DNA of 57,900 nucleotides from Phascolarctobacterium sp. (GTDB lineage: Bacteria; Bacillota; Negativicutes; Acidaminococcales; Acidaminococcaceae): the NCBI GenBank assembly GCA_021201965.1, contig JAJQDY010000050.1:1-57900 (forward strand), given 5' to 3'. Of this stretch, positions 1 through 57,900 are shown piece after piece (positions within the stretch are counted from its first letter, which is position 1; every line of letters begins with the position of its first letter). The position numbers and the translations under genes are program-made. The notes beneath the pieces were generated by a model, which was not told the origin of the DNA, did no database searches, and saw only the letters and a list, made by a program, of their open reading frames with translations.

Positions 1-44
1 TCTATTAAACTTTTACACGGATGTGTTCAACTTGCACTTGCAAT
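1..44 (+). mobile_element. Right end of an IS30-like insertion sequence (partial)
   Basis: Positions 24-44 form a terminal repeat. Its reverse complement matches 57751-57771 at the other end of the window at 16 of 21 positions, with an uninterrupted 10-base core TGTTCAACTT. The repeat also encodes the last residues of a transposase-like reading frame, as in elements whose gene runs into the terminal repeat. Only this end is inside the window. The family call rests on the N-terminal fragment seen at 57849, so IS30 is likely but not proven. Confidence 0.55.
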
Positions 45-57
45 TTTCGAAAATTAA
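1..57 (+). CDS. C-terminal tail of an IS30-like transposase (partial)
   Basis: An open frame enters from the left edge and ends at a TAA at 55-57. The 18 visible residues end in CVQLALAIFEN, and the VQLALAI part is encoded by the terminal repeat at 24-44. The stop codon lies about 11 bases beyond the apparent end of the element, so the last four residues would come from flanking DNA. That can happen in compact insertion sequences. The fragment is too short to identify by itself; the call depends on its link to the terminal repeat. Confidence 0.45.
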   Translation, partial: SIKLLHGCVQLALAIFEN

Positions 58-89
58 ATAGTTCAGGTCAGGCAGCATTTTAGGCTGCG

Positions 90-126
90 GGCACGGCTAT
101 GTAAAACATGGCCGTGCCTTTTTTTA
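90..126 (+). terminator. Rho-independent terminator
   Basis: Stem GGCACGGC (90-97) pairs with GCCGTGCC (111-118), followed by a run of T from 119. A second, weaker hairpin (CCTGG 139-143 with CCAGG 146-150, then CTTTTTC) follows. Together they would end transcription coming out of the insertion sequence or of a gene that once lay here. Nothing else recognisable was seen in 45-218. Confidence 0.75.
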
Positions 127-218
127 TTTAGGACGCCTCCTGGAACCAGGCTTTTTCCGTACTCCGGGGGTGTTTTAAAGTATGATTAAATAAAATATGA
201 AAAAGTATTTAATAAGTT

Positions 219-3200
219 ATGAAAAAATACTTAAAAATGTCTTGCAGGTGGTGGGGGTGGGACTTTTATTCTAATGATAATTGTACTTTTGACACAAACT
301 ACGCACAGAACAATTATTACGGCAATGCCATCTATAATTTAGGCACAATAACGGAAATCAAGGACAGTTATATTACTAATAACTGATGGTACAATGCAGG
401 CAGCTATGCTGGGACTTATTGCGGCGGTGGCATCTATAGCTGGTGTGGCACAATTGAGACAATTGATGACTGTACATTTACGGTAAACTATTCATATGAT
501 AGTTCAGGCGCTGCCATATTCAACGACTCTAGCTACATCGTCACAATTTTCAACACTGAATTTTCTGGAAATAACACTGCCTGGCTCGGCGGCGCTATCT
601 ATAACTATGACGCCACCATAGGCAGTATCACGAACAGCACCTTCACGTCAAACTATGCCGGGCAGGATAGCGGCGCCATCTATAACTTCTGAGAACCGGA
701 GAGTGTAAACGGTGAATGTATCATCGGCAACATTGATAGCGTAACTTTTGATTCAAACACTTCCGTCGAATACGGCGGCGCCATCTTTAATCACGGCTAC
801 ATAGGCCTTGATGCGGACGGGGAAACCATCACGGGCGGCATTACAAATTCTGTCTTTACGGAAAATCAGTCCGGACGTGGCGGCGCCATCTATAACGGCA
901 TCCAGATGGAGACAGGTTCATCCGGTAACTTTGACAATATCATAACGACCATCGATAACTGCTATTTCTACAAGAACAACGCCACTAATTTCGGCGGTGC
1001 CATCTATAATTACGATAACGCCTACATCTGGAACATCTCGAATAACATTTTCGAAGAAAACACGGCTGAAAACGGAAACGGCGGCGCCATAGAAAACGCC
1101 GAAAAAGGAAGCGTAATCGGGACCATTGCCAATAACCAGTTCCTGAGAAACGACGTCAGCAAAAGCGACCACGACGGCGGCGCCATCTACAACCACGGCG
1201 TCACCATGACCGAAGTTTCGGGCGATACCTTCACCGGCAACTTCGCAGTTTCTGAAAGCGGCAAGGCAGCAGGCGGCGCAATCTATAATAGCGACAGCAT
1301 CAGCACCTTCTCCGTTACGGACCTCACCGGCAACTACGATGAAGGCACAACGAGCGCAATAGGCGGCGCAATTTACGATGAAGGGGCATCCGAGATTACC
1401 GTAACGGGCGACGTTACCGGCAACCACGCCACAGCATCGTCAGGCGATGCCTATGGCGGAGCAATTTGTGCGGGCGAAGGCACCGTTGTTACCTTAAGCG
1501 GCAACATCACCGGGAACTCCGCAACTAGCACTACGGCGCTTGGCGGAGCCATCTACAACGCAGGCACCGTAAATATCAATATTGAAGACCAGGATGCGGT
1601 AATAAGCGGAAACACGGCAGTAAGCGGCGGAACGGAAGAAGCAAACGTCCTCTACGGTGAGGCCGCATCCGTAACCAATTTTAACCTTACTGATGCCACA
1701 TTACGCCTGGACGACAGCCTTACTGGCGAGACCGGCTTTGAAATCAATATTTCGGGTAACGGGATAGACGCAACTACATTCTATATGTATAACGACATTA
1801 ACGACTCCAACCTCTCCATAGGCGGGACGACCTTAAATACCATGAACGGCGAGGTCCATACCTACAACGTGAACCAGTTCACTGTTTCAGGGGACTTCGA
1901 CATGAGGGCCGATATCAACCTTGGCAATGAGACCATGGACCGCTTCGTTACAAACGGCAACAGTTACGGCGAAGCCCAGGGCACGCTTAATGTATCTGCC
2001 ATGAACGTGGTAAAAGACACGAGTAAGAGCGGGGTCGGCATATACTTTGCGGAACCGGGACTTAAGGAAGACGTAACCTCATCAGTATCGGATGTTATGG
2101 GTCCAATAAACACATACACCATATCCTACGATAAGAACTATTACGGCAGCTAAGGCGATGACGGCGGCTATTTCGTATTCGATAAGACCGGTACCAACCA
2201 TGCGGCCATGATGTCATCCGTTGCCATGGCAAGCGCCTACAACGCCATGAACATAATGTTCGAATACTGCTTCGATCATTCCGACTACTACATGAAACTC
2301 CCCAGCGAGACACGTCTTGCCATAATGGAAAAAGCCAAAGCCGCAAAGGCAGGCAAGCTTTCCGCAAAGAACGGGACAACAGTTGAAGAGGAAGCCCAGA
2401 AGATTGATGATGCAAGGGCTGAAGAGCTGGCTTCCCGCAAAGGGAATAAATTCGACGATCACGACAACGTGCTCCACGTTTACGAACAGCACTAGCTGAC
2501 CCGTCCCGGCGCATGGGTAAAGACCTTTGCCACGAAAGAGAGCATACCTTTCACGGGTAAGTTAACCGCCAGGGACAAATACTACGGCGGCATCATTGGC
2601 GTGGATACGGATTTCATGGAAGATAAGAAAGGCTGGGGCAACGTGTTTACGGGCTACGCCGGCTACCAGGAAATCCGCCAGAGCTACAGCGGCGGCAGCG
2701 TAAGGTAGGACGGCGGAATGATCGGCGCAACGGAAACCTTCTATAAGAAGAACTTCTACACTGCATGGACCATAGCAGCCGCATCCACGAGCGCAAAAGG
2801 CCGCAACATGTACGGGAATAAAAGCTCACGCCTCTACACCTACGGCATCGCAACGAAATCTGGCTGGAACCTTGAATACGACGGCGGGAAATACATTGTG
2901 CTCCCGACATTCATGGCATCCTACACGAACGATGACCTGAGAAGTTACACCAATGCAGCCGGGCTCAAGGTAGACGGGGACGACATGCGCACCGTACAGC
3001 TTAACTCGAACATTAAGTGGATCAGGAACTACAATAACGGCTGGCAGCCATACCTCACTGCGGGCGAAGTATGGACCGTGGGACAGAAGTCCAGGGTACG
3101 CGTTGACGGAACCAAACTGGATGAACTGCATCTTAGACCTTGCACCGAGTACGAAATCGACGTGCAGAAGCGCTGGGCCAATAACTACGACGGCTATGCA

Positions 3201-3272
3201 AAATTCCTGGAGCATGCGGGCAGACGCAGGGGCTTCCTTGCAAAACTCGGCTTCAGGTGGACCTTTAACTGA
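219..3272 (+). pseudogene. Autotransporter adhesin, broken by five in-frame stop codons
   Basis: A single reading frame runs from about 219 to a TGA at 3270-3272. It is interrupted by TGA 384, TGA 690, TAA 2151, TAG 2493 and TAG 2706, with no frame change. The passenger (219 to about 2000) is a row of imperfect repeats with the core GGAIYN, typical of beta-helical type V secreted adhesins. After a linker rich in Ala, Lys and Glu (about 2200-2490) comes an outer-membrane beta-barrel domain (about 2490-3272). It is rich in Tyr/Gly/Trp strands, includes NGWQPYLTAGEVW near the end, and finishes in GFRWTFN. No signal peptide is visible: the first in-frame ATG (219) is followed by a short Lys-rich start that runs directly into passenger repeats, so the 5' end is missing too. 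It lies 175 bases from an IS30 end. An intact homologue would be an exported surface protein; this copy should not make one. Confidence 0.9.
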
Positions 3273-3420
3273 AAAACACTTTTTAAGTCGGACCTCAAAA
3301 AGGGGGTTTGGCCTTTTTATTTAGTAGTATCTTCTCCGAAGGTGGGTTATAATAGAGGCGTAAAGGATTTTAGGAGCCTTAAGTGAATATATAAAAGACC
3401 AAAAGATTTCCGGAGGAATA

Positions 3421-5679
3421 ATGTTCTGCGTTGATGTGGCAATAAACCTGCCCGTAAAAAACCTCTTCAGGCAGTTCACCTACGTGGTGCCTGACAATAT
3501 GGCGTTCCTTGACACCGGCTGGCGCGTGGTGGTGCCCTTTTCCGCCCAGAAGACGGAAGGCTTCGTCGTGGGAAGGAACGATGTGGTAAAGAATGCTGGG
3601 AATTTAAAAAGCATAGAGGCTGTACTTGGGGATGGGCCATGGTTCGACTGGGAAATGCTGGAGGCCGCAAGATGGCTCTCTTCCTACTACATGTGCTCTC
3701 TTGCCGAGGCCATGCGCCTTTTCGTGCCCGGGAAAAGCAGCATCAAAAGGACGGCCGTAAAAGACGAAAAGGGGAACTTCCTTTACTACCGCTATAAGGA
3801 GCGGCTTAAGGAAAAGACTGTAACCGCATACCGCATAACGGAAAAGGGCAGGGCAGAGCTTAAGGAAGGGGGCATACACCTTAAGGCCCAGATTGCTGCC
3901 CTTGCCGCACTTGACGGGAAGGGGTTCCTGACGCTCAAGGAGCTTTCAAAATACAAGGCAAGCCCCTCCGTCTTAAGGAGGCTCCTTGAACGCGGCTGCG
4001 TCGAGGCGGGGAGAAGGCGCATCCTAAGGAACAGCTATACGGCAGAGACGGAGCGAGGCGAAGAGCTCTTACTTACCGATGAACAGCTGGCCGCCTTTAA
4101 CACCGTAAAGGACTCCATAAATAAAAATGACGGTAAGACCTTCCTGCTCCAGGGGGTAACCGGGAGCGGGAAGACGGAAATATACCTCAGGGCGGCGGAT
4201 CTTGCCCTTAAGGAAGAGAAACAGGTGCTCATGCTGGTTCCTGAAATAGCGCTCACGGCGCAGCTGGTGGAATGCTTCCAGGCAAGGTTTGGTGACCTTA
4301 TCGCAGTGGCCCACAGCAAGCTTTCCCAGAACGAGCGGGGGGATGTGTGGCACAGAATGCGCACGGGGGGAGCGAAAATACTCATCGGGGTGAGAAGTGC
4401 CGTCTTTGCCCCATTTGAAAAGCTCGGGCTTGTCATAATAGACGAGGAGCATGAGGGAAGCTACAAGCAGGAAGAGCGCCCCAATTACCATGCGAGGGAC
4501 GTTGCCTTAAAAAGATGCGCCTTGGCAAAGGCGACGCTCATTTTAGGAAGCGCGACGCCATCCCTTGAAAGCTATCATGAAGCAAAAAGCGGCCGCTACG
4601 TGCACCTGAGGCTTACAAAACGCGCTAATGGGAGCAGGCTCCCCGTGGCCGAAATAGCCGACATGCGCAGGGAGCTTGCCGATCAGAATTTCAGCGTGCT
4701 CTCGCGCCGGCTTAAGGAAGAACTTGTCAAAACATGCGCGGCGGGCGATGAAGCCATTATCCTCCTTAACAGGAGGGGGTTTTCTACTTTCGTTATGTGC
4801 CGCGACTGCGGGACATCAATAACCTGTCCCCACTGCGCCGTGGCCCTTGTCTACCACAGCGCCGGGGAAGCCATGCGCTGCCACTACTGTGGCAATACCG
4901 CAAAGATCCCCGAAACCTGCCCCAAATGCGGCAGCAGGCGGATCAAATTCTTCGGCACGGGGACCCAGAAGGCGGAAGCGGAAATCATGGCGCTGCCTGA
5001 AGTAAGGGTGCTCAGGATGGACCAGGATTCGACGGCGCAGAAATTCGCCCACGCAGATATCCTAAAGAGCTTTGCCGCGGGGGAAAGGAATGTCCTCATC
5101 GGCACGCAGATGGTGGCAAAGGGGCACGATATCCCTGGCGTCACATTAGTCGGCGTGCTTTCTGCGGATTCATCCTTAAATCTACCGGATTTTCGGGCGG
5201 CGGAGCGGACATTTTCCCTTTTAACCCAGGCAGCGGGACGCGCCGGGCGCAGGGATAAGGACGGCTGCGTCATTTTCCAGGCCTACGATGCGAAAAACCC
5301 GGTAATCCTTGCCGCGGCGGCACAGGATTACGATTCCTTCGCGGAAGGGGAGCTCAAATACAGGAAGGAGCTCTTCTACCCGCCCTTTTCCAGGATGCTG
5401 AAGCTTACGGGCTTGGATAAAGACAGGGATGAGGCGCAGGCCCTCGCAAAACGGGTGGTGCTTTTCCTTGAGACGCTGCAGCTGGAAAAAAGGCTCAGCG
5501 AAAGCGTCATGGTCTTAGGGCCGTTCCCCGGGCTCGTGGAAAAAGTGATGGACCTTTACCGCATCAACGTCATCGTGAAGGCGGAAGACATGCAGCCCGT
5601 GAAGGATGCGCTTCTTAAGAGCGATTTTAAGGAGCAGAAGAACCTCTTCTTTGACGTCGACCCGGTCAGCGTTATTTGA
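3421..5679 (+). CDS. priA: Primosomal protein N' (replication restart helicase PriA)
   Basis: PriA is a 3'-to-5' DNA helicase that recognises stalled forks and reloads the replisome in the cytoplasm. The 752-residue length is normal. The N-terminal DNA-binding part is followed by Walker A GVTGSGKT (about residue 245), Walker B DEEH (about 341), and a zinc-binding insert with eight cysteines, from CRDCG and CPHC to CHYCG and CPKCG (about 462-505). The GRAGR helicase motif VI lies near 605. The ATG is preceded by GGAGG (3412-3416). A lone TATAAT (3348-3353) lies upstream without a good -35. It heads the housekeeping run that continues with def and fmt, an order common in Firmicutes. Confidence 0.97.
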   Translation: MFCVDVAINLPVKNLFRQFTYVVPDNMAFLDTGWRVVVPFSAQKTEGFVVGRNDVVKNAGNLKSIEAVLGDGPWFDWEMLEAARWLSSYYMCSLAEAMRLFVPGKSSIKRTAVKDEKGNFLYYRYKERLKEKTVTAYRITEKGRAELKEGGIHLKAQIAALAALDGKGFLTLKELSKYKASPSVLRRLLERGCVEAGRRRILRNSYTAETERGEELLLTDEQLAAFNTVKDSINKNDGKTFLLQGVTGSGKTEIYLRAADLALKEEKQVLMLVPEIALTAQLVECFQARFGDLIAVAHSKLSQNERGDVWHRMRTGGAKILIGVRSAVFAPFEKLGLVIIDEEHEGSYKQEERPNYHARDVALKRCALAKATLILGSATPSLESYHEAKSGRYVHLRLTKRANGSRLPVAEIADMRRELADQNFSVLSRRLKEELVKTCAAGDEAIILLNRRGFSTFVMCRDCGTSITCPHCAVALVYHSAGEAMRCHYCGNTAKIPETCPKCGSRRIKFFGTGTQKAEAEIMALPEVRVLRMDQDSTAQKFAHADILKSFAAGERNVLIGTQMVAKGHDIPGVTLVGVLSADSSLNLPDFRAAERTFSLLTQAAGRAGRRDKDGCVIFQAYDAKNPVILAAAAQDYDSFAEGELKYRKELFYPPFSRMLKLTGLDKDRDEAQALAKRVVLFLETLQLEKRLSESVMVLGPFPGLVEKVMDLYRINVIVKAEDMQPVKDALLKSDFKEQKNLFFDVDPVSVI

Positions 5680-5705
5680 AAAGAAGCGTTTTTTTATGCT
5701 ATAAT
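5676..5705 (+). promoter_or_regulatory. Promoter for def-fmt
   Basis: TTGAAA (5676-5681), an 18-base spacer and a consensus TATAAT (5700-5705) lie 38 bases upstream of the def start. The -35 overlaps the priA stop codon. This would give def and the downstream run their own transcription start. Confidence 0.6.
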
Positions 5706-5742
5706 GATATAATTTGGGAAATTTATTTTTGAGGAGGCCAAG

Positions 5743-6237
5743 GTGGCAAAGAGGAAGATACTTGTTGCAGGCAATCCGATGCTAAGGAAGAGGTCCGAGG
5801 AAGTGGATAAGCTGGATAAAAAGACCCTCCGGCTCTTAAGCGACATGGCGGAGACCATGTACGCTGCGGACGGGGTCGGGCTTGCGGCCCCGCAGATCGG
5901 GGTCTTAAAGCGCATGGTGGTCATCGATACCGGGGAAGAGGAAGGCATGGGCCTTCTGGAATTCATAAACCCAGTCATAACGAAGAAGGAAGGCAGTATC
6001 ACCATGTGCGAGGGCTGCCTTTCCGTGCCCGATTACGAAGGCGAAGTGGAGCGCGCGGAAAAGGTTGAGTGCACCTTTTTCGACCGCAGGGGGAAACAGA
6101 TGCTCCTTGAGGCGGAAGGGATCCTTGCCGTTGCTGTGCAGCATGAGATAGACCATCTTGACGGTGTGCTTTTCATCGACAAGGCTTCGGCAATATTGCC
6201 GAAACCCAAAGAGGAAGAGGTTAAGGAGACGCTATGA
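5743..6237 (+). CDS. def: Peptide deformylase
   Basis: Removes the formyl group from the initiator methionine of new proteins. The 164 residues carry all three family motifs: GLAAPQIG (about 46-53), EGCLSVP (90-96, with the metal-binding Cys92) and HEIDH (134-138, with two metal-binding histidines and the catalytic Glu). The GTG start at 5743 is chosen because GAGGAGG lies at 5731-5737; no better start fits the conserved N-terminus. The stop overlaps the fmt start by four bases (ATGA), so the two formyl-cycle enzymes are translationally coupled. Confidence 0.96.
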   Translation: MAKRKILVAGNPMLRKRSEEVDKLDKKTLRLLSDMAETMYAADGVGLAAPQIGVLKRMVVIDTGEEEGMGLLEFINPVITKKEGSITMCEGCLSVPDYEGEVERAEKVECTFFDRRGKQMLLEAEGILAVAVQHEIDHLDGVLFIDKASAILPKPKEEEVKETL

Positions 6238-7181
6238 GGACGGTGTTTATGGGAACGCCGGATTTCGCTGTGGCGCAGCTTAATGCACTTTCTGAATCCG
6301 GAAAACATGAAATCCTTGCCGTCGTGACGCAGCCCGACAGGCCGAAGGGAAGAGGGAAAAAGGTCCTTTTCCCGCCGGTCAAGGATTACGCTATTTTAAA
6401 AGGATTCCAGGTCTTCCAGCCGGAAATGATAAAATCCGCAGGCGCCGCGGATTTCTTAAAGGAGCTCAGGCCGGATATCATAGTCGTTGCGGCCTTCGGG
6501 CAGATCCTACCTGAAGGAATTCTCAATATCCCAAAATACGGCTGCATAAACGTCCACGCATCGCTCCTCCCCAAATACCGTGGAGCGGCGCCGGTCCACT
6601 ATGCGATAATGAACGGCGAAAAGGAAACGGGCGTTACCATAATGCAGATGGATGCGGGCATGGATACGGGGGCAATGCTCGCTAAGGTTTCCGTCTCCGT
6701 AGGATGCGAAATTACCACGGGGGAACTTGAAAGGGTCCTTATGGAAAAAGGGGCGACGCTCCTTCTTGAAACAATGGACAAAATCGCGGCTGGGGCTTTA
6801 AAACCCGAGCCGCAGGATGAAAAGGAAGCAACCTACGCGCACCTTATCGTGCGCGGCATGGAATTTATAGACTGGACAAAAAGCGCGGGGGAAATCCATA
6901 ACAAAATCCGCGCGCTTAACCCGGCACCCGGGGCCTATACGCACACCCCTTCAGGGAAGATTTTAAAGATCTGGAAGAGCGCCGTTACTGGCGAGAAAAA
7001 TGCAGATGAGCCGGGGAAGGTACTCAGTGTGGGAAAAACGGGGTTTTACGTTGCGACAGGCAGCGGGATCCTTGAAATACTTGAAGTGCAGCCCGAGGGC
7101 AAAAAGCACATGACGGGGCAGGTCTTCTGTAACGGACGCAGACTTATGACGGGTGATGTTTTATGCAGGGAGCAGGACTGA
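6234..7181 (+). CDS. fmt: Methionyl-tRNA formyltransferase
   Basis: Transfers a formyl group from 10-formyltetrahydrofolate to Met-tRNA(fMet), supplying the substrate that Def later deformylates. At 315 residues it has normal length. The N-terminal domain begins with VFMGTPDFAV. The catalytic region HASLLPKYRGAAP starts near residue 108 and is followed by GVTIMQMDAGMDTG. The C-terminal domain is an OB fold. The start is coupled to def by ATGA, and the end overlaps the next gene by 19 bases. Confidence 0.97.
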   Translation: MRTVFMGTPDFAVAQLNALSESGKHEILAVVTQPDRPKGRGKKVLFPPVKDYAILKGFQVFQPEMIKSAGAADFLKELRPDIIVVAAFGQILPEGILNIPKYGCINVHASLLPKYRGAAPVHYAIMNGEKETGVTIMQMDAGMDTGAMLAKVSVSVGCEITTGELERVLMEKGATLLLETMDKIAAGALKPEPQDEKEATYAHLIVRGMEFIDWTKSAGEIHNKIRALNPAPGAYTHTPSGKILKIWKSAVTGEKNADEPGKVLSVGKTGFYVATGSGILEILEVQPEGKKHMTGQVFCNGRRLMTGDVLCREQD

Positions 7182-7954
7182 CGGGCGGCGTGTTCCCCCC
7201 GAAAAAGCGAATATTCATGGCGCTCACGCTGGCAAGCGTGCTTATCGGCGCCTTCCTCATCTATGTGGTGTGGAAGGTAACGGTGCCTGGGCTTGCCCAG
7301 ATAAACCCGGTACTTCCCCGCGTCATGAAAGCCGTAGCCTTCCTGGTTGTCGTGGCGCTGCTTCTTGGCGTTGCGGGAATCGTGCTGGCCCTTTTCGGCA
7401 TGCCAATACAGACCTATATCTATTTCTGGGCCTGGAAGGTAATAAACATCATGTTCCCCTTTTCCGTTGGGCTCGGGCGCCTCTTTAACGTGCCGAGGAG
7501 CAGGCTGGAACAGTCATTCATAGAAGTAAGCAATAACCTGGTCCTGAGGCATAAGGTGAAGGTGCCGGCGGAGATGGTAATGATCCTCCTTCCCCATTGC
7601 CTCCAGCTTGACATATGCGAACACAAAATAACAAAGAACATAGATAACTGCAGGCAGTGCGGCCGCTGCAGCGTGGGGCCTTTGGTTGAGCTCGCTAAAA
7701 AATACGGCTGCATCATGGACGTTGTCACAGGCGGCACCCTGGCCCGCCAGATGGTAAAGGAAGCAAGGCCTAAGGTCATCGTCGCCGTGGCCTGCGAAAG
7801 GGACCTTACCAGCGGAATCCAGGACGTCTTCCCAATGCCTGTCCTCGGCGTCTTAAACGAACGCCCCTTTGGGCCATGCTTTAATACGAAAGTCGATATC
7901 GGGAAAGTGGAAGAGGCCATAAAGGCCTTTACGGGTGACAGCGGTGCAGCGTGA
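7163..7954 (+). CDS. DUF116-family membrane protein
   Basis: A 263-residue protein of unknown function. Two hydrophobic segments (about residues 18-40 and 52-80) anchor it to the membrane. A cytoplasmic domain follows, with a cysteine cluster (CEHKITKNIDNCRQCGRC, from about residue 152) that could bind a metal or an Fe-S cluster. A later GGTLAR...VAVACERDL stretch is typical of DUF116. The gene lies between fmt and rsmB and overlaps both (19 and 20 bases). Co-expression with translation and rRNA-modification genes is clear, but it does not tell the function. Confidence 0.8.
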   Translation: MQGAGLTGGVFPPKKRIFMALTLASVLIGAFLIYVVWKVTVPGLAQINPVLPRVMKAVAFLVVVALLLGVAGIVLALFGMPIQTYIYFWAWKVINIMFPFSVGLGRLFNVPRSRLEQSFIEVSNNLVLRHKVKVPAEMVMILLPHCLQLDICEHKITKNIDNCRQCGRCSVGPLVELAKKYGCIMDVVTGGTLARQMVKEARPKVIVAVACERDLTSGIQDVFPMPVLGVLNERPFGPCFNTKVDIGKVEEAIKAFTGDSGAA

Positions 7955-9284
7955 CAGCGCCCGCGGTGCGGCGCTTTTTGTCCTTAGGGAAATATTCCTT
8001 GACGGCGCCTATATCAATATCGCCGTGAATAAATACCTGCGCGCCGCAGACCTTTCTGACAGGGACAGGCGCCTTATGACGGGAATCGTCTATGGGACGG
8101 TGAAGGCCATGGGGACCCTTGACTGGTACATAATGCAATGCACGGATAGGAAAAAGGGTAGGATCAATAAGGAAATCCTGACGGTCCTACGCATGGCGTT
8201 CTTCCAGCTGCTTTACATGGATAAGATCCCAGCATCCGTGGCTGTAAACGAAGCCGTGGAACTGGTAAAAAAGATAAGCCCTTCCGGGGCAAACTTCGTG
8301 AACGGGGTGCTCCGGGGCTTTTTAAGGAAAAAGGAAAGCTTCGCCTTCCCGGATGAAAAAGGGGATGAGGCGGGATACCTTGCCCTGAAGCTCTGCCACC
8401 CGAGGTGGCTTATAAAAAAATGGCTCAAATACTACGGCAGGGAGGGTACGGAAGCCCTCTGCGCATTTAATAATTCGCCGGCGCCCCTAACCCTAAGGGT
8501 CAACACATTAAAGACGGACAGGGAAACGCTACTTGCCGCGCTCGCGGGGCTTCATGCCGGGGCGGCGCCTTCAAGGTGGAGCGCAGATGGGATAATCTGC
8601 AGCGCGCACCCCGGGCTTAAGGCCCTTTTTGATCTCTCCCCGGGCGGCTTTTACATCCAGGATGAAAGCTCCATGATTGCGGCGGCCATTGCAGCGCCAG
8701 AAAAAGGCGAAACTGTCATCGACATCTGCGCGGCGCCTGGCGGCAAGGCCACCCATATGGCGCAACTTATGGGAAATAAAGGGCGCATAATTGCTTCAGA
8801 TATATATGAGCACAAGCTCGGCCTCATAAAGGAAAATGCGGCAAGGCTTGGCATAAACATCATAAGGACATATCTCCAGGATGCAAGGGATGTGCGGGAG
8901 GAGTGGCTCTGCGCCGCAGATAAGGTGCTCGTCGACGCCCCCTGCAGCGGACTTGGCGTCTTAAGGAGGAAGGCGGAAGCCCGCTGGAGAAAGGGCAGGA
9001 TGTCCTTAAAGGAGTTCCCACCCCTCCAGCTTGAAATCCTTGAAACCGCAGGGAAATATGTTAAGGACGGTGGACTCCTCATCTACAGTACCTGTACCTT
9101 GGAGCAGCAAGAAAACCACTACATGGCACTGGAGTTCCTGGAAAGGAACCCGGAATGGGAATACGCTGATTTTCCGCACCCCGTGACGGGGGAGACGGTA
9201 AATGAGCTGCAGCTACTGCCGCAAAAGGATAATATTGACGGCTTTTACATCTGCGTCTTCAGGCGCAAAGGAAGGGCAAAATGA
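7935..9284 (+). CDS. rsmB: 16S rRNA (cytosine-967-C5)-methyltransferase RsmB
   Basis: Methylates C967 of 16S rRNA using S-adenosylmethionine. The 449 residues contain an N-terminal NusB-like RNA-binding domain (about 1-140) and a class I methyltransferase domain. The SAM-binding motif is DICAAPGGKATHM (from about 263). The two catalytic cysteines of the family are Cys337 in DAPCSGLG and Cys387 in YSTCT. The GTG start at 7935 lies inside the end of the DUF116 gene; a GTG three codons later is also possible. The end overlaps rlmN by four bases. Confidence 0.95.
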   Translation: MTAVQRDSARGAALFVLREIFLDGAYINIAVNKYLRAADLSDRDRRLMTGIVYGTVKAMGTLDWYIMQCTDRKKGRINKEILTVLRMAFFQLLYMDKIPASVAVNEAVELVKKISPSGANFVNGVLRGFLRKKESFAFPDEKGDEAGYLALKLCHPRWLIKKWLKYYGREGTEALCAFNNSPAPLTLRVNTLKTDRETLLAALAGLHAGAAPSRWSADGIICSAHPGLKALFDLSPGGFYIQDESSMIAAAIAAPEKGETVIDICAAPGGKATHMAQLMGNKGRIIASDIYEHKLGLIKENAARLGINIIRTYLQDARDVREEWLCAADKVLVDAPCSGLGVLRRKAEARWRKGRMSLKEFPPLQLEILETAGKYVKDGGLLIYSTCTLEQQENHYMALEFLERNPEWEYADFPHPVTGETVNELQLLPQKDNIDGFYICVFRRKGRAK

Positions 9285-10335
9285 AAAAGGATCTTTTCGG
9301 CCTGGACCCTGAAGAGCTCGAAAGGCTCTTCCTGACCCTCGGGCTTAAGAAGTTCAGGGCAAGGCAGGTCTTTGAATGGCTGCATGAAAAATATGTCGCA
9401 TCCTTCGGCGAGATGCGCAATATCAGCAGTGCGGACCGGGAAATCCTTGAGGAAAATTTCACGCTGCTGCCCTGCGATGTCAAAGTTGAAAGGGAAGAAT
9501 ATTCGCATGACACGCTTACAACTAAGCTTCTCATAAAATTCCCCGACGGAAACGCCGTCGAAACGGTGCTCATGAAGCATGATTACGGCTACAGCGCCTG
9601 CGTCTCGAGCCAGGCGGGCTGCGCCATGGACTGCGCCTTCTGCGCGAGCACGTTAGATGGCTGCGCAAGGAGCCTTACGGCCGCGGAAATCCTGGTCCAG
9701 GTGCATCTTTTCGGCATGGCCCTTAAGGAAAAGTGGCAGGCCGTTTCCCGCATCGTGGTCATGGGAAGCGGGGAGCCGATGATGAATTATGCAAATGTAA
9801 TGGCGGCCCCAACTTTCCTCCACAGGGAGGACGTGGCCAATATAAGCTATCGCAGCATGACAATCTCCACCTGCGGGATAATCCCCGGGATCGAGGACCT
9901 TACCGAGGAAGGGAAACCCATAAACCTTGCCGTGTCGCTCCATGCGGCAAGGTCCGATTTAAGGAATGAAATAATGCCCGTCAACAGGATCTACCCGTTC
10001 ATTGACGTCATAGCCGCTGCGAAAAGGTATGCGGAGCTCAGTGGGCTGCAGGTAACCTATGAATACATCATCATAAGGGACGTAAATGACGGCATCCTTG
10101 ACGCGGAGCTCGTAAGCCATGTCCTAAAGTTCAAACACGCCTCCGTGTGAACCTCATCCCTGCAAACCCGGTGCCTGAAAAAGGCATTGCGGCGCCAGGC
10201 GCAAAGGCCGCGGAGCGCTTCAGGAAGCTGCTGGAGAGTAACGGGATAAATGTCACTGTACGGAAGGAAATGGGAAAAGACATCAGCGCCGCCTGCGGCC
10301 AGCTGCGGGCAGATTACATAAAGGAAAGTAAGTGA
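9281..10335 (+). pseudogene. rlmN: 23S rRNA (A2503-C2) methyltransferase RlmN, split into two frames
   Basis: RlmN is a radical-SAM enzyme that methylates A2503 of 23S rRNA and A37 of some tRNAs. The first frame (9281-10150, 289 residues) has the radical-SAM cluster CAMDCAFC (Cys114, 118, 121) and the upstream Cys107 in CVSSQ, equivalent to E. coli Cys118. It stops at TGA 10148. The homologous C-terminus (NLIPANPVPEKG to CGQLRADY) continues in another frame, 10147-10335, opened by a GTG whose last two bases are shared with the stop (GTGA). That piece carries Cys50, equivalent to the methyl-carrying Cys355. The local sequence CCGTGTGAAC fits a two-base TG duplication. Without fusion or subunit assembly the enzyme would lack an essential cysteine. 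It may be a true mutation, a sequencing error or a coupled two-piece enzyme. Confidence 0.85.
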
Positions 10336-10339
10336 TTTA

Positions 10340-11074
10340 ATGCAGGTTGCCACCAGGAGCCATGTCGGCATGGTAAGGGAAAATAACGAGGACGCGCTGC
10401 TCCTTAAGGAGCCGTGCCTTTTTGCTGTTGCGGACGGCATGGGCGGGGCTGCCGCGGGGGAAGTGGCGAGCCACGAGGCATTAAGGACTTTTGGCGCCGC
10501 GGCTGAAGGGCTTTTTGAGGAAGGGGCGGAAACGCCTGAAGCAATACTGAAAAAAGCCGTCGGGAAGGCCAATGACCATATCTTTGCCCTGGCCAGCGCC
10601 AATGCGGATTACCAGGGTATGGGCACGACTCTCACCGCTCTTTACCTTAAGGGTGACGGTACCGCCTGCGCCGCGCACATTGGTGACAGTAGGCTCTATC
10701 TCTGCAGGGACGGGGCCCTAAGCCAGATAACCCATGACCATTCCTATGTGGCAAATCTCATCGAAAAACAGGAAATAACGGATTCCGAGGCCATGACCCA
10801 CCCGAAGCGGAACCTACTGCTTAAGGCTGTTGGTGTCGGGAAACCGGTGGAGCCAGATATTACCACGTTTGCCGTCGAAAAAGGGGACCTGATCCTCCTC
10901 TGCACCGACGGACTTTCAGACATGCTTACGGATGATGAAATGGAAAAAGCGCTTAATGGGCGCGGCATTGAAGATGCTGCTGATGCACTCCTTGAAAGGG
11001 CACTTGAAAACGGCGGCCGCGACAACGTCACCTTCATCTTCATCTTAGCGGAAGAGGGAGTGCTCAGTGAATAA
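10340..11074 (+). CDS. stp: PP2C-family serine/threonine phosphatase (Stp/PrpC)
   Basis: Dephosphorylates targets of the PrkC kinase encoded next to it. The 244 residues show the metal-binding PP2C motifs: ENNEDALLL near the N-terminus, VADGMGGAAAGE, HIGDSRLYL, LCTDGLSDML and the C-terminal GGRDNVT. It is a soluble single-domain protein of normal length. It starts four bases after the rlmN C-terminal frame and overlaps prkC by eight bases, the usual phosphatase-kinase pairing in Firmicutes. Confidence 0.96.
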   Translation: MQVATRSHVGMVRENNEDALLLKEPCLFAVADGMGGAAAGEVASHEALRTFGAAAEGLFEEGAETPEAILKKAVGKANDHIFALASANADYQGMGTTLTALYLKGDGTACAAHIGDSRLYLCRDGALSQITHDHSYVANLIEKQEITDSEAMTHPKRNLLLKAVGVGKPVEPDITTFAVEKGDLILLCTDGLSDMLTDDEMEKALNGRGIEDAADALLERALENGGRDNVTFIFILAEEGVLSE

Positions 11075-13022
11075 GGTAATCTTAAACAGCCGCTACAAAA
11101 TAATCCGCTTCATCGGCGGCGGCGGCATGGCCGAGGTATACCTTGCCCATGACATGCTCCTTGACAGGGACGTGGCCATAAAGATGCTGCGGGACCAGTT
11201 CATGGAGGACGGGGAGCTCCTGGAACAGTTCAGGCGCGAGGCAAAGAGCGCGGCAAGGCTCCGCCATTCCTATATCATAAATATCTACGATGTAATTTCC
11301 GATGAAAACGGGCAGTATATCGTCATGGAATACGTCGAGGGCGTGACGTTCAAGGAATTCCTCGCCGAAAACGGCGGGAAGCTTTCCGTGCCCGTCGTGC
11401 TGGAACTCGGCACCCGCCTTGCGGAGGCGCTGGAACATGCCCACAGGCATAACATCATCCACTGCGATATCAAGCCCCAGAACATTTTAATCAGTAAGGA
11501 CCTCGATCCCAAGATAGCCGATTTCGGCATTGCCAAAATGATCAGTAGCCATACCGTCATCTACACCTCATCCGTCATGGGTTCCGTGCATTACAGCCCT
11601 CCGGAGCAGGTTGCAGGGGAAAAGGTGACGGGGAGTAGCGACGTCTATTCCCTCGGCATCGTCCTTTTCGAAATGCTGACCGGGGAAGTGCCCTTTACCG
11701 GCGACACCCCCATGGCCGTTGCCATGATGCATAAGGAAAAACCGGTGCCGCCGCTGAAAAATTATCTTGATGACGTGCCGAATGGGCTCCAGGAAATAAT
11801 GGACAAGGCCCTTGGCAAAAACACGGATGAAAGGTACCTTGACGCAGGCGAGCTGCGCAGGGATCTTGAAAACCTGAAGGCAAGGCTCTATCATGAAGGC
11901 ACCGACTATAAGAAGGGCCTCAGCGTGACCATCCCGGTAAACGATCCATGGGAAGGCACGGAGTGGCCGAGCGCCCAAGAGGAAGGCGATCCCACCATGA
12001 TCTTGCGCCCCGGGCGCAGGCAGACGGAGGAAATATATTTCCATAAAAAGGGAGATGCGGTAAAACAGAAATGGAAGCTTAATTTTAACTTTATCCGTAT
12101 AGGCCTTACCAGGCTTATCATTATAGTCACCCTCATCGTCGTCGCCATTTCGGCGATGGCATATTACCACAGGGGACGGAGCAAGCTCGTCACCGTGCCT
12201 GATGTATTAAACATCCCCGTGGCCGATGCAAGGAAGGTTCTTGAAGATGCGGGCTTTATGGTGGACATTGATGAAAAGTCGTCAAGCACCGCAGCTCAGG
12301 GCCGGGTAATCAACCAGGCGCCCCAGAAAGGCGAAAAGCGCAGGAGCGGCACGAGGGTCTACATAACCGTGAGCCGGGGTCCCGCGGTAAAGGGACTGCC
12401 GGATGTTATCGGGTGCAATCTTGATGAGGCGACGAAACAGATTGAAGCCGCGGGCTATAAGGTGGGCAAGGTGACCATGAAGAGCAGCGACCGCCTGAAG
12501 GATGAGGTTATCAGCCAGTCCCCCATAGCCATTGAAAAGGTGGCGGAAGGGACGCCTGTTGATCTTGTCATTTCAGACGGCAGCATCCAGGTGCCGAACG
12601 TCCTCGGCCAGTCAAGAAGCTACGCCGAGCAGGCCATTACGGGCGCGGGGCTCCTCGTGGGGAATGTCACCACCGTTAAAAACAGCGCAGAAAAAGAAAC
12701 GGTCATTGCCATAAATCCCAAGGCGGGCACCTACCTTAAGGAAAAGGAACACGTTAACATTACGGTTTCGGAAGGCAGCGGGAATGCGCTCCAGGCTGAT
12801 ACGGGCGGTACGGTATCCGCAGCTGGCTTCGTTGATTTCGTGCTCCCCGGCACCAAGGAGCAGCATGTCCAGATTTACATAAACGATAGCCGCGGAAGGC
12901 GCCTTGTCTATGACGGCACGAAGAGGGGCGGGCTGAGGCTCCGCCAGAAGGTCGATGCCATGGGCAGCGCCACCGTGCAGCTTTACTGCGATAACAAGCT
13001 TGTCGAGGAAAAGAGGCTATGA
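11067..13022 (+). CDS. prkC: PASTA-domain serine/threonine protein kinase PrkC
   Basis: A membrane kinase that senses cell-wall fragments and controls growth, division and translation. The 651 residues show a glycine loop FIGGGGMAEVY (about 16-25), Lys39 in VAIKML, a catalytic loop HCDIKPQN (132-139), DFG, one transmembrane helix (about 345-367) and three extracellular PASTA repeats (about 375-575). A beta-rich C-terminal region (about 590-651) follows. The catalytic loop has HCD instead of HRD, so the Arg before the catalytic Asp is replaced. The GTG start overlaps stp, and the stop overlaps rsgA by four bases (ATGA). Confidence 0.96.
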   Translation: MNKVILNSRYKIIRFIGGGGMAEVYLAHDMLLDRDVAIKMLRDQFMEDGELLEQFRREAKSAARLRHSYIINIYDVISDENGQYIVMEYVEGVTFKEFLAENGGKLSVPVVLELGTRLAEALEHAHRHNIIHCDIKPQNILISKDLDPKIADFGIAKMISSHTVIYTSSVMGSVHYSPPEQVAGEKVTGSSDVYSLGIVLFEMLTGEVPFTGDTPMAVAMMHKEKPVPPLKNYLDDVPNGLQEIMDKALGKNTDERYLDAGELRRDLENLKARLYHEGTDYKKGLSVTIPVNDPWEGTEWPSAQEEGDPTMILRPGRRQTEEIYFHKKGDAVKQKWKLNFNFIRIGLTRLIIIVTLIVVAISAMAYYHRGRSKLVTVPDVLNIPVADARKVLEDAGFMVDIDEKSSSTAAQGRVINQAPQKGEKRRSGTRVYITVSRGPAVKGLPDVIGCNLDEATKQIEAAGYKVGKVTMKSSDRLKDEVISQSPIAIEKVAEGTPVDLVISDGSIQVPNVLGQSRSYAEQAITGAGLLVGNVTTVKNSAEKETVIAINPKAGTYLKEKEHVNITVSEGSGNALQADTGGTVSAAGFVDFVLPGTKEQHVQIYINDSRGRRLVYDGTKRGGLRLRQKVDAMGSATVQLYCDNKLVEEKRL

Positions 13023-13846
13023 CGGAAAAAGAAGGCCTTGTAATAAAAAAATATAACGGCTATTACTATGTTGCGTCAGGCGGGGAAATCCATACCTGCA
13101 AGCTCCGGGGCAGGCTGAAGCTGAAAAGCTTCCTCCCAGTCACCGTGGATAAGGTAATCTTTGATGCAGGTGGGAAGGAAGGCATGATTTTATGGGTGTT
13201 GGAGAGGAAAAACCTCCTCCGGCGTCCCGTAATCGCAAACCTGGACCTTTTTATCGCGACCTTTGCCTGCGCAAGCCCTGATTTCACGCCCCTTGTGGCA
13301 GATAAGCTCCTAGTCCTTGCCGGAATGTCTTGGATCCATGCGGTGCTGATCTTAAATAAGACATACCTTGCGGAAGAAGGGGAAATAAAAAGGCTCAGCG
13401 AAACATATAAAAAAGCGGGCTATGAGGTGTATCCCGTTTCCGCAAGGAAGTGGGATGGCATAGAAAGACTCCGTGATCGCATTAATGGAAGGATCTGCTT
13501 CTTCGGCAGCCCCTCAGGGGCCGGGAAGTCATCCCTCGTGAACGCCATAGACCCCTCATACCTTCTCGTTACAGGGGAAATAAGCAGAAAGATAGGTAGG
13601 GGTAAACACACCCCGCGCTATGCGCAGCTGCTGCCCTTCGCAGGTGGGTATCTTTCGGATACGCCGGGGTTCGGCAACCTTCTCATGGAGGATCTTGACG
13701 TGGCGCCCCTTGAAGGATGTTTTCCGGAGTTTGCCTTATATAAAGGGCGCTGCAGGTATGCAACCTGCAGGCATGTAAAGGAGATCGGCTGCGGCGTGAA
13801 GGACGCCGTGGCAAAAGGAGAAATTGCGGAAAGCCGCTACAGGTAG
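13019..13846 (+). CDS. rsgA: Ribosome small-subunit-dependent GTPase A
   Basis: A circularly permuted GTPase that checks late 30S ribosome assembly. The 275 residues contain an N-terminal OB fold (about 1-70), then the G motifs in permuted order: G4 as LNKTYL, G1 as GSPSGAGKSS, and G3 as DTPGFG. A C-terminal zinc site (CRYATCRHVKEIGC) follows. The G4 motif lacks the usual Asp (NKxD), which may loosen guanine specificity. Coupled to prkC by ATGA. Being next to prkC, a kinase known to phosphorylate this class of GTPase, is typical. Confidence 0.95.
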   Translation: MTEKEGLVIKKYNGYYYVASGGEIHTCKLRGRLKLKSFLPVTVDKVIFDAGGKEGMILWVLERKNLLRRPVIANLDLFIATFACASPDFTPLVADKLLVLAGMSWIHAVLILNKTYLAEEGEIKRLSETYKKAGYEVYPVSARKWDGIERLRDRINGRICFFGSPSGAGKSSLVNAIDPSYLLVTGEISRKIGRGKHTPRYAQLLPFAGGYLSDTPGFGNLLMEDLDVAPLEGCFPEFALYKGRCRYATCRHVKEIGCGVKDAVAKGEIAESRYR

Positions 13847-13902
13847 TATCTTGGAATACTTGATGAAATAAGGGAATTTAACGGAAACGGGGGCTTTATG
13901 TA

Positions 13903-14550
13903 ATGGAGATTAAAATTGCGCCTTCCATCCTGACCGCGGATTTCGTGCGGCTGGCGGATGAAATTAAAAAGATTGAAAAGGGCGGTGCGGACTGGCTGCA
14001 TGTCGACGTAATGGACGGGGTTTTCGTCCCGAACCTCACTTTCGGCGCGCCGGTGGTGAAAAAGCTCAGGGGCGTCACTGATCTCTTTTTTGACTGCCAT
14101 CTTATGGTGGAGTCCCCGGAAAAGTACGTTGATGACTTTAAGGATGCCGGGGCTGACCAGGTGGTGGTCCACGTTGAGGCAACGAAACACCTGCACCGCT
14201 GCATCGAATACATAAAATCAAAGGGCATGAAGGCAGGCATCGCGCTGAACCCCGCAACGCCGCTGTCCGCCGCAGAAGAGATGCTCCCTTATGTGGACAT
14301 CATCCTCCTTATGACCGTAAACCCGGGCTTCGGCGGCCAGTCCTTCATAGAAAGCGTGCTGCCTAAAATCACGCGCCTCAGGAAAATGCTTTATGACGCG
14401 GGCCTTGATACGGATATCGAGGTTGACGGCGGCATTAACGAAAAGACCGGAAAAATGGTGCGCAAGGCCGGCGCGAACGTCCTCGTGGCAGGCTCCTATG
14501 TCTATGGCGTAAAAGATGCGAAAAAGGCAATAAAGATCCTCAGGGCTTGA
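13903..14550 (+). CDS. rpe: Ribulose-phosphate 3-epimerase
   Basis: Interconverts ribulose 5-phosphate and xylulose 5-phosphate in the pentose phosphate pathway. The 215-residue TIM barrel starts IAPSILTADF and has WLHVDVMDGVFVPN (metal-binding His and Asp), FDCHLMVE, LMTVNPGFGGQ and DGGI motifs of the family. Length is normal. It closes the priA-rpe run. Its stop codon overlaps the -35 of the riboflavin-operon promoter. Ribulose 5-phosphate is also a riboflavin precursor, so the proximity makes metabolic sense. Confidence 0.97.
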   Translation: MEIKIAPSILTADFVRLADEIKKIEKGGADWLHVDVMDGVFVPNLTFGAPVVKKLRGVTDLFFDCHLMVESPEKYVDDFKDAGADQVVVHVEATKHLHRCIEYIKSKGMKAGIALNPATPLSAAEEMLPYVDIILLMTVNPGFGGQSFIESVLPKITRLRKMLYDAGLDTDIEVDGGINEKTGKMVRKAGANVLVAGSYVYGVKDAKKAIKILRA

Positions 14551-14575
14551 CTCTTTACCTAAATAGTGGTACAAT
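14547..14575 (+). promoter_or_regulatory. Promoter of the riboflavin operon
   Basis: TTGACT (14547-14552), a 17-base spacer and TACAAT (14570-14575). The -35 overlaps the rpe stop codon. Transcription would begin about 20 bases before the FMN aptamer, as expected for a riboswitch-controlled operon. Confidence 0.8.
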
Positions 14576-14599
14576 AAATATAATTCAATAATAAGTTTA

Positions 14600-14711
14600 A
14601 TACCTTTGGGGCAGGGTGAAATTCCCGACCGGCGGTAAAGTCCGCGAGCCGTATGGCATGAACCGGTGCAATTCCGGTACCGACAGCAGAGTCTGGATGG
14701 AAAAAGGCAGG
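14600..14711 (+). ncRNA. FMN riboswitch (RFN element)
   Basis: The conserved RFN core is present in order: GGGGCAGGGTGAAATTCCC, then GACCGGCGGTAAAGTCC, GCGAGC, ATGAACCGGTGCAATTCCGG, and TACCGACAGCAGAGTCTGGATGG in two overlapping parts. It closes with a short paired P1 (TACCTTTG with the AAAAAGGCA end). FMN binding normally reduces expression of the genes below. After the aptamer, ACCG (near 14720) can pair with CGGT (near 14747) ahead of TTTATTTTT, a plausible but imperfect terminator, so the control could be transcriptional. The ribD start follows at 14772. Confidence 0.95.
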
Positions 14712-14771
14712 ATTATTTTACCGCATGCAGCCAGAGGCCGTGTACGGTTTTATTTTTGGAAAAGGCGGAAA

Positions 14772-15866
14772 ATGCAGGACGAAAAATACATGCGCCGGGC
14801 GCTGGAACTGGCTGAACTGGCGGAAGGAAACACGAGCCCGAACCCAATGGTGGGCTGCGTCATAGTGGACGCCCTCGGCGCTGTCGTGGGCGAAGGATAC
14901 CACGAGCGCGCGGGGGAGGCTCACGCGGAAATAAAGGCCCTTGCCGCTGCGGGAAAAATTGTGGAAGGCTCGACCGTCTATGTGACCCTTGAGCCCTGCT
15001 GCCACAGTGGACGGACGGGACCCTGCTGTAAGGCGCTTAAGGAAGCGGGCGTGAAAAGGGTCGTCATGGCATGCCCTGATCCTAACCCCCTGGTTGCTGG
15101 GAAGGGTGCCGGATATCTAAGGAACGCGGGGATCGAAGTGGTAACCGGGATCTGCCGGAAAGAGGCGGAGCGGCTCAATGAAAAATTCATGTACTGGATC
15201 ACCCGCCGCAGGCCTTTCGTGACCTTAAAGTATGCCATGACCCTTGACGGGAAGATAGCGTCCTTTACCGGCGATTCCAAATGGATCACGGTGGAAGACA
15301 CAAGGTCCTTTGCCCATAAGCTGCGCAAATCCCATGATGCGGTGCTTGTGGGCATAGGCACGGTGCTTGCCGATAACCCGCTCTTAACGACAAGGATGAT
15401 CCCCGGGAAAAACCCCCTAAGGATAGTCCTTGACGCGGATCTTAAGGTGCCGCTTGACGCGAATGTCTTAAATAATGATGCGGCAACCCTCATCGTGTCA
15501 GGGCAGCACGTGGACAAAAGGAAGCTTTCCAGGCTCAGGAAGATGCGGAACGTGGTGGTGCTGCAGATGGAGGCGGATGACGGGATAATCCCTGTAAAAA
15601 GCCTCATGGACGCCTTAGGCGAAACGGAAATTACCAGCATCCTCGTGGAAGGGGGGAGTGCGGTGCTAGGTTCCTTTAAGGACGCAGGCGCCGTAAACAG
15701 GGTCTGTGCCTTCGTGGCGCCGAAGATCCTCGGCGGGAAAAGAGCGCTTACGCCACTTGGCGGCAAAGGCGCGGATAAGATAAGCGATAGCATAAGGCTT
15801 ACCGATATGGAATATAAAATATTTACGGAAGATATCCTGCTAACTGGCAGGGTGAAGGAGGAATAA
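14772..15866 (+). CDS. ribD: Bifunctional riboflavin deaminase/reductase RibD
   Basis: Carries out the deamination and then the reduction of the pyrimidine intermediate in riboflavin synthesis. The deaminase domain (about 1-145) has the zinc motif with His51-Ala-Glu53 and the cysteines Cys76 and Cys85 in EPCCHSGRTGPC. The NADPH-dependent reductase domain follows, with RPFVTLKYAMTLDGKIA and VEGGSAVLGSF. The ATG at 14772 is chosen because AAAGGCGGAAA precedes it and it gives the usual N-terminus DEKYMRRALELA; the open frame extends back into the riboswitch but that part is not protein. Ends in TAATG overlap with ribE. Confidence 0.96.
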   Translation: MQDEKYMRRALELAELAEGNTSPNPMVGCVIVDALGAVVGEGYHERAGEAHAEIKALAAAGKIVEGSTVYVTLEPCCHSGRTGPCCKALKEAGVKRVVMACPDPNPLVAGKGAGYLRNAGIEVVTGICRKEAERLNEKFMYWITRRRPFVTLKYAMTLDGKIASFTGDSKWITVEDTRSFAHKLRKSHDAVLVGIGTVLADNPLLTTRMIPGKNPLRIVLDADLKVPLDANVLNNDAATLIVSGQHVDKRKLSRLRKMRNVVVLQMEADDGIIPVKSLMDALGETEITSILVEGGSAVLGSFKDAGAVNRVCAFVAPKILGGKRALTPLGGKGADKISDSIRLTDMEYKIFTEDILLTGRVKEE

Positions 15867-16510
15867 TGTTTACAGGTCTCGTAACGGAAATGGGCAGCGT
15901 GGAAAACCTTGCGCAGCAGGAGGAGTCCTACCACCTTACCGTAAAGGCGGCGGTAGCGGCGGATCTTGAAATCGGCGATTCAGTCGCGGTAAACGGCGCC
16001 TGCCTTACCGTCGTTGCAAAGGGCGATGGATCCTTCACGGCAGATGTCATGCCGGAAACGGTGCGGCATACCAATATTGGTGGTTTAAACACGGGGGATA
16101 AGGTGAACCTTGAGCTGACCCTCAAAATCATGGACGGCCTTGACGGGCATATAGTTACCGGCCACGTGGAAGGGACGGGCACAATCTCTGGGAGAAAGCA
16201 TGACGGCATCGCGACCGTCGTTACCATAAGCGCGGGTCCCGAGCTTTTAAAATACATCGTTGAGCGGGGCAGCATCGCCGTCGACGGCATAAGCCTCACG
16301 GTGACCCGGGTTACTGAAGCGGGCTTTTCCGTGTCCCTCATACCCCATACATCCCGGGAAACGACGCTTGGCTTTAAGGGGGTTGGGGATAAGGTGAACC
16401 TTGAAACGGACATCCTCGCGAAATACGTGGAAAAAATGCTGGGCGGCAGTAAAAAATGCACTGACCCACTCATAACGAAGGCGATGCTTTTTGAGAACGG
16501 GTTTGCATAG
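15866..16510 (+). CDS. ribE: Riboflavin synthase (alpha subunit)
   Basis: Makes riboflavin from two molecules of 6,7-dimethyl-8-ribityllumazine. The 214 residues form two lumazine-binding repeats, the first from [10 protein letters not shown] and the second from about residue 97 ([17 protein letters not shown]). VNGACLTV in the first and VDGISLTV in the second are the matching halves. The start overlaps the ribD stop by one base, with GAAGGAGG just upstream. Third step enzyme of the operon's pathway end. Confidence 0.97.
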
Positions 16511-16521
16511 GAGGCGGGAAA

Positions 16522-17739
16522 ATGGAAACTTTTTCCTATAACACAATAGATGAGGCAATAGAAGCCATAAAGGCTGGGAAAATGGTCCTCGTGACGGATG
16601 ATGAGGACAGAGAGAACGAAGGCGACCTCATCATGGCGGCGGAACTCACGACCCCCGAGGACATAAATTTCATGGCCAGGGAGGCAAGGGGGCTTATCTG
16701 TATGCCGGCGGACGGCTCTGTCATGGACAAGCTGCAATTCGGCGCCATGGTCTCAAGGAACACGGATAACCACGAGACGGCCTTTTCCGTCTCCGTGGAC
16801 CATATCGATACCACGACGGGAATCTCCGCCTATGAGCGGGCCTATACTATAAAAATGTGCGCAGATGACGGAGCGCAGCCAGGGGACTTCAGGCGTCCAG
16901 GGCATGTCTTCCCGCTCAGGGCAAGGGAGGGCGGCGTGCTGGTGCGCACGGGGCACACGGAGACGACGGTGGACCTCTGCAGGCTCGCAGGGATGAAGCC
17001 GGTGGGGATCTGCTGCGAAATCATGAACGATGACGGGCATATGGCAAAGACGCCGGACCTCATAAAGTTCGTGCGCAAGCACAAGCTGGTCTTCATCACC
17101 GTGGCTGATCTCATGGCCTACAGGAAGAGCCACGAAAAAATGGTGCACAGGGTGGCGGAAGCGGTGCTTCCGACCAAATACGGCGATTTTAAGATCATCG
17201 CCTATGAAAACGATCTCGACAGCCTATGCCACGTGGCAATAGTAAAGGGCGATATTGAAGGAAAGAAAAACGTGCTGGTGCGCATCCATTCCGAATGTCT
17301 AACTGGGGATGTCTTTGGCAGCCTGCGCTGCGACTGCGGCGACCAGCTGGCAAGAGCCCTCCACATGATCGAAAAGGAAGGGTGCGGGGCCGTCATCTAC
17401 ATGCGGCAGGAAGGCAGGGGGATCGGCCTTGCCAATAAAATCCGCGCCTACGCCCTGCAGGATCAGGGGCTTGACACGGTGGAGGCAAATTTAAGGCTCG
17501 GCTTTGCGCCGGATCTTCGGGATTACGGCATCGGAGCCAAGATCCTTTCCGACCTCGGCCTTACCAGCATACGGCTGCTTACGAATAATCCGGCTAAACG
17601 CATCGGCCTTTCCGGACACGGGATAACCATCACGGAAAGGATACCGATAGTCATAAAATCCAATAAATACAATGAACATTATCTTGACGTGAAAGGGAAA
17701 AAAATGGGGCATAAGCTGCATGGCAGCAGCCGCGGTTAA
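16522..17739 (+). CDS. ribBA: Bifunctional DHBP synthase / GTP cyclohydrolase II RibBA
   Basis: Supplies both precursors of the pathway. The N-terminal half (about 1-200) makes 3,4-dihydroxy-2-butanone 4-phosphate from ribulose 5-phosphate ([25 protein letters not shown]). The C-terminal half (about 205-405) opens GTP; it has the zinc cysteines in [18 protein letters not shown] and the RQEGRGIGL motif. Length of 405 residues is typical of the fused enzyme. An AGGAGG lies eight bases before the ATG. Confidence 0.97.
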
Positions 17740-17754
17740 AAGGAGGAAAATCAG

Positions 17755-18216
17755 ATGAATGTTCTTGAAGGGAAACTTACTGCAAAAGGGATGGAAGTGG
17801 CCATCGTCGCCGCCAGGTTTAACGAGTTTATAACAGTGAAACTCCTGGAAGGGGCGCTAGACTGCCTGAAACGCCACGAGGCGACCGAAAAGGATATCAC
17901 GGTGGTCTGGGTACCCGGGGCCTTTGAAATCCCCGTGGCGGCAAAAAAACTCGCCGAGACGGGCAAATATGACGGCATTATCTGCCTCGGGGCGGTAATC
18001 AGGGGAGCTACCCCGCATTTTGATTACGTGTGCGCTGAGGCATCAAAGGGCGTGGCCCAGGTAAGCCTAAGGTACGGCATGCCCATCGCTTTCGGAATCC
18101 TGACCACGGATAATATCCAGCAGGCCGTGGAACGTGCAGGCAGCAAGTCAGGCAACAAGGGCACCGACGCCGCCGTGAGCGTTATGGAAATGGTAAATCT
18201 TTTTAAAATGATGTAA
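17755..18216 (+). CDS. ribH: 6,7-dimethyl-8-ribityllumazine synthase
   Basis: Joins the two products of RibBA/RibD to make the lumazine used by RibE; forms an icosahedral shell in many bacteria. The 153 residues contain AARFNEFI near the N-terminus, [26 protein letters not shown] (with the catalytic His) and [18 protein letters not shown] lies ten bases upstream. It is the last gene of the operon, which is complete except for a dedicated phosphatase (normally unlinked). Confidence 0.97.
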
Positions 18217-18361
18217 GTATGACCTATATTTGATATTACTATAATGTTATTACGACATTAAAAATGGAAAAATTAATGGACGCGCCGGGCCCCAGAACGG
18301 CTTGGTTTTGCGGGGCAGGTGGCCGTTTTCCCGGACATGGAGTCCATTGGGGGATAAAATA

Positions 18362-19219
18362 ATGGGCGATCTTCTTGCAAAGGGCACCATGGAAGGTGCC
18401 AGTGTGTATGCCATAAATACAACGGATATTGTAAGGAATGCGTCAAAAATGCACGGCTGTTCCCATCTGGGGAGCGCCGTACTGGGATACGCCATGACCG
18501 GCGCCTTGCTCATTGCGTCGACAATTAAGGAAAATGAGCGGCTCACCGTCTCCTTTAAGGGGGGCGGCCCAGCTGGTGATGTCATCGCGAACACTGATGG
18601 ACCCTCCGTCAGGGGGTACCTTGAAAACCCGGACGTATTCCTTCCCTTAAAGGACGGCAAGCTTGATGTGGGCGGCGCCGTCGGCAGGGGGAACATTGTC
18701 GTGACCCGCTACCTCAAAAACGCAGAGCCATTTACCGGCTACTGCGAGCTGGATGGCGGAGAGATAGCAAGCGATATCACCAAATATCTCTACGTGTCCG
18801 AGCAGACTCCGGCATCGGTCGCCCTGGGCGTCTTCGTGGATAAGGACGGGGTTGTCAGGGCATCTGGCGGCTATTTCATCCAGACGCTCCCCGGGTGCGA
18901 TGATGAAACCCTTAAAAAACTTGGGAAAAACGTTAAAATGACCCCCTATGTGACACAGCTGCTGGAGCTCGGCTACGGACCGGAAAAAATAATCGGCATC
19001 CTCGGGCGGGGACTTACGGTAAAAATCAATGAGACATATCCCGTTTTCTTTAAATGCCGCTGCAGCAGAGAAAGGATCCTGGCCGCCCTTTCGGGGCTCG
19101 GCAGGGATGCGCTGGAGGAGATGGCGGGGGATGAGGTCACGGAGGCCCACTGCCAGTTCTGCAACAGCATGTACCATTTCGGCATGAAGGATATTTTGGG
19201 GATTTTAAAAAATAAATAA
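18362..19219 (+). CDS. hslO: Redox-regulated chaperone Hsp33
   Basis: A cytoplasmic holdase switched on by oxidation. The 285 residues end with the zinc redox switch: Cys232 and Cys234 in CRCS, and Cys264 and Cys267 in CQFC. The ATG at 18362, preceded by GGGGGAT, gives the usual start MGDLLAKGTMEGASVYA; the open frame reaches back to a TTG at 18302 but that segment has no family resemblance. The 145-base gap before it has a TATAAT (18240-18245) without a matching -35 and a GC-rich stretch that could fold. Confidence 0.95.
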   Translation: MGDLLAKGTMEGASVYAINTTDIVRNASKMHGCSHLGSAVLGYAMTGALLIASTIKENERLTVSFKGGGPAGDVIANTDGPSVRGYLENPDVFLPLKDGKLDVGGAVGRGNIVVTRYLKNAEPFTGYCELDGGEIASDITKYLYVSEQTPASVALGVFVDKDGVVRASGGYFIQTLPGCDDETLKKLGKNVKMTPYVTQLLELGYGPEKIIGILGRGLTVKINETYPVFFKCRCSRERILAALSGLGRDALEEMAGDEVTEAHCQFCNSMYHFGMKDILGILKNK

Positions 19220-19229
19220 AAAAAACATG

Positions 19230-19258
19230 TTGACAAAGCGAACAATTGTTTGTATAAT
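19230..19258 (+). promoter_or_regulatory. Consensus promoter of recA
   Basis: Perfect TTGACA (19230-19235), a 17-base spacer and perfect TATAAT (19253-19258). This is the strongest promoter in the window. Its spacer holds a LexA operator, so strong transcription would occur only when LexA is inactivated by DNA damage. Confidence 0.92.
19239..19252. promoter_or_regulatory. LexA (SOS) box in the recA promoter
   Basis: CGAACAATTGTTTG fits the Gram-positive SOS consensus CGAAC-N4-GTTCG with one mismatch. It fills the spacer between -35 and -10, so bound LexA would block RNA polymerase directly. The Bacillus-type rather than E. coli-type operator supports a Firmicutes host. Confidence 0.88.
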
Positions 19259-19311
19259 CAGGAACAGAAATAAATAAACCCGAATTCTCGTGTTTTTAGG
19301 AGGAAATGGTA

Positions 19312-20346
19312 ATGGCAATTGATAAGGATAAACAGAGGGCCCTTGATGCGACGCTGCATCAGATAGAGAGGAATTTCGGCAAGGGGTCCATCATGAAGCT
19401 CGGGGAAGCCGGGGCAAGGATGAACATTGAGGTAATACCCACGGGAATCCTTTCCATTGATATCGCCACCTGCGTCGGTGGATTGCCACGGGGACGCGTG
19501 GTTGAAATCTACGGCCCTGAAAGCAGCGGCAAGACGACCGTTGCCCTGCACATGATAGCGGAGGCCCAGAAAATGGGCGGCGTTGCCGCCTTCATCGATG
19601 CGGAGCATGCCCTGGATCCTGAATATGCAAGGCGGCTCGGCGTCAATATCGACGATCTTTTAATCTCGCAGCCAGACTGCGGCGAGCAGGCGCTTGATAT
19701 TGCGGAGGCCCTGGTGCGCAGCGGCGCCATCGACATCATCGTCATCGACTCGGTCGCAGCACTGGTACCAAGGGCTGAAATAGAAGGCGAGATGGGCGAG
19801 TCCCACGTAGGGCTCCATGCGCGTCTCATGAGCCAGGCCCTGAGGAAACTTACGGGGATTATCGGCAAATCCAGGTGCGTGACGGTCTTCATTAATCAGA
19901 TCCGCGAGAAGGTGGGCATCATGTTCGGCAACCCGGAAACCACAACCGGCGGCAGGGCGCTGAAGTTTTATTCCACCATCCGCATGGAGGTGCGCCGCTC
20001 GGAGCAGCTGAAGAGCGGCAACGAGAACATCGGTACCCGCACCAAGGTCAAGGTGGTAAAAAACAAGGTTGCCCCTCCCTTTAAGAATGCGGAGTTTGAC
20101 ATCATGTACGGCGAGGGCGTGTCCCACGAGGGCTGCCTCCTGGATCTCGGCGTCGAGCTCGATATCTTAAATAAGAGCGGCGCCTGGTTCTACTATGGCA
20201 AGACTAGCCTCGGCCAAGGCAGGGAAAAGGCCAAGGAATTTTTAAAAGCCAACCCTGAAGTGGCCAAGGAAATTGAAGACAAGATCCGTGCCACGGGCAT
20301 CGTGAAGGCGGCCACGGCGGCGGAAGAGGAAACTGATGCTGAATAA
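19312..20346 (+). CDS. recA: Recombinase A
   Basis: DNA strand-exchange ATPase and SOS co-protease. The 344 residues show Walker A GPESSGKT (about 67-74), the IDAEHALDP and [10 protein letters not shown] regions and the [10 protein letters not shown] core. The start at ATG 19312 is preferred over ATG 19306 because AGGAGG (19298-19303) is eight bases away from the former and only two from the latter. recX overlaps its last codons, so the recombinase and its modulator are coupled. Confidence 0.98.
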
Positions 20347-20842
20347 GTGCGGGAAGAAAAAAATGGACGGCGAGGCACAAGTTTACGACTGCGCCCTGAC
20401 CATCCTTTCATATAAGGATCGTAGCGGCCGCGAGATGATGGAAAAGCTCCTTGAAAAGGGTGCGGATGTAGAAATCGCGGAAGCGGTGGTGGAAAGGCTG
20501 AGGAAGGAAGGCCTCATTGATGAAAGGCGCTATGCCATTTCCGTCTACAGGTCCTGGCTGAAAAAAAGGCTCTACGGCAGGAAGCACCTCGAAGGAGAGC
20601 TCATGAGGAAATACGTGGACAGGGAAGCCGCCGCGGAAATCCTCGAAAGCTTTACGCAGGAGGAAGAGGACGAGCGGGCGGAAGATGCCATGGCTTTTTA
20701 CCTCGAGCGGAATGTGAAAAGATTAGAAACTAAGGATCTGGACCTTTATTCCGCCGGCGTGCGTTTTCTGCAGAACCGCGGCTTTGACGCCAAATACGCT
20801 CCAATCATGATTGCCAAGATAAAAACGGGACAGGGTTACTGA
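20336..20842 (+). CDS. recX: Regulatory protein RecX
   Basis: Binds RecA filaments and limits their activity. The 168 residues are made of three-helix repeats, with the family-like [23 protein letters not shown] near the N-terminus (given here as two joined motifs [11 protein letters not shown] and MMEKLLEKG) and [13 protein letters not shown] in the middle. Its ATG lies inside the end of recA, an 11-base overlap, so it shares the SOS promoter. A start at the in-frame ATG eight codons later is possible. Confidence 0.9.
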
Positions 20843-20856
20843 TGACTCTGTCCAGC

Positions 20857-20885
20857 TTGACTTTTTGGGGAATTTTTATTAAAAT
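20857..20885 (+). promoter_or_regulatory. Promoter for the rny leader
   Basis: TTGACT (20857-20862), a 17-base spacer and TAAAAT (20880-20885), just after the recX stop. Transcription would start near 20892, giving about 250 bases of leader before rny. Confidence 0.6.
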
Positions 20886-20891
20886 ATAAAA

Positions 20892-21140
20892 GCGTTACTG
20901 TCCAATCGTGTTAGTATCCCTTTGCTTTTAAGGGCGGCACAGCCGCTGCTTTATAGATATATCAGGCTTTAAACGTTAAGTATAAATGGATATAGATATA
21001 TGGAACAAAAGCATGAAAAACATATGGGATCATAACGTTTCAGACAGGCGCATCTTAATAGTGTGCCTGTCATTTATTTCCCAAGTAAAAAATTAAAACT
21101 AGAAATCAGTAAAAAAAATCAGAAAAAGGAGGTGAAAATT
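20892..21140 (+). other. Long, probably structured 5' leader of rny
   Basis: This stretch has no recognised gene. It can fold into CCCTT (20918-20922) with AAGGG (20930-20934), then GCGGC (20934-20938) with GCCGC (20942-20946), a long-range AAACGTTA (20971-20978) with TAACGTTT (21033-21040), and GACAGGC (21043-21049) with GCCTGTC (21065-21071). A 36-codon open frame (20986-21096, starting MDIDIWNKS) lies inside but has no ribosome-binding site. No known riboswitch class is recognised. Leader autoregulation by RNase Y or an independent small RNA are both possible. Confidence 0.4.
21126..21132 (+). promoter_or_regulatory. Ribosome-binding site that sets the rny start
   Basis: AAGGAGG is a full match to the anti-Shine-Dalgarno sequence. 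It lies eight bases before an ATA (21141) and five before an ATT (21138), with no ATG, GTG or TTG in frame at a workable distance downstream. Confidence 0.75.
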
Positions 21141-22676
21141 ATAGTTGAAATAATAGTAACCGCTGTAATCGTGGGTATAGTAAGTGCGGGAGCCGGCTAT
21201 ATCGCACGCAAGAATGTGGCCGAAAGCAAATTGGGCACCGCCGAGGAGCGCGCACTCCAGATTGTCCAGGAAGCCGAGCAGACTAGCAAGGCAAAATACA
21301 AGGAGACAATGCTTGAGGCCAAGGAGGAAATCCACAAACTGCGTTCCGACATGGAACGTGAGAATAAAGAAAGACGCAATGACCTGCAGCGGAAGGAACG
21401 CCACATGGTGCAGAAGGAGGAAAACCTCGATAAGAAGATCGAGGCCTTCGAGAGGAGGGAGGAAAAGCTCTCTTCCAAGGAAGCCCGCCTAAATGCCGTA
21501 CAGAAAAAGGTGGACGCGCTGTACAAGAGGCAGCTGGTGGAACTGGAAAAGCTCTCCGGCCTCACGGCCGCGGAAGCCAAGCAGGAACTCCTGAAATCAC
21601 TGCAGGAAGAAGTAAAACATGATTCCGCCATGATCGTTAAGGATATGGAGCAGAAGGCGAAAGAGGAGGGGGACAAAAAGGCCCGCGAAATCATTTCCCT
21701 CGCCATCCAGCGCTGTGCGGCAGATCATGTGGCTGAAACCACGGTTTCCGTTGTGGGGCTTCCCAATGATGAGATGAAGGGCAGAATCATCGGCCGCGAG
21801 GGCAGGAATATAAGGACCCTCGAGACACTGACTGGCATTGATCTTATCATAGACGATACGCCGGAGGCCGTAATAATTTCGGGATTCGACCCGGTACGCA
21901 GGGAAATAGCCCGCGTGGCCCTGGAAAAACTGGTAAACGACGGCCGCATCCATCCTTCACGCATAGAGGAGATGGTGGAAAAGGCCCAGAAGGAAGTCGA
22001 CCAGAAAATCAAGGAGGCAGGCGAGCAGGCAACCTTAGCCGTGGGCGTGAACGGGCTCCACAGCGAGCTGGTAAAGCTCCTGGGACGCTTAAAGTATCGC
22101 ACCAGCTACGGGCAGAATGTCTTAAACCATTCAATCGAAGTGGCAAAGCTTGCCGGGATAATGGCATCGGAACTCGGTGTCGATCCGGCCCTTGCAAAAC
22201 GTGCGGGACTCCTGCATGACATAGGGAAAGCCATCGACCATGAAATGGAAGGCTCCCATGTGGAGTTTGGCGTGGAAGTCTCCAAGAAATTCCAAGAAAA
22301 CGACCTTGTCGTGAATGCCATCCAGGCGCATCACGGTGACGTCGAACCAAAGAGCGTCGAAGCGGTGCTCGTTGCGGCAGGGGATGCAGTATCCGCCGCG
22401 AGGCCGGGCGCAAGACGCGAAATCCTTGAAAGTTACCTGAAACGTTTAAGCCGATTGGAAGAAATATCCGAATCCTTTGATGGAGTCGAAAAATGCTTTG
22501 CTATCCAGGCAGGACGAGAAGTACGCATTATGGTTAAACCGGACGTCATTGATGATGCTTCCGCTGTTCTCCTGGCACGTGACATTTCGAAGAAGATTGA
22601 ATCCGAAATGGATTATCCGGGCCAGATTAAAGTAGTTATTATCCGTGAAACCCGTGCGGTTGATTACGCAAAATAA
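21141..22676 (+). CDS. rny: Ribonuclease Y, with an apparent non-standard start codon
   Basis: A membrane-anchored endoribonuclease that starts mRNA turnover. The order of parts is normal: an N-terminal transmembrane helix ([19 protein letters not shown]), a long coiled coil (about 30-190), a KH domain ([10 protein letters not shown] from about 214) and an HD domain (His359-Asp360 in LHDIGKA). Length from 21141 is 511 residues, close to the B. subtilis enzyme. The ribosome-binding site points to ATA 21141 or ATT 21138. The in-frame GTG at 21132 lies inside that site and GTG 21063 lies inside a hairpin, so both are poor. An ATG-to-ATA change is the simplest reading. Confidence 0.93.
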
Positions 22677-22690
22677 ATATTGACCTTAAA

Positions 22691-22722
22691 TCCCGGCAGT
22701 TTCCCTGCCGGGACTTTTTTTC
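22691..22722 (+). terminator. Terminator after rny
   Basis: CCCGGCAG (22692-22699) pairs with CTGCCGGG (22705-22712), followed by a run of seven T. It ends the rny transcript 14 bases after the stop codon. Confidence 0.92.
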
Positions 22723-22789
22723 ATATTTGTTGCAGGATATATAGGTATTTTATGCTATAATATAAGGAGCAAGTTCCGGAGGTAAGACT

Positions 22790-23191
22790 ATGAGAATTGA
22801 GGGAGCGGGCGCCTGCTTTGATAGCCGCATCTATGAAATCGACGCCGACGTAGCGTGGAATATCATCATGCTCTCCATAAACGAAATGGGGGTCACCGTG
22901 GATGACGTGGACGAAAAATCGCGCCTCATCCGTTTCCATAACCAGAAAAAGCTCATGCAGATTGCCGTGCAGCCCGTGGACGACGAATCCGTGCAGATAA
23001 TCATGGATTCCCAGAGGGAGCGGCTCCAGATCTACACCTGGAAGAAGGAGACGAAGGAGGTAAACCTCTTCTTCGAGCTTTTCGACAGCAAGCTCAGGGA
23101 GTACAGGGCCTTCATCCTCTGTCCTTCCTGCAAGGCCAAGGTAAGCTCCATGGTGAAGTTCTGTCCGGAGTGCGGCGAGAAATTAAAATAG
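22790..23191 (+). CDS. Zinc-ribbon protein of unknown function
   Basis: A 133-residue soluble protein not assigned to a named family. The first 100 residues alternate short beta and helical segments. The C-terminus is a zinc ribbon with CPSC and CPEC about 17 residues apart. The ATG follows CCGGAGG by seven bases. An extended -10 (TGCTATAAT, ending 22761) with a weak upstream TTGCAG (22730) can serve as promoter. It forms a single-gene unit between two terminators, so the context gives no function. Confidence 0.7.
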   Translation: MRIEGAGACFDSRIYEIDADVAWNIIMLSINEMGVTVDDVDEKSRLIRFHNQKKLMQIAVQPVDDESVQIIMDSQRERLQIYTWKKETKEVNLFFELFDSKLREYRAFILCPSCKAKVSSMVKFCPECGEKLK

Positions 23192-23201
23192 ACAAATAAA
23201 A

Positions 23202-23240
23202 AAGAAACCAAATACGTAATGCATTTGGCTTCTTTTTGCT
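23202..23240. terminator. Two-way terminator between the zinc-ribbon gene and rpmB
   Basis: AGAAACCAAATACG pairs with GCATTTGGCTTCT, with A-rich sequence before it and TTTTT after it, so it can end transcripts from both convergent genes. Confidence 0.8.
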
Positions 23241-23247
23241 AGTAATT

Positions 23248-23445
23248 TTATTTTGATATGGTACGGTTGACTTTTCCCGTCCTCATGCAGCGGGTGCAGA
23301 CGTTTACGCATTTGACTTTTCCGTCCACTATAGCCCTTACTCTCTGGATGTTGGGGCTCCAGCTGTGTCTGCTGTGTCTATTTGAGTGGCTGACCGTGTT
23401 TCCGGAAATTGGTCCCTTTCCGCAAATCTCACATACAAATGCCAT
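23248..23445 (-). CDS. rpmB: 50S ribosomal protein L28
   Basis: Structural protein of the large ribosomal subunit. The 65 residues match the usual length. Both cysteine pairs of the zinc-binding form are kept: CEIC near the N-terminus and CTRC near the C-terminus. GGGAGGTGG stands before the ATG. It is transcribed opposite to recG, with its own promoter. Confidence 0.97.
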   Translation of the reverse strand: MAFVCEICGKGPISGNTVSHSNRHSRHSWSPNIQRVRAIVDGKVKCVNVCTRCMRTGKVNRTISK

Positions 23446-23502
23446 GCTTCCACCTCCCTAGCGTTTTAAGGCATGCCGCATTAAAAATAAATCAGCAGGG
23501 AT

Positions 23503-23531
23503 ATAATATCATAAATAAAAAATAAAGACAA
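23503..23531 (-). promoter_or_regulatory. Promoter of rpmB
   Basis: On the minus strand, TTGTCT (23531-23526), a 17-base spacer and TATTAT (23508-23503), 58 bases before the rpmB start. The same AT-rich stretch has a TATAAT on the + strand (23502-23507) that could serve recG, so the two genes may share a divergent control region. Confidence 0.5.
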
Positions 23532-23555
23532 GGAAATTTAAGGAAGGTCAGGACT

Positions 23556-25625
23556 ATGTGGTGGAAAGAGCCCGTAACGTCACTTAAGGGAATAGGGGCA
23601 AAGAAGGCGGCCGATCTTGAAAGGCTCGGGATCTCAAGCGTCGGCGACCTCCTTAACTTTTACCCGAGGCAGGATGCCTACAGCGACTATTCAAAACTTA
23701 ATACCATAAATGCCCTTGCCGCTGACGGCACGAAACAGGTCTTCAAGGGAACCGTCTACAGGGTGCGGGACAGTTTCCGCCAGGGAAGGGGCAGGCAGAA
23801 TTTCACCGTGGTCACCGTACGCGATGCCACGGGGTATATAGACCTTTATTTTTTCGGCGCCCAGCGCTATGGCGCAAGGAAGGTGAAGCCAGATGAAACC
23901 CTCCTAGTAATCGGCAGGGTGACAAGGGGCAGGACTTCCAAAATCGCATCCGTCGTCTCATATGATCTCTGGGATGATGGTGACGCGGGAAAGACGCCAG
24001 GCATACAGCCCGTTTACGCCCTGACGGAAGGCATAACCCAGAAGAACATGGCCTCATTTATGCGCCAGGCCTTAAGCCTTGCGGAAGGCGGCATTCCTGA
24101 GAGCCTGCCGGAAGACGTGATAAAAAAATGCGCCCTCCTTGAAAGGATCACAGCGCTTAAAAACATCCATTTCCCGGAAAGCTGGGGAATGCTCAAAAAA
24201 GCAAGGGAAAGGTTCATCTTTGAGGAACTCTTCCTCCTCCAGTGCGGCCTCATTTATTACAGCCTAAAGCGCCAGGAGGTCAGGCAGGGGGTAAAGCACG
24301 GCCATGACGGGGAAAAGACGGCACAGCTCCTTAAGAACCTGCCCTTTTCCTTAACGCCTGAGCAGAATGGGGCCTGGCAGGAAATATCTCTTGATATGCA
24401 GAATATTAAGCCTATGCACCGCATCCTCCAGGGGGATGTTGGCAGCGGCAAGACGGTAATAAGTGCGCTGGCGCTGGCAAAGGCCGCGGAAAACGGCTAC
24501 CAAGGGTGCCTTATGGCGCCTACGGAAATCCTTGCCATGCAGCACTACGAAACCATGAAGGAATACCTGGAGCCCCTTGGCCTTAAGACGGCCGTCCTCA
24601 CGGGAGGACTTAAGGCGTGCGAGAGGAAGGAAATCCTTGCGGGACTTGCGGCAGGCAAAATAGACATTGCCGTCGGCACACATGCGCTGCTGGAGGAGGA
24701 CGTGAAGTTTGACGCCCTCTCCCTTGCAATAACGGACGAGCAGCACCGCTTCGGCGTGGACCAGCGGGCGCAGCTTGCCAATAAGTCATCCTTTGCGCCG
24801 GACGTCCTCGTCATGACGGCGACGCCCATCCCGAGAACGCTTGCACTTATCGTTTACGGGGATCTTGACATTTCCGCAATGAAGGGAAGGCCCCCGGGAC
24901 GGAAACCGGTGCAGACACTCCTTTACACCGAGGAAAAGCGGGATGAAGTTTATAATGGGCTGCTGCGGCAGGTGAATGTCGGCAGCCAGGCCTATGTAGT
25001 CTGCCCCCTCATTGAAGCGCCGGATGTAATGAACACCCGCAGCGCAGAGACGATCTATGAGGAGCTTAAAAACGGTGTACTTAAAGGAGTCCCCTGTGCG
25101 CTGCTCCACGGCAGGCTGAAGGGACAGGAAAAAGATGAAATCATGGCCGGCTTTGCGGAGGGGGAAATAAAGGTCCTTGTCGCGACGACGGTCATAGAAG
25201 TAGGGGTGAACGTGCCGAACGCCGCCCTTATGGTAATAGAAAATGCCGAGCGCTTCGGCCTCGCACAGATCCACCAGCTGCGCGGCCGCGTAGGGCGCGG
25301 CGAGAAACAGTCCTTCTGTGTGCTCCTGACGCCCGGCGATTCGCCTGAAAGCACGGAGAGGCTTAAGGTGCTCAGGACATGCGATGACGGCTTCCGCCTG
25401 GCGGAAGAGGATTTGAAGCTCCGCGGTGCGGGACAGCTTTTCGGCCTCCGCCAGCACGGGCTTCCCGACCTCCACATGGCGGATATCCTGAGGGATACGG
25501 ATGTCATAGTGAAGGCCCGCAGGCTTGCCAAAGAAACCATGAGGAACGAAGGGGATTACGGTAAAATCAGGCAATTCCTTGACATGCAGTTTGATGACCG
25601 ATTCCAGATGATATTTAATTCTTAG
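23556..25625 (+). CDS. recG: ATP-dependent DNA helicase RecG
   Basis: Remodels stalled forks and branched DNA. The 689 residues have an N-terminal wedge domain with an OB fold (about 60-150) and a superfamily 2 motor: GDVGSGKTV (Walker A), then the Walker B-like DEQHRFG, TATPIPRT, and the second RecA-like domain ending with QLRGRVGRGEKQS. DEQH in place of DExH is normal for RecG. The ATG is preceded by GGAAGG. It begins the recG-hfq run. Confidence 0.97.
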   Translation: MWWKEPVTSLKGIGAKKAADLERLGISSVGDLLNFYPRQDAYSDYSKLNTINALAADGTKQVFKGTVYRVRDSFRQGRGRQNFTVVTVRDATGYIDLYFFGAQRYGARKVKPDETLLVIGRVTRGRTSKIASVVSYDLWDDGDAGKTPGIQPVYALTEGITQKNMASFMRQALSLAEGGIPESLPEDVIKKCALLERITALKNIHFPESWGMLKKARERFIFEELFLLQCGLIYYSLKRQEVRQGVKHGHDGEKTAQLLKNLPFSLTPEQNGAWQEISLDMQNIKPMHRILQGDVGSGKTVISALALAKAAENGYQGCLMAPTEILAMQHYETMKEYLEPLGLKTAVLTGGLKACERKEILAGLAAGKIDIAVGTHALLEEDVKFDALSLAITDEQHRFGVDQRAQLANKSSFAPDVLVMTATPIPRTLALIVYGDLDISAMKGRPPGRKPVQTLLYTEEKRDEVYNGLLRQVNVGSQAYVVCPLIEAPDVMNTRSAETIYEELKNGVLKGVPCALLHGRLKGQEKDEIMAGFAEGEIKVLVATTVIEVGVNVPNAALMVIENAERFGLAQIHQLRGRVGRGEKQSFCVLLTPGDSPESTERLKVLRTCDDGFRLAEEDLKLRGAGQLFGLRQHGLPDLHMADILRDTDVIVKARRLAKETMRNEGDYGKIRQFLDMQFDDRFQMIFNS

Positions 25626-25637
25626 GGGAAAAGTGAT

Positions 25638-26342
25638 TTGGAGAAAAAGAAAGACTGTCTTAAAAACCCTGACATAATTACGAAAATAATCGCAGCGGTG
25701 CTGCTTGTGGCACTTGTCGCCATCTTCCATTTTTTCGCTTGGGATTTTTTCAATAAGACATTTACTCTTGCCATAAGCGGCAACGTGGGCGGGCTTGCGG
25801 AATACCTGCGCTCTTTCGGCGGCTGGGCCATGACGGTAAGCTTTATGATAGACGTGCTCATAAACGTGGGGAGCATTTTCCCATCCGTCTTCCTTTCAAC
25901 GGCCAACGGGCTCATTTTCGGCCTGCCGGTGGGCATAGTCATTTCCTGGCTTGCCGAGACCACGGGCGTGGTTCTGAGCTTCTTCCTCATGCGCTTCTTT
26001 TTCCGCAACACGGCGGAAAAAATCATTGAAAAAAGCGACAGGATGAAGGATATCGATACGGCGAGCGGGAAGCACGGACTTGAGTGGATGACCTTTGCCC
26101 GCACCCTCCCTTATTTCCCCTCGGGGATTTTGACCGCCATCGGCGCCGTAAGCAGCATCAGCGTCAGGGACTATATAATTGCGAATCTTATCGGGAAATT
26201 CCCTTCCACAGCCCTTGAAGTCGTCATCGGCCACGATATCGTTAATTTCCAGGAGTACAGCAGGCGGCTTGCGGTGTTTGTCATCGTCGTCGCGCTTATC
26301 TTTTACGGCTATAAGAAATTCCGCACGCTGGATGATTTCTGA
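25638..26342 (+). CDS. TVP38/TMEM64-family membrane protein
   Basis: A 234-residue membrane protein with about six hydrophobic segments (first at about 17-37, last near 210-228). The central region with the glycine-rich FLSTANGLIFGLPVGIV and the RTLPYFPSGILTAIGAVSSI stretch marks the VTT/DedA-like superfamily. Members are proposed to move phospholipids or undecaprenyl phosphate across membranes; the substrate here is not known. The TTG start at 25638 follows AGGGGAAAAG. It lies 12 bases after recG and nine before miaB, so it is co-transcribed. Confidence 0.85.
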   Translation: MEKKKDCLKNPDIITKIIAAVLLVALVAIFHFFAWDFFNKTFTLAISGNVGGLAEYLRSFGGWAMTVSFMIDVLINVGSIFPSVFLSTANGLIFGLPVGIVISWLAETTGVVLSFFLMRFFFRNTAEKIIEKSDRMKDIDTASGKHGLEWMTFARTLPYFPSGILTAIGAVSSISVRDYIIANLIGKFPSTALEVVIGHDIVNFQEYSRRLAVFVIVVALIFYGYKKFRTLDDF

Positions 26343-26350
26343 GGTGGCTT

Positions 26351-27667
26351 ATGAAATATTTCATGCTTAATTACGGCTGCCAGATGAATGAAAGCGATAC
26401 GGAGCACTACGCGGGGCAGCTTGTGGAAATGGGCTATACTGCCGAAGATGATTTCCACCATGCGGACATCATAATAATAAATACCTGCTGCGTCAGGGAA
26501 AGCGCGGAAAAAAGGATTTCCGGGAAAATCGGGAAACTTAAGGCCGTAAAGGCCAAAAATCCTGACCTTGTCATCTGCGTTGCGGGCTGCATGGCCCAGA
26601 AGGACGGGGAAAAGCTCCTTAAAAAGCACCCCCAGATAGACATTATCCTCGGCACGGCCTACGTGAATTCCTTTAAAAGCATCCTTACGAATTACCTTAA
26701 GGAGCGGCGCGGCGCCGCCTATACGGACCTTACGCTGCACCAGGGGGAATTTGAGGGGAAAATGGTACGGAAAAGCACCTTTTCCGCCTGGATCCCCATC
26801 ATGTACGGCTGCAACAATTTCTGCAGCTACTGCATCGTGCCGTATGTCCGCGGCCGCGAGCGCAGCAGGGGCGAGGAAAATATCCTTTCTGAAATTAAAG
26901 CGGCCGTAAAAAAGGGCTACAGCGAGTTCACGCTCCTCGGGCAGAACGTCAATTCCTACGGTAAGGATACGGGGAGCGGCGCCTTTTCGAATCTTCTCAG
27001 GAAGGCGGATGCCATAGAAGGGGTGGAGCGGATCCGCTACATGACAAGCCATCCCCGGGATATGGGGGAAGATGTAGTGAGGGCCGTTGCCGAATGCGGG
27101 AAGGTCTGCGAGAACTTCCACCTGCCCTTCCAGGCAGGGAGCAACGAAATCCTAAGGCGCATGAACAGGGGCTACACCAGGGAAAAATACCTGGAGCTTG
27201 TTGCCATGATCAGGGAAATTGTGCCATCCGCCGCCATAACGACGGATATCATCGTCGGCTTCCCCGGGGAAGCGGAAAAGGATTTCCTGGATACCCTTGA
27301 CCTGATGAAAAAAGTAGGTTTTGACGCAGCATTCACCTTTGCCTATTCAAGGCGCAGCGGCACGCCAGCGGCGGTGATGGAAGGACAGGTGCCGCCTGAT
27401 ATAAAAAAGGCGCGGCTGCATGAACTTATGGCCGTGCAAAATGAAGAGAGCCTGAAGAGGAATAAGATGCTCATCGGGCAGACCGTCGAGGTGCTTGCTG
27501 AAGGCCCCGGCAGAAAGGATGACATGTGGTGCGGGCGCACCAGGACGAATAAACTGGTCTTCTGGCCGGTAAAGGATAAAAAGTATGCCCCTGGCATGCG
27601 CGTTTCCGTGAAGGTGGAAAAGGCGCAGACCTGGCTGGTGAAAGGAACGGCGGTAGAAAGTGGCTAA
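26351..27667 (+). CDS. miaB: tRNA-2-methylthio-N6-isopentenyladenosine synthase MiaB
   Basis: A radical-SAM enzyme that adds a methylthio group to i6A37 of tRNA. The 438 residues hold two Fe-S clusters. The N-terminal domain uses Cys in CQMNESD, CCVRES and AGCMAQ; the radical-SAM domain uses CNNFCSYC. A TRAM domain ends the protein. The substrate is made by MiaA, encoded 5 kb downstream in the same run. The end overlaps mutS by eight bases. Confidence 0.97.
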   Translation: MKYFMLNYGCQMNESDTEHYAGQLVEMGYTAEDDFHHADIIIINTCCVRESAEKRISGKIGKLKAVKAKNPDLVICVAGCMAQKDGEKLLKKHPQIDIILGTAYVNSFKSILTNYLKERRGAAYTDLTLHQGEFEGKMVRKSTFSAWIPIMYGCNNFCSYCIVPYVRGRERSRGEENILSEIKAAVKKGYSEFTLLGQNVNSYGKDTGSGAFSNLLRKADAIEGVERIRYMTSHPRDMGEDVVRAVAECGKVCENFHLPFQAGSNEILRRMNRGYTREKYLELVAMIREIVPSAAITTDIIVGFPGEAEKDFLDTLDLMKKVGFDAAFTFAYSRRSGTPAAVMEGQVPPDIKKARLHELMAVQNEESLKRNKMLIGQTVEVLAEGPGRKDDMWCGRTRTNKLVFWPVKDKKYAPGMRVSVKVEKAQTWLVKGTAVESG

Positions 27668-30224
27668 TTACACCCCCATGGTCCAGCAGTATCTTGACGT
27701 GAAAAAAGAGCATCAGGATGAGCTGCTGTTTTTCCGGCTTGGAGATTTCTATGAAATGTTTTTTGATGATGCCATAACGGCATCAAGGGAACTTAATATA
27801 AGCCTTACCAAACGCTCCGGGTCATTGGATGACATGCCCATGTGCGGCGTGCCTTACCATGCCGTTGACGGCTATATTTCAAAGCTCATAAAAAAGGGGT
27901 ACAGGATCGCCATCTGCGAGCAGGTGGAGGACCCGCGCCTTGCAAAGGGCATCGTACGGCGCGAGGTGGTGAAAATAATCACCCCCGGCACCGCGCTTAA
28001 CGAGCGGCTCCTTGAAGACAAGCACAACCGCTACCTGGTGCTGCTTGCCGAAAAGGACGGGAAGGCCTGCCTTGCCGCGGCGGACGTCACTACCGGCGAG
28101 TGCCAGTGGTTCACGGCAGAAGGCGCCGAGCGCATGCTTGAGGTAACGGAGCAGCTTTTCCGCCTGCAGCCCGCGGAAGCGGTGCTCATGGATAACATCG
28201 CACACCTCGCAGAACTTGAGGAATGGCTGAAAAACCGCCTGCCAGAGTGCGCCGTGAGCATCTATAAGGAAGAGGATGAAGCATCCTATTTCGGAAGGCA
28301 TTTTCCTGATGCAGCAGCGGAACCCTTCGTAAAGGAGACGGTGGACTGCATCCTCAGGTACCTCCATGCCACGGTCATGGCGGATTTAAGCCATATCAAC
28401 CATCTCAGGAAAATAACAAAAGAGAGCTTCATGAACCTTGACGCCACGGCCATAAGGAACCTCGAGCTCACGAAAAACATGCGGGACGGCTCAAGGCGCG
28501 GCACGCTCCTTGACGTGCTTGATTTCACAAAAACATCCATGGGCGCAAGGAAGCTGCGCGGCTGGATCGAGTGCCCGCTGCTTGATCTTAATAAGATCTA
28601 CGCGCGCCAGGATGCCATAGGTGAAATCTTAAATGACATGACCTTCCGCGATGCCATAGCTGAGCACCTTAAGACGGTGGCCGATCTTGAACGCATCGTT
28701 TCAAGGATAGAAGTGGGAAGCGCAAATGCCAGAGACCTTGCGGCCCTGAAAAATTCCCTCGCTGGACTGCCCGCGCTTAAAGAGGTGCTTGGCGGCGGCA
28801 AATGCCGGCTTTTGCAAAACCTTTATAACATGCTTCATACCAATGAGGAAATCCACGCTACCCTGGATAGGGCCATCGTGGAAAACCCGCCCTTTTCCGT
28901 AAGGGAAGGCGGCATGATAAAAACGGGATACAATGAGGAGCTTGACGAACTGCAGCTTATTGCGAAAGACAATAAGACCTGGATGCAGAACTTTGAAAAA
29001 AAGATTAAAGAAGAGACGGGGATAAAGACCCTGAAGGTCGGCTTCAATAAAATCTTCGGCTATTACATAGAAGTTTCCAAGGGCGCCTCGGAAGGCGTGC
29101 CTGATTACTTCGTGCGCAAGCAGACCCTGGTCAATGCCGAGCGCTATATAGTGCCGGAGCTTAAGGATTTTGAAAATAAAATCCTTAGCGCCAGGGAGAA
29201 AATAGAACAGCTGGAATACTATCTTTTCAGCGAGCTCCGGGAAATGATCTGCGCTAAAATAAGCGAAATCCAGGAGACGGCAAGAGCCATAGGCACACTT
29301 GACGTCGCAGCCTGCCTTGCCGAGGCGGCCTATAAATACGGCTACGTGCGACCCGGGCTTAATAATAAGGGCGAAATAAAAATCGCCGACGGGCGCCACC
29401 CGGTGGTTGAGCGCCTCCTTGAAAAGAAAATCTTCGTGCCCAATGACGTGGCACTAAATAATACCGATGAGCGCATGATCGTGCTCACGGGCCCGAACAT
29501 GGCGGGAAAATCCACCTACATGCGGCAGATTGCCATCATCATACTCATGACGCAGATGGGCGCCTTCATCCCGGCGCGCTCTGCAAGCATCTGCCCTGTG
29601 GATAAGATCTTTACCCGCGTCGGGGCAAGCGACGACTTGGCAACGGGGCAGAGCACCTTCATGGTCGAAATGAATGAGGTGGCGCAGATCCTCCGCTATG
29701 CCACGAAGGACAGCCTCGTCATTTTAGATGAGGTGGGCAGGGGGACCAGCACCTATGACGGCATGAGCATCGCAAAGGCAGTCATAGAATACATCCACGG
29801 GAAAATAAAGGCCAAGACCCTTTTTGCCACCCACTACCACCAGCTGCTCAGCTTGGAAAATGAGCTTCCCGGCGTTAAGAACTATTCCGTCGCCGTAAAG
29901 GAGCGGGGGAAGGACATCGTCTTCCTGCGCCGCATAGTCCCGGGCGGCACGGATAAAAGCTACGGCGTCCATGTGGCGCGCCTTGTTGGGCTTCCGAAAA
30001 CGGTGCTTGATAGGGCAAATGCCATCCTTGAAGAGTATGATGCAGGGGAAGGTAAAAAGGCGGCACCGGGCGGCACTGCTGCCCCTGATGCCATAGGGTC
30101 GCTTTTTGCAGGCGGCCTTGCCGATGAAATATTAAAGCTTGATATCATGAGCATGACGCCCATAGAGGCCATCAATGCACTTTATAAACTGCAGGATGAG
30201 GCACGAAAGGAGAGCGGGAAATGA
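27660..30224 (+). CDS. mutS: DNA mismatch repair protein MutS
   Basis: Recognises mispairs and starts mismatch repair. The 854 residues are full length. The mismatch-reading Phe-x-Glu (F30 to E32 in GDFYEMFF) is intact, as are the Walker A GPNMAGKS (from about 611) and DEVGRGTSTYDG. The GTG start lies inside the end of miaB. The stop overlaps the mutL start (ATGA). No mutH is present, as expected outside enterobacteria. Confidence 0.98.
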   Translation: MANYTPMVQQYLDVKKEHQDELLFFRLGDFYEMFFDDAITASRELNISLTKRSGSLDDMPMCGVPYHAVDGYISKLIKKGYRIAICEQVEDPRLAKGIVRREVVKIITPGTALNERLLEDKHNRYLVLLAEKDGKACLAAADVTTGECQWFTAEGAERMLEVTEQLFRLQPAEAVLMDNIAHLAELEEWLKNRLPECAVSIYKEEDEASYFGRHFPDAAAEPFVKETVDCILRYLHATVMADLSHINHLRKITKESFMNLDATAIRNLELTKNMRDGSRRGTLLDVLDFTKTSMGARKLRGWIECPLLDLNKIYARQDAIGEILNDMTFRDAIAEHLKTVADLERIVSRIEVGSANARDLAALKNSLAGLPALKEVLGGGKCRLLQNLYNMLHTNEEIHATLDRAIVENPPFSVREGGMIKTGYNEELDELQLIAKDNKTWMQNFEKKIKEETGIKTLKVGFNKIFGYYIEVSKGASEGVPDYFVRKQTLVNAERYIVPELKDFENKILSAREKIEQLEYYLFSELREMICAKISEIQETARAIGTLDVAACLAEAAYKYGYVRPGLNNKGEIKIADGRHPVVERLLEKKIFVPNDVALNNTDERMIVLTGPNMAGKSTYMRQIAIIILMTQMGAFIPARSASICPVDKIFTRVGASDDLATGQSTFMVEMNEVAQILRYATKDSLVILDEVGRGTSTYDGMSIAKAVIEYIHGKIKAKTLFATHYHQLLSLENELPGVKNYSVAVKERGKDIVFLRRIVPGGTDKSYGVHVARLVGLPKTVLDRANAILEEYDAGEGKKAAPGGTAAPDAIGSLFAGGLADEILKLDIMSMTPIEAINALYKLQDEARKESGK

Positions 30225-32014
30225 GCATGGAGAACAACGTGCGACTCCTTGATGCCACGACGGCCAACCAGATTGCCGCGGGCGAAGTGGTTGAAAAGCC
30301 TGCTTCCGTGGTGAAGGAACTTGTGGAAAATTCCCTCGACGCGGGGGCGGATAATATTGAAGTGACCGTTTTTGCGGGCGGTACGGAGTACATCCGCGTT
30401 ACGGATAATGGCAGCGGCATGACGGAGGAAAATGCGAAAATGTCGGTGCTGCGCCATGCCACGAGCAAGATAAGTAATGCGGTGGATCTTATGGACCTCC
30501 ATACCCTGGGCTTCCGCGGCGAGGCCCTGCCGAGCATCGCTTCCGTTTCCAATTTCAGGCTGCTGACGCGTCCTGAAGGAAGCGATTTTGCAACGTCGGT
30601 TGCCATAGATGGAGGGAAAGACGCCGAATGCGCGGAAACGGGCGGCAACGTGGGGACGACGGTCATCGTCGAAAACCTCTTTTTCAATGTGCCAGCAAGG
30701 AGGAAATTCTTAAAGACCCCTGCTACGGAAGGCAGGTATATAAGCGAGCTTCTGACAAAGCTTTCCCTTTCAAGGCCCGATGCGCATTTCCGTCTCATAA
30801 ATGGCGATAAGGAAGTTTTAAGCACCCCTGGGAGCGGGGATCTCCTTGAAACCATAAGGGCCATATACGGCAGGGACGTTGCGGAAAATCTCCTGAACGT
30901 CGATTTTGAAGGAAATGACGGCATAAAAATAAAGGGCGTCATCGGCAGGCCCACGCTACTTAAGGGCACGCGCCAGTGGCAGACTCTTTTCGTGAACGGC
31001 AGGATGATCACCAGCCGCATGCTGGCAAAGGCCATCGACCACGCCTACCAGTCCCAGATCCCCAAGAGCGGCTTTCCCTTTGCCGTGCTTAATATTGGGG
31101 TGGATACGGCAAGTATCGACGTAAACGTCCATCCACAGAAGAGCGAAATAAAGTTCAGTAATGACAGCGCCGTCTACCGCGCCGTCTATAAGGCGCTTAC
31201 GGATGTCCTGACAAGCCCCATGGGCGCGAAAAAGGAATGTGAGGGTGATGCCCCCTCATTCTACGTAATGGAGCAACATCCCGGGGCCCCATGTGTTCAC
31301 CCCTCCGGCGACCGCGCCGTGCAGCAGGGAATGTGGGATGCGGGGAGCAGCGCCTTTGACATAACCGCCGTCAGGGAGGAAATGGCAGGGACTGAACCCT
31401 TCAGGGAGACCATAGAAATAAGGGATACTGACAGCGGCGTCGATACCATCTGGCCCATCGGGCAGGTGGATAAGACTTTCATCATCGCCCAGTCGGAAGA
31501 TGCGGTTTATCTCATTGATCAGCATGCGGCCCATGAGCGCATCATTTACGACAGGCTTGTAAAATTACATAACGAAATACCGTCCCAGCAGCTTCTGGTA
31601 CCCGTGTTCCTCGACATGCGGCCCCAGGAGATCGCCATCATCGAGGAGTACAGGGAGGGCTTCGTGCGCCTTGGCGTCGAAGCCGCCGCTGCGGGGGATG
31701 AAGTGCTCAGGGTTTCCAGCCTGCCCCTTGACGTAAGCGAGGAGGATGCGGGGGATTTCATAAGCGAAATATGTACCATGCTCGGGGAACTCCGGGAAAT
31801 AACCCACAGCGACCTCAGGCAGGCGGTGCTGCACATGACGGCCTGCAAGGCGGCTATAAAGGCTGGGCAGCTCCTTAACATGCGCCAGATGCGCCAGATA
31901 ATCATAGAACTCCTTAATACCGAGCATCCCTTTACCTGCCCCCACGGCAGGCCATGCATAATTGAAATAAATTCGGACCAGCTTTATAAAATGTTCAAAA
32001 GGACAGGCTTTTAG
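30221..32014 (+). CDS. mutL: DNA mismatch repair protein MutL
   Basis: ATP-driven matchmaker and nicking endonuclease of mismatch repair. The 597 residues have the GHKL ATPase motifs ENSLDAGAD, DNGSGM and GFRGEALPSIASVS. The C-terminal endonuclease domain has DQHAAHERIIYD (from Asp433), ACKAAIKAG and CPHGRP. The canonical metal motif is DQHA-x2-E-x4-E; here the last position is Asp, a conservative change. It overlaps mutS by four bases and runs directly into the next gene. Confidence 0.97.
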   Translation: MSMENNVRLLDATTANQIAAGEVVEKPASVVKELVENSLDAGADNIEVTVFAGGTEYIRVTDNGSGMTEENAKMSVLRHATSKISNAVDLMDLHTLGFRGEALPSIASVSNFRLLTRPEGSDFATSVAIDGGKDAECAETGGNVGTTVIVENLFFNVPARRKFLKTPATEGRYISELLTKLSLSRPDAHFRLINGDKEVLSTPGSGDLLETIRAIYGRDVAENLLNVDFEGNDGIKIKGVIGRPTLLKGTRQWQTLFVNGRMITSRMLAKAIDHAYQSQIPKSGFPFAVLNIGVDTASIDVNVHPQKSEIKFSNDSAVYRAVYKALTDVLTSPMGAKKECEGDAPSFYVMEQHPGAPCVHPSGDRAVQQGMWDAGSSAFDITAVREEMAGTEPFRETIEIRDTDSGVDTIWPIGQVDKTFIIAQSEDAVYLIDQHAAHERIIYDRLVKLHNEIPSQQLLVPVFLDMRPQEIAIIEEYREGFVRLGVEAAAAGDEVLRVSSLPLDVSEEDAGDFISEICTMLGELREITHSDLRQAVLHMTACKAAIKAGQLLNMRQMRQIIIELLNTEHPFTCPHGRPCIIEINSDQLYKMFKRTGF

Positions 32015-32788
32015 ATGTTTGCCGTGACGTCGGCAAGGAAAGCCGGCAGCAGGGAAATAGCGGCCGCAAGGGAGTGGGCGGAAGAGCTTAATGTCCCCCT
32101 TATCCATGAGCGGGGTGCGGGCGGCATAAAGGAACTGTGCAGGAAAAATTGCCTTGATGCGCTGCTTGTTTCAACAGCTAAAGGCCCGAGTGTCTTCACG
32201 GAGGCTGGGGAATTTTCTTACCATCCCGGCATGGCGGTCTTGCGCCTTGAAAGAATCAAAAAGGGCGAAAGGGACCATTTCGCGGAGGCGCTTAATATAA
32301 GGCCAGGCATGAAAATACTTGATGCCACCCTGGGACTTGGGCACGATGCCGCGATAGCGTCATACCTTGCGGGGGAAAATGGCTCTGTCACGGGACTTGA
32401 GGCATCGCCCCTCCTTTACTTTGTGGTAAAATACGGACTTAAAAATTATAATGACGAAGATAGGGATCTTACGGCCGCTCTAAGGCGGATTAAGCCCATA
32501 AACATTAAGGCTGAAGACTATCTTAAAGGCTGCGAAAAAGACAGCTTCGATGCCGTCTTTTTTGATCCCATGTTCCGCAGCCCGGTGAAGGGGTCATCGG
32601 ACATGGCGCCGCTTAGGCCCATAGCATTCAGTGAACCCATGGCTGGGGCCGCGGTTAAGCTTGCGATAAATGCGGCGCCCCTTGTCGTTATAAAAGAGCG
32701 TTCGGAAAGGGTGCTCCAGAGGCTCGGCTGCACGGAAATTTCGGGCGGCCGCTACAGCAGCGTGAAATTTGGTATAATCAGAAGGTGA
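32015..32788 (+). CDS. RsmJ-like class I SAM-dependent methyltransferase
   Basis: A 257-residue protein. An N-terminal segment (about 1-85) precedes a Rossmann methyltransferase core with DATLGLGHDAAIAS (SAM binding) and FDPMFRSP in the catalytic position. The DPM motif and layout resemble E. coli RsmJ, which methylates G1516 of 16S rRNA. Identity is moderate by eye, so the rRNA target is only inferred. The ATG follows the mutL stop without a gap, and miaA begins four bases after its end. Confidence 0.75.
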   Translation: MFAVTSARKAGSREIAAAREWAEELNVPLIHERGAGGIKELCRKNCLDALLVSTAKGPSVFTEAGEFSYHPGMAVLRLERIKKGERDHFAEALNIRPGMKILDATLGLGHDAAIASYLAGENGSVTGLEASPLLYFVVKYGLKNYNDEDRDLTAALRRIKPINIKAEDYLKGCEKDSFDAVFFDPMFRSPVKGSSDMAPLRPIAFSEPMAGAAVKLAINAAPLVVIKERSERVLQRLGCTEISGGRYSSVKFGIIRR

Positions 32789-32792
32789 CCGC

Positions 32793-33713
32793 ATGAAGGA
32801 CAGGGTACTTGTGATTCTGGGACCCACGGCAACGGGCAAGAGCCGCATTGCCATGATGGTTGTGGAAAAACTGAACGGGGAAATAATATCAGGGGATTCC
32901 ATGCTGGTCTACCGCGGCATGGATATAGGCACCGCAAAGCCATCAAAAGAGGAAATGGCAAGGGTGCCGCACCATCTTGTCGATATCCTCCCGCCGAATG
33001 CCGAGTTTAATGTCTTTGATTTTAAAAACAGGGCGGAAGTCCTGATCCGGGAAATAAATGCCAGGGGCCGCCTTCCCGTAATCGCGGGCGGCACTGGGCT
33101 TTACATTAAGGCGCTCCTTGAAAACTATGCCTTTAACGATGTGGGCGCAAGGGATAAAGTACGGAGCAGTCTTGAAAAAATCGCGGATAAGGAAGAAAGC
33201 GTGGCGCTCCACGGGAAGCTTGCGGCCATTGACGGGGAAGCCGTGGCAAGGCTCCACCCCAATAACACGAGAAGGATAATACGGGCCATGGAAAGCGCCC
33301 TTGCCGGCGAAAACGTGGGGCATGATGCGGAGGAGCCCATGTTTGACGCCCTGGTTTTCGGGCTTTCCATGAAACGGGATGTCCTCTACGGTAGAATCGA
33401 GGCAAGGGTCGATGCCATGCTGGAGGCGGGCCTTGAAAGGGAAGTCAGGAATCTCCTTAAAAAAGGATTTACGGGCCGATGCCAGTCCATGCGGAGCATC
33501 GGCTACAGGCAGATGCGCTGGTACATAGAAGATAATATGCCCTACGCGGAGGCCGTGGCCAAACTGAAACAGGCCACGCGCAATTTTGCCAAGAGGCAGG
33601 TAACCTGGTATAAGAAAATGCCATACATCAGATGGCTGGAGCTTAAAGCGCCTTCCGATTACAATGATGCGGCAGCCATAATCTGCGCCGCGGCACGGGA
33701 TAAATGGCAATAA
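32793..33713 (+). CDS. miaA: tRNA dimethylallyltransferase
   Basis: Adds an isopentenyl group to A37 of tRNAs reading UNN codons, giving the substrate for MiaB. The 306 residues begin with the P-loop GPTATGKS (about 10-17) and have SGDSMLVYRGMDIGTAKP, AGGTGLY, and R/K-rich C-terminal ends of the family. Length is normal. It precedes hfq, a neighbourhood kept widely in bacteria. Confidence 0.97.
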   Translation: MKDRVLVILGPTATGKSRIAMMVVEKLNGEIISGDSMLVYRGMDIGTAKPSKEEMARVPHHLVDILPPNAEFNVFDFKNRAEVLIREINARGRLPVIAGGTGLYIKALLENYAFNDVGARDKVRSSLEKIADKEESVALHGKLAAIDGEAVARLHPNNTRRIIRAMESALAGENVGHDAEEPMFDALVFGLSMKRDVLYGRIEARVDAMLEAGLEREVRNLLKKGFTGRCQSMRSIGYRQMRWYIEDNMPYAEAVAKLKQATRNFAKRQVTWYKKMPYIRWLELKAPSDYNDAAAIICAAARDKWQ

Positions 33714-33719
33714 TAAAAC

Positions 33720-33748
33720 TTGAGAAAAAACTGGAAATGATGTAAAAT
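33720..33748 (+). promoter_or_regulatory. Promoter of hfq
   Basis: TTGAGA (33720-33725), a 17-base spacer and TAAAAT (33743-33748), 38 bases before the hfq start and just after miaA. Confidence 0.65.
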
Positions 33749-33785
33749 ATAATCTTGAGAAAACGCAGAAACGGGAGGAAAATAA

Positions 33786-34061
33786 ATGAACACGAATCCG
33801 GCAAAAACTACCAGGAACCTGCAGAACAGCTTCCTAAACCATGTCCGCAAGGAAAACCTCGGGGTTATAATCTACCTTATGAACGGGTTCCAGATCAGGG
33901 GATTGGTCAGGGGTTTCGATAATTTTACCATCATCATGGAAAACGAGGGCAAACAGCAGCTGGTATACAAACACGCTATTTCCACCATTTCACCTGCGGA
34001 CAATATCACCATCATGCAGCCGGAGAAAAAGGATCAGGTATATTTGAAAAACGGCGCTTAG
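33786..34061 (+). CDS. hfq: RNA chaperone Hfq
   Basis: Hexameric Sm-like protein that pairs small RNAs with mRNAs. The 91 residues contain the Sm1 region ([20 protein letters not shown]) and the Sm2 signature YKHAIST. The C-terminal tail is short, as in Firmicutes. GGGAGGAAA lies just before the ATG. Its presence makes small-RNA control by base pairing likely in this organism. Confidence 0.97.
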
Positions 34062-34088
34062 GCGTTGCTTTTCTTTTTTGGAGGCGCC

Positions 34089-34973
34089 ATGCATTACATC
34101 GGACTCTTTCTGGAATACCTTACAGTGGAACTGGGGCTTGCGGAAAATACATGCGGGGCCTATGAGAGGGATCTGCGCGTTTTAATGAAGGATCTCTGGT
34201 TCAGTGAGGAAGATGCTCTTGCAGGGGTAAGCCGCCAGCAGCTCATAGATTACCTGACGTCCCTTAAAAACAGGGGGCGCACTGCATCAACCATTGCACG
34301 GAAGCTTGCCGCCATCAAGGCCTTTTACCGTTTCCTTGCGGCGGAAAGATACATAAAAAACGATCCCGCAGAAGTCATTGAGGCCGGGGTAAAGGGAATG
34401 CACCTGCCGAAAGTTTTAAGCGTGGAGGAAGTGGAAGACCTTTTAAATGAACCTAACCTCGGTACCCCTGAAGGCTACAGGGACAAGACCATGCTTGAAG
34501 TGCTCTATGCGACGGGCATGCGGGTGTCAGAGCTTGTGGCCCTAAAGACCGCAAACGTCAACCTTGACATGAAGTATGTCATAGCCTTCGGCAAGGGATC
34601 GAAGGAAAGGATCATCCCCATCGGACGTACGGCGGTAAAATACCTTTCCAGCTATATGGAAAAAATACGCCCCGGGCTCCTGAAGGATGAAAATTGGGAA
34701 CTGCTTTTCCTCTCCTCCTGGGGAGGACCCATGACCAGGCAGCGGTTTTTTGAAATCATAAGGGATTACGGCAAAAGCGCCGGTATAAAAAGACCGGTGA
34801 CTCCACATATGCTCAGGCATTCCTTTGCAACACACCTCCTGGAAAACGGCACGGATCTGCGCGTGGTACAGGAACTCCTGGGACATGCCGACATATCGAC
34901 TACGCAAATCTACACGCATCTGACGAATAAGAGGATTAAGGAAATCTACGACAGGGCCCATCCGAGGGCTTAG
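34089..34973 (+). CDS. xerD: Tyrosine recombinase XerD-type
   Basis: Resolves chromosome dimers at dif by site-specific recombination, or acts as a related recombinase. From ATG 34089 (after TTGGAGGC) it is 294 residues, the usual length. An N-terminal SAM-like DNA-binding domain (about 1-85) is followed by the catalytic set Arg145 (TGMRVSEL), His240 and Arg243 (HMLRHSF) and nucleophile Tyr275 (TQIYTH). It is not next to a mobile element, which favours a housekeeping role. XerC versus XerD cannot be settled by eye. Confidence 0.85.
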   Translation: MHYIGLFLEYLTVELGLAENTCGAYERDLRVLMKDLWFSEEDALAGVSRQQLIDYLTSLKNRGRTASTIARKLAAIKAFYRFLAAERYIKNDPAEVIEAGVKGMHLPKVLSVEEVEDLLNEPNLGTPEGYRDKTMLEVLYATGMRVSELVALKTANVNLDMKYVIAFGKGSKERIIPIGRTAVKYLSSYMEKIRPGLLKDENWELLFLSSWGGPMTRQRFFEIIRDYGKSAGIKRPVTPHMLRHSFATHLLENGTDLRVVQELLGHADISTTQIYTHLTNKRIKEIYDRAHPRA

Positions 34974-34990
34974 GAGAAGGAGATTTGAGA

Positions 34991-36436
34991 ATGCCGAGAA
35001 AAAAGAAGGATAAGACATCCCGCAATACCGTTCTTTTCATGATATTCATGTTCATCATCATCGTTGCTGCGGCAGCGGGGATGTTCTACGCTTCGAAACG
35101 CAGCGAAAAGGATGTGCTCGATAAGGATCCCGCCGGCGGCGTCAAGGAAATAAATCTCATTGATGAAAGCATCGAGGCCCAGCGGGTCCTGGATAACATC
35201 CTGCTCAAGAGGAGCAATTGGCAGCTCATTAAAAAAGAGCATGAGGAGGATGAAGTCGAAGTAACTGGCTCCGCCAACAAGGTTAAGATAAGCCGCAGGC
35301 AGCTGGCCATCGGTATCCCGGCATCAACGGACCTTGCCGGTGCGGGGATCTGGGTGGCGGAACAGGCAAAAGCCGCGGGGCTTGCCATCATTGCCGCGGA
35401 AGACAGCGAATACAAGAACTGGAATTCATTCATGGTCGAAACGGGTATTTTCATGAAGGCCGGCAAGGGAAAACGGAGCTTTACAACGGATACCATCTAT
35501 TTCTTCCATAATACGAACATCAAGGAGCCGGATAATGATATTGATTCCGAAATGAAGGCGGAGGATAAGGGAAAATGCGTCGAGGCCCTAGTAAAGGAAA
35601 CGAAGGAACAGGCTAAGGCCGCGGGCGTTGACGTAAAGAAGGAACAGGATAAGGATAAGGGGAAAGACCAGGTTAAGGATACGAAAAAAGACCAGAAGGA
35701 CCAGAAAAAGGGTGCCAGGGACAAAAAGGACGCCAAGAAAGAGGCGAAGGTACCGCCTGCGGCAAAGGAATCCGGCGGCAGGCTTGCCATAATCATAGAC
35801 GACTGCGGTTACGATACGGCATCCGTAAGCAGCCTTACGTCCCTCGGATTCCACTTCAGTTACGCCATCCTTCCCTTCAGGAAATACAGCAGCGCCTGCC
35901 TTGATATCGTAAAGAGCACCGGCAACGTTGCCATGCTGCACCTGCCAATGGAACCCATGAACATGAGCGCCATGTCAGAAGGCGAAAATACCATCCTTGC
36001 GGGTATGGATAAGGGGAAGATCACGGAACTTACTAGGAAGGCCGTAAACAGCCTGCCAGGAATCCGCGGGGTGAATAACCACCAGGGATCCAAGGTAACG
36101 TCGAATGAAGAAGCCATAAAGGCAGTACTCCAGGAACTCAAGCGTGACGGGATGTTCTTCCTTGACAGCAGGACATCGTCCAATTCCCTCGGCGTGTCCG
36201 TTGCCCAGAAACTCGGGGTCAAGACGGCAAGGAATGACCTTTTCCTGGATAACAGCACGGAGGTATCGTCAATAAGGACCCAGATCCTCACAGCCATAAA
36301 CCTGGCGCAGAAAAACGGCACTGCCATTGCCATCTGCCACGCAAGGCCTAACACGGTAAAGATCTGGCAGACGTATGCGGATGAGTTTTGCGCCACAGGC
36401 GTGAAATTCGTTTACGTGACGGAACTTCTCTATTAA
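34991..36436 (+). CDS. Divergent polysaccharide deacetylase family protein
   Basis: A 481-residue membrane-anchored protein. An N-terminal transmembrane helix (about 15-35) leads into an extracytoplasmic region. A long Lys/Asp/Gln-rich low-complexity linker (about 200-255) precedes the divergent deacetylase domain, which starts GGRLAIIIDDCGYD and includes HLPMEPM and GVNNHQGSKVT. This family lacks some classical deacetylase residues and its substrate is unknown; a role in the cell envelope is inferred. The ATG at 34991, eight bases after GAGAAGGAG, is preferred over the TTG two codons before. Confidence 0.82.
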   Translation: MPRKKKDKTSRNTVLFMIFMFIIIVAAAAGMFYASKRSEKDVLDKDPAGGVKEINLIDESIEAQRVLDNILLKRSNWQLIKKEHEEDEVEVTGSANKVKISRRQLAIGIPASTDLAGAGIWVAEQAKAAGLAIIAAEDSEYKNWNSFMVETGIFMKAGKGKRSFTTDTIYFFHNTNIKEPDNDIDSEMKAEDKGKCVEALVKETKEQAKAAGVDVKKEQDKDKGKDQVKDTKKDQKDQKKGARDKKDAKKEAKVPPAAKESGGRLAIIIDDCGYDTASVSSLTSLGFHFSYAILPFRKYSSACLDIVKSTGNVAMLHLPMEPMNMSAMSEGENTILAGMDKGKITELTRKAVNSLPGIRGVNNHQGSKVTSNEEAIKAVLQELKRDGMFFLDSRTSSNSLGVSVAQKLGVKTARNDLFLDNSTEVSSIRTQILTAINLAQKNGTAIAICHARPNTVKIWQTYADEFCATGVKFVYVTELLY

Positions 36437-36474
36437 ATAAATCAAGGAAAAATTAAAGGAAAAAGGGTGCAGCC

Positions 36475-37716
36475 ATGTTTGTTGAAGAAACCATAGGAAA
36501 ATATGAAAAATACATCAACCCGGCCCAGGCGAAACTGTTCCGTTTCATGGGACTTGGCAGCGTCGAGGCTGAGGCCGAGGGCTGGACGGTAAAGGACAGT
36601 GAGGGCAAGGCCTTCATCGACTGCCTCGGGGGATACGGCATGTTTGCCTTAGGACACAGGAACCCCGCGATAGTTGCGGCCGTCGAAAGGGAACTCCACG
36701 CCATGCCCATGAGCGGTAAGGTGCTTTTTAACAGGCCCATGGCGGATCTTGCGGAAGCGCTTTTTGAAATTACCCCGGGAGACCTGAGGTATAGTTTCTT
36801 TGTCAACAGCGGCACGGAAGCCGTTGAGGGATGCCTTAAGATTGCCCGCCTTTCAACGGGCAGGAAGAAATTCGTGGCGGCGGATAACGCCTTCCACGGC
36901 AAAACCATGGGATCCCTTTCCGCGACGGGGCGCGACCTTTATAAAACGCCCTTTGAGCCGCTTGTTAATGGATTCACCCATGTACCCTTTAACGACATAA
37001 AGGCCATGGAAAAGGCCGTCGATGAAGATACGGCGGCGGTAATCCTGGAACCCATCCAGGGCGAGGGCGGCATAATCGTTCCTTCCTCGGGTTACATTGC
37101 GATGGTCAAGAGGATCTGCGCCAACAGGGGCGCGCTCTTTATCGCGGACGAGGTGCAGACGGGAATCGGCAGGACCGGCGACTGGTTCGGCGTTAACCAT
37201 GACTGTGTTGAGCCTGACATGATGGCCTGCGCAAAGGCGCTTGGCGGCGGAGTAATGCCGCTTGGTGCCATTATCGGCAGCGAAAAAACTTGGCAGGAGC
37301 TTATTGAAGCGCCTTTCCTCCATACGACCACTTTCGGCGGAGGGGAAATGGCCTGTGCCGCAGGACTTGCGACCATAAAATTCATAAAGGAAAGGAAAAT
37401 CCTGAAACGGGCGGCAGATACAGGCGCCCATTTCAAGGAAGGCCTGAAAAAGATCGGGGCTGATTTTCCGAATGTCATAAAGGAAGTGCGTGGGCGCGGC
37501 ATGATGCTCGGCGTCGAACTTACCAAGGAAGGCGCAGGCGGCATGCTCATGAGCCTTATGATCGACAGGGGGGTAATTATCGCCTATACGCTGAACAATC
37601 CTAAGGTGCTGAGGTTCGAACCGCCGCTTATCATGCCGAAGAACGTGGTGGATAAGGTGCTTCAGATATTCCATGAGGCAGTAAAGCTGACGGCAGCTGC
37701 CATTGACGATTTATGA
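36475..37716 (+). CDS. Class III pyridoxal-phosphate aminotransferase
   Basis: A 413-residue enzyme of the ornithine/putrescine/acetylornithine aminotransferase group. It has FVNSGTEAVEG near residue 105, AFHGKTMGSLSATG, EPIQGEGGI, IADEVQTGIGRTG and the PLP-binding Lys in ACAKALGGG. The sequence looks closest to putrescine aminotransferase-like proteins, but the substrate cannot be read from sequence alone. It stands between the deacetylase and an SRPBCC gene, 9 bases before the latter, so the two may be co-expressed. Confidence 0.85.
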   Translation: MFVEETIGKYEKYINPAQAKLFRFMGLGSVEAEAEGWTVKDSEGKAFIDCLGGYGMFALGHRNPAIVAAVERELHAMPMSGKVLFNRPMADLAEALFEITPGDLRYSFFVNSGTEAVEGCLKIARLSTGRKKFVAADNAFHGKTMGSLSATGRDLYKTPFEPLVNGFTHVPFNDIKAMEKAVDEDTAAVILEPIQGEGGIIVPSSGYIAMVKRICANRGALFIADEVQTGIGRTGDWFGVNHDCVEPDMMACAKALGGGVMPLGAIIGSEKTWQELIEAPFLHTTTFGGGEMACAAGLATIKFIKERKILKRAADTGAHFKEGLKKIGADFPNVIKEVRGRGMMLGVELTKEGAGGMLMSLMIDRGVIIAYTLNNPKVLRFEPPLIMPKNVVDKVLQIFHEAVKLTAAAIDDL

Positions 37717-37725
37717 GGTGTTGCC

Positions 37726-38154
37726 ATGCCATATGTGGAAACTAAAACCGTAATTAAGGGCGAAGGCAGGAAAATTTATGAAATTATCAGCAACATGGCC
37801 GGCTATCCGCTTTTCATGAAGGACCTGGTCAGCGTTGATATCCTGGAGCGGGGAGACGGGTATACCATATCCCACTGGGTGTCAAATATTGATGGCAGGA
37901 AAATAGTCTGGACGGAAAGGGATGACTTTTATCCCGCTGACCTTAAAATAACCTACCGCCAGACGGATGGCGACCTTAAAAAGATGGAAGGCGCCTGGAA
38001 CATAAAGGAAGAGGATGGCTGCTGCGAAGTGAGCCTTTCCGTTGATTTTGAGTTCGGCATTTCCATGATTGCGGGGCTCCTTAACCCAATCTTAAAGAAA
38101 AAGGTCAGGGAAAACAGTGAGAACATGCTCCTGGCCGTAAAGGGACAAATTTAA
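37726..38154 (+). CDS. SRPBCC/START-like lipid- or ligand-binding protein
   Basis: A 142-residue protein with the layout of the polyketide cyclase/RatA-type helix-grip fold: an initial VETKTVIKGEGRKIYEIISNM-like strand and helix (shown as motifs VETKTVIKGEG and KIYEIISNM), a middle antiparallel sheet, and a long C-terminal helix. Such proteins bind hydrophobic ligands. No catalytic residues are clear and the ligand is unknown. It follows the aminotransferase by nine bases and precedes the htpX promoter. Confidence 0.75.
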   Translation: MPYVETKTVIKGEGRKIYEIISNMAGYPLFMKDLVSVDILERGDGYTISHWVSNIDGRKIVWTERDDFYPADLKITYRQTDGDLKKMEGAWNIKEEDGCCEVSLSVDFEFGISMIAGLLNPILKKKVRENSENMLLAVKGQI

Positions 38155-38178
38155 AAATAATCACAGTCCTGTTATAAT
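38150..38178 (+). promoter_or_regulatory. Promoter of htpX
   Basis: TTTAAA (38150-38155), a 17-base spacer and TATAAT (38173-38178), 38 bases before htpX. The -35 is weak and overlaps the end of the SRPBCC gene. Confidence 0.4.
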
Positions 38179-38215
38179 TTTTGCAATGGTATTTTGAAAG
38201 GGAGGAATAAAAAAG

Positions 38216-39058
38216 ATGAAGACAGCAATGCTTATGGCGGCAATGATGGCGCTTTTCATGCTGCTTGGCAATTATTTCGGCGGCCAGCAGGGCATGTTCA
38301 TGATGCTCATAATTTCGCTTGCTATGAATTTTTATACCTATTGGAACAGTGACAGGCTGGTCCTTGCCCAGTATAAGGCCCGCAAGGTGGATATGAACAG
38401 CGCGCCCGGGCTCTACAGGATAGTCGATGGGCTTGCGAAAAAGGCCAACATACAGACGCCAAGGGTCTACATCGTGCCGAGCAATGTGCCGAATGCCTTT
38501 GCCACGGGGAGAAATCCGGAGCATGCAGCCGTTGCGGTACACAGCGGGCTCGTGGATATCTTAAATAAAGATGAAATAGAAGGCGTCATCGGCCATGAGC
38601 TGAGCCACATCCTGCACCGCGATACCTTAATCAGCACGGTTGCAGCATCCATGGCCGGCGCAATAACGTATATTGCCCAGTTCGGTTTCTTTTTCAGCGG
38701 CGGGCGCAATAACAGGAATTCCATCGGCTCGCTCCTAATACTGCTTCTGGCGCCCATGGCTGCCATGGTAATCCAAATGGCGGTTTCAAGGTCCAGGGAA
38801 TATGAGGCGGACAGGTCAGGCGGGGCGCTCTGCGGCAATCCAGATGCACTGGCTGATGCGCTGTTGAAGCTCGACCAGTATTCCAAGAGGGAGCTCATGC
38901 AGAATGCCACCCCGACCACAGCGCATATGTTTATCGTGAATCCCTTTTCCGCCAAGAACATGCAGAAAATGTTCAGCACGCATCCCAGCACGGAAGAGCG
39001 CGTAAAACTGCTCCGGGAACAGGCTGAGGTAATGCGTGAGAATGGAGAACTTAGATGA
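38216..39058 (+). CDS. htpX: Membrane zinc metalloprotease HtpX
   Basis: Quality-control protease of inner-membrane proteins. The 280 residues have two N-terminal transmembrane segments (about 1-20 and 24-42), the zinc motif HELSH (127-131), further hydrophobic segments near 140-185, and the third-ligand region SREYEADRSG. Length and domain order are normal. GGGAGGAA lies nine bases before the ATG. The end overlaps the M42 peptidase by four bases (ATGA). Confidence 0.95.
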   Translation: MKTAMLMAAMMALFMLLGNYFGGQQGMFMMLIISLAMNFYTYWNSDRLVLAQYKARKVDMNSAPGLYRIVDGLAKKANIQTPRVYIVPSNVPNAFATGRNPEHAAVAVHSGLVDILNKDEIEGVIGHELSHILHRDTLISTVAASMAGAITYIAQFGFFFSGGRNNRNSIGSLLILLLAPMAAMVIQMAVSRSREYEADRSGGALCGNPDALADALLKLDQYSKRELMQNATPTTAHMFIVNPFSAKNMQKMFSTHPSTEERVKLLREQAEVMRENGELR

Positions 39059-40124
39059 AAAAGAATCTGCAGTGGCTGAAGGAATTTTCCGAAACCTGCG
39101 GTGTTTCAGGATTTGAAGGGCGCATGAAGGCGCTTACGGTAAAGAGGCTCACTGGTCTCTGCGATGTGAGCTACGACAGGCTGGGCAGTGTGGTCTCCAC
39201 AAAAAAGGGGCCGGCTGCGCCTTGCATTATGCTTGCAATCCATATGGATGAAATAGGCTTCCTCGTGAAGCACTTTACCAAGGAAGGCTTTTTGAAATTC
39301 ACCTGCCTCGGCGGCTGGTGGGAACAGGTAATGCTGAGCCAGCGCGTCACCGTCCATGGATCAAATGGCGATCTTGTGGGCGTAATAGGCAGCAAAACTC
39401 CCCATGTTTTAAGTCCTGAAGAACGTAAGAAAGTGGTCCAGAAAAAGGATATGTATATTGATATCGTGGCCGAAAGCGCAAAAGCGGCAAGGGAACTTGG
39501 CGTCTTTGAAGGCTGTCCCGCAACTCCCTGCGTTGAAATGGCCGTCATGGACGATGGGAATACCCTCATCGGCAAGGCCTGGGATAACCGCATGGCTGTG
39601 CCGTCATGGCGGATGTTATGGAAAACCTGGCGAAAAATCCGGGACCTAATACCGTCTGCGGCGTTGCCACGGTCCAGGAGGAAGTGGGCCTGTGCGGCGC
39701 ATAGACCAGCGCCAACATGCTTAAACCCGATATTGCCCTTGTCATTGACACCTGCGTTGCGGGAGGCACGCCCGGGGTTGCTGATGACGTGGCCCCGGCA
39801 AAAATAGGCAAATGGGTTGCCGTGACAATATATGATGCCGGCATGATCCCCACCACCGCGCTCAGGGATTTCGCATTCAAGATTGCGGAAGATCTCGGCA
39901 TCCCGGTGCAGATAAGCATTTCGGAGGGAGGCGCGACCGACGGCGGAAGAATCCATCTTGCCGGGGAAGGCGTGCTCACCCTTACCTTCAGTATCCCGAC
40001 ACGCTACATCCACAGCCACCAGTCGGTAATCCACCTCGATGATTACGAAGTGGCAGTGAAACTCATTACCGCAATGGTAAGGAAACTTAACATGAGACAG
40101 TATAAGAAACTGCTCGGGACATAA
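39055..40124 (+). pseudogene. M42-family metallo-aminopeptidase, frameshift and nonsense
   Basis: An intact copy would be a cytoplasmic dinuclear-metal aminopeptidase or cellulase-like M42 enzyme of about 355 residues. The first 180 residues are normal, with His63 and Asp65 in AIHMDEIGF and the bridging Asp177 in KAWDNRM. One G appears missing near 39594, since ATGGCTGTGCC should read ATGGGCTGTGCC; the frame shifts and runs off-family to 39807. The original frame continues with [11 protein letters not shown] but meets a TAG at 39702, where a Lys would be expected before TSANMLKPDIA. The remainder to 40124 is good. Two independent lesions make this a true pseudogene. It is coupled to htpX by ATGA. 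Confidence 0.9.
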
Positions 40125-40177
40125 TAGGGCTGAAACCGGAGGACGGTTTGGCATATATTTTTTAAGGAGAGATAGTT

Positions 40178-40591
40178 ATGCAGCAGACGCTGGTACTAGT
40201 AAAACCAGACGGGGTAAGGAAGAACCTCATTGGCGAAATCATAGCTCGCTTTGAGCGCAGGGGACTCAGGGTTGCCGCCTTGAAGCTGGTCAAAATTACT
40301 AAAAAACAGGCAAAATTCCATTACGCAGAGCATGATGGAAAACCGTTTTTCGACGAACTGGTAGATTTTATCACGTCAGGCCCGGTGGCCGCCATGATCA
40401 TAGAGGGCGAAAATGCCATTAAAGCCGTGCGCAGGCTTATGGGTGCGACTAACCCGCTGGATTCTGTTCCCGGTTCCATCCGCGGCGACTATGCATTAAG
40501 CATCGGCGAAAACATCGTCCACGGAAGTGACGGTGAAGAATCTGCGGCGAGGGAAATAAAGAACTTCTTTACCCCTGAAGAGATATACTGA
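40178..40591 (+). CDS. ndk: Nucleoside diphosphate kinase
   Basis: Balances nucleoside triphosphate pools through a phosphohistidine intermediate. The 137 residues begin QQTLVLVKPDGV and contain the catalytic His in NIVHGSDG; the RGDYALSIGEN segment precedes it. Length is normal. AAGGAGAGA lies upstream of the ATG. It stands 18 bases before the cobalamin adenosyltransferase, probably in one transcript. Confidence 0.97.
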   Translation: MQQTLVLVKPDGVRKNLIGEIIARFERRGLRVAALKLVKITKKQAKFHYAEHDGKPFFDELVDFITSGPVAAMIIEGENAIKAVRRLMGATNPLDSVPGSIRGDYALSIGENIVHGSDGEESAAREIKNFFTPEEIY

Positions 40592-40609
40592 TATTAAGGA
40601 GGGTTTAAG

Positions 40610-41122
40610 ATGACGAAAGCAGCCGTCTATACCAGGACAGGCGATAAAGGGACCACGGGCCTTTATACCGGCGAACGTGTCCCGAAACAGAGCCTGCGCG
40701 TTGAAGCCTACGGCACCATTGATGAAATTACATCCGCACTGGGCCTTGCAAGGGCAACCGTTAAGCGGAAGGATGTCAGGGAAACCATTTTCAAGGTGCA
40801 GCAGCTCCTCATGTCGCTCATGGCAGATGTGGCAAGCCTTAACCTTCCGGAACCTTATATAAAGGAAGAGCACGTAAAACTCTTTGAAGAGACCATTGAC
40901 AGATTTGACGGGATGCTGCAGCCATTGAAGCATTTCCTCATTTCTGGCGATGCGCAGGGCGCCGCTGCCCTTGATATCGCCCGCACTACCACGCGCCGGG
41001 CTGAACGGTGCCTCCTGAGGCTTAATGAGAAGGAGCCGGTAAACCCCCAGGTACTTATCTGCCTTAACAGGCTTTCAGATCTCTGTTTTATCCTTGCAAG
41101 GGTCGAAACGGAAGTGAAATAA
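40610..41122 (+). CDS. PduO-type ATP:cob(I)alamin adenosyltransferase
   Basis: Makes adenosylcobalamin from cob(I)alamin and ATP. The 170 residues have the ATP-binding YTRTGDKGTTGLYTG near the start, VEAYGTIDEITSALGLA, and the C-terminal TTTRRAERCLLRL and NRLSDLCFILAR motifs of the trimeric PduO/MMAB family. It suggests that the cell uses B12-dependent enzymes, for example methylmalonyl-CoA mutase in propionate production. AAGGAGG precedes the ATG, and a strong terminator follows. Confidence 0.93.
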   Translation: MTKAAVYTRTGDKGTTGLYTGERVPKQSLRVEAYGTIDEITSALGLARATVKRKDVRETIFKVQQLLMSLMADVASLNLPEPYIKEEHVKLFEETIDRFDGMLQPLKHFLISGDAQGAAALDIARTTTRRAERCLLRLNEKEPVNPQVLICLNRLSDLCFILARVETEVK

Positions 41123-41132
41123 GCAGGAATGC

Positions 41133-41167
41133 AAAAAGGCACCGGGTTAAACCAGGTGCCTTTTTTT
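41133..41167. terminator. Two-way terminator
   Basis: AAAAAGGCACC (41133-41143) pairs with GGTGCCTTTTTTT (41155-41167). The A run on the left and T run on the right let it end both the ndk transcript and the convergent small gene. Confidence 0.92.
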
Positions 41168-41180
41168 ACATATAAGCCAA

Positions 41181-41366
41181 TCAGTCCCAGCGCTTCAGGA
41201 TATCGTCAATGATTTCCTTTTGCGTACTGCGCCGTTTCCTTTCGCCGCTGCAGTAATTGTTGTCCATGTGGTCGGTGGAGTAGTCGGCGTAATCAAAATC
41301 ATCGTCCGGCCGCTCGTAGCTGCGGGTGTAATCGCCGTGGCCGTCGTCAAATAAAAACTGTTCCAT
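41181..41366 (-). CDS. Small acidic protein of unknown function
   Basis: Sixty-one residues, rich in Asp and Tyr in the first half (EQFLFDDGHGDY, DDDFDYADYS) and ending with a basic stretch and KEIIDDILKRWD. It is not recognised. It looks real because a GGGAGGT site stands just before the ATG, a TAAAAT lies about 25 bases further upstream, and a strong terminator follows. It has no transmembrane segment. Function unknown. Confidence 0.6.
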   Translation of the reverse strand: MEQFLFDDGHGDYTRSYERPDDDFDYADYSTDHMDNNYCSGERKRRSTQKEIIDDILKRWD

Positions 41367-41481
41367 GAAAATGACCTCCCGTACATATCCATTTTACCAC
41401 ATATTAAAAAATAAGGAAATTTTTCCGCTGAGCAGCCATGGTGGATAAGGCGATTTTTTAATTTATTTTCCATTTCCCGCC

Positions 41482-41510
41482 TTGAATATATAATCAGAAT
41501 ATGATATAGT
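41482..41510 (+). promoter_or_regulatory. Promoter of ppsA
   Basis: TTGAAT (41482-41487), a 17-base spacer and TATAGT (41505-41510), 60 bases before the gene, in a strongly AT-rich stretch. Confidence 0.6.
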
Positions 41511-41570
41511 ATACATTATATAGGGAATAAATGTCCATAAAAGCATAATATAAAAAGGAGAACAGTAAAC

Positions 41571-43961
41571 ATGAAAAAAGCAGAGCAGTTCCTTCTGTGG
41601 TTTGAACAGCTGGAAAGAGAAGACGTGGGAATAGTAGGCGGCAAGTCCTCTTCGCTTGGTGAAATGACGGCAAAGACAGATGTGCCGGTGCCCTATGGTT
41701 TTGCGACCACGGCTTGTGCCTACAGATATTTTGCGGAAAAAAGCGGCCTGAATGCAAAAATAGCGGAACTTCTGAAGGGCCTTACCGATGTGGAGGATAG
41801 CAGGCAGCTGCGTACCGTGAGCGCCGAAATCAGAAAGATCATCATGGAAGCCGAGATGCCGAAGGATCTTGCGGATGCCATCCGCAAGGCCTACGAGGAA
41901 CTTGGCAAGAAGATGGAGGAAAAAGATCCTTATGTAGCTGTACGTTCCAGCGCCACGGCGGAAGATCTTCCCGATGCTAGTTTCGCGGGCCAGCAGGATA
42001 CCTATCTTAACGTCCGCAGTGCCGATACCATTATCGCAAAAGTGAAGGAATGCTATGCTTCCTGTTTTACCGACCGTGCGGTCTATTACCGCGAGAAACA
42101 TGGCTTTGACCATATGGAGGTTGCGCTTTCCGCCGCCATCCAGATGATGGTATTCTCCAAGGCTGCAGGCGTAATGTTTACCGTTAATGTCGCATCAGGT
42201 GATGATAAGAACATTTTAATAGAGGCTGCCTGGGGACTTGGCGAATACGTGGTCCAGGGTACCGTAACCCCGGATAACTATACGGTAAGGAAAGCGGACA
42301 AGACGATTATCGAAAAGAATGTCAACGACCAGGATATCAAGCTCGTGCGCAAGAAAGGCGGCGACTGTGAGGAACAGAAGGTGCCGAAAAAAGAGCGCAC
42401 CGAGCAGAAGATCAGCGATGAACAGATCCTGGAACTGGCGGACTATGCCATGAAAATAGAAAAACACTATGGCCGCTACATGGACATGGAGTGGGGCATT
42501 GACGAGCGCACCAATAAGGTATGGCTGCTGCAGGCCCGTCCGGAAACCGTCTGGAGCCGCCGCAACAAGGGAAAGAAGGCCGAAGATAAGAATACTGCTT
42601 TCGGTAAAAAGGATGAAAACAGGAAAGTCGTGGCCAAGGGCCTTCCCGCAAGCCCTGGCAGTGCATCGGGCAGTGTGCATGTAATTTTGGATCCTTCACA
42701 TATTGATGAATTCAAGGAAGGGGAAATCCTCGTAACGGAAATGACGACTCCCGACTGGGTTCCCGCCATGAAGAAGGCCAAAGCCATCGTGACGGACAGC
42801 GGCGGCATGACTTGCCACGCATCCATTGTAAGCCGCGAGCTCGGAATTCCCTGCATCGTCGGTACCAAGAGCTGCGGAGATGCCGCAACGGCCAGTATTA
42901 CTGACGGCATGGATGTAACAGTTGATGCCACAAACGGCATTGTTTATGAAGGCATCCTGGAAGATCAGAAGAAGGAAGAAGCTCAAGTACAGCAGGTTGT
43001 GGCTGCGGCCGAATATTTCCCGCCGACCGGCACAAAGGTTTATATGAACCTCGGGGATCCGGATCTTGCGGATAAATGTTCCAAGCTTCCCTGCGACGGC
43101 ATAGGGCTTATGCGTGAGGAGTTCATCTGGACTACCTATATCCACGAACATCCCCTCTATCTGATAAAGATCGGGCACCCGGAGAGGGTAGTGGACCAGC
43201 TTGCTGAAGGCATATGGAAAGTATGCCAGGCCATGAACCCGAGGCCCGTGACACTAAGGTTCAGCGATTTCAAATCCAGCGAATACCGTGACCTGAAAGG
43301 CGGGGATGAGTTCGAACCATATGAACCCTCGGCACTTCTCGGGTGGCGCGGTGCGTCCCGTTACTACGACCACAAATACATTGAGGGATTTAAACTGGAG
43401 TGCATGGCCGTGCGCAAGGTGCGTGAGGAATACGGCCTTAAGAACCTTAACGTCATGATTCCTTTCTGCAGGAACGTGGAGGAAGCCGAAAAGGTAACTG
43501 CAATTATGGCCGAATGCGGCCTGTCAAGGGGCAAGGATTTTAAGGTATGGCTAATGGCGGAAATCCCATCCAATATAATCCTGGCCGATCAGTTCAATAA
43601 GTATGTTGACGGTTATTCCATAGGCTCAAATGACCTGACCATGCTGGTATTAGGCTGCGACCGCGATAACGATACCGTGTCCCATATCTACGATGAGCGG
43701 AACCTTGCCGTAAAACGCGCCGTGAGGCATCTTATTGAAGTGGCCCATAAAGGCGGCAAGACAGTTTCCATCTGCGGGCAGGCACCGAGCGTATATCCGG
43801 AGTTCTGCGAGTTCCTCATTAAGAGCGGTATTGACAGCATTTCCGTAAATCCTGATACCGTAAAATTCACGAAGAAACTCGTGGCACAGCTGGAGCAGCG
43901 CCTCATGCTTGATGCGGCTACAGGGTGCGGATGCGTTGAAGAAGAGGATTTAAACTGGTAA
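41571..43961 (+). CDS. ppsA: Phosphoenolpyruvate synthase
   Basis: Converts pyruvate and ATP to PEP, AMP and phosphate, the entry to gluconeogenesis. The 796 residues have an N-terminal ATP-grasp domain (GGKSSSLGEM, AVRSSATAEDLPDASFAGQQ), a swivelling phosphohistidine domain (GGMTCHASIVSRELGIPC) and a C-terminal PEP/pyruvate barrel (GIGLMREEF, SIGSNDLTMLVLG, CGQAPS). A charged linker lies near 340-365. Length is typical. AAAGGAGAA precedes the ATG. It has its own promoter and terminator. Confidence 0.95.
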   Translation: MKKAEQFLLWFEQLEREDVGIVGGKSSSLGEMTAKTDVPVPYGFATTACAYRYFAEKSGLNAKIAELLKGLTDVEDSRQLRTVSAEIRKIIMEAEMPKDLADAIRKAYEELGKKMEEKDPYVAVRSSATAEDLPDASFAGQQDTYLNVRSADTIIAKVKECYASCFTDRAVYYREKHGFDHMEVALSAAIQMMVFSKAAGVMFTVNVASGDDKNILIEAAWGLGEYVVQGTVTPDNYTVRKADKTIIEKNVNDQDIKLVRKKGGDCEEQKVPKKERTEQKISDEQILELADYAMKIEKHYGRYMDMEWGIDERTNKVWLLQARPETVWSRRNKGKKAEDKNTAFGKKDENRKVVAKGLPASPGSASGSVHVILDPSHIDEFKEGEILVTEMTTPDWVPAMKKAKAIVTDSGGMTCHASIVSRELGIPCIVGTKSCGDAATASITDGMDVTVDATNGIVYEGILEDQKKEEAQVQQVVAAAEYFPPTGTKVYMNLGDPDLADKCSKLPCDGIGLMREEFIWTTYIHEHPLYLIKIGHPERVVDQLAEGIWKVCQAMNPRPVTLRFSDFKSSEYRDLKGGDEFEPYEPSALLGWRGASRYYDHKYIEGFKLECMAVRKVREEYGLKNLNVMIPFCRNVEEAEKVTAIMAECGLSRGKDFKVWLMAEIPSNIILADQFNKYVDGYSIGSNDLTMLVLGCDRDNDTVSHIYDERNLAVKRAVRHLIEVAHKGGKTVSICGQAPSVYPEFCEFLIKSGIDSISVNPDTVKFTKKLVAQLEQRLMLDAATGCGCVEEEDLNW

Positions 43962-43978
43962 AAATTGAAATTTTTATG

Positions 43979-44013
43979 AAACCCGCGGGAAATTCCGCGG
44001 GTTTGCTGTTTTT
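43979..44013 (+). terminator. Terminator after ppsA
   Basis: AAACCCGCGG (43979-43988) pairs with CCGCGGGTTT (43995-44004), followed by GCTGTTTTT. It opens a 317-base gap (43962-44278) that also holds the promoter and dyad of the efflux genes and otherwise nothing recognisable. Confidence 0.88.
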
Positions 44014-44167
44014 ACGGCAGAAAGTCTGACTAAGGTGTAAACTTTTGACTGCGACGGATTGTTTTAGCGGATTTCACGGCCGCCCGCAGGAAAAACCGCA
44101 AAATCAAAAACAGCTGGAAGCAAGTAAAAATGCGAATTTACGCTGCTTTAGAAAGTTAAATCCTGCC

Positions 44168-44199
44168 CACTTGTAAATACAGGTGAAAAAGAGTAAAAT
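44168..44199 (+). promoter_or_regulatory. Promoter of the RND pump with an overlapping 18-bp dyad
   Basis: TTGTAA (44171-44176), a 17-base spacer and TAAAAT (44194-44199). The dyad CACTTGTA-AA-TACAGGTG (44168-44185) covers the -35. A dimeric repressor such as a TetR- or MarR-type regulator bound there would block the promoter. The regulator gene is not in the window. Confidence 0.55.
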
Positions 44200-44278
44200 T
44201 AGGGTATCTATTGGCATGCCTATTTCAGATTGCCACTGAAAATGTAAAGTCATAAAATCTGCAGACGAGGTGAAAAGA

Positions 44279-45448
44279 TTGGATAATAACAATGTAAAAA
44301 ATATAGATACAAAAAATCTGGAAGCGGCAAAACGCAGAAAGCGTACGGCAATAGTCGTGCTGGCGGTACTGGCGGTTATTGTCGTTTTCCGTATCGTTAC
44401 GAATGTAATAAGGGAAAACGCGCGTGCCGAGCGTATTGCTGCCGGCAGCGATGTCTCCGTATCCGTTGGCTATCCTTCAAGAAGGACCATTATCCCCAAA
44501 ATGGAATTTTCAGGAATTTTGGATCCTGAATGGCAGGCGGAAGTCGGTTCCAAGGTTGACGGACGCCTTGAAAAAGTATTCGTACGTGAAGGGGATACTG
44601 TTACCAAAGGACAGGTCCTTGCGCTGCTCGAACAGGAAGATACTTCGGCGGATCTCTTAAATGCACAGGGTTCTTTCATGGATGCGGAAACTAACCTGCG
44701 CAAGGCACAGTCTGATCTGGTCCGCTATCAGGAACTTTACGATAGGGGGGCAGTATCAGAGCAGACTGTCGATGATTACCGCTTTGCCCGCGATAACGCC
44801 ATTGCCAAGCTTGAAGCTGCCCGCGGCAACCTGCAGGGCATGGAATCCAAATCAGCGGCAACGGCCGTAGAGGCCCCTGCGGATGGGATTATTTATAAAC
44901 GTTACTACCAGGAGGGTTACTATGCAAAATATGGTACCTCCCTGTTTGCTATTGCCGATATCAGCATGTTAAAGACCGTTATCAACGTGCCTGAAGGCCA
45001 GATTGCGGGTATTTCCGTGGGCAACGAGGCAAAGGTCGTACTGCCTGCATTTACGGGACGTGAAATCATAGGCCATGTTACGCGTATTTCACCCGTAGCC
45101 GATATTCCGGGGCATACCTTTGCGACAGAGGTAAGCGTTAATAATACGGAAGGCCTCAGGGCCGGCGTTTTCGCCACTGTTTACATGACCGGCAACCCCA
45201 TAGAAAACGTGCTTACCATACCGCCTTATGCCATAGTAATGCGTGATGACCAGCAGACAGTTTATGTAGTTAACGACGAAGGCGTAGTAACACGCCGCGT
45301 GCTTACAACCGGCTATTTCGATGAAAATGCCGTTCAAATCCTGAACGGGCTTTCGGAGAATGACCAGATTGTAACCAGCGGCCAGAATAAATTGCGTGAA
45401 GGCACTAAGATCGTGCAAGAAAAAGATAAAATAGGTAGCATTAAATGA
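44279..45448 (+). CDS. RND efflux pump periplasmic adaptor subunit
   Basis: Membrane-fusion protein linking the inner-membrane permease to an outer-membrane channel. The 389 residues have an N-terminal transmembrane helix (about 22-42, TAIVVLAVLAVIVVFRIV) without a lipobox Cys, then the lipoyl halves (VDGRLEKVFVREGDTVTKGQ and VEAPADGIIYKRYYQEG, given here as motif starts), an alpha-hairpin (about 115-180), a beta-barrel and a C-terminal domain. The TTG at 44279 follows GAGGTG by six bases; a GTG at 44270 would put that site inside the gene. It overlaps the permease by four bases. Confidence 0.93.
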   Translation: MDNNNVKNIDTKNLEAAKRRKRTAIVVLAVLAVIVVFRIVTNVIRENARAERIAAGSDVSVSVGYPSRRTIIPKMEFSGILDPEWQAEVGSKVDGRLEKVFVREGDTVTKGQVLALLEQEDTSADLLNAQGSFMDAETNLRKAQSDLVRYQELYDRGAVSEQTVDDYRFARDNAIAKLEAARGNLQGMESKSAATAVEAPADGIIYKRYYQEGYYAKYGTSLFAIADISMLKTVINVPEGQIAGISVGNEAKVVLPAFTGREIIGHVTRISPVADIPGHTFATEVSVNNTEGLRAGVFATVYMTGNPIENVLTIPPYAIVMRDDQQTVYVVNDEGVVTRRVLTTGYFDENAVQILNGLSENDQIVTSGQNKLREGTKIVQEKDKIGSIK

Positions 45449-48400
45449 TAACGACATTCATAAAACGGCCCGTTTTTACAACCATGTTCGTTTTCATGCT
45501 GGTTGTATTCGGTATCCGCTGTTATCCTGAACTGGGCGTTGACCTGTACCCGGACGTGGATCTGCCTCTTGTCAGCGTGCGTATTACCTATGAAGGCGCA
45601 TCCCCAGGTGAAATGGAGACGCTAATCACAAAACCAATAGAGAACGCTGTCAGCCAGGTATCCGGCATAAAAACACTGTCTTCCGTAGTCCTTGAAGGCT
45701 ACAGCGAGACGGTGCTGGAATTCGATTTCGGCGTGGATCCTAACATCAAATCCACCGAAGTACGTGAAAAAGTTTCCACTGTCAGGAGTCGTCTGCCGGA
45801 TGATATTGATGAGCCTACCGTGCAGACCGTCGATTTAAGTTCCCGTGCGATAGTCGGCATGACATTTTCATCCAATGCCCGCTCCCGCGGAGAAATCCGC
45901 CGCATAATTGAAGACAGTATAAGCGATGAGCTGCAGATGGTGGAAGGCGTTGCGGAAGTAACGCCGGTAGGTGCCAGTAACCGTGCCGTAAAACTTACGG
46001 TGCGTCCTGAGAAACTGGCAGAATATAATATTTCCTTCCAGTCAATTTTTAATAAGATAAATCAGGAAAACTACAATACCCCGGGCGGCAAGGCCAAGAG
46101 CAAGGACATGGATATTACCGTCCGTACCATCGGTAAATACAACTACGTGGATGATATAAAGAATATTGCCATTGCCAACTACGATGGTAAGACAGTTTAT
46201 ATCAGGGATGTAGTGGATGTCGAGGACGACTGGGAAGATGAAGATACATTTGCCAATTCCAACGGCGTGCCCTGCGTTGTCGTTCTTGTCCGCAAACAGT
46301 CCAAGACCAATACCGTAAACGTTATCGATAATGTATATGAAAAGCTGGCAGAATTGCAAAAAACACTGATCCCGGAAGATATTAAGGTTGAAATCGTCCG
46401 CGATCAGTCAACCTATATCCGCGACAATATTGCGGACGTCTGGAATGCTATCATTTTCGGCGGCTTCCTGGCCATGCTTATTACATATCTCTTCCTCTGC
46501 AACTTCATGGCAACGATTGTAGGAAGTCTCTGTATACCGACGTCCATCATTTCCACCTTCTTTATGATGAAGGTCATGGACTTCAGCTTAAATAACATGT
46601 CACTCATGGCACTGAGCCTTGCGGTCGGCATACTGATAGATGATGCCATCGTGCTTATAGAAAATATTTTCCGACACATAGAAATGGGGAAGACGCCACA
46701 GGAGGCGGCCAACGATGCAACGATCGAACTGGCCCTTGCAATACTTGCCACATCCCTTACCCTGATGGCGGTTTTCGTGCCTATCGGCAATATGGGCGAA
46801 GTAATAGGACAGTTCTTCAAACAGTTTGGCCTGACGGTAGCCATGGCCATCGCATTCTCAACAATGACGGCCTATACCTTGACGCCTATGGTTGCGGCAT
46901 ATTTCCTCACCGATCAGGATGACGAGCAGAAACCCAGGAACAAATATCTGGACAGGTTCCTGAAATGGTTCAACGACGGATTTGATTCAATACGTACCAC
47001 ATATAACGAATTTATGGATTATGCCATGAATAATCAGAAGAAGATTCTAATATGGGCATGCCTGACTCTGCTTATAAATGTGGGCCTGTTCCAATTTGTG
47101 GGCACCGAATTCCAGCCGACATACGATTCGGGGGAATTCACCGTCAATTTTAAGGCACCATACGGTACAAGTCTTGAGAAGACCATAGAACTTGCAAGAC
47201 CCATGCAGGAGGAAATCAATACCTACCCTGAAGTCGAGATTGCGTCTTTACTGGTCGGCAATAACCGTAACCCGGCAAACCAGGGCGAAATAAATGTGCG
47301 TCTGACGAGGTCCACTAAGAGAAAACGCTCCATGCAGGAGATACTGGACGAACTGCGTATGAAGTTCCGCCATGTAGAGAGTCTTAAGGTGACCGTGCTT
47401 CCCAGCCAGTCCACGGGCCGCAGCGAGAGCCGCCCCGTACAGATAGGGCTGCGCGGGAACGACATGAAGCTACTGAAAAACTATGCCATGGAACTCTCAA
47501 GCAGACTGAGCGAGGTTCCCGGTGCAACGGACGTTGATATTACCGACTCCGATGACGAGCCGGAAATTATAATAAAAATTGACCAGGCAAAGGCAAGCCT
47601 AGTAGGCCTTGACTCATATTCTGTCGGCCTCGTCGTTGAAATGGCCTTTATGGGCAAGGAAACGATCAATACCTATACCATAGGCAATAATGACTACGAT
47701 ATCATAATCCAGATGCCGAAATCCGACCGCGTCAACATAAACGACGTGGCGAACCTCAGGGTTTCCTCAGAGGACGGCCAGTTCATAAGGCTGGGCGATA
47801 TCGCGGACGTTTACCTTAGTTCAGGACCTACACGTATTGAAAGGGAAGGAAAACAGCGCCAGATTGTCGTCTATGCCAATGCAGTCGGCACATCCGCAGG
47901 CAACCTGCAGAAAATATCGGTTGAAAAACTCATTCCCGAGATGCATATGGAACCCGGCTACACCTACCATATGGTCGGTATAGCAAGGGATATGGCAAGG
48001 TCCTTCAATGAAATTGAAAAGGCCGTAATATTTGCAATCGTCATCGTGTACATGGTACTTGCGGCCCAGTTTGAAAGCTTTACGCAGCCGCTTGTTATAA
48101 TGGCGGCCCTGCCCTTTGCGCTGGCCGGTGCGATCATTGGCCTTCTCATAACTAACAATACGGCTAACATAATGAGCCTTATCGGTTTTATCATGCTGCT
48201 GGGACTCGTAACGAAAAACGCCATCCTGCTCGTTGACTTTACCAACCAGGAAAGGGAGGCTGGCGTACCGATGCGGCAGGCACTCCTTGATGCGTGCTCC
48301 CTGCGTCTGCGTCCTATCTTCATGACAACCTTCTCGACAATCCTCGGCATGATGCCGATAGCACTTGCCATAGGCTCCGGTGCGGAACTGCGCCAGTCAA

Positions 48401-48669
48401 TGGGCGTCGTGCTAATAGGCGGACTTACCACGTCAACCATGCTGACATTAGTCGTGATCCCGATCCTTTATGAACAGATTGAGGGCTATATGGAAAGACG
48501 CAAGGGAAGAAAAGAAGCCGCAAGGGCTGCAAGACGTGCCGCAAGGCTCGCCATGGAGAAAGCCGAAAAGGAAGCGGAAGCTGAAACCATGGAAACTTCT
48601 GCTACAACCGAAGAAAATACTGAAGGCAAACCTGATGCAGGCAATCCTGACGATACAGATAAAGAATAA
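45445..48669 (+). CDS. RND efflux pump permease (AcrB/HAE1 family)
   Basis: Proton-driven exporter of drugs, dyes or lipophilic compounds. The 1074 residues have the usual 12 transmembrane helices in two halves with large periplasmic loops after TM1 and TM7. DLYPDVDLPLVSVRITYEG follows TM1. The proton-relay region is seen as LAVGILIDDAIVLIENI in TM4, and LGLVTKNAILLVDF in TM10-11. A charged C-terminal tail rich in Ala, Arg, Lys and Glu (about 1015-1074) is longer than in E. coli AcrB. No TolC-like gene follows; the next gene is larB. Confidence 0.96.
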   Translation: MITTFIKRPVFTTMFVFMLVVFGIRCYPELGVDLYPDVDLPLVSVRITYEGASPGEMETLITKPIENAVSQVSGIKTLSSVVLEGYSETVLEFDFGVDPNIKSTEVREKVSTVRSRLPDDIDEPTVQTVDLSSRAIVGMTFSSNARSRGEIRRIIEDSISDELQMVEGVAEVTPVGASNRAVKLTVRPEKLAEYNISFQSIFNKINQENYNTPGGKAKSKDMDITVRTIGKYNYVDDIKNIAIANYDGKTVYIRDVVDVEDDWEDEDTFANSNGVPCVVVLVRKQSKTNTVNVIDNVYEKLAELQKTLIPEDIKVEIVRDQSTYIRDNIADVWNAIIFGGFLAMLITYLFLCNFMATIVGSLCIPTSIISTFFMMKVMDFSLNNMSLMALSLAVGILIDDAIVLIENIFRHIEMGKTPQEAANDATIELALAILATSLTLMAVFVPIGNMGEVIGQFFKQFGLTVAMAIAFSTMTAYTLTPMVAAYFLTDQDDEQKPRNKYLDRFLKWFNDGFDSIRTTYNEFMDYAMNNQKKILIWACLTLLINVGLFQFVGTEFQPTYDSGEFTVNFKAPYGTSLEKTIELARPMQEEINTYPEVEIASLLVGNNRNPANQGEINVRLTRSTKRKRSMQEILDELRMKFRHVESLKVTVLPSQSTGRSESRPVQIGLRGNDMKLLKNYAMELSSRLSEVPGATDVDITDSDDEPEIIIKIDQAKASLVGLDSYSVGLVVEMAFMGKETINTYTIGNNDYDIIIQMPKSDRVNINDVANLRVSSEDGQFIRLGDIADVYLSSGPTRIEREGKQRQIVVYANAVGTSAGNLQKISVEKLIPEMHMEPGYTYHMVGIARDMARSFNEIEKAVIFAIVIVYMVLAAQFESFTQPLVIMAALPFALAGAIIGLLITNNTANIMSLIGFIMLLGLVTKNAILLVDFTNQEREAGVPMRQALLDACSLRLRPIFMTTFSTILGMMPIALAIGSGAELRQSMGVVLIGGLTTSTMLTLVVIPILYEQIEGYMERRKGRKEAARAARRAARLAMEKAEKEAEAETMETSATTEENTEGKPDAGNPDDTDKE

Positions 48670-48680
48670 GGGAGATTACC

Positions 48681-49424
48681 TTGGACGAAAAATTCCTGGA
48701 ACTTTTAACTGCATATAAAAAAGAGGAGCTCAGCACCGCTGAACTCCTTGAACGCATAATGGAAATTCACGGGGACCTAGGCTTTGCGAAGCCGGATTTC
48801 GACAGGGAGAAAAGACAGGGTTTTGCAGAAGCCATCTATTGCGAGGGTAAAACGCCGGTGCAGAACGCGGAAATAATGCTTGCCTTAAGCAAAAGGAGCG
48901 CCAACGTAATCGCTACGCGGGCGGACACGGCAACCTTTGAGGCAATAAGGGGAAAACTCCCTGGCGTGAAATACTACGAATCGGCACGCATCGTTGCCCT
49001 TGAAAGAAATCCCCTTCCCAAAGATGAAAAGAGGGTCATTACCATAGTAACGGCAGGAACCAGTGATATCCCCGTTGCCGAGGAAGCTTCGGTAACGGCT
49101 TCAATAATGGGGAACAAAGTGAATACCATATACGATGTGGGCGTTGCGGGAATCCACAGACTCCTTGACAGGATGGATGCCATAAGGTCTGCCAACGTGC
49201 TTATAGTGGTTGCGGGAATGGAAGGTGCTCTTGCGAGCGTCATCGCAGGACAGGTAGACAGGCCCGTTATCGCTGTTCCCACAAGCGTGGGATACGGGGC
49301 GAACTTCCAAGGGCTTTCGGCACTTCTTGGCATGCTCAACAGCTGCAGCGGGGTGGCGGTCATGAATATCGATAACGGTTTCGGTGCCGGAAGGATGGCC
49401 AGCATTATCAACCATATGAGGTGA
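48681..49424 (+). CDS. larB: Nickel-pincer cofactor biosynthesis protein LarB
   Basis: Carboxylates and hydrolyses nicotinic acid adenine dinucleotide in the first step of the nickel-pincer nucleotide cofactor of lactate racemase and related enzymes. The 247 residues have an N-terminal helical part (about 1-85) and a PurE-like C-terminal domain with VTAGTSDIPVAEEA, VGVAGIHRLL, VAGMEGALASVIAG and PTSVGYG. The TTG start follows GGGAG. It lies 11 bases after the permease and four before larC. Confidence 0.93.
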   Translation: MDEKFLELLTAYKKEELSTAELLERIMEIHGDLGFAKPDFDREKRQGFAEAIYCEGKTPVQNAEIMLALSKRSANVIATRADTATFEAIRGKLPGVKYYESARIVALERNPLPKDEKRVITIVTAGTSDIPVAEEASVTASIMGNKVNTIYDVGVAGIHRLLDRMDAIRSANVLIVVAGMEGALASVIAGQVDRPVIAVPTSVGYGANFQGLSALLGMLNSCSGVAVMNIDNGFGAGRMASIINHMR

Positions 49425-49428
49425 AATT

Positions 49429-50655
49429 ATGAAAGCAGTTTATCTGGATCCATTTTCAGGAATCAGCGGCAATATGTTTCTCGGGGCTCTGCTGGATGCA
49501 GGGTTTCCTTTTTATGTCCTGGAAGAGGAACTGGAAAAGCTCAATATCGGGGACTACACCCTTATAAATGAAAAGGTAATCAAACAGGGGATTACCGCCC
49601 GCTATTTTAATGTAAAACTGACTGAGGAACACCATGACCATGATCATCATGGACATGCACATACTCATCAGCATGAGCATCACCACTGCCACAGGAATCT
49701 CCATGATATTATGGAAATCATAGGCAGTTCCGGGCTTTCAAATGCGGTAAAAGAAAAAGCGGGTAAGGTTTTTGGCGCCATCGCGGAAGCGGAAAGCAAG
49801 GTTCATGGTAAGCCGGTCAGTGAAGTGCATTTCCATGAAGTGGGGGCAGTAGATACCATTATTGATGTCGTTGGTACCCTCCTCGGCCTTGAATATCTCG
49901 GCATAGAAAGAATATATTCCGGGAAAATAACTACGGGCAGGGGATTCGTTAAGTGTGCCCACGGGCTTATGCCGGTACCTGCACCTGCAACGGCCGAACT
50001 GCTGCTCGGTATTCCCTGGCAGCAGGGCAACATAGAAAGGGAACTTGCCACGCCTACGGGTGCGGCACTGGTATGTGTTCTTGCTGAAATTTCAGAAGAG
50101 TTGCCTGAAAGTTTCACTGGCTGTAAAATCGCATACGGCGCGGGCACATGGGATCTGGAGGCGGCAAACGTGCTGCGCATGTATATTGGCGAAATAAATG
50201 AAACTGAAGGGGAGCTCATAGAGGCAGCATGCAACATAGATGATATGAGCGGCGAGATTTTCGCCTATGCCATAGAAAAACTGCTCATGGAAGGGGCCCT
50301 TGATGCGTGGGCGGAGCCAATCATGATGAAGAAAGGGCGTCCTGCCTATAAGCTTAAGTTCCTGGCAAAAAAGGAAAACATCAAGAGCCTGCTGAATGTA
50401 GTTTTCACGGAAACAACCACTCTTGGTGTGCGCTATAATGCGGTAAAACGCCGCATGCTTGAGCGGAAGTTTCTTGACGTGAAAATTCCGCAGGGAACCG
50501 TGACTGTAAAATACGGGATCCTGAATGGGGAAGTGGTAAATATGGCCCCCGAATATGAAAGCTGCAGGAAAGCGGCTGCGGGCGGATCTATAAAGGATGT
50601 TTATAAAGCAGCAATACTTGCGGCCGAGGAGATTTCACATGGACAGGATTCTTAA
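49429..50655 (+). CDS. larC: Nickel-pincer cofactor biosynthesis protein LarC
   Basis: Inserts nickel into the pincer cofactor. The 408 residues begin AVYLDPFSGISGNMFLGALLD. A histidine-rich insert (about residues 65-85, with at least twelve His) is a likely nickel-binding or storage segment. The C-terminal part has IDDMSGE, MKKGRPAYKL and TTTLGVRYN motifs. In Lactobacillus plantarum this protein needs a programmed frameshift between larC1 and larC2; here it is one open frame. LarE and LarA are not in the window. Confidence 0.94.
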   Translation: MKAVYLDPFSGISGNMFLGALLDAGFPFYVLEEELEKLNIGDYTLINEKVIKQGITARYFNVKLTEEHHDHDHHGHAHTHQHEHHHCHRNLHDIMEIIGSSGLSNAVKEKAGKVFGAIAEAESKVHGKPVSEVHFHEVGAVDTIIDVVGTLLGLEYLGIERIYSGKITTGRGFVKCAHGLMPVPAPATAELLLGIPWQQGNIERELATPTGAALVCVLAEISEELPESFTGCKIAYGAGTWDLEAANVLRMYIGEINETEGELIEAACNIDDMSGEIFAYAIEKLLMEGALDAWAEPIMMKKGRPAYKLKFLAKKENIKSLLNVVFTETTTLGVRYNAVKRRMLERKFLDVKIPQGTVTVKYGILNGEVVNMAPEYESCRKAAAGGSIKDVYKAAILAAEEISHGQDS

Positions 50656-51520
50656 TGAAATTCGCACAAAACTTGAAAGCGTGGCTCCCGTGAAGGAAGA
50701 AAGGGACGTGAACTACGGCCATCAGTTTACCGTGGTCCGCAGCGCTGAAAAAACTATTCTTACAGTGTACGAAGGAAAAAAAGGTTTTAGCTTCGTCTGG
50801 GGAGGAACGTCAGATGCCTTAAAAAGGGATCTTATGGCTTCAGTCGAAAACGAAACCCCTGCCGACAAACGCTTTAAGGGCATGTGGGCTGGCAGCGATG
50901 AATCGGGAAAAGGCGATTTTTTTGGACCCCTTGTAGTAGCTGCTGTAATAGTAGATGAAGCAGCAGCGGAAGAGCTGGCAGCTTTAGGCGTCAAGGACTG
51001 TAAGAAACTTACGGACAAAAAAGTACTCGAGCTCGAGCCGTTAATTTTGGAAAAAGTCATCGACAGCTGCGTTTTAGACATCCCGCCAGCGGCCTATAAT
51101 ATCCGCTATCGGGAGCTTACGGCCGTGGGGGAGAACTTAAATAACCTGCTCGGCTATGGCCATGTGGCAGCGCTTACCAATATACTGGAAAAACGCCTGA
51201 TGTGCAGTGGTGCGCTGATTGATCAGTTCACAGCGTCCACCCGTGTTATTGATTCCCTAAAGGGAGGATTTCCTGACATGGAATTTAAGCAGATGCCGGG
51301 TGCCGAATGCGATATGGCCGTGGCATCCGCATCAGTTCTTGCAAGGGCGAAATTCCTCCGAATCATGGCAAAGCTTGCCGTTATGGCGGGGGTGGCTGAA
51401 ATACCCAAAGGCGGCGGCGATGCGGCAACGGAATGCGCAAGGGAGATTGCTGGAAGGCTTGGGAAGGATGCCCTTAAAAACTTCGTCAAGCTGCATTTTG
51501 CAAATTACAAGAGAATCTAG
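50639..51520 (+). CDS. rnhC: Ribonuclease HIII
   Basis: Degrades the RNA of RNA-DNA hybrids; typical of Firmicutes. From ATG 50639 it is 293 residues. An N-terminal TBP-like substrate-binding domain (about 1-80) precedes the RNase H fold with the active-site start GSDESGKGDFFGPLVVA, CKKLTDKK, and IDQFTAS. GAGGAG stands before the ATG, inside the end of larC (17-base overlap); the open frame upstream of it belongs to larC's shadow. Confidence 0.95.
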   Translation: MDRILNEIRTKLESVAPVKEERDVNYGHQFTVVRSAEKTILTVYEGKKGFSFVWGGTSDALKRDLMASVENETPADKRFKGMWAGSDESGKGDFFGPLVVAAVIVDEAAAEELAALGVKDCKKLTDKKVLELEPLILEKVIDSCVLDIPPAAYNIRYRELTAVGENLNNLLGYGHVAALTNILEKRLMCSGALIDQFTASTRVIDSLKGGFPDMEFKQMPGAECDMAVASASVLARAKFLRIMAKLAVMAGVAEIPKGGGDAATECAREIAGRLGKDALKNFVKLHFANYKRI

Positions 51521-51529
51521 GGGAGATGG

Positions 51530-52385
51530 ATGAAGCAGCTAATCGTAAATGCTGATGATTTCGGGCTTCATGAACAAATAAATAAAGGAATAAGCAAGGG
51601 GTTCCAGGAGGGTTTCATCACGAGCGCTTCACTTATGTGGAGTGCGCCTGCATATCAAGATGCAGTGGTCACGGCCATGGAAAATCCTGGGCTCGGCATG
51701 GGCATACATCTTACTTTAATCGGCTCAATTGCCACTGTATTGCCGAAAAGCAGGATAAAAAGCCTGCTGGACGGCGCAGGACTTTTCCTTCCCGACTACA
51801 TGGTATTTGCCAGGCGCTTCTATAGTGGTAAAATAAAAAGTGATGAGTTTGAGGCGGAACTCCGTGCGCAAATAGAAAGGGCCCTTGCATCTGGCCTCAG
51901 AATAACGCACCTGGACAGCCACCAGCACCTGCATGTGTTTCCTGATATTCTTGAGATTGTCTTAGGGCTGTGCCTTGAATATAAAATAGGGGCAGTCAGG
52001 ATTCCCAGGGAGGATTATCTTTTCTGCGGCGGCTTTAATGCGAAAGGGCGCTTTTTCGCAAGGGGAGGCTTGTCGTTTTTCGCTGCCAGGGCGGCGAAAA
52101 GTGTGCGGGATACAGGGATACTTTACCCGGACCATTTTTTTTGGCATGCTGGCAGGCGGCAACTTAAATGAGCTGTTCGTTAAAAACATTATCCTTGCAT
52201 TGCCCGAAGGGACAAGCGAAATTATGACTCACCCGGGACTTAAAACTGCTGAACTTGCCGCTAAGTTCCGCTGGGATTATCACTGGGAAGATGAACTGGA
52301 AGCATTTCTTTCAGCTGAAAATAAAAATTTACTGAAGCAGCAGAATGTTGCTCTAACAGATTTTGGTGGTTTATTTGGTAAATGA
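51530..52385 (+). pseudogene. YdjC/ChbG-family carbohydrate deacetylase, frameshifted at a T tract
   Basis: YdjC-type proteins are metal-dependent N-deacetylases of chitooligosaccharides or glycolipid sugars. The first frame (51530-52171) has the metal motif NADDFG, HLTLIGS, and HLDSHQHLH. It loses family resemblance after YPDHFFW. The expected continuation FFGMLAGGNLNELFV to DFGGLFGK is in the next frame up to 52385. The switch lies in a run of eight T (52135-52142); seven T would restore one frame of about 284 residues. Possible causes are a mutation, slippage-based on-off switching or a sequencing error. It begins nine bases after rnhC. Confidence 0.88.
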
Positions 52386-53382
52386 CAAAGTATTCATGCG
52401 CCTTTTGTTGGTCTTCTGCTTTGTCTTCCTGGTATCGGTTGCGGTAATTTATTTTACCTTTGATATCAGAGCCATTACTTACCTGTCCATGTTCAATCCA
52501 TGGTGCATCCTCCTTGCACTGGGATGTCTGATGGTAGGGCTGATTTTTGACGGACTGAGACTTATAACACTGGCTGATGTGACAAATGAAAAACTTTCCG
52601 CAAAACAGGTTGTTAATGTGGTGCTGAGCAATTATTTCCTGGCTCTAGTGACTCCGGGTGCCAGCGGCGGATCCATCGCTCAGATCATGTTCATGAGAAA
52701 AGCCGGCGTTCCCGTGGCTAAAGCCACTGTCGTAATTCTGGTGCGGATCATCATGTCCATTTTTTTCTTAATTCTCTTAATGCCTGTGGTGTTGAACGAG
52801 GACCAGGATATAGTTGACTGGATGCCGGCATCCGTCATCATGGTGGTGTCGGTGCTTTTCATCTGTATTCCGGTAGCAGCTTTTTTCCTTATGCGGACCC
52901 AGTATCCGGAAAAATGGCTTGAGAAGATTTTGGGAAAGTTTTCTTACACCACTCAACAGAACTGCTTAATCTGGTACAAGGAGTTTAAAAACGCCTTTGC
53001 AATAATGGCGAAGCACCCGTTGAAGATGGTCAGGGCATTTCTGGAATCAGGGGCAAGCCTACTTGCAATCTATTCCACGGTTCCTGCGTTCTTTTCCGGG
53101 ATGAACATAGAATACGATCTCTTGCAGGTTATAGGGAGGATGGTCCTCATAAACCTTGTCATCTATTTTTCACCTACACCCGGCGGTTCGGGTATTGCCG
53201 AAGCCGGATTCGTCGTGCTCTTTTCCAATATTCTTCCAAGCGGCCTTGTTGGAATAATGGCGGTGCTCTGGAGGTTTACGGCAGAATACTTACCATTTTT
53301 GCTCGGGGCTTTCGTATCCATAAGGGCATTAGGTTCCGATGTCATGGCGCTGTCCCCGGGGCACAGGGAGAATAATGAATGA
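52363..53382 (+). CDS. YbhN/UPF0104-family integral membrane protein (flippase-like)
   Basis: A 339-residue protein with about eight to nine hydrophobic segments, of the lysylphosphatidylglycerol synthetase/AglD flippase-like group. The family stretches LVTPGASGGSIAQI and YFSPTPGGSGIAEAG are both present. Such proteins are thought to move lipids or lipid-linked sugars across the inner membrane. The GTG start overlaps the end of the deacetylase frame; an ATG at 52396 is an alternative and neither has a strong ribosome-binding site. The end overlaps the epimerase by four bases. Confidence 0.85.
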   Translation: MVVYLVNDKVFMRLLLVFCFVFLVSVAVIYFTFDIRAITYLSMFNPWCILLALGCLMVGLIFDGLRLITLADVTNEKLSAKQVVNVVLSNYFLALVTPGASGGSIAQIMFMRKAGVPVAKATVVILVRIIMSIFFLILLMPVVLNEDQDIVDWMPASVIMVVSVLFICIPVAAFFLMRTQYPEKWLEKILGKFSYTTQQNCLIWYKEFKNAFAIMAKHPLKMVRAFLESGASLLAIYSTVPAFFSGMNIEYDLLQVIGRMVLINLVIYFSPTPGGSGIAEAGFVVLFSNILPSGLVGIMAVLWRFTAEYLPFLLGAFVSIRALGSDVMALSPGHRENNE

Positions 53383-54293
53383 AACTTTTAATTACTGGCG
53401 GTGCCGGGTTTATCAGTTCCCACATTCTGCATTGCCTCGCAGGGCAAAAACATGAAATAGTGGTACTTGATAACCTTTCGTACGGCAAACGTGAAAATGT
53501 ACCTCAAGGCATGCGGCTTGTGGGAACTGATATAAGAAGTGACCTTGATTCCCTTTTTGCCACGGAAAAATTTGCGACGGTAATACATCTTGCCGCACAG
53601 ACCATGGTGCATTATTCCATTGCGCATCCCATGGAAGACTGCGATGTCAATCTTCTTGGCATGATCAATGTTTTGGAGTGCTGCAGAAAATATGGGGTGA
53701 AAAATTTCATTTTTCCATCTACCGCGGCGGTTTACGGGGATAATCCCAATATTCCGCTTAAGGAAAGCGAAAGATTGAAACCTGCGTCATTTTACGGTAT
53801 AAGTAAAATGGCGGGAGAATACTATATGTACACCTACCATAACCTATGCGGTATGAATACTACGGTTCTCCGATTTTCCAACGTCTACGGGGAACGTCAG
53901 TTTAATGGTGGAGAAGCGGGGATTATCGGCGTTTTTTGTGAACTCCTGGCGGAAGGAAAGCCAGTCACCATTTTAGGTAACGGCATACAGACACGGGATT
54001 TTATCTATGTGGGCGACGTGGTGCGTGCCATTTCGGAGAGCATGAAACTCACGGGACATAACATAATAAACGTCTCAACGGGGAAAGAGACATCCATAGA
54101 GGATGTTCTTGCCGCATTTGAGGAAGCCATGGGCAGAAAAGCGAAAATTATCCACGCCCCGAGGCGGGAAGCGGATATTTTCTGATCGGTCCTCGACAAT
54201 ACCCTCTGCAAGAAAATATTAAGCTACCGGCCGCAGATGAAAATAGCGGAAGGAATAAAACGTACCTATGAGTACCGATTGGAGAAGAAATGA
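53379..54293 (+). pseudogene. NAD-dependent sugar epimerase, truncated by a nonsense codon
   Basis: An extended short-chain dehydrogenase, probably acting on a nucleotide sugar. The NAD motif GGAGFISSH has Ser13 where a third Gly is usual. The catalytic Ser (PSTAAVYGD) and Tyr-Lys (FYGISK) are present, as is RDFIYVGDVV. A TGA at 54183 stops it at 268 residues; the same frame continues with SVLDNTLCKKILSYRPQ and ends at 54293, overlapping the next gene's ATG. The expected sequence before SVLDN would be Arg, so CGA to TGA is the simplest change. Loss of the last 36 residues removes part of the sugar-binding domain, so function is doubtful but not excluded. Confidence 0.8.
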
Positions 54294-55849
54294 ACCAGAT
54301 TGAAAAAAACAGCCTGCTCATTATAGCAGGCGTAGCCATCGTTACAATGTTTTTCGGACTGAGCGCCGTACCGCTTTCAGATCCGGATGAGCCGGCATAT
54401 GCTGAAACGGCACGGGAGATGATCGCAACCGGAGATTATGTGTCTCCCCGCATCTTTGGCGATTTCTGGTACGACAAACCGCCTGTTTTCTACTGGCTGG
54501 TGGCACTTTCGTTTAAGGTTTTCGGGGATGGGGAATTTGCCGCAAGGTTTCCTGCGGCACTAATGTCTGCGCTTACGGCGGTTTTGCTCTATGTTTCGAT
54601 AACCAAAATCTTTAACGAGCGGGCGGGATTCTGGTCGGCTCTTGTTTTCGGCAGCTGTGGCATGATTTTTATACTGGGGAAAGCCGCAGTTACGGATACG
54701 ACGCTTATGTTTTTTACGACCGCGGCATTGCTCTTTTTCCTGCACCGATACTACTGGATGATGTACGTATTTATGGCGCTTGCCGTTATGACTAAGGGGG
54801 CCATAGGGATTATGTTCCCCATGGGCGTAATTTGCTTCTATATCCTCTTTACAGGGCGGTTTTCCGAAATAAGGAGGATGCATATCATAAGGGGACTTAT
54901 ATTGTTTTCCGCCCTTTCATGTATCTGGTACTACACAATGTACCATGTCCACGGTCCTGATTTTATAAGGACTTTCCTTGGGTTCCATAACCTGATGCGC
55001 TTTCTGGAAGCGGAGCATCCAGGCAGGACGAGTTTTTTCTATTACATCCCGGTCATCATCATAGGACTTTTCCCTTGGACAGGCCTTTTCCTTCAGTCCA
55101 TAATGGCGTCCGTGAACGACAGCCGCATTGATGAGATGAGGAAACTCCTTTTATTCCATGTATGGTGGCTTTTGGTGCTTATTTTCTTTACTGTCTGCAA
55201 AACGAAGCTGGTTTCGTATATTCTTCCGCTCTTCCCGGCCATTGCGGTAATAATAGGCTGGTATATTTCATACATGATCCAGAAATCCCGTGCAAGGGAT
55301 ACCTTTAACAGCTGGGCTTTCGGCAGTGCATTAATGTATATTTTCATAGCTGCGGGCTGGATGGTAGTGGCGAGGCGCCTTCCGGAAGCGGAATTTTCAG
55401 GAGTAGTCCTAGGGGTCCTGACGCTTCTTTTGGGATTTGTGGCGGCCCTGATGCTTGTTTACTATAAGGACATTGTACTTGCCGCATGGCTTCATGTACT
55501 GACAGGCGTAGTCACTATGTGTGTCATATTTACATTTGTTCTTCCCACGGTTGCGGACCGCTTCAGCGTGAAAACCATAAGCGTGATCTACAGAGATAAC
55601 TGCGATCTTACGCAGGATATTTACGTGGACCGTTTTCTGAGGCCAGGCTTTATGTATTATGCGGAAACGCCAGGTATTGACCTTGAACCGAAATCATCCG
55701 ATTTTAGCAATGCCCTGAAACATGAAAAGGAAAAATACTTTCTGGTACGTGGGATAGAATACAGGCGCTTTTTAAAACAGCATACGGAGGAATCGCCACT
55801 GGAAGAACTGGCGGTAATAGGCGATATTTACCTGCTGGAGCAGAAATGA
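54290..55849 (+). CDS. ArnT/PMT-like lipid-linked sugar glycosyltransferase
   Basis: A 519-residue inner-membrane protein with about 11-13 hydrophobic segments, of the GT-C/GT83 type. The periplasmic motif SDPDEPAYAETAREM (from about residue 31) carries the acidic residues typical of undecaprenyl-phosphate-sugar transferases that modify lipid A or other glycans. A soluble C-terminal part begins near 430. Its ATG overlaps the original epimerase stop (ATGA), so the two once formed a coupled pair. The lipid acceptor and sugar cannot be told from sequence. Confidence 0.87.
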   Translation: MNQIEKNSLLIIAGVAIVTMFFGLSAVPLSDPDEPAYAETAREMIATGDYVSPRIFGDFWYDKPPVFYWLVALSFKVFGDGEFAARFPAALMSALTAVLLYVSITKIFNERAGFWSALVFGSCGMIFILGKAAVTDTTLMFFTTAALLFFLHRYYWMMYVFMALAVMTKGAIGIMFPMGVICFYILFTGRFSEIRRMHIIRGLILFSALSCIWYYTMYHVHGPDFIRTFLGFHNLMRFLEAEHPGRTSFFYYIPVIIIGLFPWTGLFLQSIMASVNDSRIDEMRKLLLFHVWWLLVLIFFTVCKTKLVSYILPLFPAIAVIIGWYISYMIQKSRARDTFNSWAFGSALMYIFIAAGWMVVARRLPEAEFSGVVLGVLTLLLGFVAALMLVYYKDIVLAAWLHVLTGVVTMCVIFTFVLPTVADRFSVKTISVIYRDNCDLTQDIYVDRFLRPGFMYYAETPGIDLEPKSSDFSNALKHEKEKYFLVRGIEYRRFLKQHTEESPLEELAVIGDIYLLEQK

Positions 55850-55935
55850 ACCCTTCCGGAAACGTGATTTCGTCTTAAATTGTAGCTGGAAAAATGTGTA
55901 GGTATTACGATATACGCCAGACTTTAAAGGCATGA

Positions 55936-55968
55936 AAAACCCTCAGGATACTTTATCCTGAGGGTTTT
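55936..55968. terminator. Two-way terminator between the glycosyltransferase and ilvD
   Basis: AAAACCCTCAGGATA (55936-55950) pairs perfectly with TATCCTGAGGGTTTT (55954-55968), three-base loop. It works in both directions for these convergent genes. The bases 55850-55935 hold nothing else recognised. Confidence 0.93.
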
Positions 55969-55987
55969 AAAATTTAAGGTATGTATG

Positions 55988-57658
55988 CTATTTGGGAACC
56001 TTTAAAACAGCCCCAGTTGCGGCGGATGTCACAAGTGCCGCATAACGGGCAAGATAGCCGCTTTTTACCTTGGGTGCGGGGCATTTCCAGCTGGCCCTGC
56101 GTTTTGCAAGTTCCGTGGCGGAGACTTTTACGTTAAGCTTCCTTTTCGGGATATCAATTTCTATTATATCCCCGTCCTCTATGAGAGCGATGTTGCCGCC
56201 TTCACGGGCTTCAGGGGATATGTGGCCTATGCAGGCGCCCCGAGTGGCGCCTGAAAAACGTCCGTCGGTTAAAAGGGCGATATCTTTGTCAAGGCCCATG
56301 CCTGCGAGAACGGAAGTTGGGTTAAGCATTTCACGCATTCCAGGGCCGCCTTTGGGCCCTTCGTAGCGAATGACTACAACGTCACCTTTTTTTATCTTCC
56401 TGCCGCAGATAGCCTTTATGGCTTCGTCCTCTGAGTTAAATACTTTTGCCGGACCACTGTGGGTGAGCATTTCATCTGCCACGGCGCTCTCCTTGACTAC
56501 ACTGCACTCTGGGGCAATGTTGCCTTTGAGTACTGCAATACCGCCGCTCTTCCTGTAGGGCTTTTCCACGCTGCGGATGACATCGGGTCTTAAGATTCTA
56601 GCATCTTTTATGGTAGTGCCGATGGTTTTTCCGGTAACGGTCCTGCAGGATTTAATTATAAGTCCCAGTTTGTCCAGTTCGTGCATGACGGCACTGATGC
56701 CGCCGGCTTCGTTTAAATCTATCATATGATGGCTTCCGCCTGGGGAAAGCTTCGTAAGATACGGGGTCTTCTTGCTGATCCTGCCAAAAAGCTCAAGTGG
56801 CAGGCTGATTCCTGCTTCGTGGGCAATGGCGGGGAGGTGAAGGGCGGTATTTGATGAGCCGCCTATGGCCATATCCACTGTAATTGCGTTTTTAAAGGCG
56901 TTCATTGTCATAATATCCCTGGGGCGCACATTCTTTTCAATAAGGGCAATCACCGCAGCACCAGCTCGTTTGGCAAGGGCGATACGGGCACCGTTATAGG
57001 CGGCGGGGATGGTTCCGTTCCCCGGAAGTCCAATGCCGAGTGCTTCCGTCAGGCAATTCATGGAATTTGCCGTAAAAAGTCCGGCGCAGCTGCCGCAGCC
57101 TGGGCAGGCAGCGTGTTCCATTTCATTCAGTTCTTCCTTAGTAATCTGGCCGGATTCATATCGTCCTGCAGCCTCAAACATGGTCGAAACGCTCATGTCC
57201 TTACCATTAAGGCGTCCTGGGAGCATGGGGCCTCCGCTTACGGCTACGGCTGGGATGTTTAGACGTGCTGCCGCCATGAGCATGCCAGGAACTATTTTAT
57301 CGCAGTTGTGGATGAGCACCAGACCGTCAAAGGCATGGCCGTTGGCCATGGCTTCAATGCTGTCGGCTATTAATTCCCTGCTTGCCAATGGGTATTTCAT
57401 GCCGTTGTGGCCCATGGCGATGCCGTCGCAGATACCGATAGCGGGAAACTCGACGGGCGTTCCTCCTGCCTCAAGAATGCCGTATTTCACTGCTTCGGTG
57501 ATAGTATCAAGGTGCATGTGTCCTGGAATTATTTCATTCTGGGCGTTGCAGATACCGATAAGCGGTTTCTTAAGTTCCTCCTCAGTGTAACCCATGGCAT
57601 AGAAAAGTGATCTGTGAGCTGCACGGATAGAACCTTTTTTTACTTCTGTACTGCGCAT
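55988..57658 (-). CDS. ilvD: Dihydroxy-acid dehydratase
   Basis: Third enzyme of branched-chain amino-acid synthesis, converting dihydroxy acids to 2-keto acids with an Fe-S cluster. The 556 residues are full length. Likely cluster ligands are Cys37 (GICNAQNE), Cys119 (HNCDKIVPG) and Cys191 ([16 protein letters not shown]). GGRFSGA-like [16 protein letters not shown] and GGPGMREML are also present. A GAGG site precedes the ATG. Other ilv genes are not in the window. Confidence 0.97.
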
Positions 57659-57714
57659 ATGTTGAACCTCTTTCCCTATGATTATTTCCCATACAAGATA
57701 ATGGTAATAAAGAA

Positions 57715-57743
57715 ATTTTACATTCCTTTGGTGAATTTGTCAA
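57715..57743 (-). promoter_or_regulatory. Promoter of ilvD
   Basis: On the minus strand, a perfect TTGACA (57743-57738), a 17-base spacer and TAAAAT (57720-57715), 57 bases before the ilvD start. The end of the IS30 element lies 7 bases upstream of the -35, so any operator that stood further upstream has been displaced. Confidence 0.8.
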
Positions 57744-57750
57744 TTGGCCG

Positions 57751-57900
57751 ATTGTAAAATGAAGTTGAACAGTTAAAAAAACCATAGCGATTGAATCCGT
57801 GGTAGAATAGAGTTCACACGCAAAACACTATCGAGGAGGACAATTACTATGGACTACCCACATTCTATCACAGATGCGGAGAAGCGCAAGAATGGAAAAC
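57751..57900 (+). mobile_element. Left end of an IS30-like insertion sequence (partial)
   Basis: The terminal repeat begins at 57751 (ATTGTAAAATGAAG...) and matches the reverse complement of 24-44 at 16 of 21 positions, with the core AAGTTGAACA. The transposase gene starts 98 bases inside. The element runs off the right edge. It has the same orientation as the copy whose right end opens the window. Confidence 0.6.
57849..57900 (+). CDS. IS30-family transposase, N-terminal fragment
   Basis: The ATG follows GAGGAGGAC (57833-57841). The 17 visible residues, MDYPHSITDAEKRKNGK, resemble the start of IS30-family transposases, in which a Lys-rich GKHL segment leads into the helix-turn-helix domain. 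Only the first codons are inside the window, so the family is probable rather than certain. Confidence 0.55.
   Translation, partial: MDYPHSITDAEKRKNGK

Follow-up and report, generated by a model that had tools for sequence, protein, structure and literature searches.

What does an rlmN gene encode when its reading frame is divided in two by a start-stop overlap: an enzyme of two polypeptides, a gene that has been broken in the organism, or an ordinary gene that was misread in a draft? The question is raised by a locus of Phascolarctobacterium sp. (assembly GCA_021201965.1, contig JAJQDY010000050.1), of which the stretch of 57,900 nt analysed here is called the window.

Results and Discussion

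Two consecutive pieces of one RlmN

Direct reading of the junction letters (...CAC GCC TCC GTG TGA ACC...) and family profile matches bear out what an earlier note had described from the window alone: RlmN is encoded in two frames that overlap by 4 nt and meet at GTGA (10147-10150), the frame of the radical-SAM core ends in GTG TGA, and the second frame opens at that same GTG and carries a Cys, its only one, that aligns with the C-terminal Cys of RlmN (Table 1). Against the RlmN model TIGR00048, piece 1 matches positions 6-284 of 355 with 257.8 bits and piece 2 positions 290-348 of 355 with 57.6 bits. The cut-off of 290 bits is reached by neither piece alone, and together they make up consecutive stretches of one family, in order, over almost the whole length of the model. 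The gene order rsmB-rlmN-stp-prkC is found in all of the relatives' loci that were fetched with flanks (20/20), the neighbours being named from sequence features. With two successive parts of a single family lying in a conserved gene order, the split is not a chance juxtaposition of frames.

Table 1. Positions of the split gene, its neighbours and the other broken genes in the window.
Feature	Coordinates	Strand	Remarks
rsmB-like gene	7935..9284	+	open frame upstream of rlmN, which it overlaps at ATGA
rlmN, first piece	9281..10150	+	289 aa; N-terminal part, CxxxCxxC radical-SAM core; terminates GTG TGA
Junction GTGTGA	10145..10150	+	piece 1 stop overlaps piece 2 GTG start; two bases more than in one-frame relatives
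rlmN, second piece	10147..10335	+	62 aa; NLIPANPV motif and catalytic Cys; GTG start, other frame
stp-like (PP2C-type phosphatase) gene	10340..11074	+	downstream neighbour, open frame
M42 aminopeptidase gene, broken	39055..40115	+	frame change near 39594, in-frame TAG at 39702
YdjC-family gene, broken	51530..52373	+	frame change at or near T8 run 52135-52142
NAD-dependent epimerase gene, broken	53379..54269	+	in-frame TGA at 54183

The CxxxCxxC radical-SAM motif is present, as is the CVSSQ Cys (piece 1 reads CVSSQAGCAMDCAFC in alignment with 6fz6). Residues 1-61 of piece 2 align with residues 306-366 of E. coli RlmN (3rf9), and by simple offset the one Cys of this piece (residue 50) is residue 355 of 3rf9, C355 being the methyl-carrying Cys of the E. 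coli enzyme. This Cys, in ISAACGQLR, also aligns with 6fz6, and it lies in a reading frame other than that of piece 1. The best segments of piece 1 are 52-64% identical to those of 20 relatives. Identity as Cfr was considered for piece 1 and rejected, since the Cfr models score 161-170 bits, below the RlmN model. No second rlmN was found elsewhere in the same assembly.

A single frame in the relatives

The genomes compared from the taxonomic family number 59 including the window's own, and an RlmN match is found in 56 of the relatives, the two without being G001 (73% complete) and G038 (84%). RlmN is full-length and in one frame in 51 of these 56, a piece at a contig edge in four (G011, G013, G028 and G037) and an interrupted piece in one (G046). 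Across the junction all 56 have one frame. A search of related genomes for the same split, which the earlier note had proposed as a check, thus found it in none of the 56 family relatives with RlmN. Stops flagged in G033 and G044 precede the start, and the flag in G039 is the terminal stop. In the other same-genus genome, G001, neither RlmN nor PrkC is matched and RsmB gives a weak partial match (28%), so that it is uninformative on the site.

The peptide across the junction, KFKHASVNLIPANP in the window's own spelling, is identical in five relatives (G015-G019), and at the junction site the codon pair GTG followed by AAC or AAT occurs in 9/54 relatives. Since the relatives are uniformly one-frame, the ancestral state of rlmN, as read from these genomes, is a single frame, to which the window adds two bases within a conserved Val-Asn codon pair.

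Two relatives have peculiarities of their own. The RlmN piece of G046 (contig C13, L094) has an in-frame TAA, at a codon for Tyr in close relatives, eight codons before the junction Val. This is close to the place where the window's gene is interrupted, but the lesion is a nonsense codon and not a frameshift, in a gene cut short by a contig edge; it is presumably an independent event or an error. G047 has one full and one partial rlmN that are closely similar (C40 and C105; L124 and L134), perhaps a strain duplication in the bin.

Origin of the overlap

We propose that one ancestral rlmN gained two bases within the conserved Val-Asn pair (GTG-AAC), most simply by duplication of TG, with replication slippage as the probable route. 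The earlier note had named TG duplication as the simpler explanation, and it fits all that is seen: the junction peptide is normal for the family and the frame change amounts to two extra bases. Duplication of TG in a GTG-A context makes GTGTGA, and therefore produces in one step both the stop and the GTG start that overlaps it. The resemblance of the GTGA overlap to translational coupling, also pointed out in the earlier note, is accordingly half sustained: the overlap itself is present, whereas no Shine-Dalgarno sequence accompanies it and its coupled look is, on the reading given here, mechanical, a by-product of the duplication.

The putative Shine-Dalgarno pairing of the piece 2 GTG, at -0.3 kcal/mol, is the weakest among 29 starts that we picked within the window, compared with -8.5 kcal/mol for the rlmN start and a median of -3.1 kcal/mol for random places. 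Such a sequence before the second start of a coupled pair is helpful, and not always required. The RNA around the junction folds little better than its shuffles (z -1.35), and no Rfam element was found in 8500-11500 at E 0.1.

At the new TGA the ribosome would now halt after 289 codons. The first product would retain the radical-SAM core without the C-terminal 62 residues that bear the methyl-carrying Cys, and because this Cys is missing it is predicted to be inactive, with 23S A2503 and tRNA A37 predicted to be unmethylated.

An alternative genetic code was also considered for the interrupted frames of the window and rejected. The picked ORFs of more than 150 aa in the window end in TGA (21), TAA (15) and TAG (8), and as the in-frame stops listed here include all three codons, no single codon reassignment explains them.

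Selection on rlmN

On a fixed tree built from nine neighbour genes, in which the place of the window is poorly supported (61-62), the share of the gene tree that falls to the window's branch is 9.0% (piece 1) and 6.4% (piece 2), compared with 4.5-10.5% for the nine neighbours. Of the 21 genomes, the window has the highest rate of breaks in columns of piece 1 that are otherwise invariant (7/91, the others being at 5.6% or less). For rlmN as a whole the count is 8/116 vs 28/733 for the neighbours, which is not significant (p = 0.14), and the overall rate of the window, 36/849, is matched by several other genomes. Because the branch shares fall within the range of the neighbours and column breaks are not significantly raised, rlmN appears to have been constrained until recently, with at most slight erosion and no strong sign of long relaxed selection.

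Other broken genes in the assembly

With the 697 ORFs of the related contig G031:C1 as reference, broken genes were surveyed at 100 places in 249 kb of the own assembly (18%) and at 197 places in 400 kb of a control contig, G015:C1. Raw flags were raised at 13/100 places in the own assembly vs 7/197 in the control (p = 0.005). After vetting, which was by eye or by stop number and not by a blind rule, 9/97 sampled conserved genes of the own assembly are judged to be broken vs 0/194 in the control (Fisher p = 4e-5); the window alone has 4/44 conserved genes broken, again vs 0/194 (p = 0.001). Alignments were viewed for all hits except r52 and r81. Own hits left out as antisense or noncoding are r52 (eight stops, 37% identity), r423 and r622 (no Pfam match), and r81 (eight stops), r423 and r374 were left out of the control likewise. 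DapB (r49) was counted as intact, its stop lying before the likely start, as were r33, r35, r258 and r419 of the control, with stops upstream of the likely start.

The nine broken genes encode RlmN, an M42 aminopeptidase, a YdjC-family protein, an NAD-dependent epimerase, an M20 peptidase, a RadA-like ATPase, an RNase E/G family protein, a uracil-DNA-glycosylase-family protein and an RNA methyltransferase, named from Pfam matches of the reference proteins except for RlmN, which is named from TIGR00048. Several lesions are found in two of the nine, namely a frame change and a TAG in the M42 gene, and a frame change and two stops in the RNA methyltransferase gene. At sites common to G031 and G015, radical changes number 45/988 (4.6%) in broken genes vs 368/12475 (2.9%) in intact ones (Mann-Whitney p = 0.027), a test in which 5/9 broken genes were scorable against 50 intact genes, and in which four intact genes exceed every broken one. 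Taken together, the pile-up of lesions and the erosion of broken genes favour real decay over random consensus error.

At 96% completeness the assembly measures 1.38 Mb, less than most genomes of the family, and is a draft of 92 contigs. Near its start the window holds one long frame (906-3272 and upstream) of autotransporter- or adhesin-like character, with a Chlam_PMP repeat match on 906-2150, that is interrupted by three in-frame stops, TAA at 2151 and TAG at both 2493 and 2706; the same frame has more stops upstream of 906.

GC content is uneven across the assembly: it is 0.514 in the window, 0.510 in L138 and 0.521 in L150, and 0.386-0.438 in 15 of 20 sampled contigs (L136-L155), so that GC either varies strongly by region or the bin is mixed. 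Second copies of the tRNAs for Glu, Asn, Asp, Gly and fMet, in low-GC stretches of L246 (G000:C85), L234 (C64) and L242 (C7), differ from the other copies at 2-5 positions, and some of these changes look stem-breaking, as judged by eye. Second copies of the tRNAs for Val, Tyr and Met are identical to the other copies.

Weighing the explanations

On balance, it is probable that rlmN was recently inactivated by the two-base gain, as part of a wider loss of genes in a small genome; we infer a true lesion in the organism, a loss of activity and an origin by slippage. The good conservation of both pieces otherwise weighs against this reading. The main rival, ranking next, is a mistake in the draft consensus, the organism having an ordinary one-frame rlmN that lacks the two extra bases. 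We regard this as rather unlikely, while taking it seriously: the draft is in many contigs, both rlmN pieces are well conserved, a consensus of low quality could likewise raise the count of broken genes over the sampled contigs, and the spread of contig GC (0.386-0.521) casts doubt on the bin. Against such an error, lesions accumulate in some genes, three in-frame stops fall in the autotransporter-like frame close to the start of the contig, and those broken genes that could be scored show somewhat more erosion in the rest of their sequence. Random errors are not expected to produce this. The nine broken genes are, moreover, presumably all dispensable in model bacteria, which also speaks against such an error.

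The earlier note had thought a two-subunit RlmN conceivable. Termination at the UGA would be followed by reinitiation at the overlapping GUG, and the 62-residue piece with the Cys would join the core in trans and restore activity; if true, nature would here have tested whether a radical-SAM methylase can be split. Family motifs are kept in both pieces and piece 2 evolves no faster than the neighbours, and in one study the 3' GUG of GUGUGA is used in E. coli reporters, aided by RF2-dependent termination-reinitiation (PMC9841429). The six-base start-stop motif there is identical to that of the window, but the E. coli motifs are start sites with a Shine-Dalgarno sequence, a strong one in the reporters (PMC9841429), whereas the motif of the window lies inside a gene and is without one. 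By analogy, low-level reinitiation at the window's GUG is possible in principle. As an account of the locus, a two-part enzyme finds no support and strikes us as very improbable, given that the split is shared by none of the 56 relatives, that the second start has next to no Shine-Dalgarno pairing, that the overlap is the expected outcome of a TG duplication at this place, and that other broken genes on the same contig need no such reading. Among the papers listed for a split or decayed RlmN, none announces a two-part RlmN in its title or abstract opening.

Least credible of all, to the point of being nearly dismissible, is recoding, in which the Val-tRNA on GUG would slip forward by two bases, onto the GUG that overlaps the stop, so that full-length RlmN is made. 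In GUGUG the two overlapping codons are indeed identical, the A site being occupied by a stop, and tRNA-Val mutants that slip forward in this manner exist; no paper on them is among the literature matches listed. A review describes hopping and, for reduced endosymbiont genomes, frameshifted genes that slippage of the transcript at long poly(A) runs partly corrects (PMC5009743). The rlmN site is, against this, not a long poly(A) run and is not conserved in relatives, the RNA fold at the junction is unremarkable, no Rfam element was found around it at E 0.1, and the two tRNA-Val genes among the 30/49 tRNA matches scanned are ordinary, of 76 nt and mutually identical.

Comparison with known systems

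On the reading preferred here, recent inactivation, the split rlmN would mark, as one case, the decay of genes in a small draft genome. It also carries a caution, in that a start-stop overlap inside a gene may arise from nothing more than a TG duplication. The window's gene shares sequence, Cys motifs and gene order with RlmN (TIGR00048), the dual-specificity 23S rRNA/tRNA adenine-C2 methyltransferase, but differs in that a frame change and a stop interrupt its coding sequence beyond codon 289.

An inactivated rlmN would be nothing out of the ordinary, as such loss is already documented in nature. RlmN is kept in only four mollicutes (PMC4014445). In M. tuberculosis, an rlmN frameshift is described for all known isolates of lineage 4.10, predicted to abolish function (PMC13158455). 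The likeness to the window is that there, too, the only rlmN is frameshifted in a natural population, with the loss predicted in silico; the differences are that the M. tuberculosis frameshift lies about halfway through the protein and is backed by many sequenced isolates with drug-response data (PMC13158455), whereas that of the window lies near the C-terminus and is seen in one draft genome.
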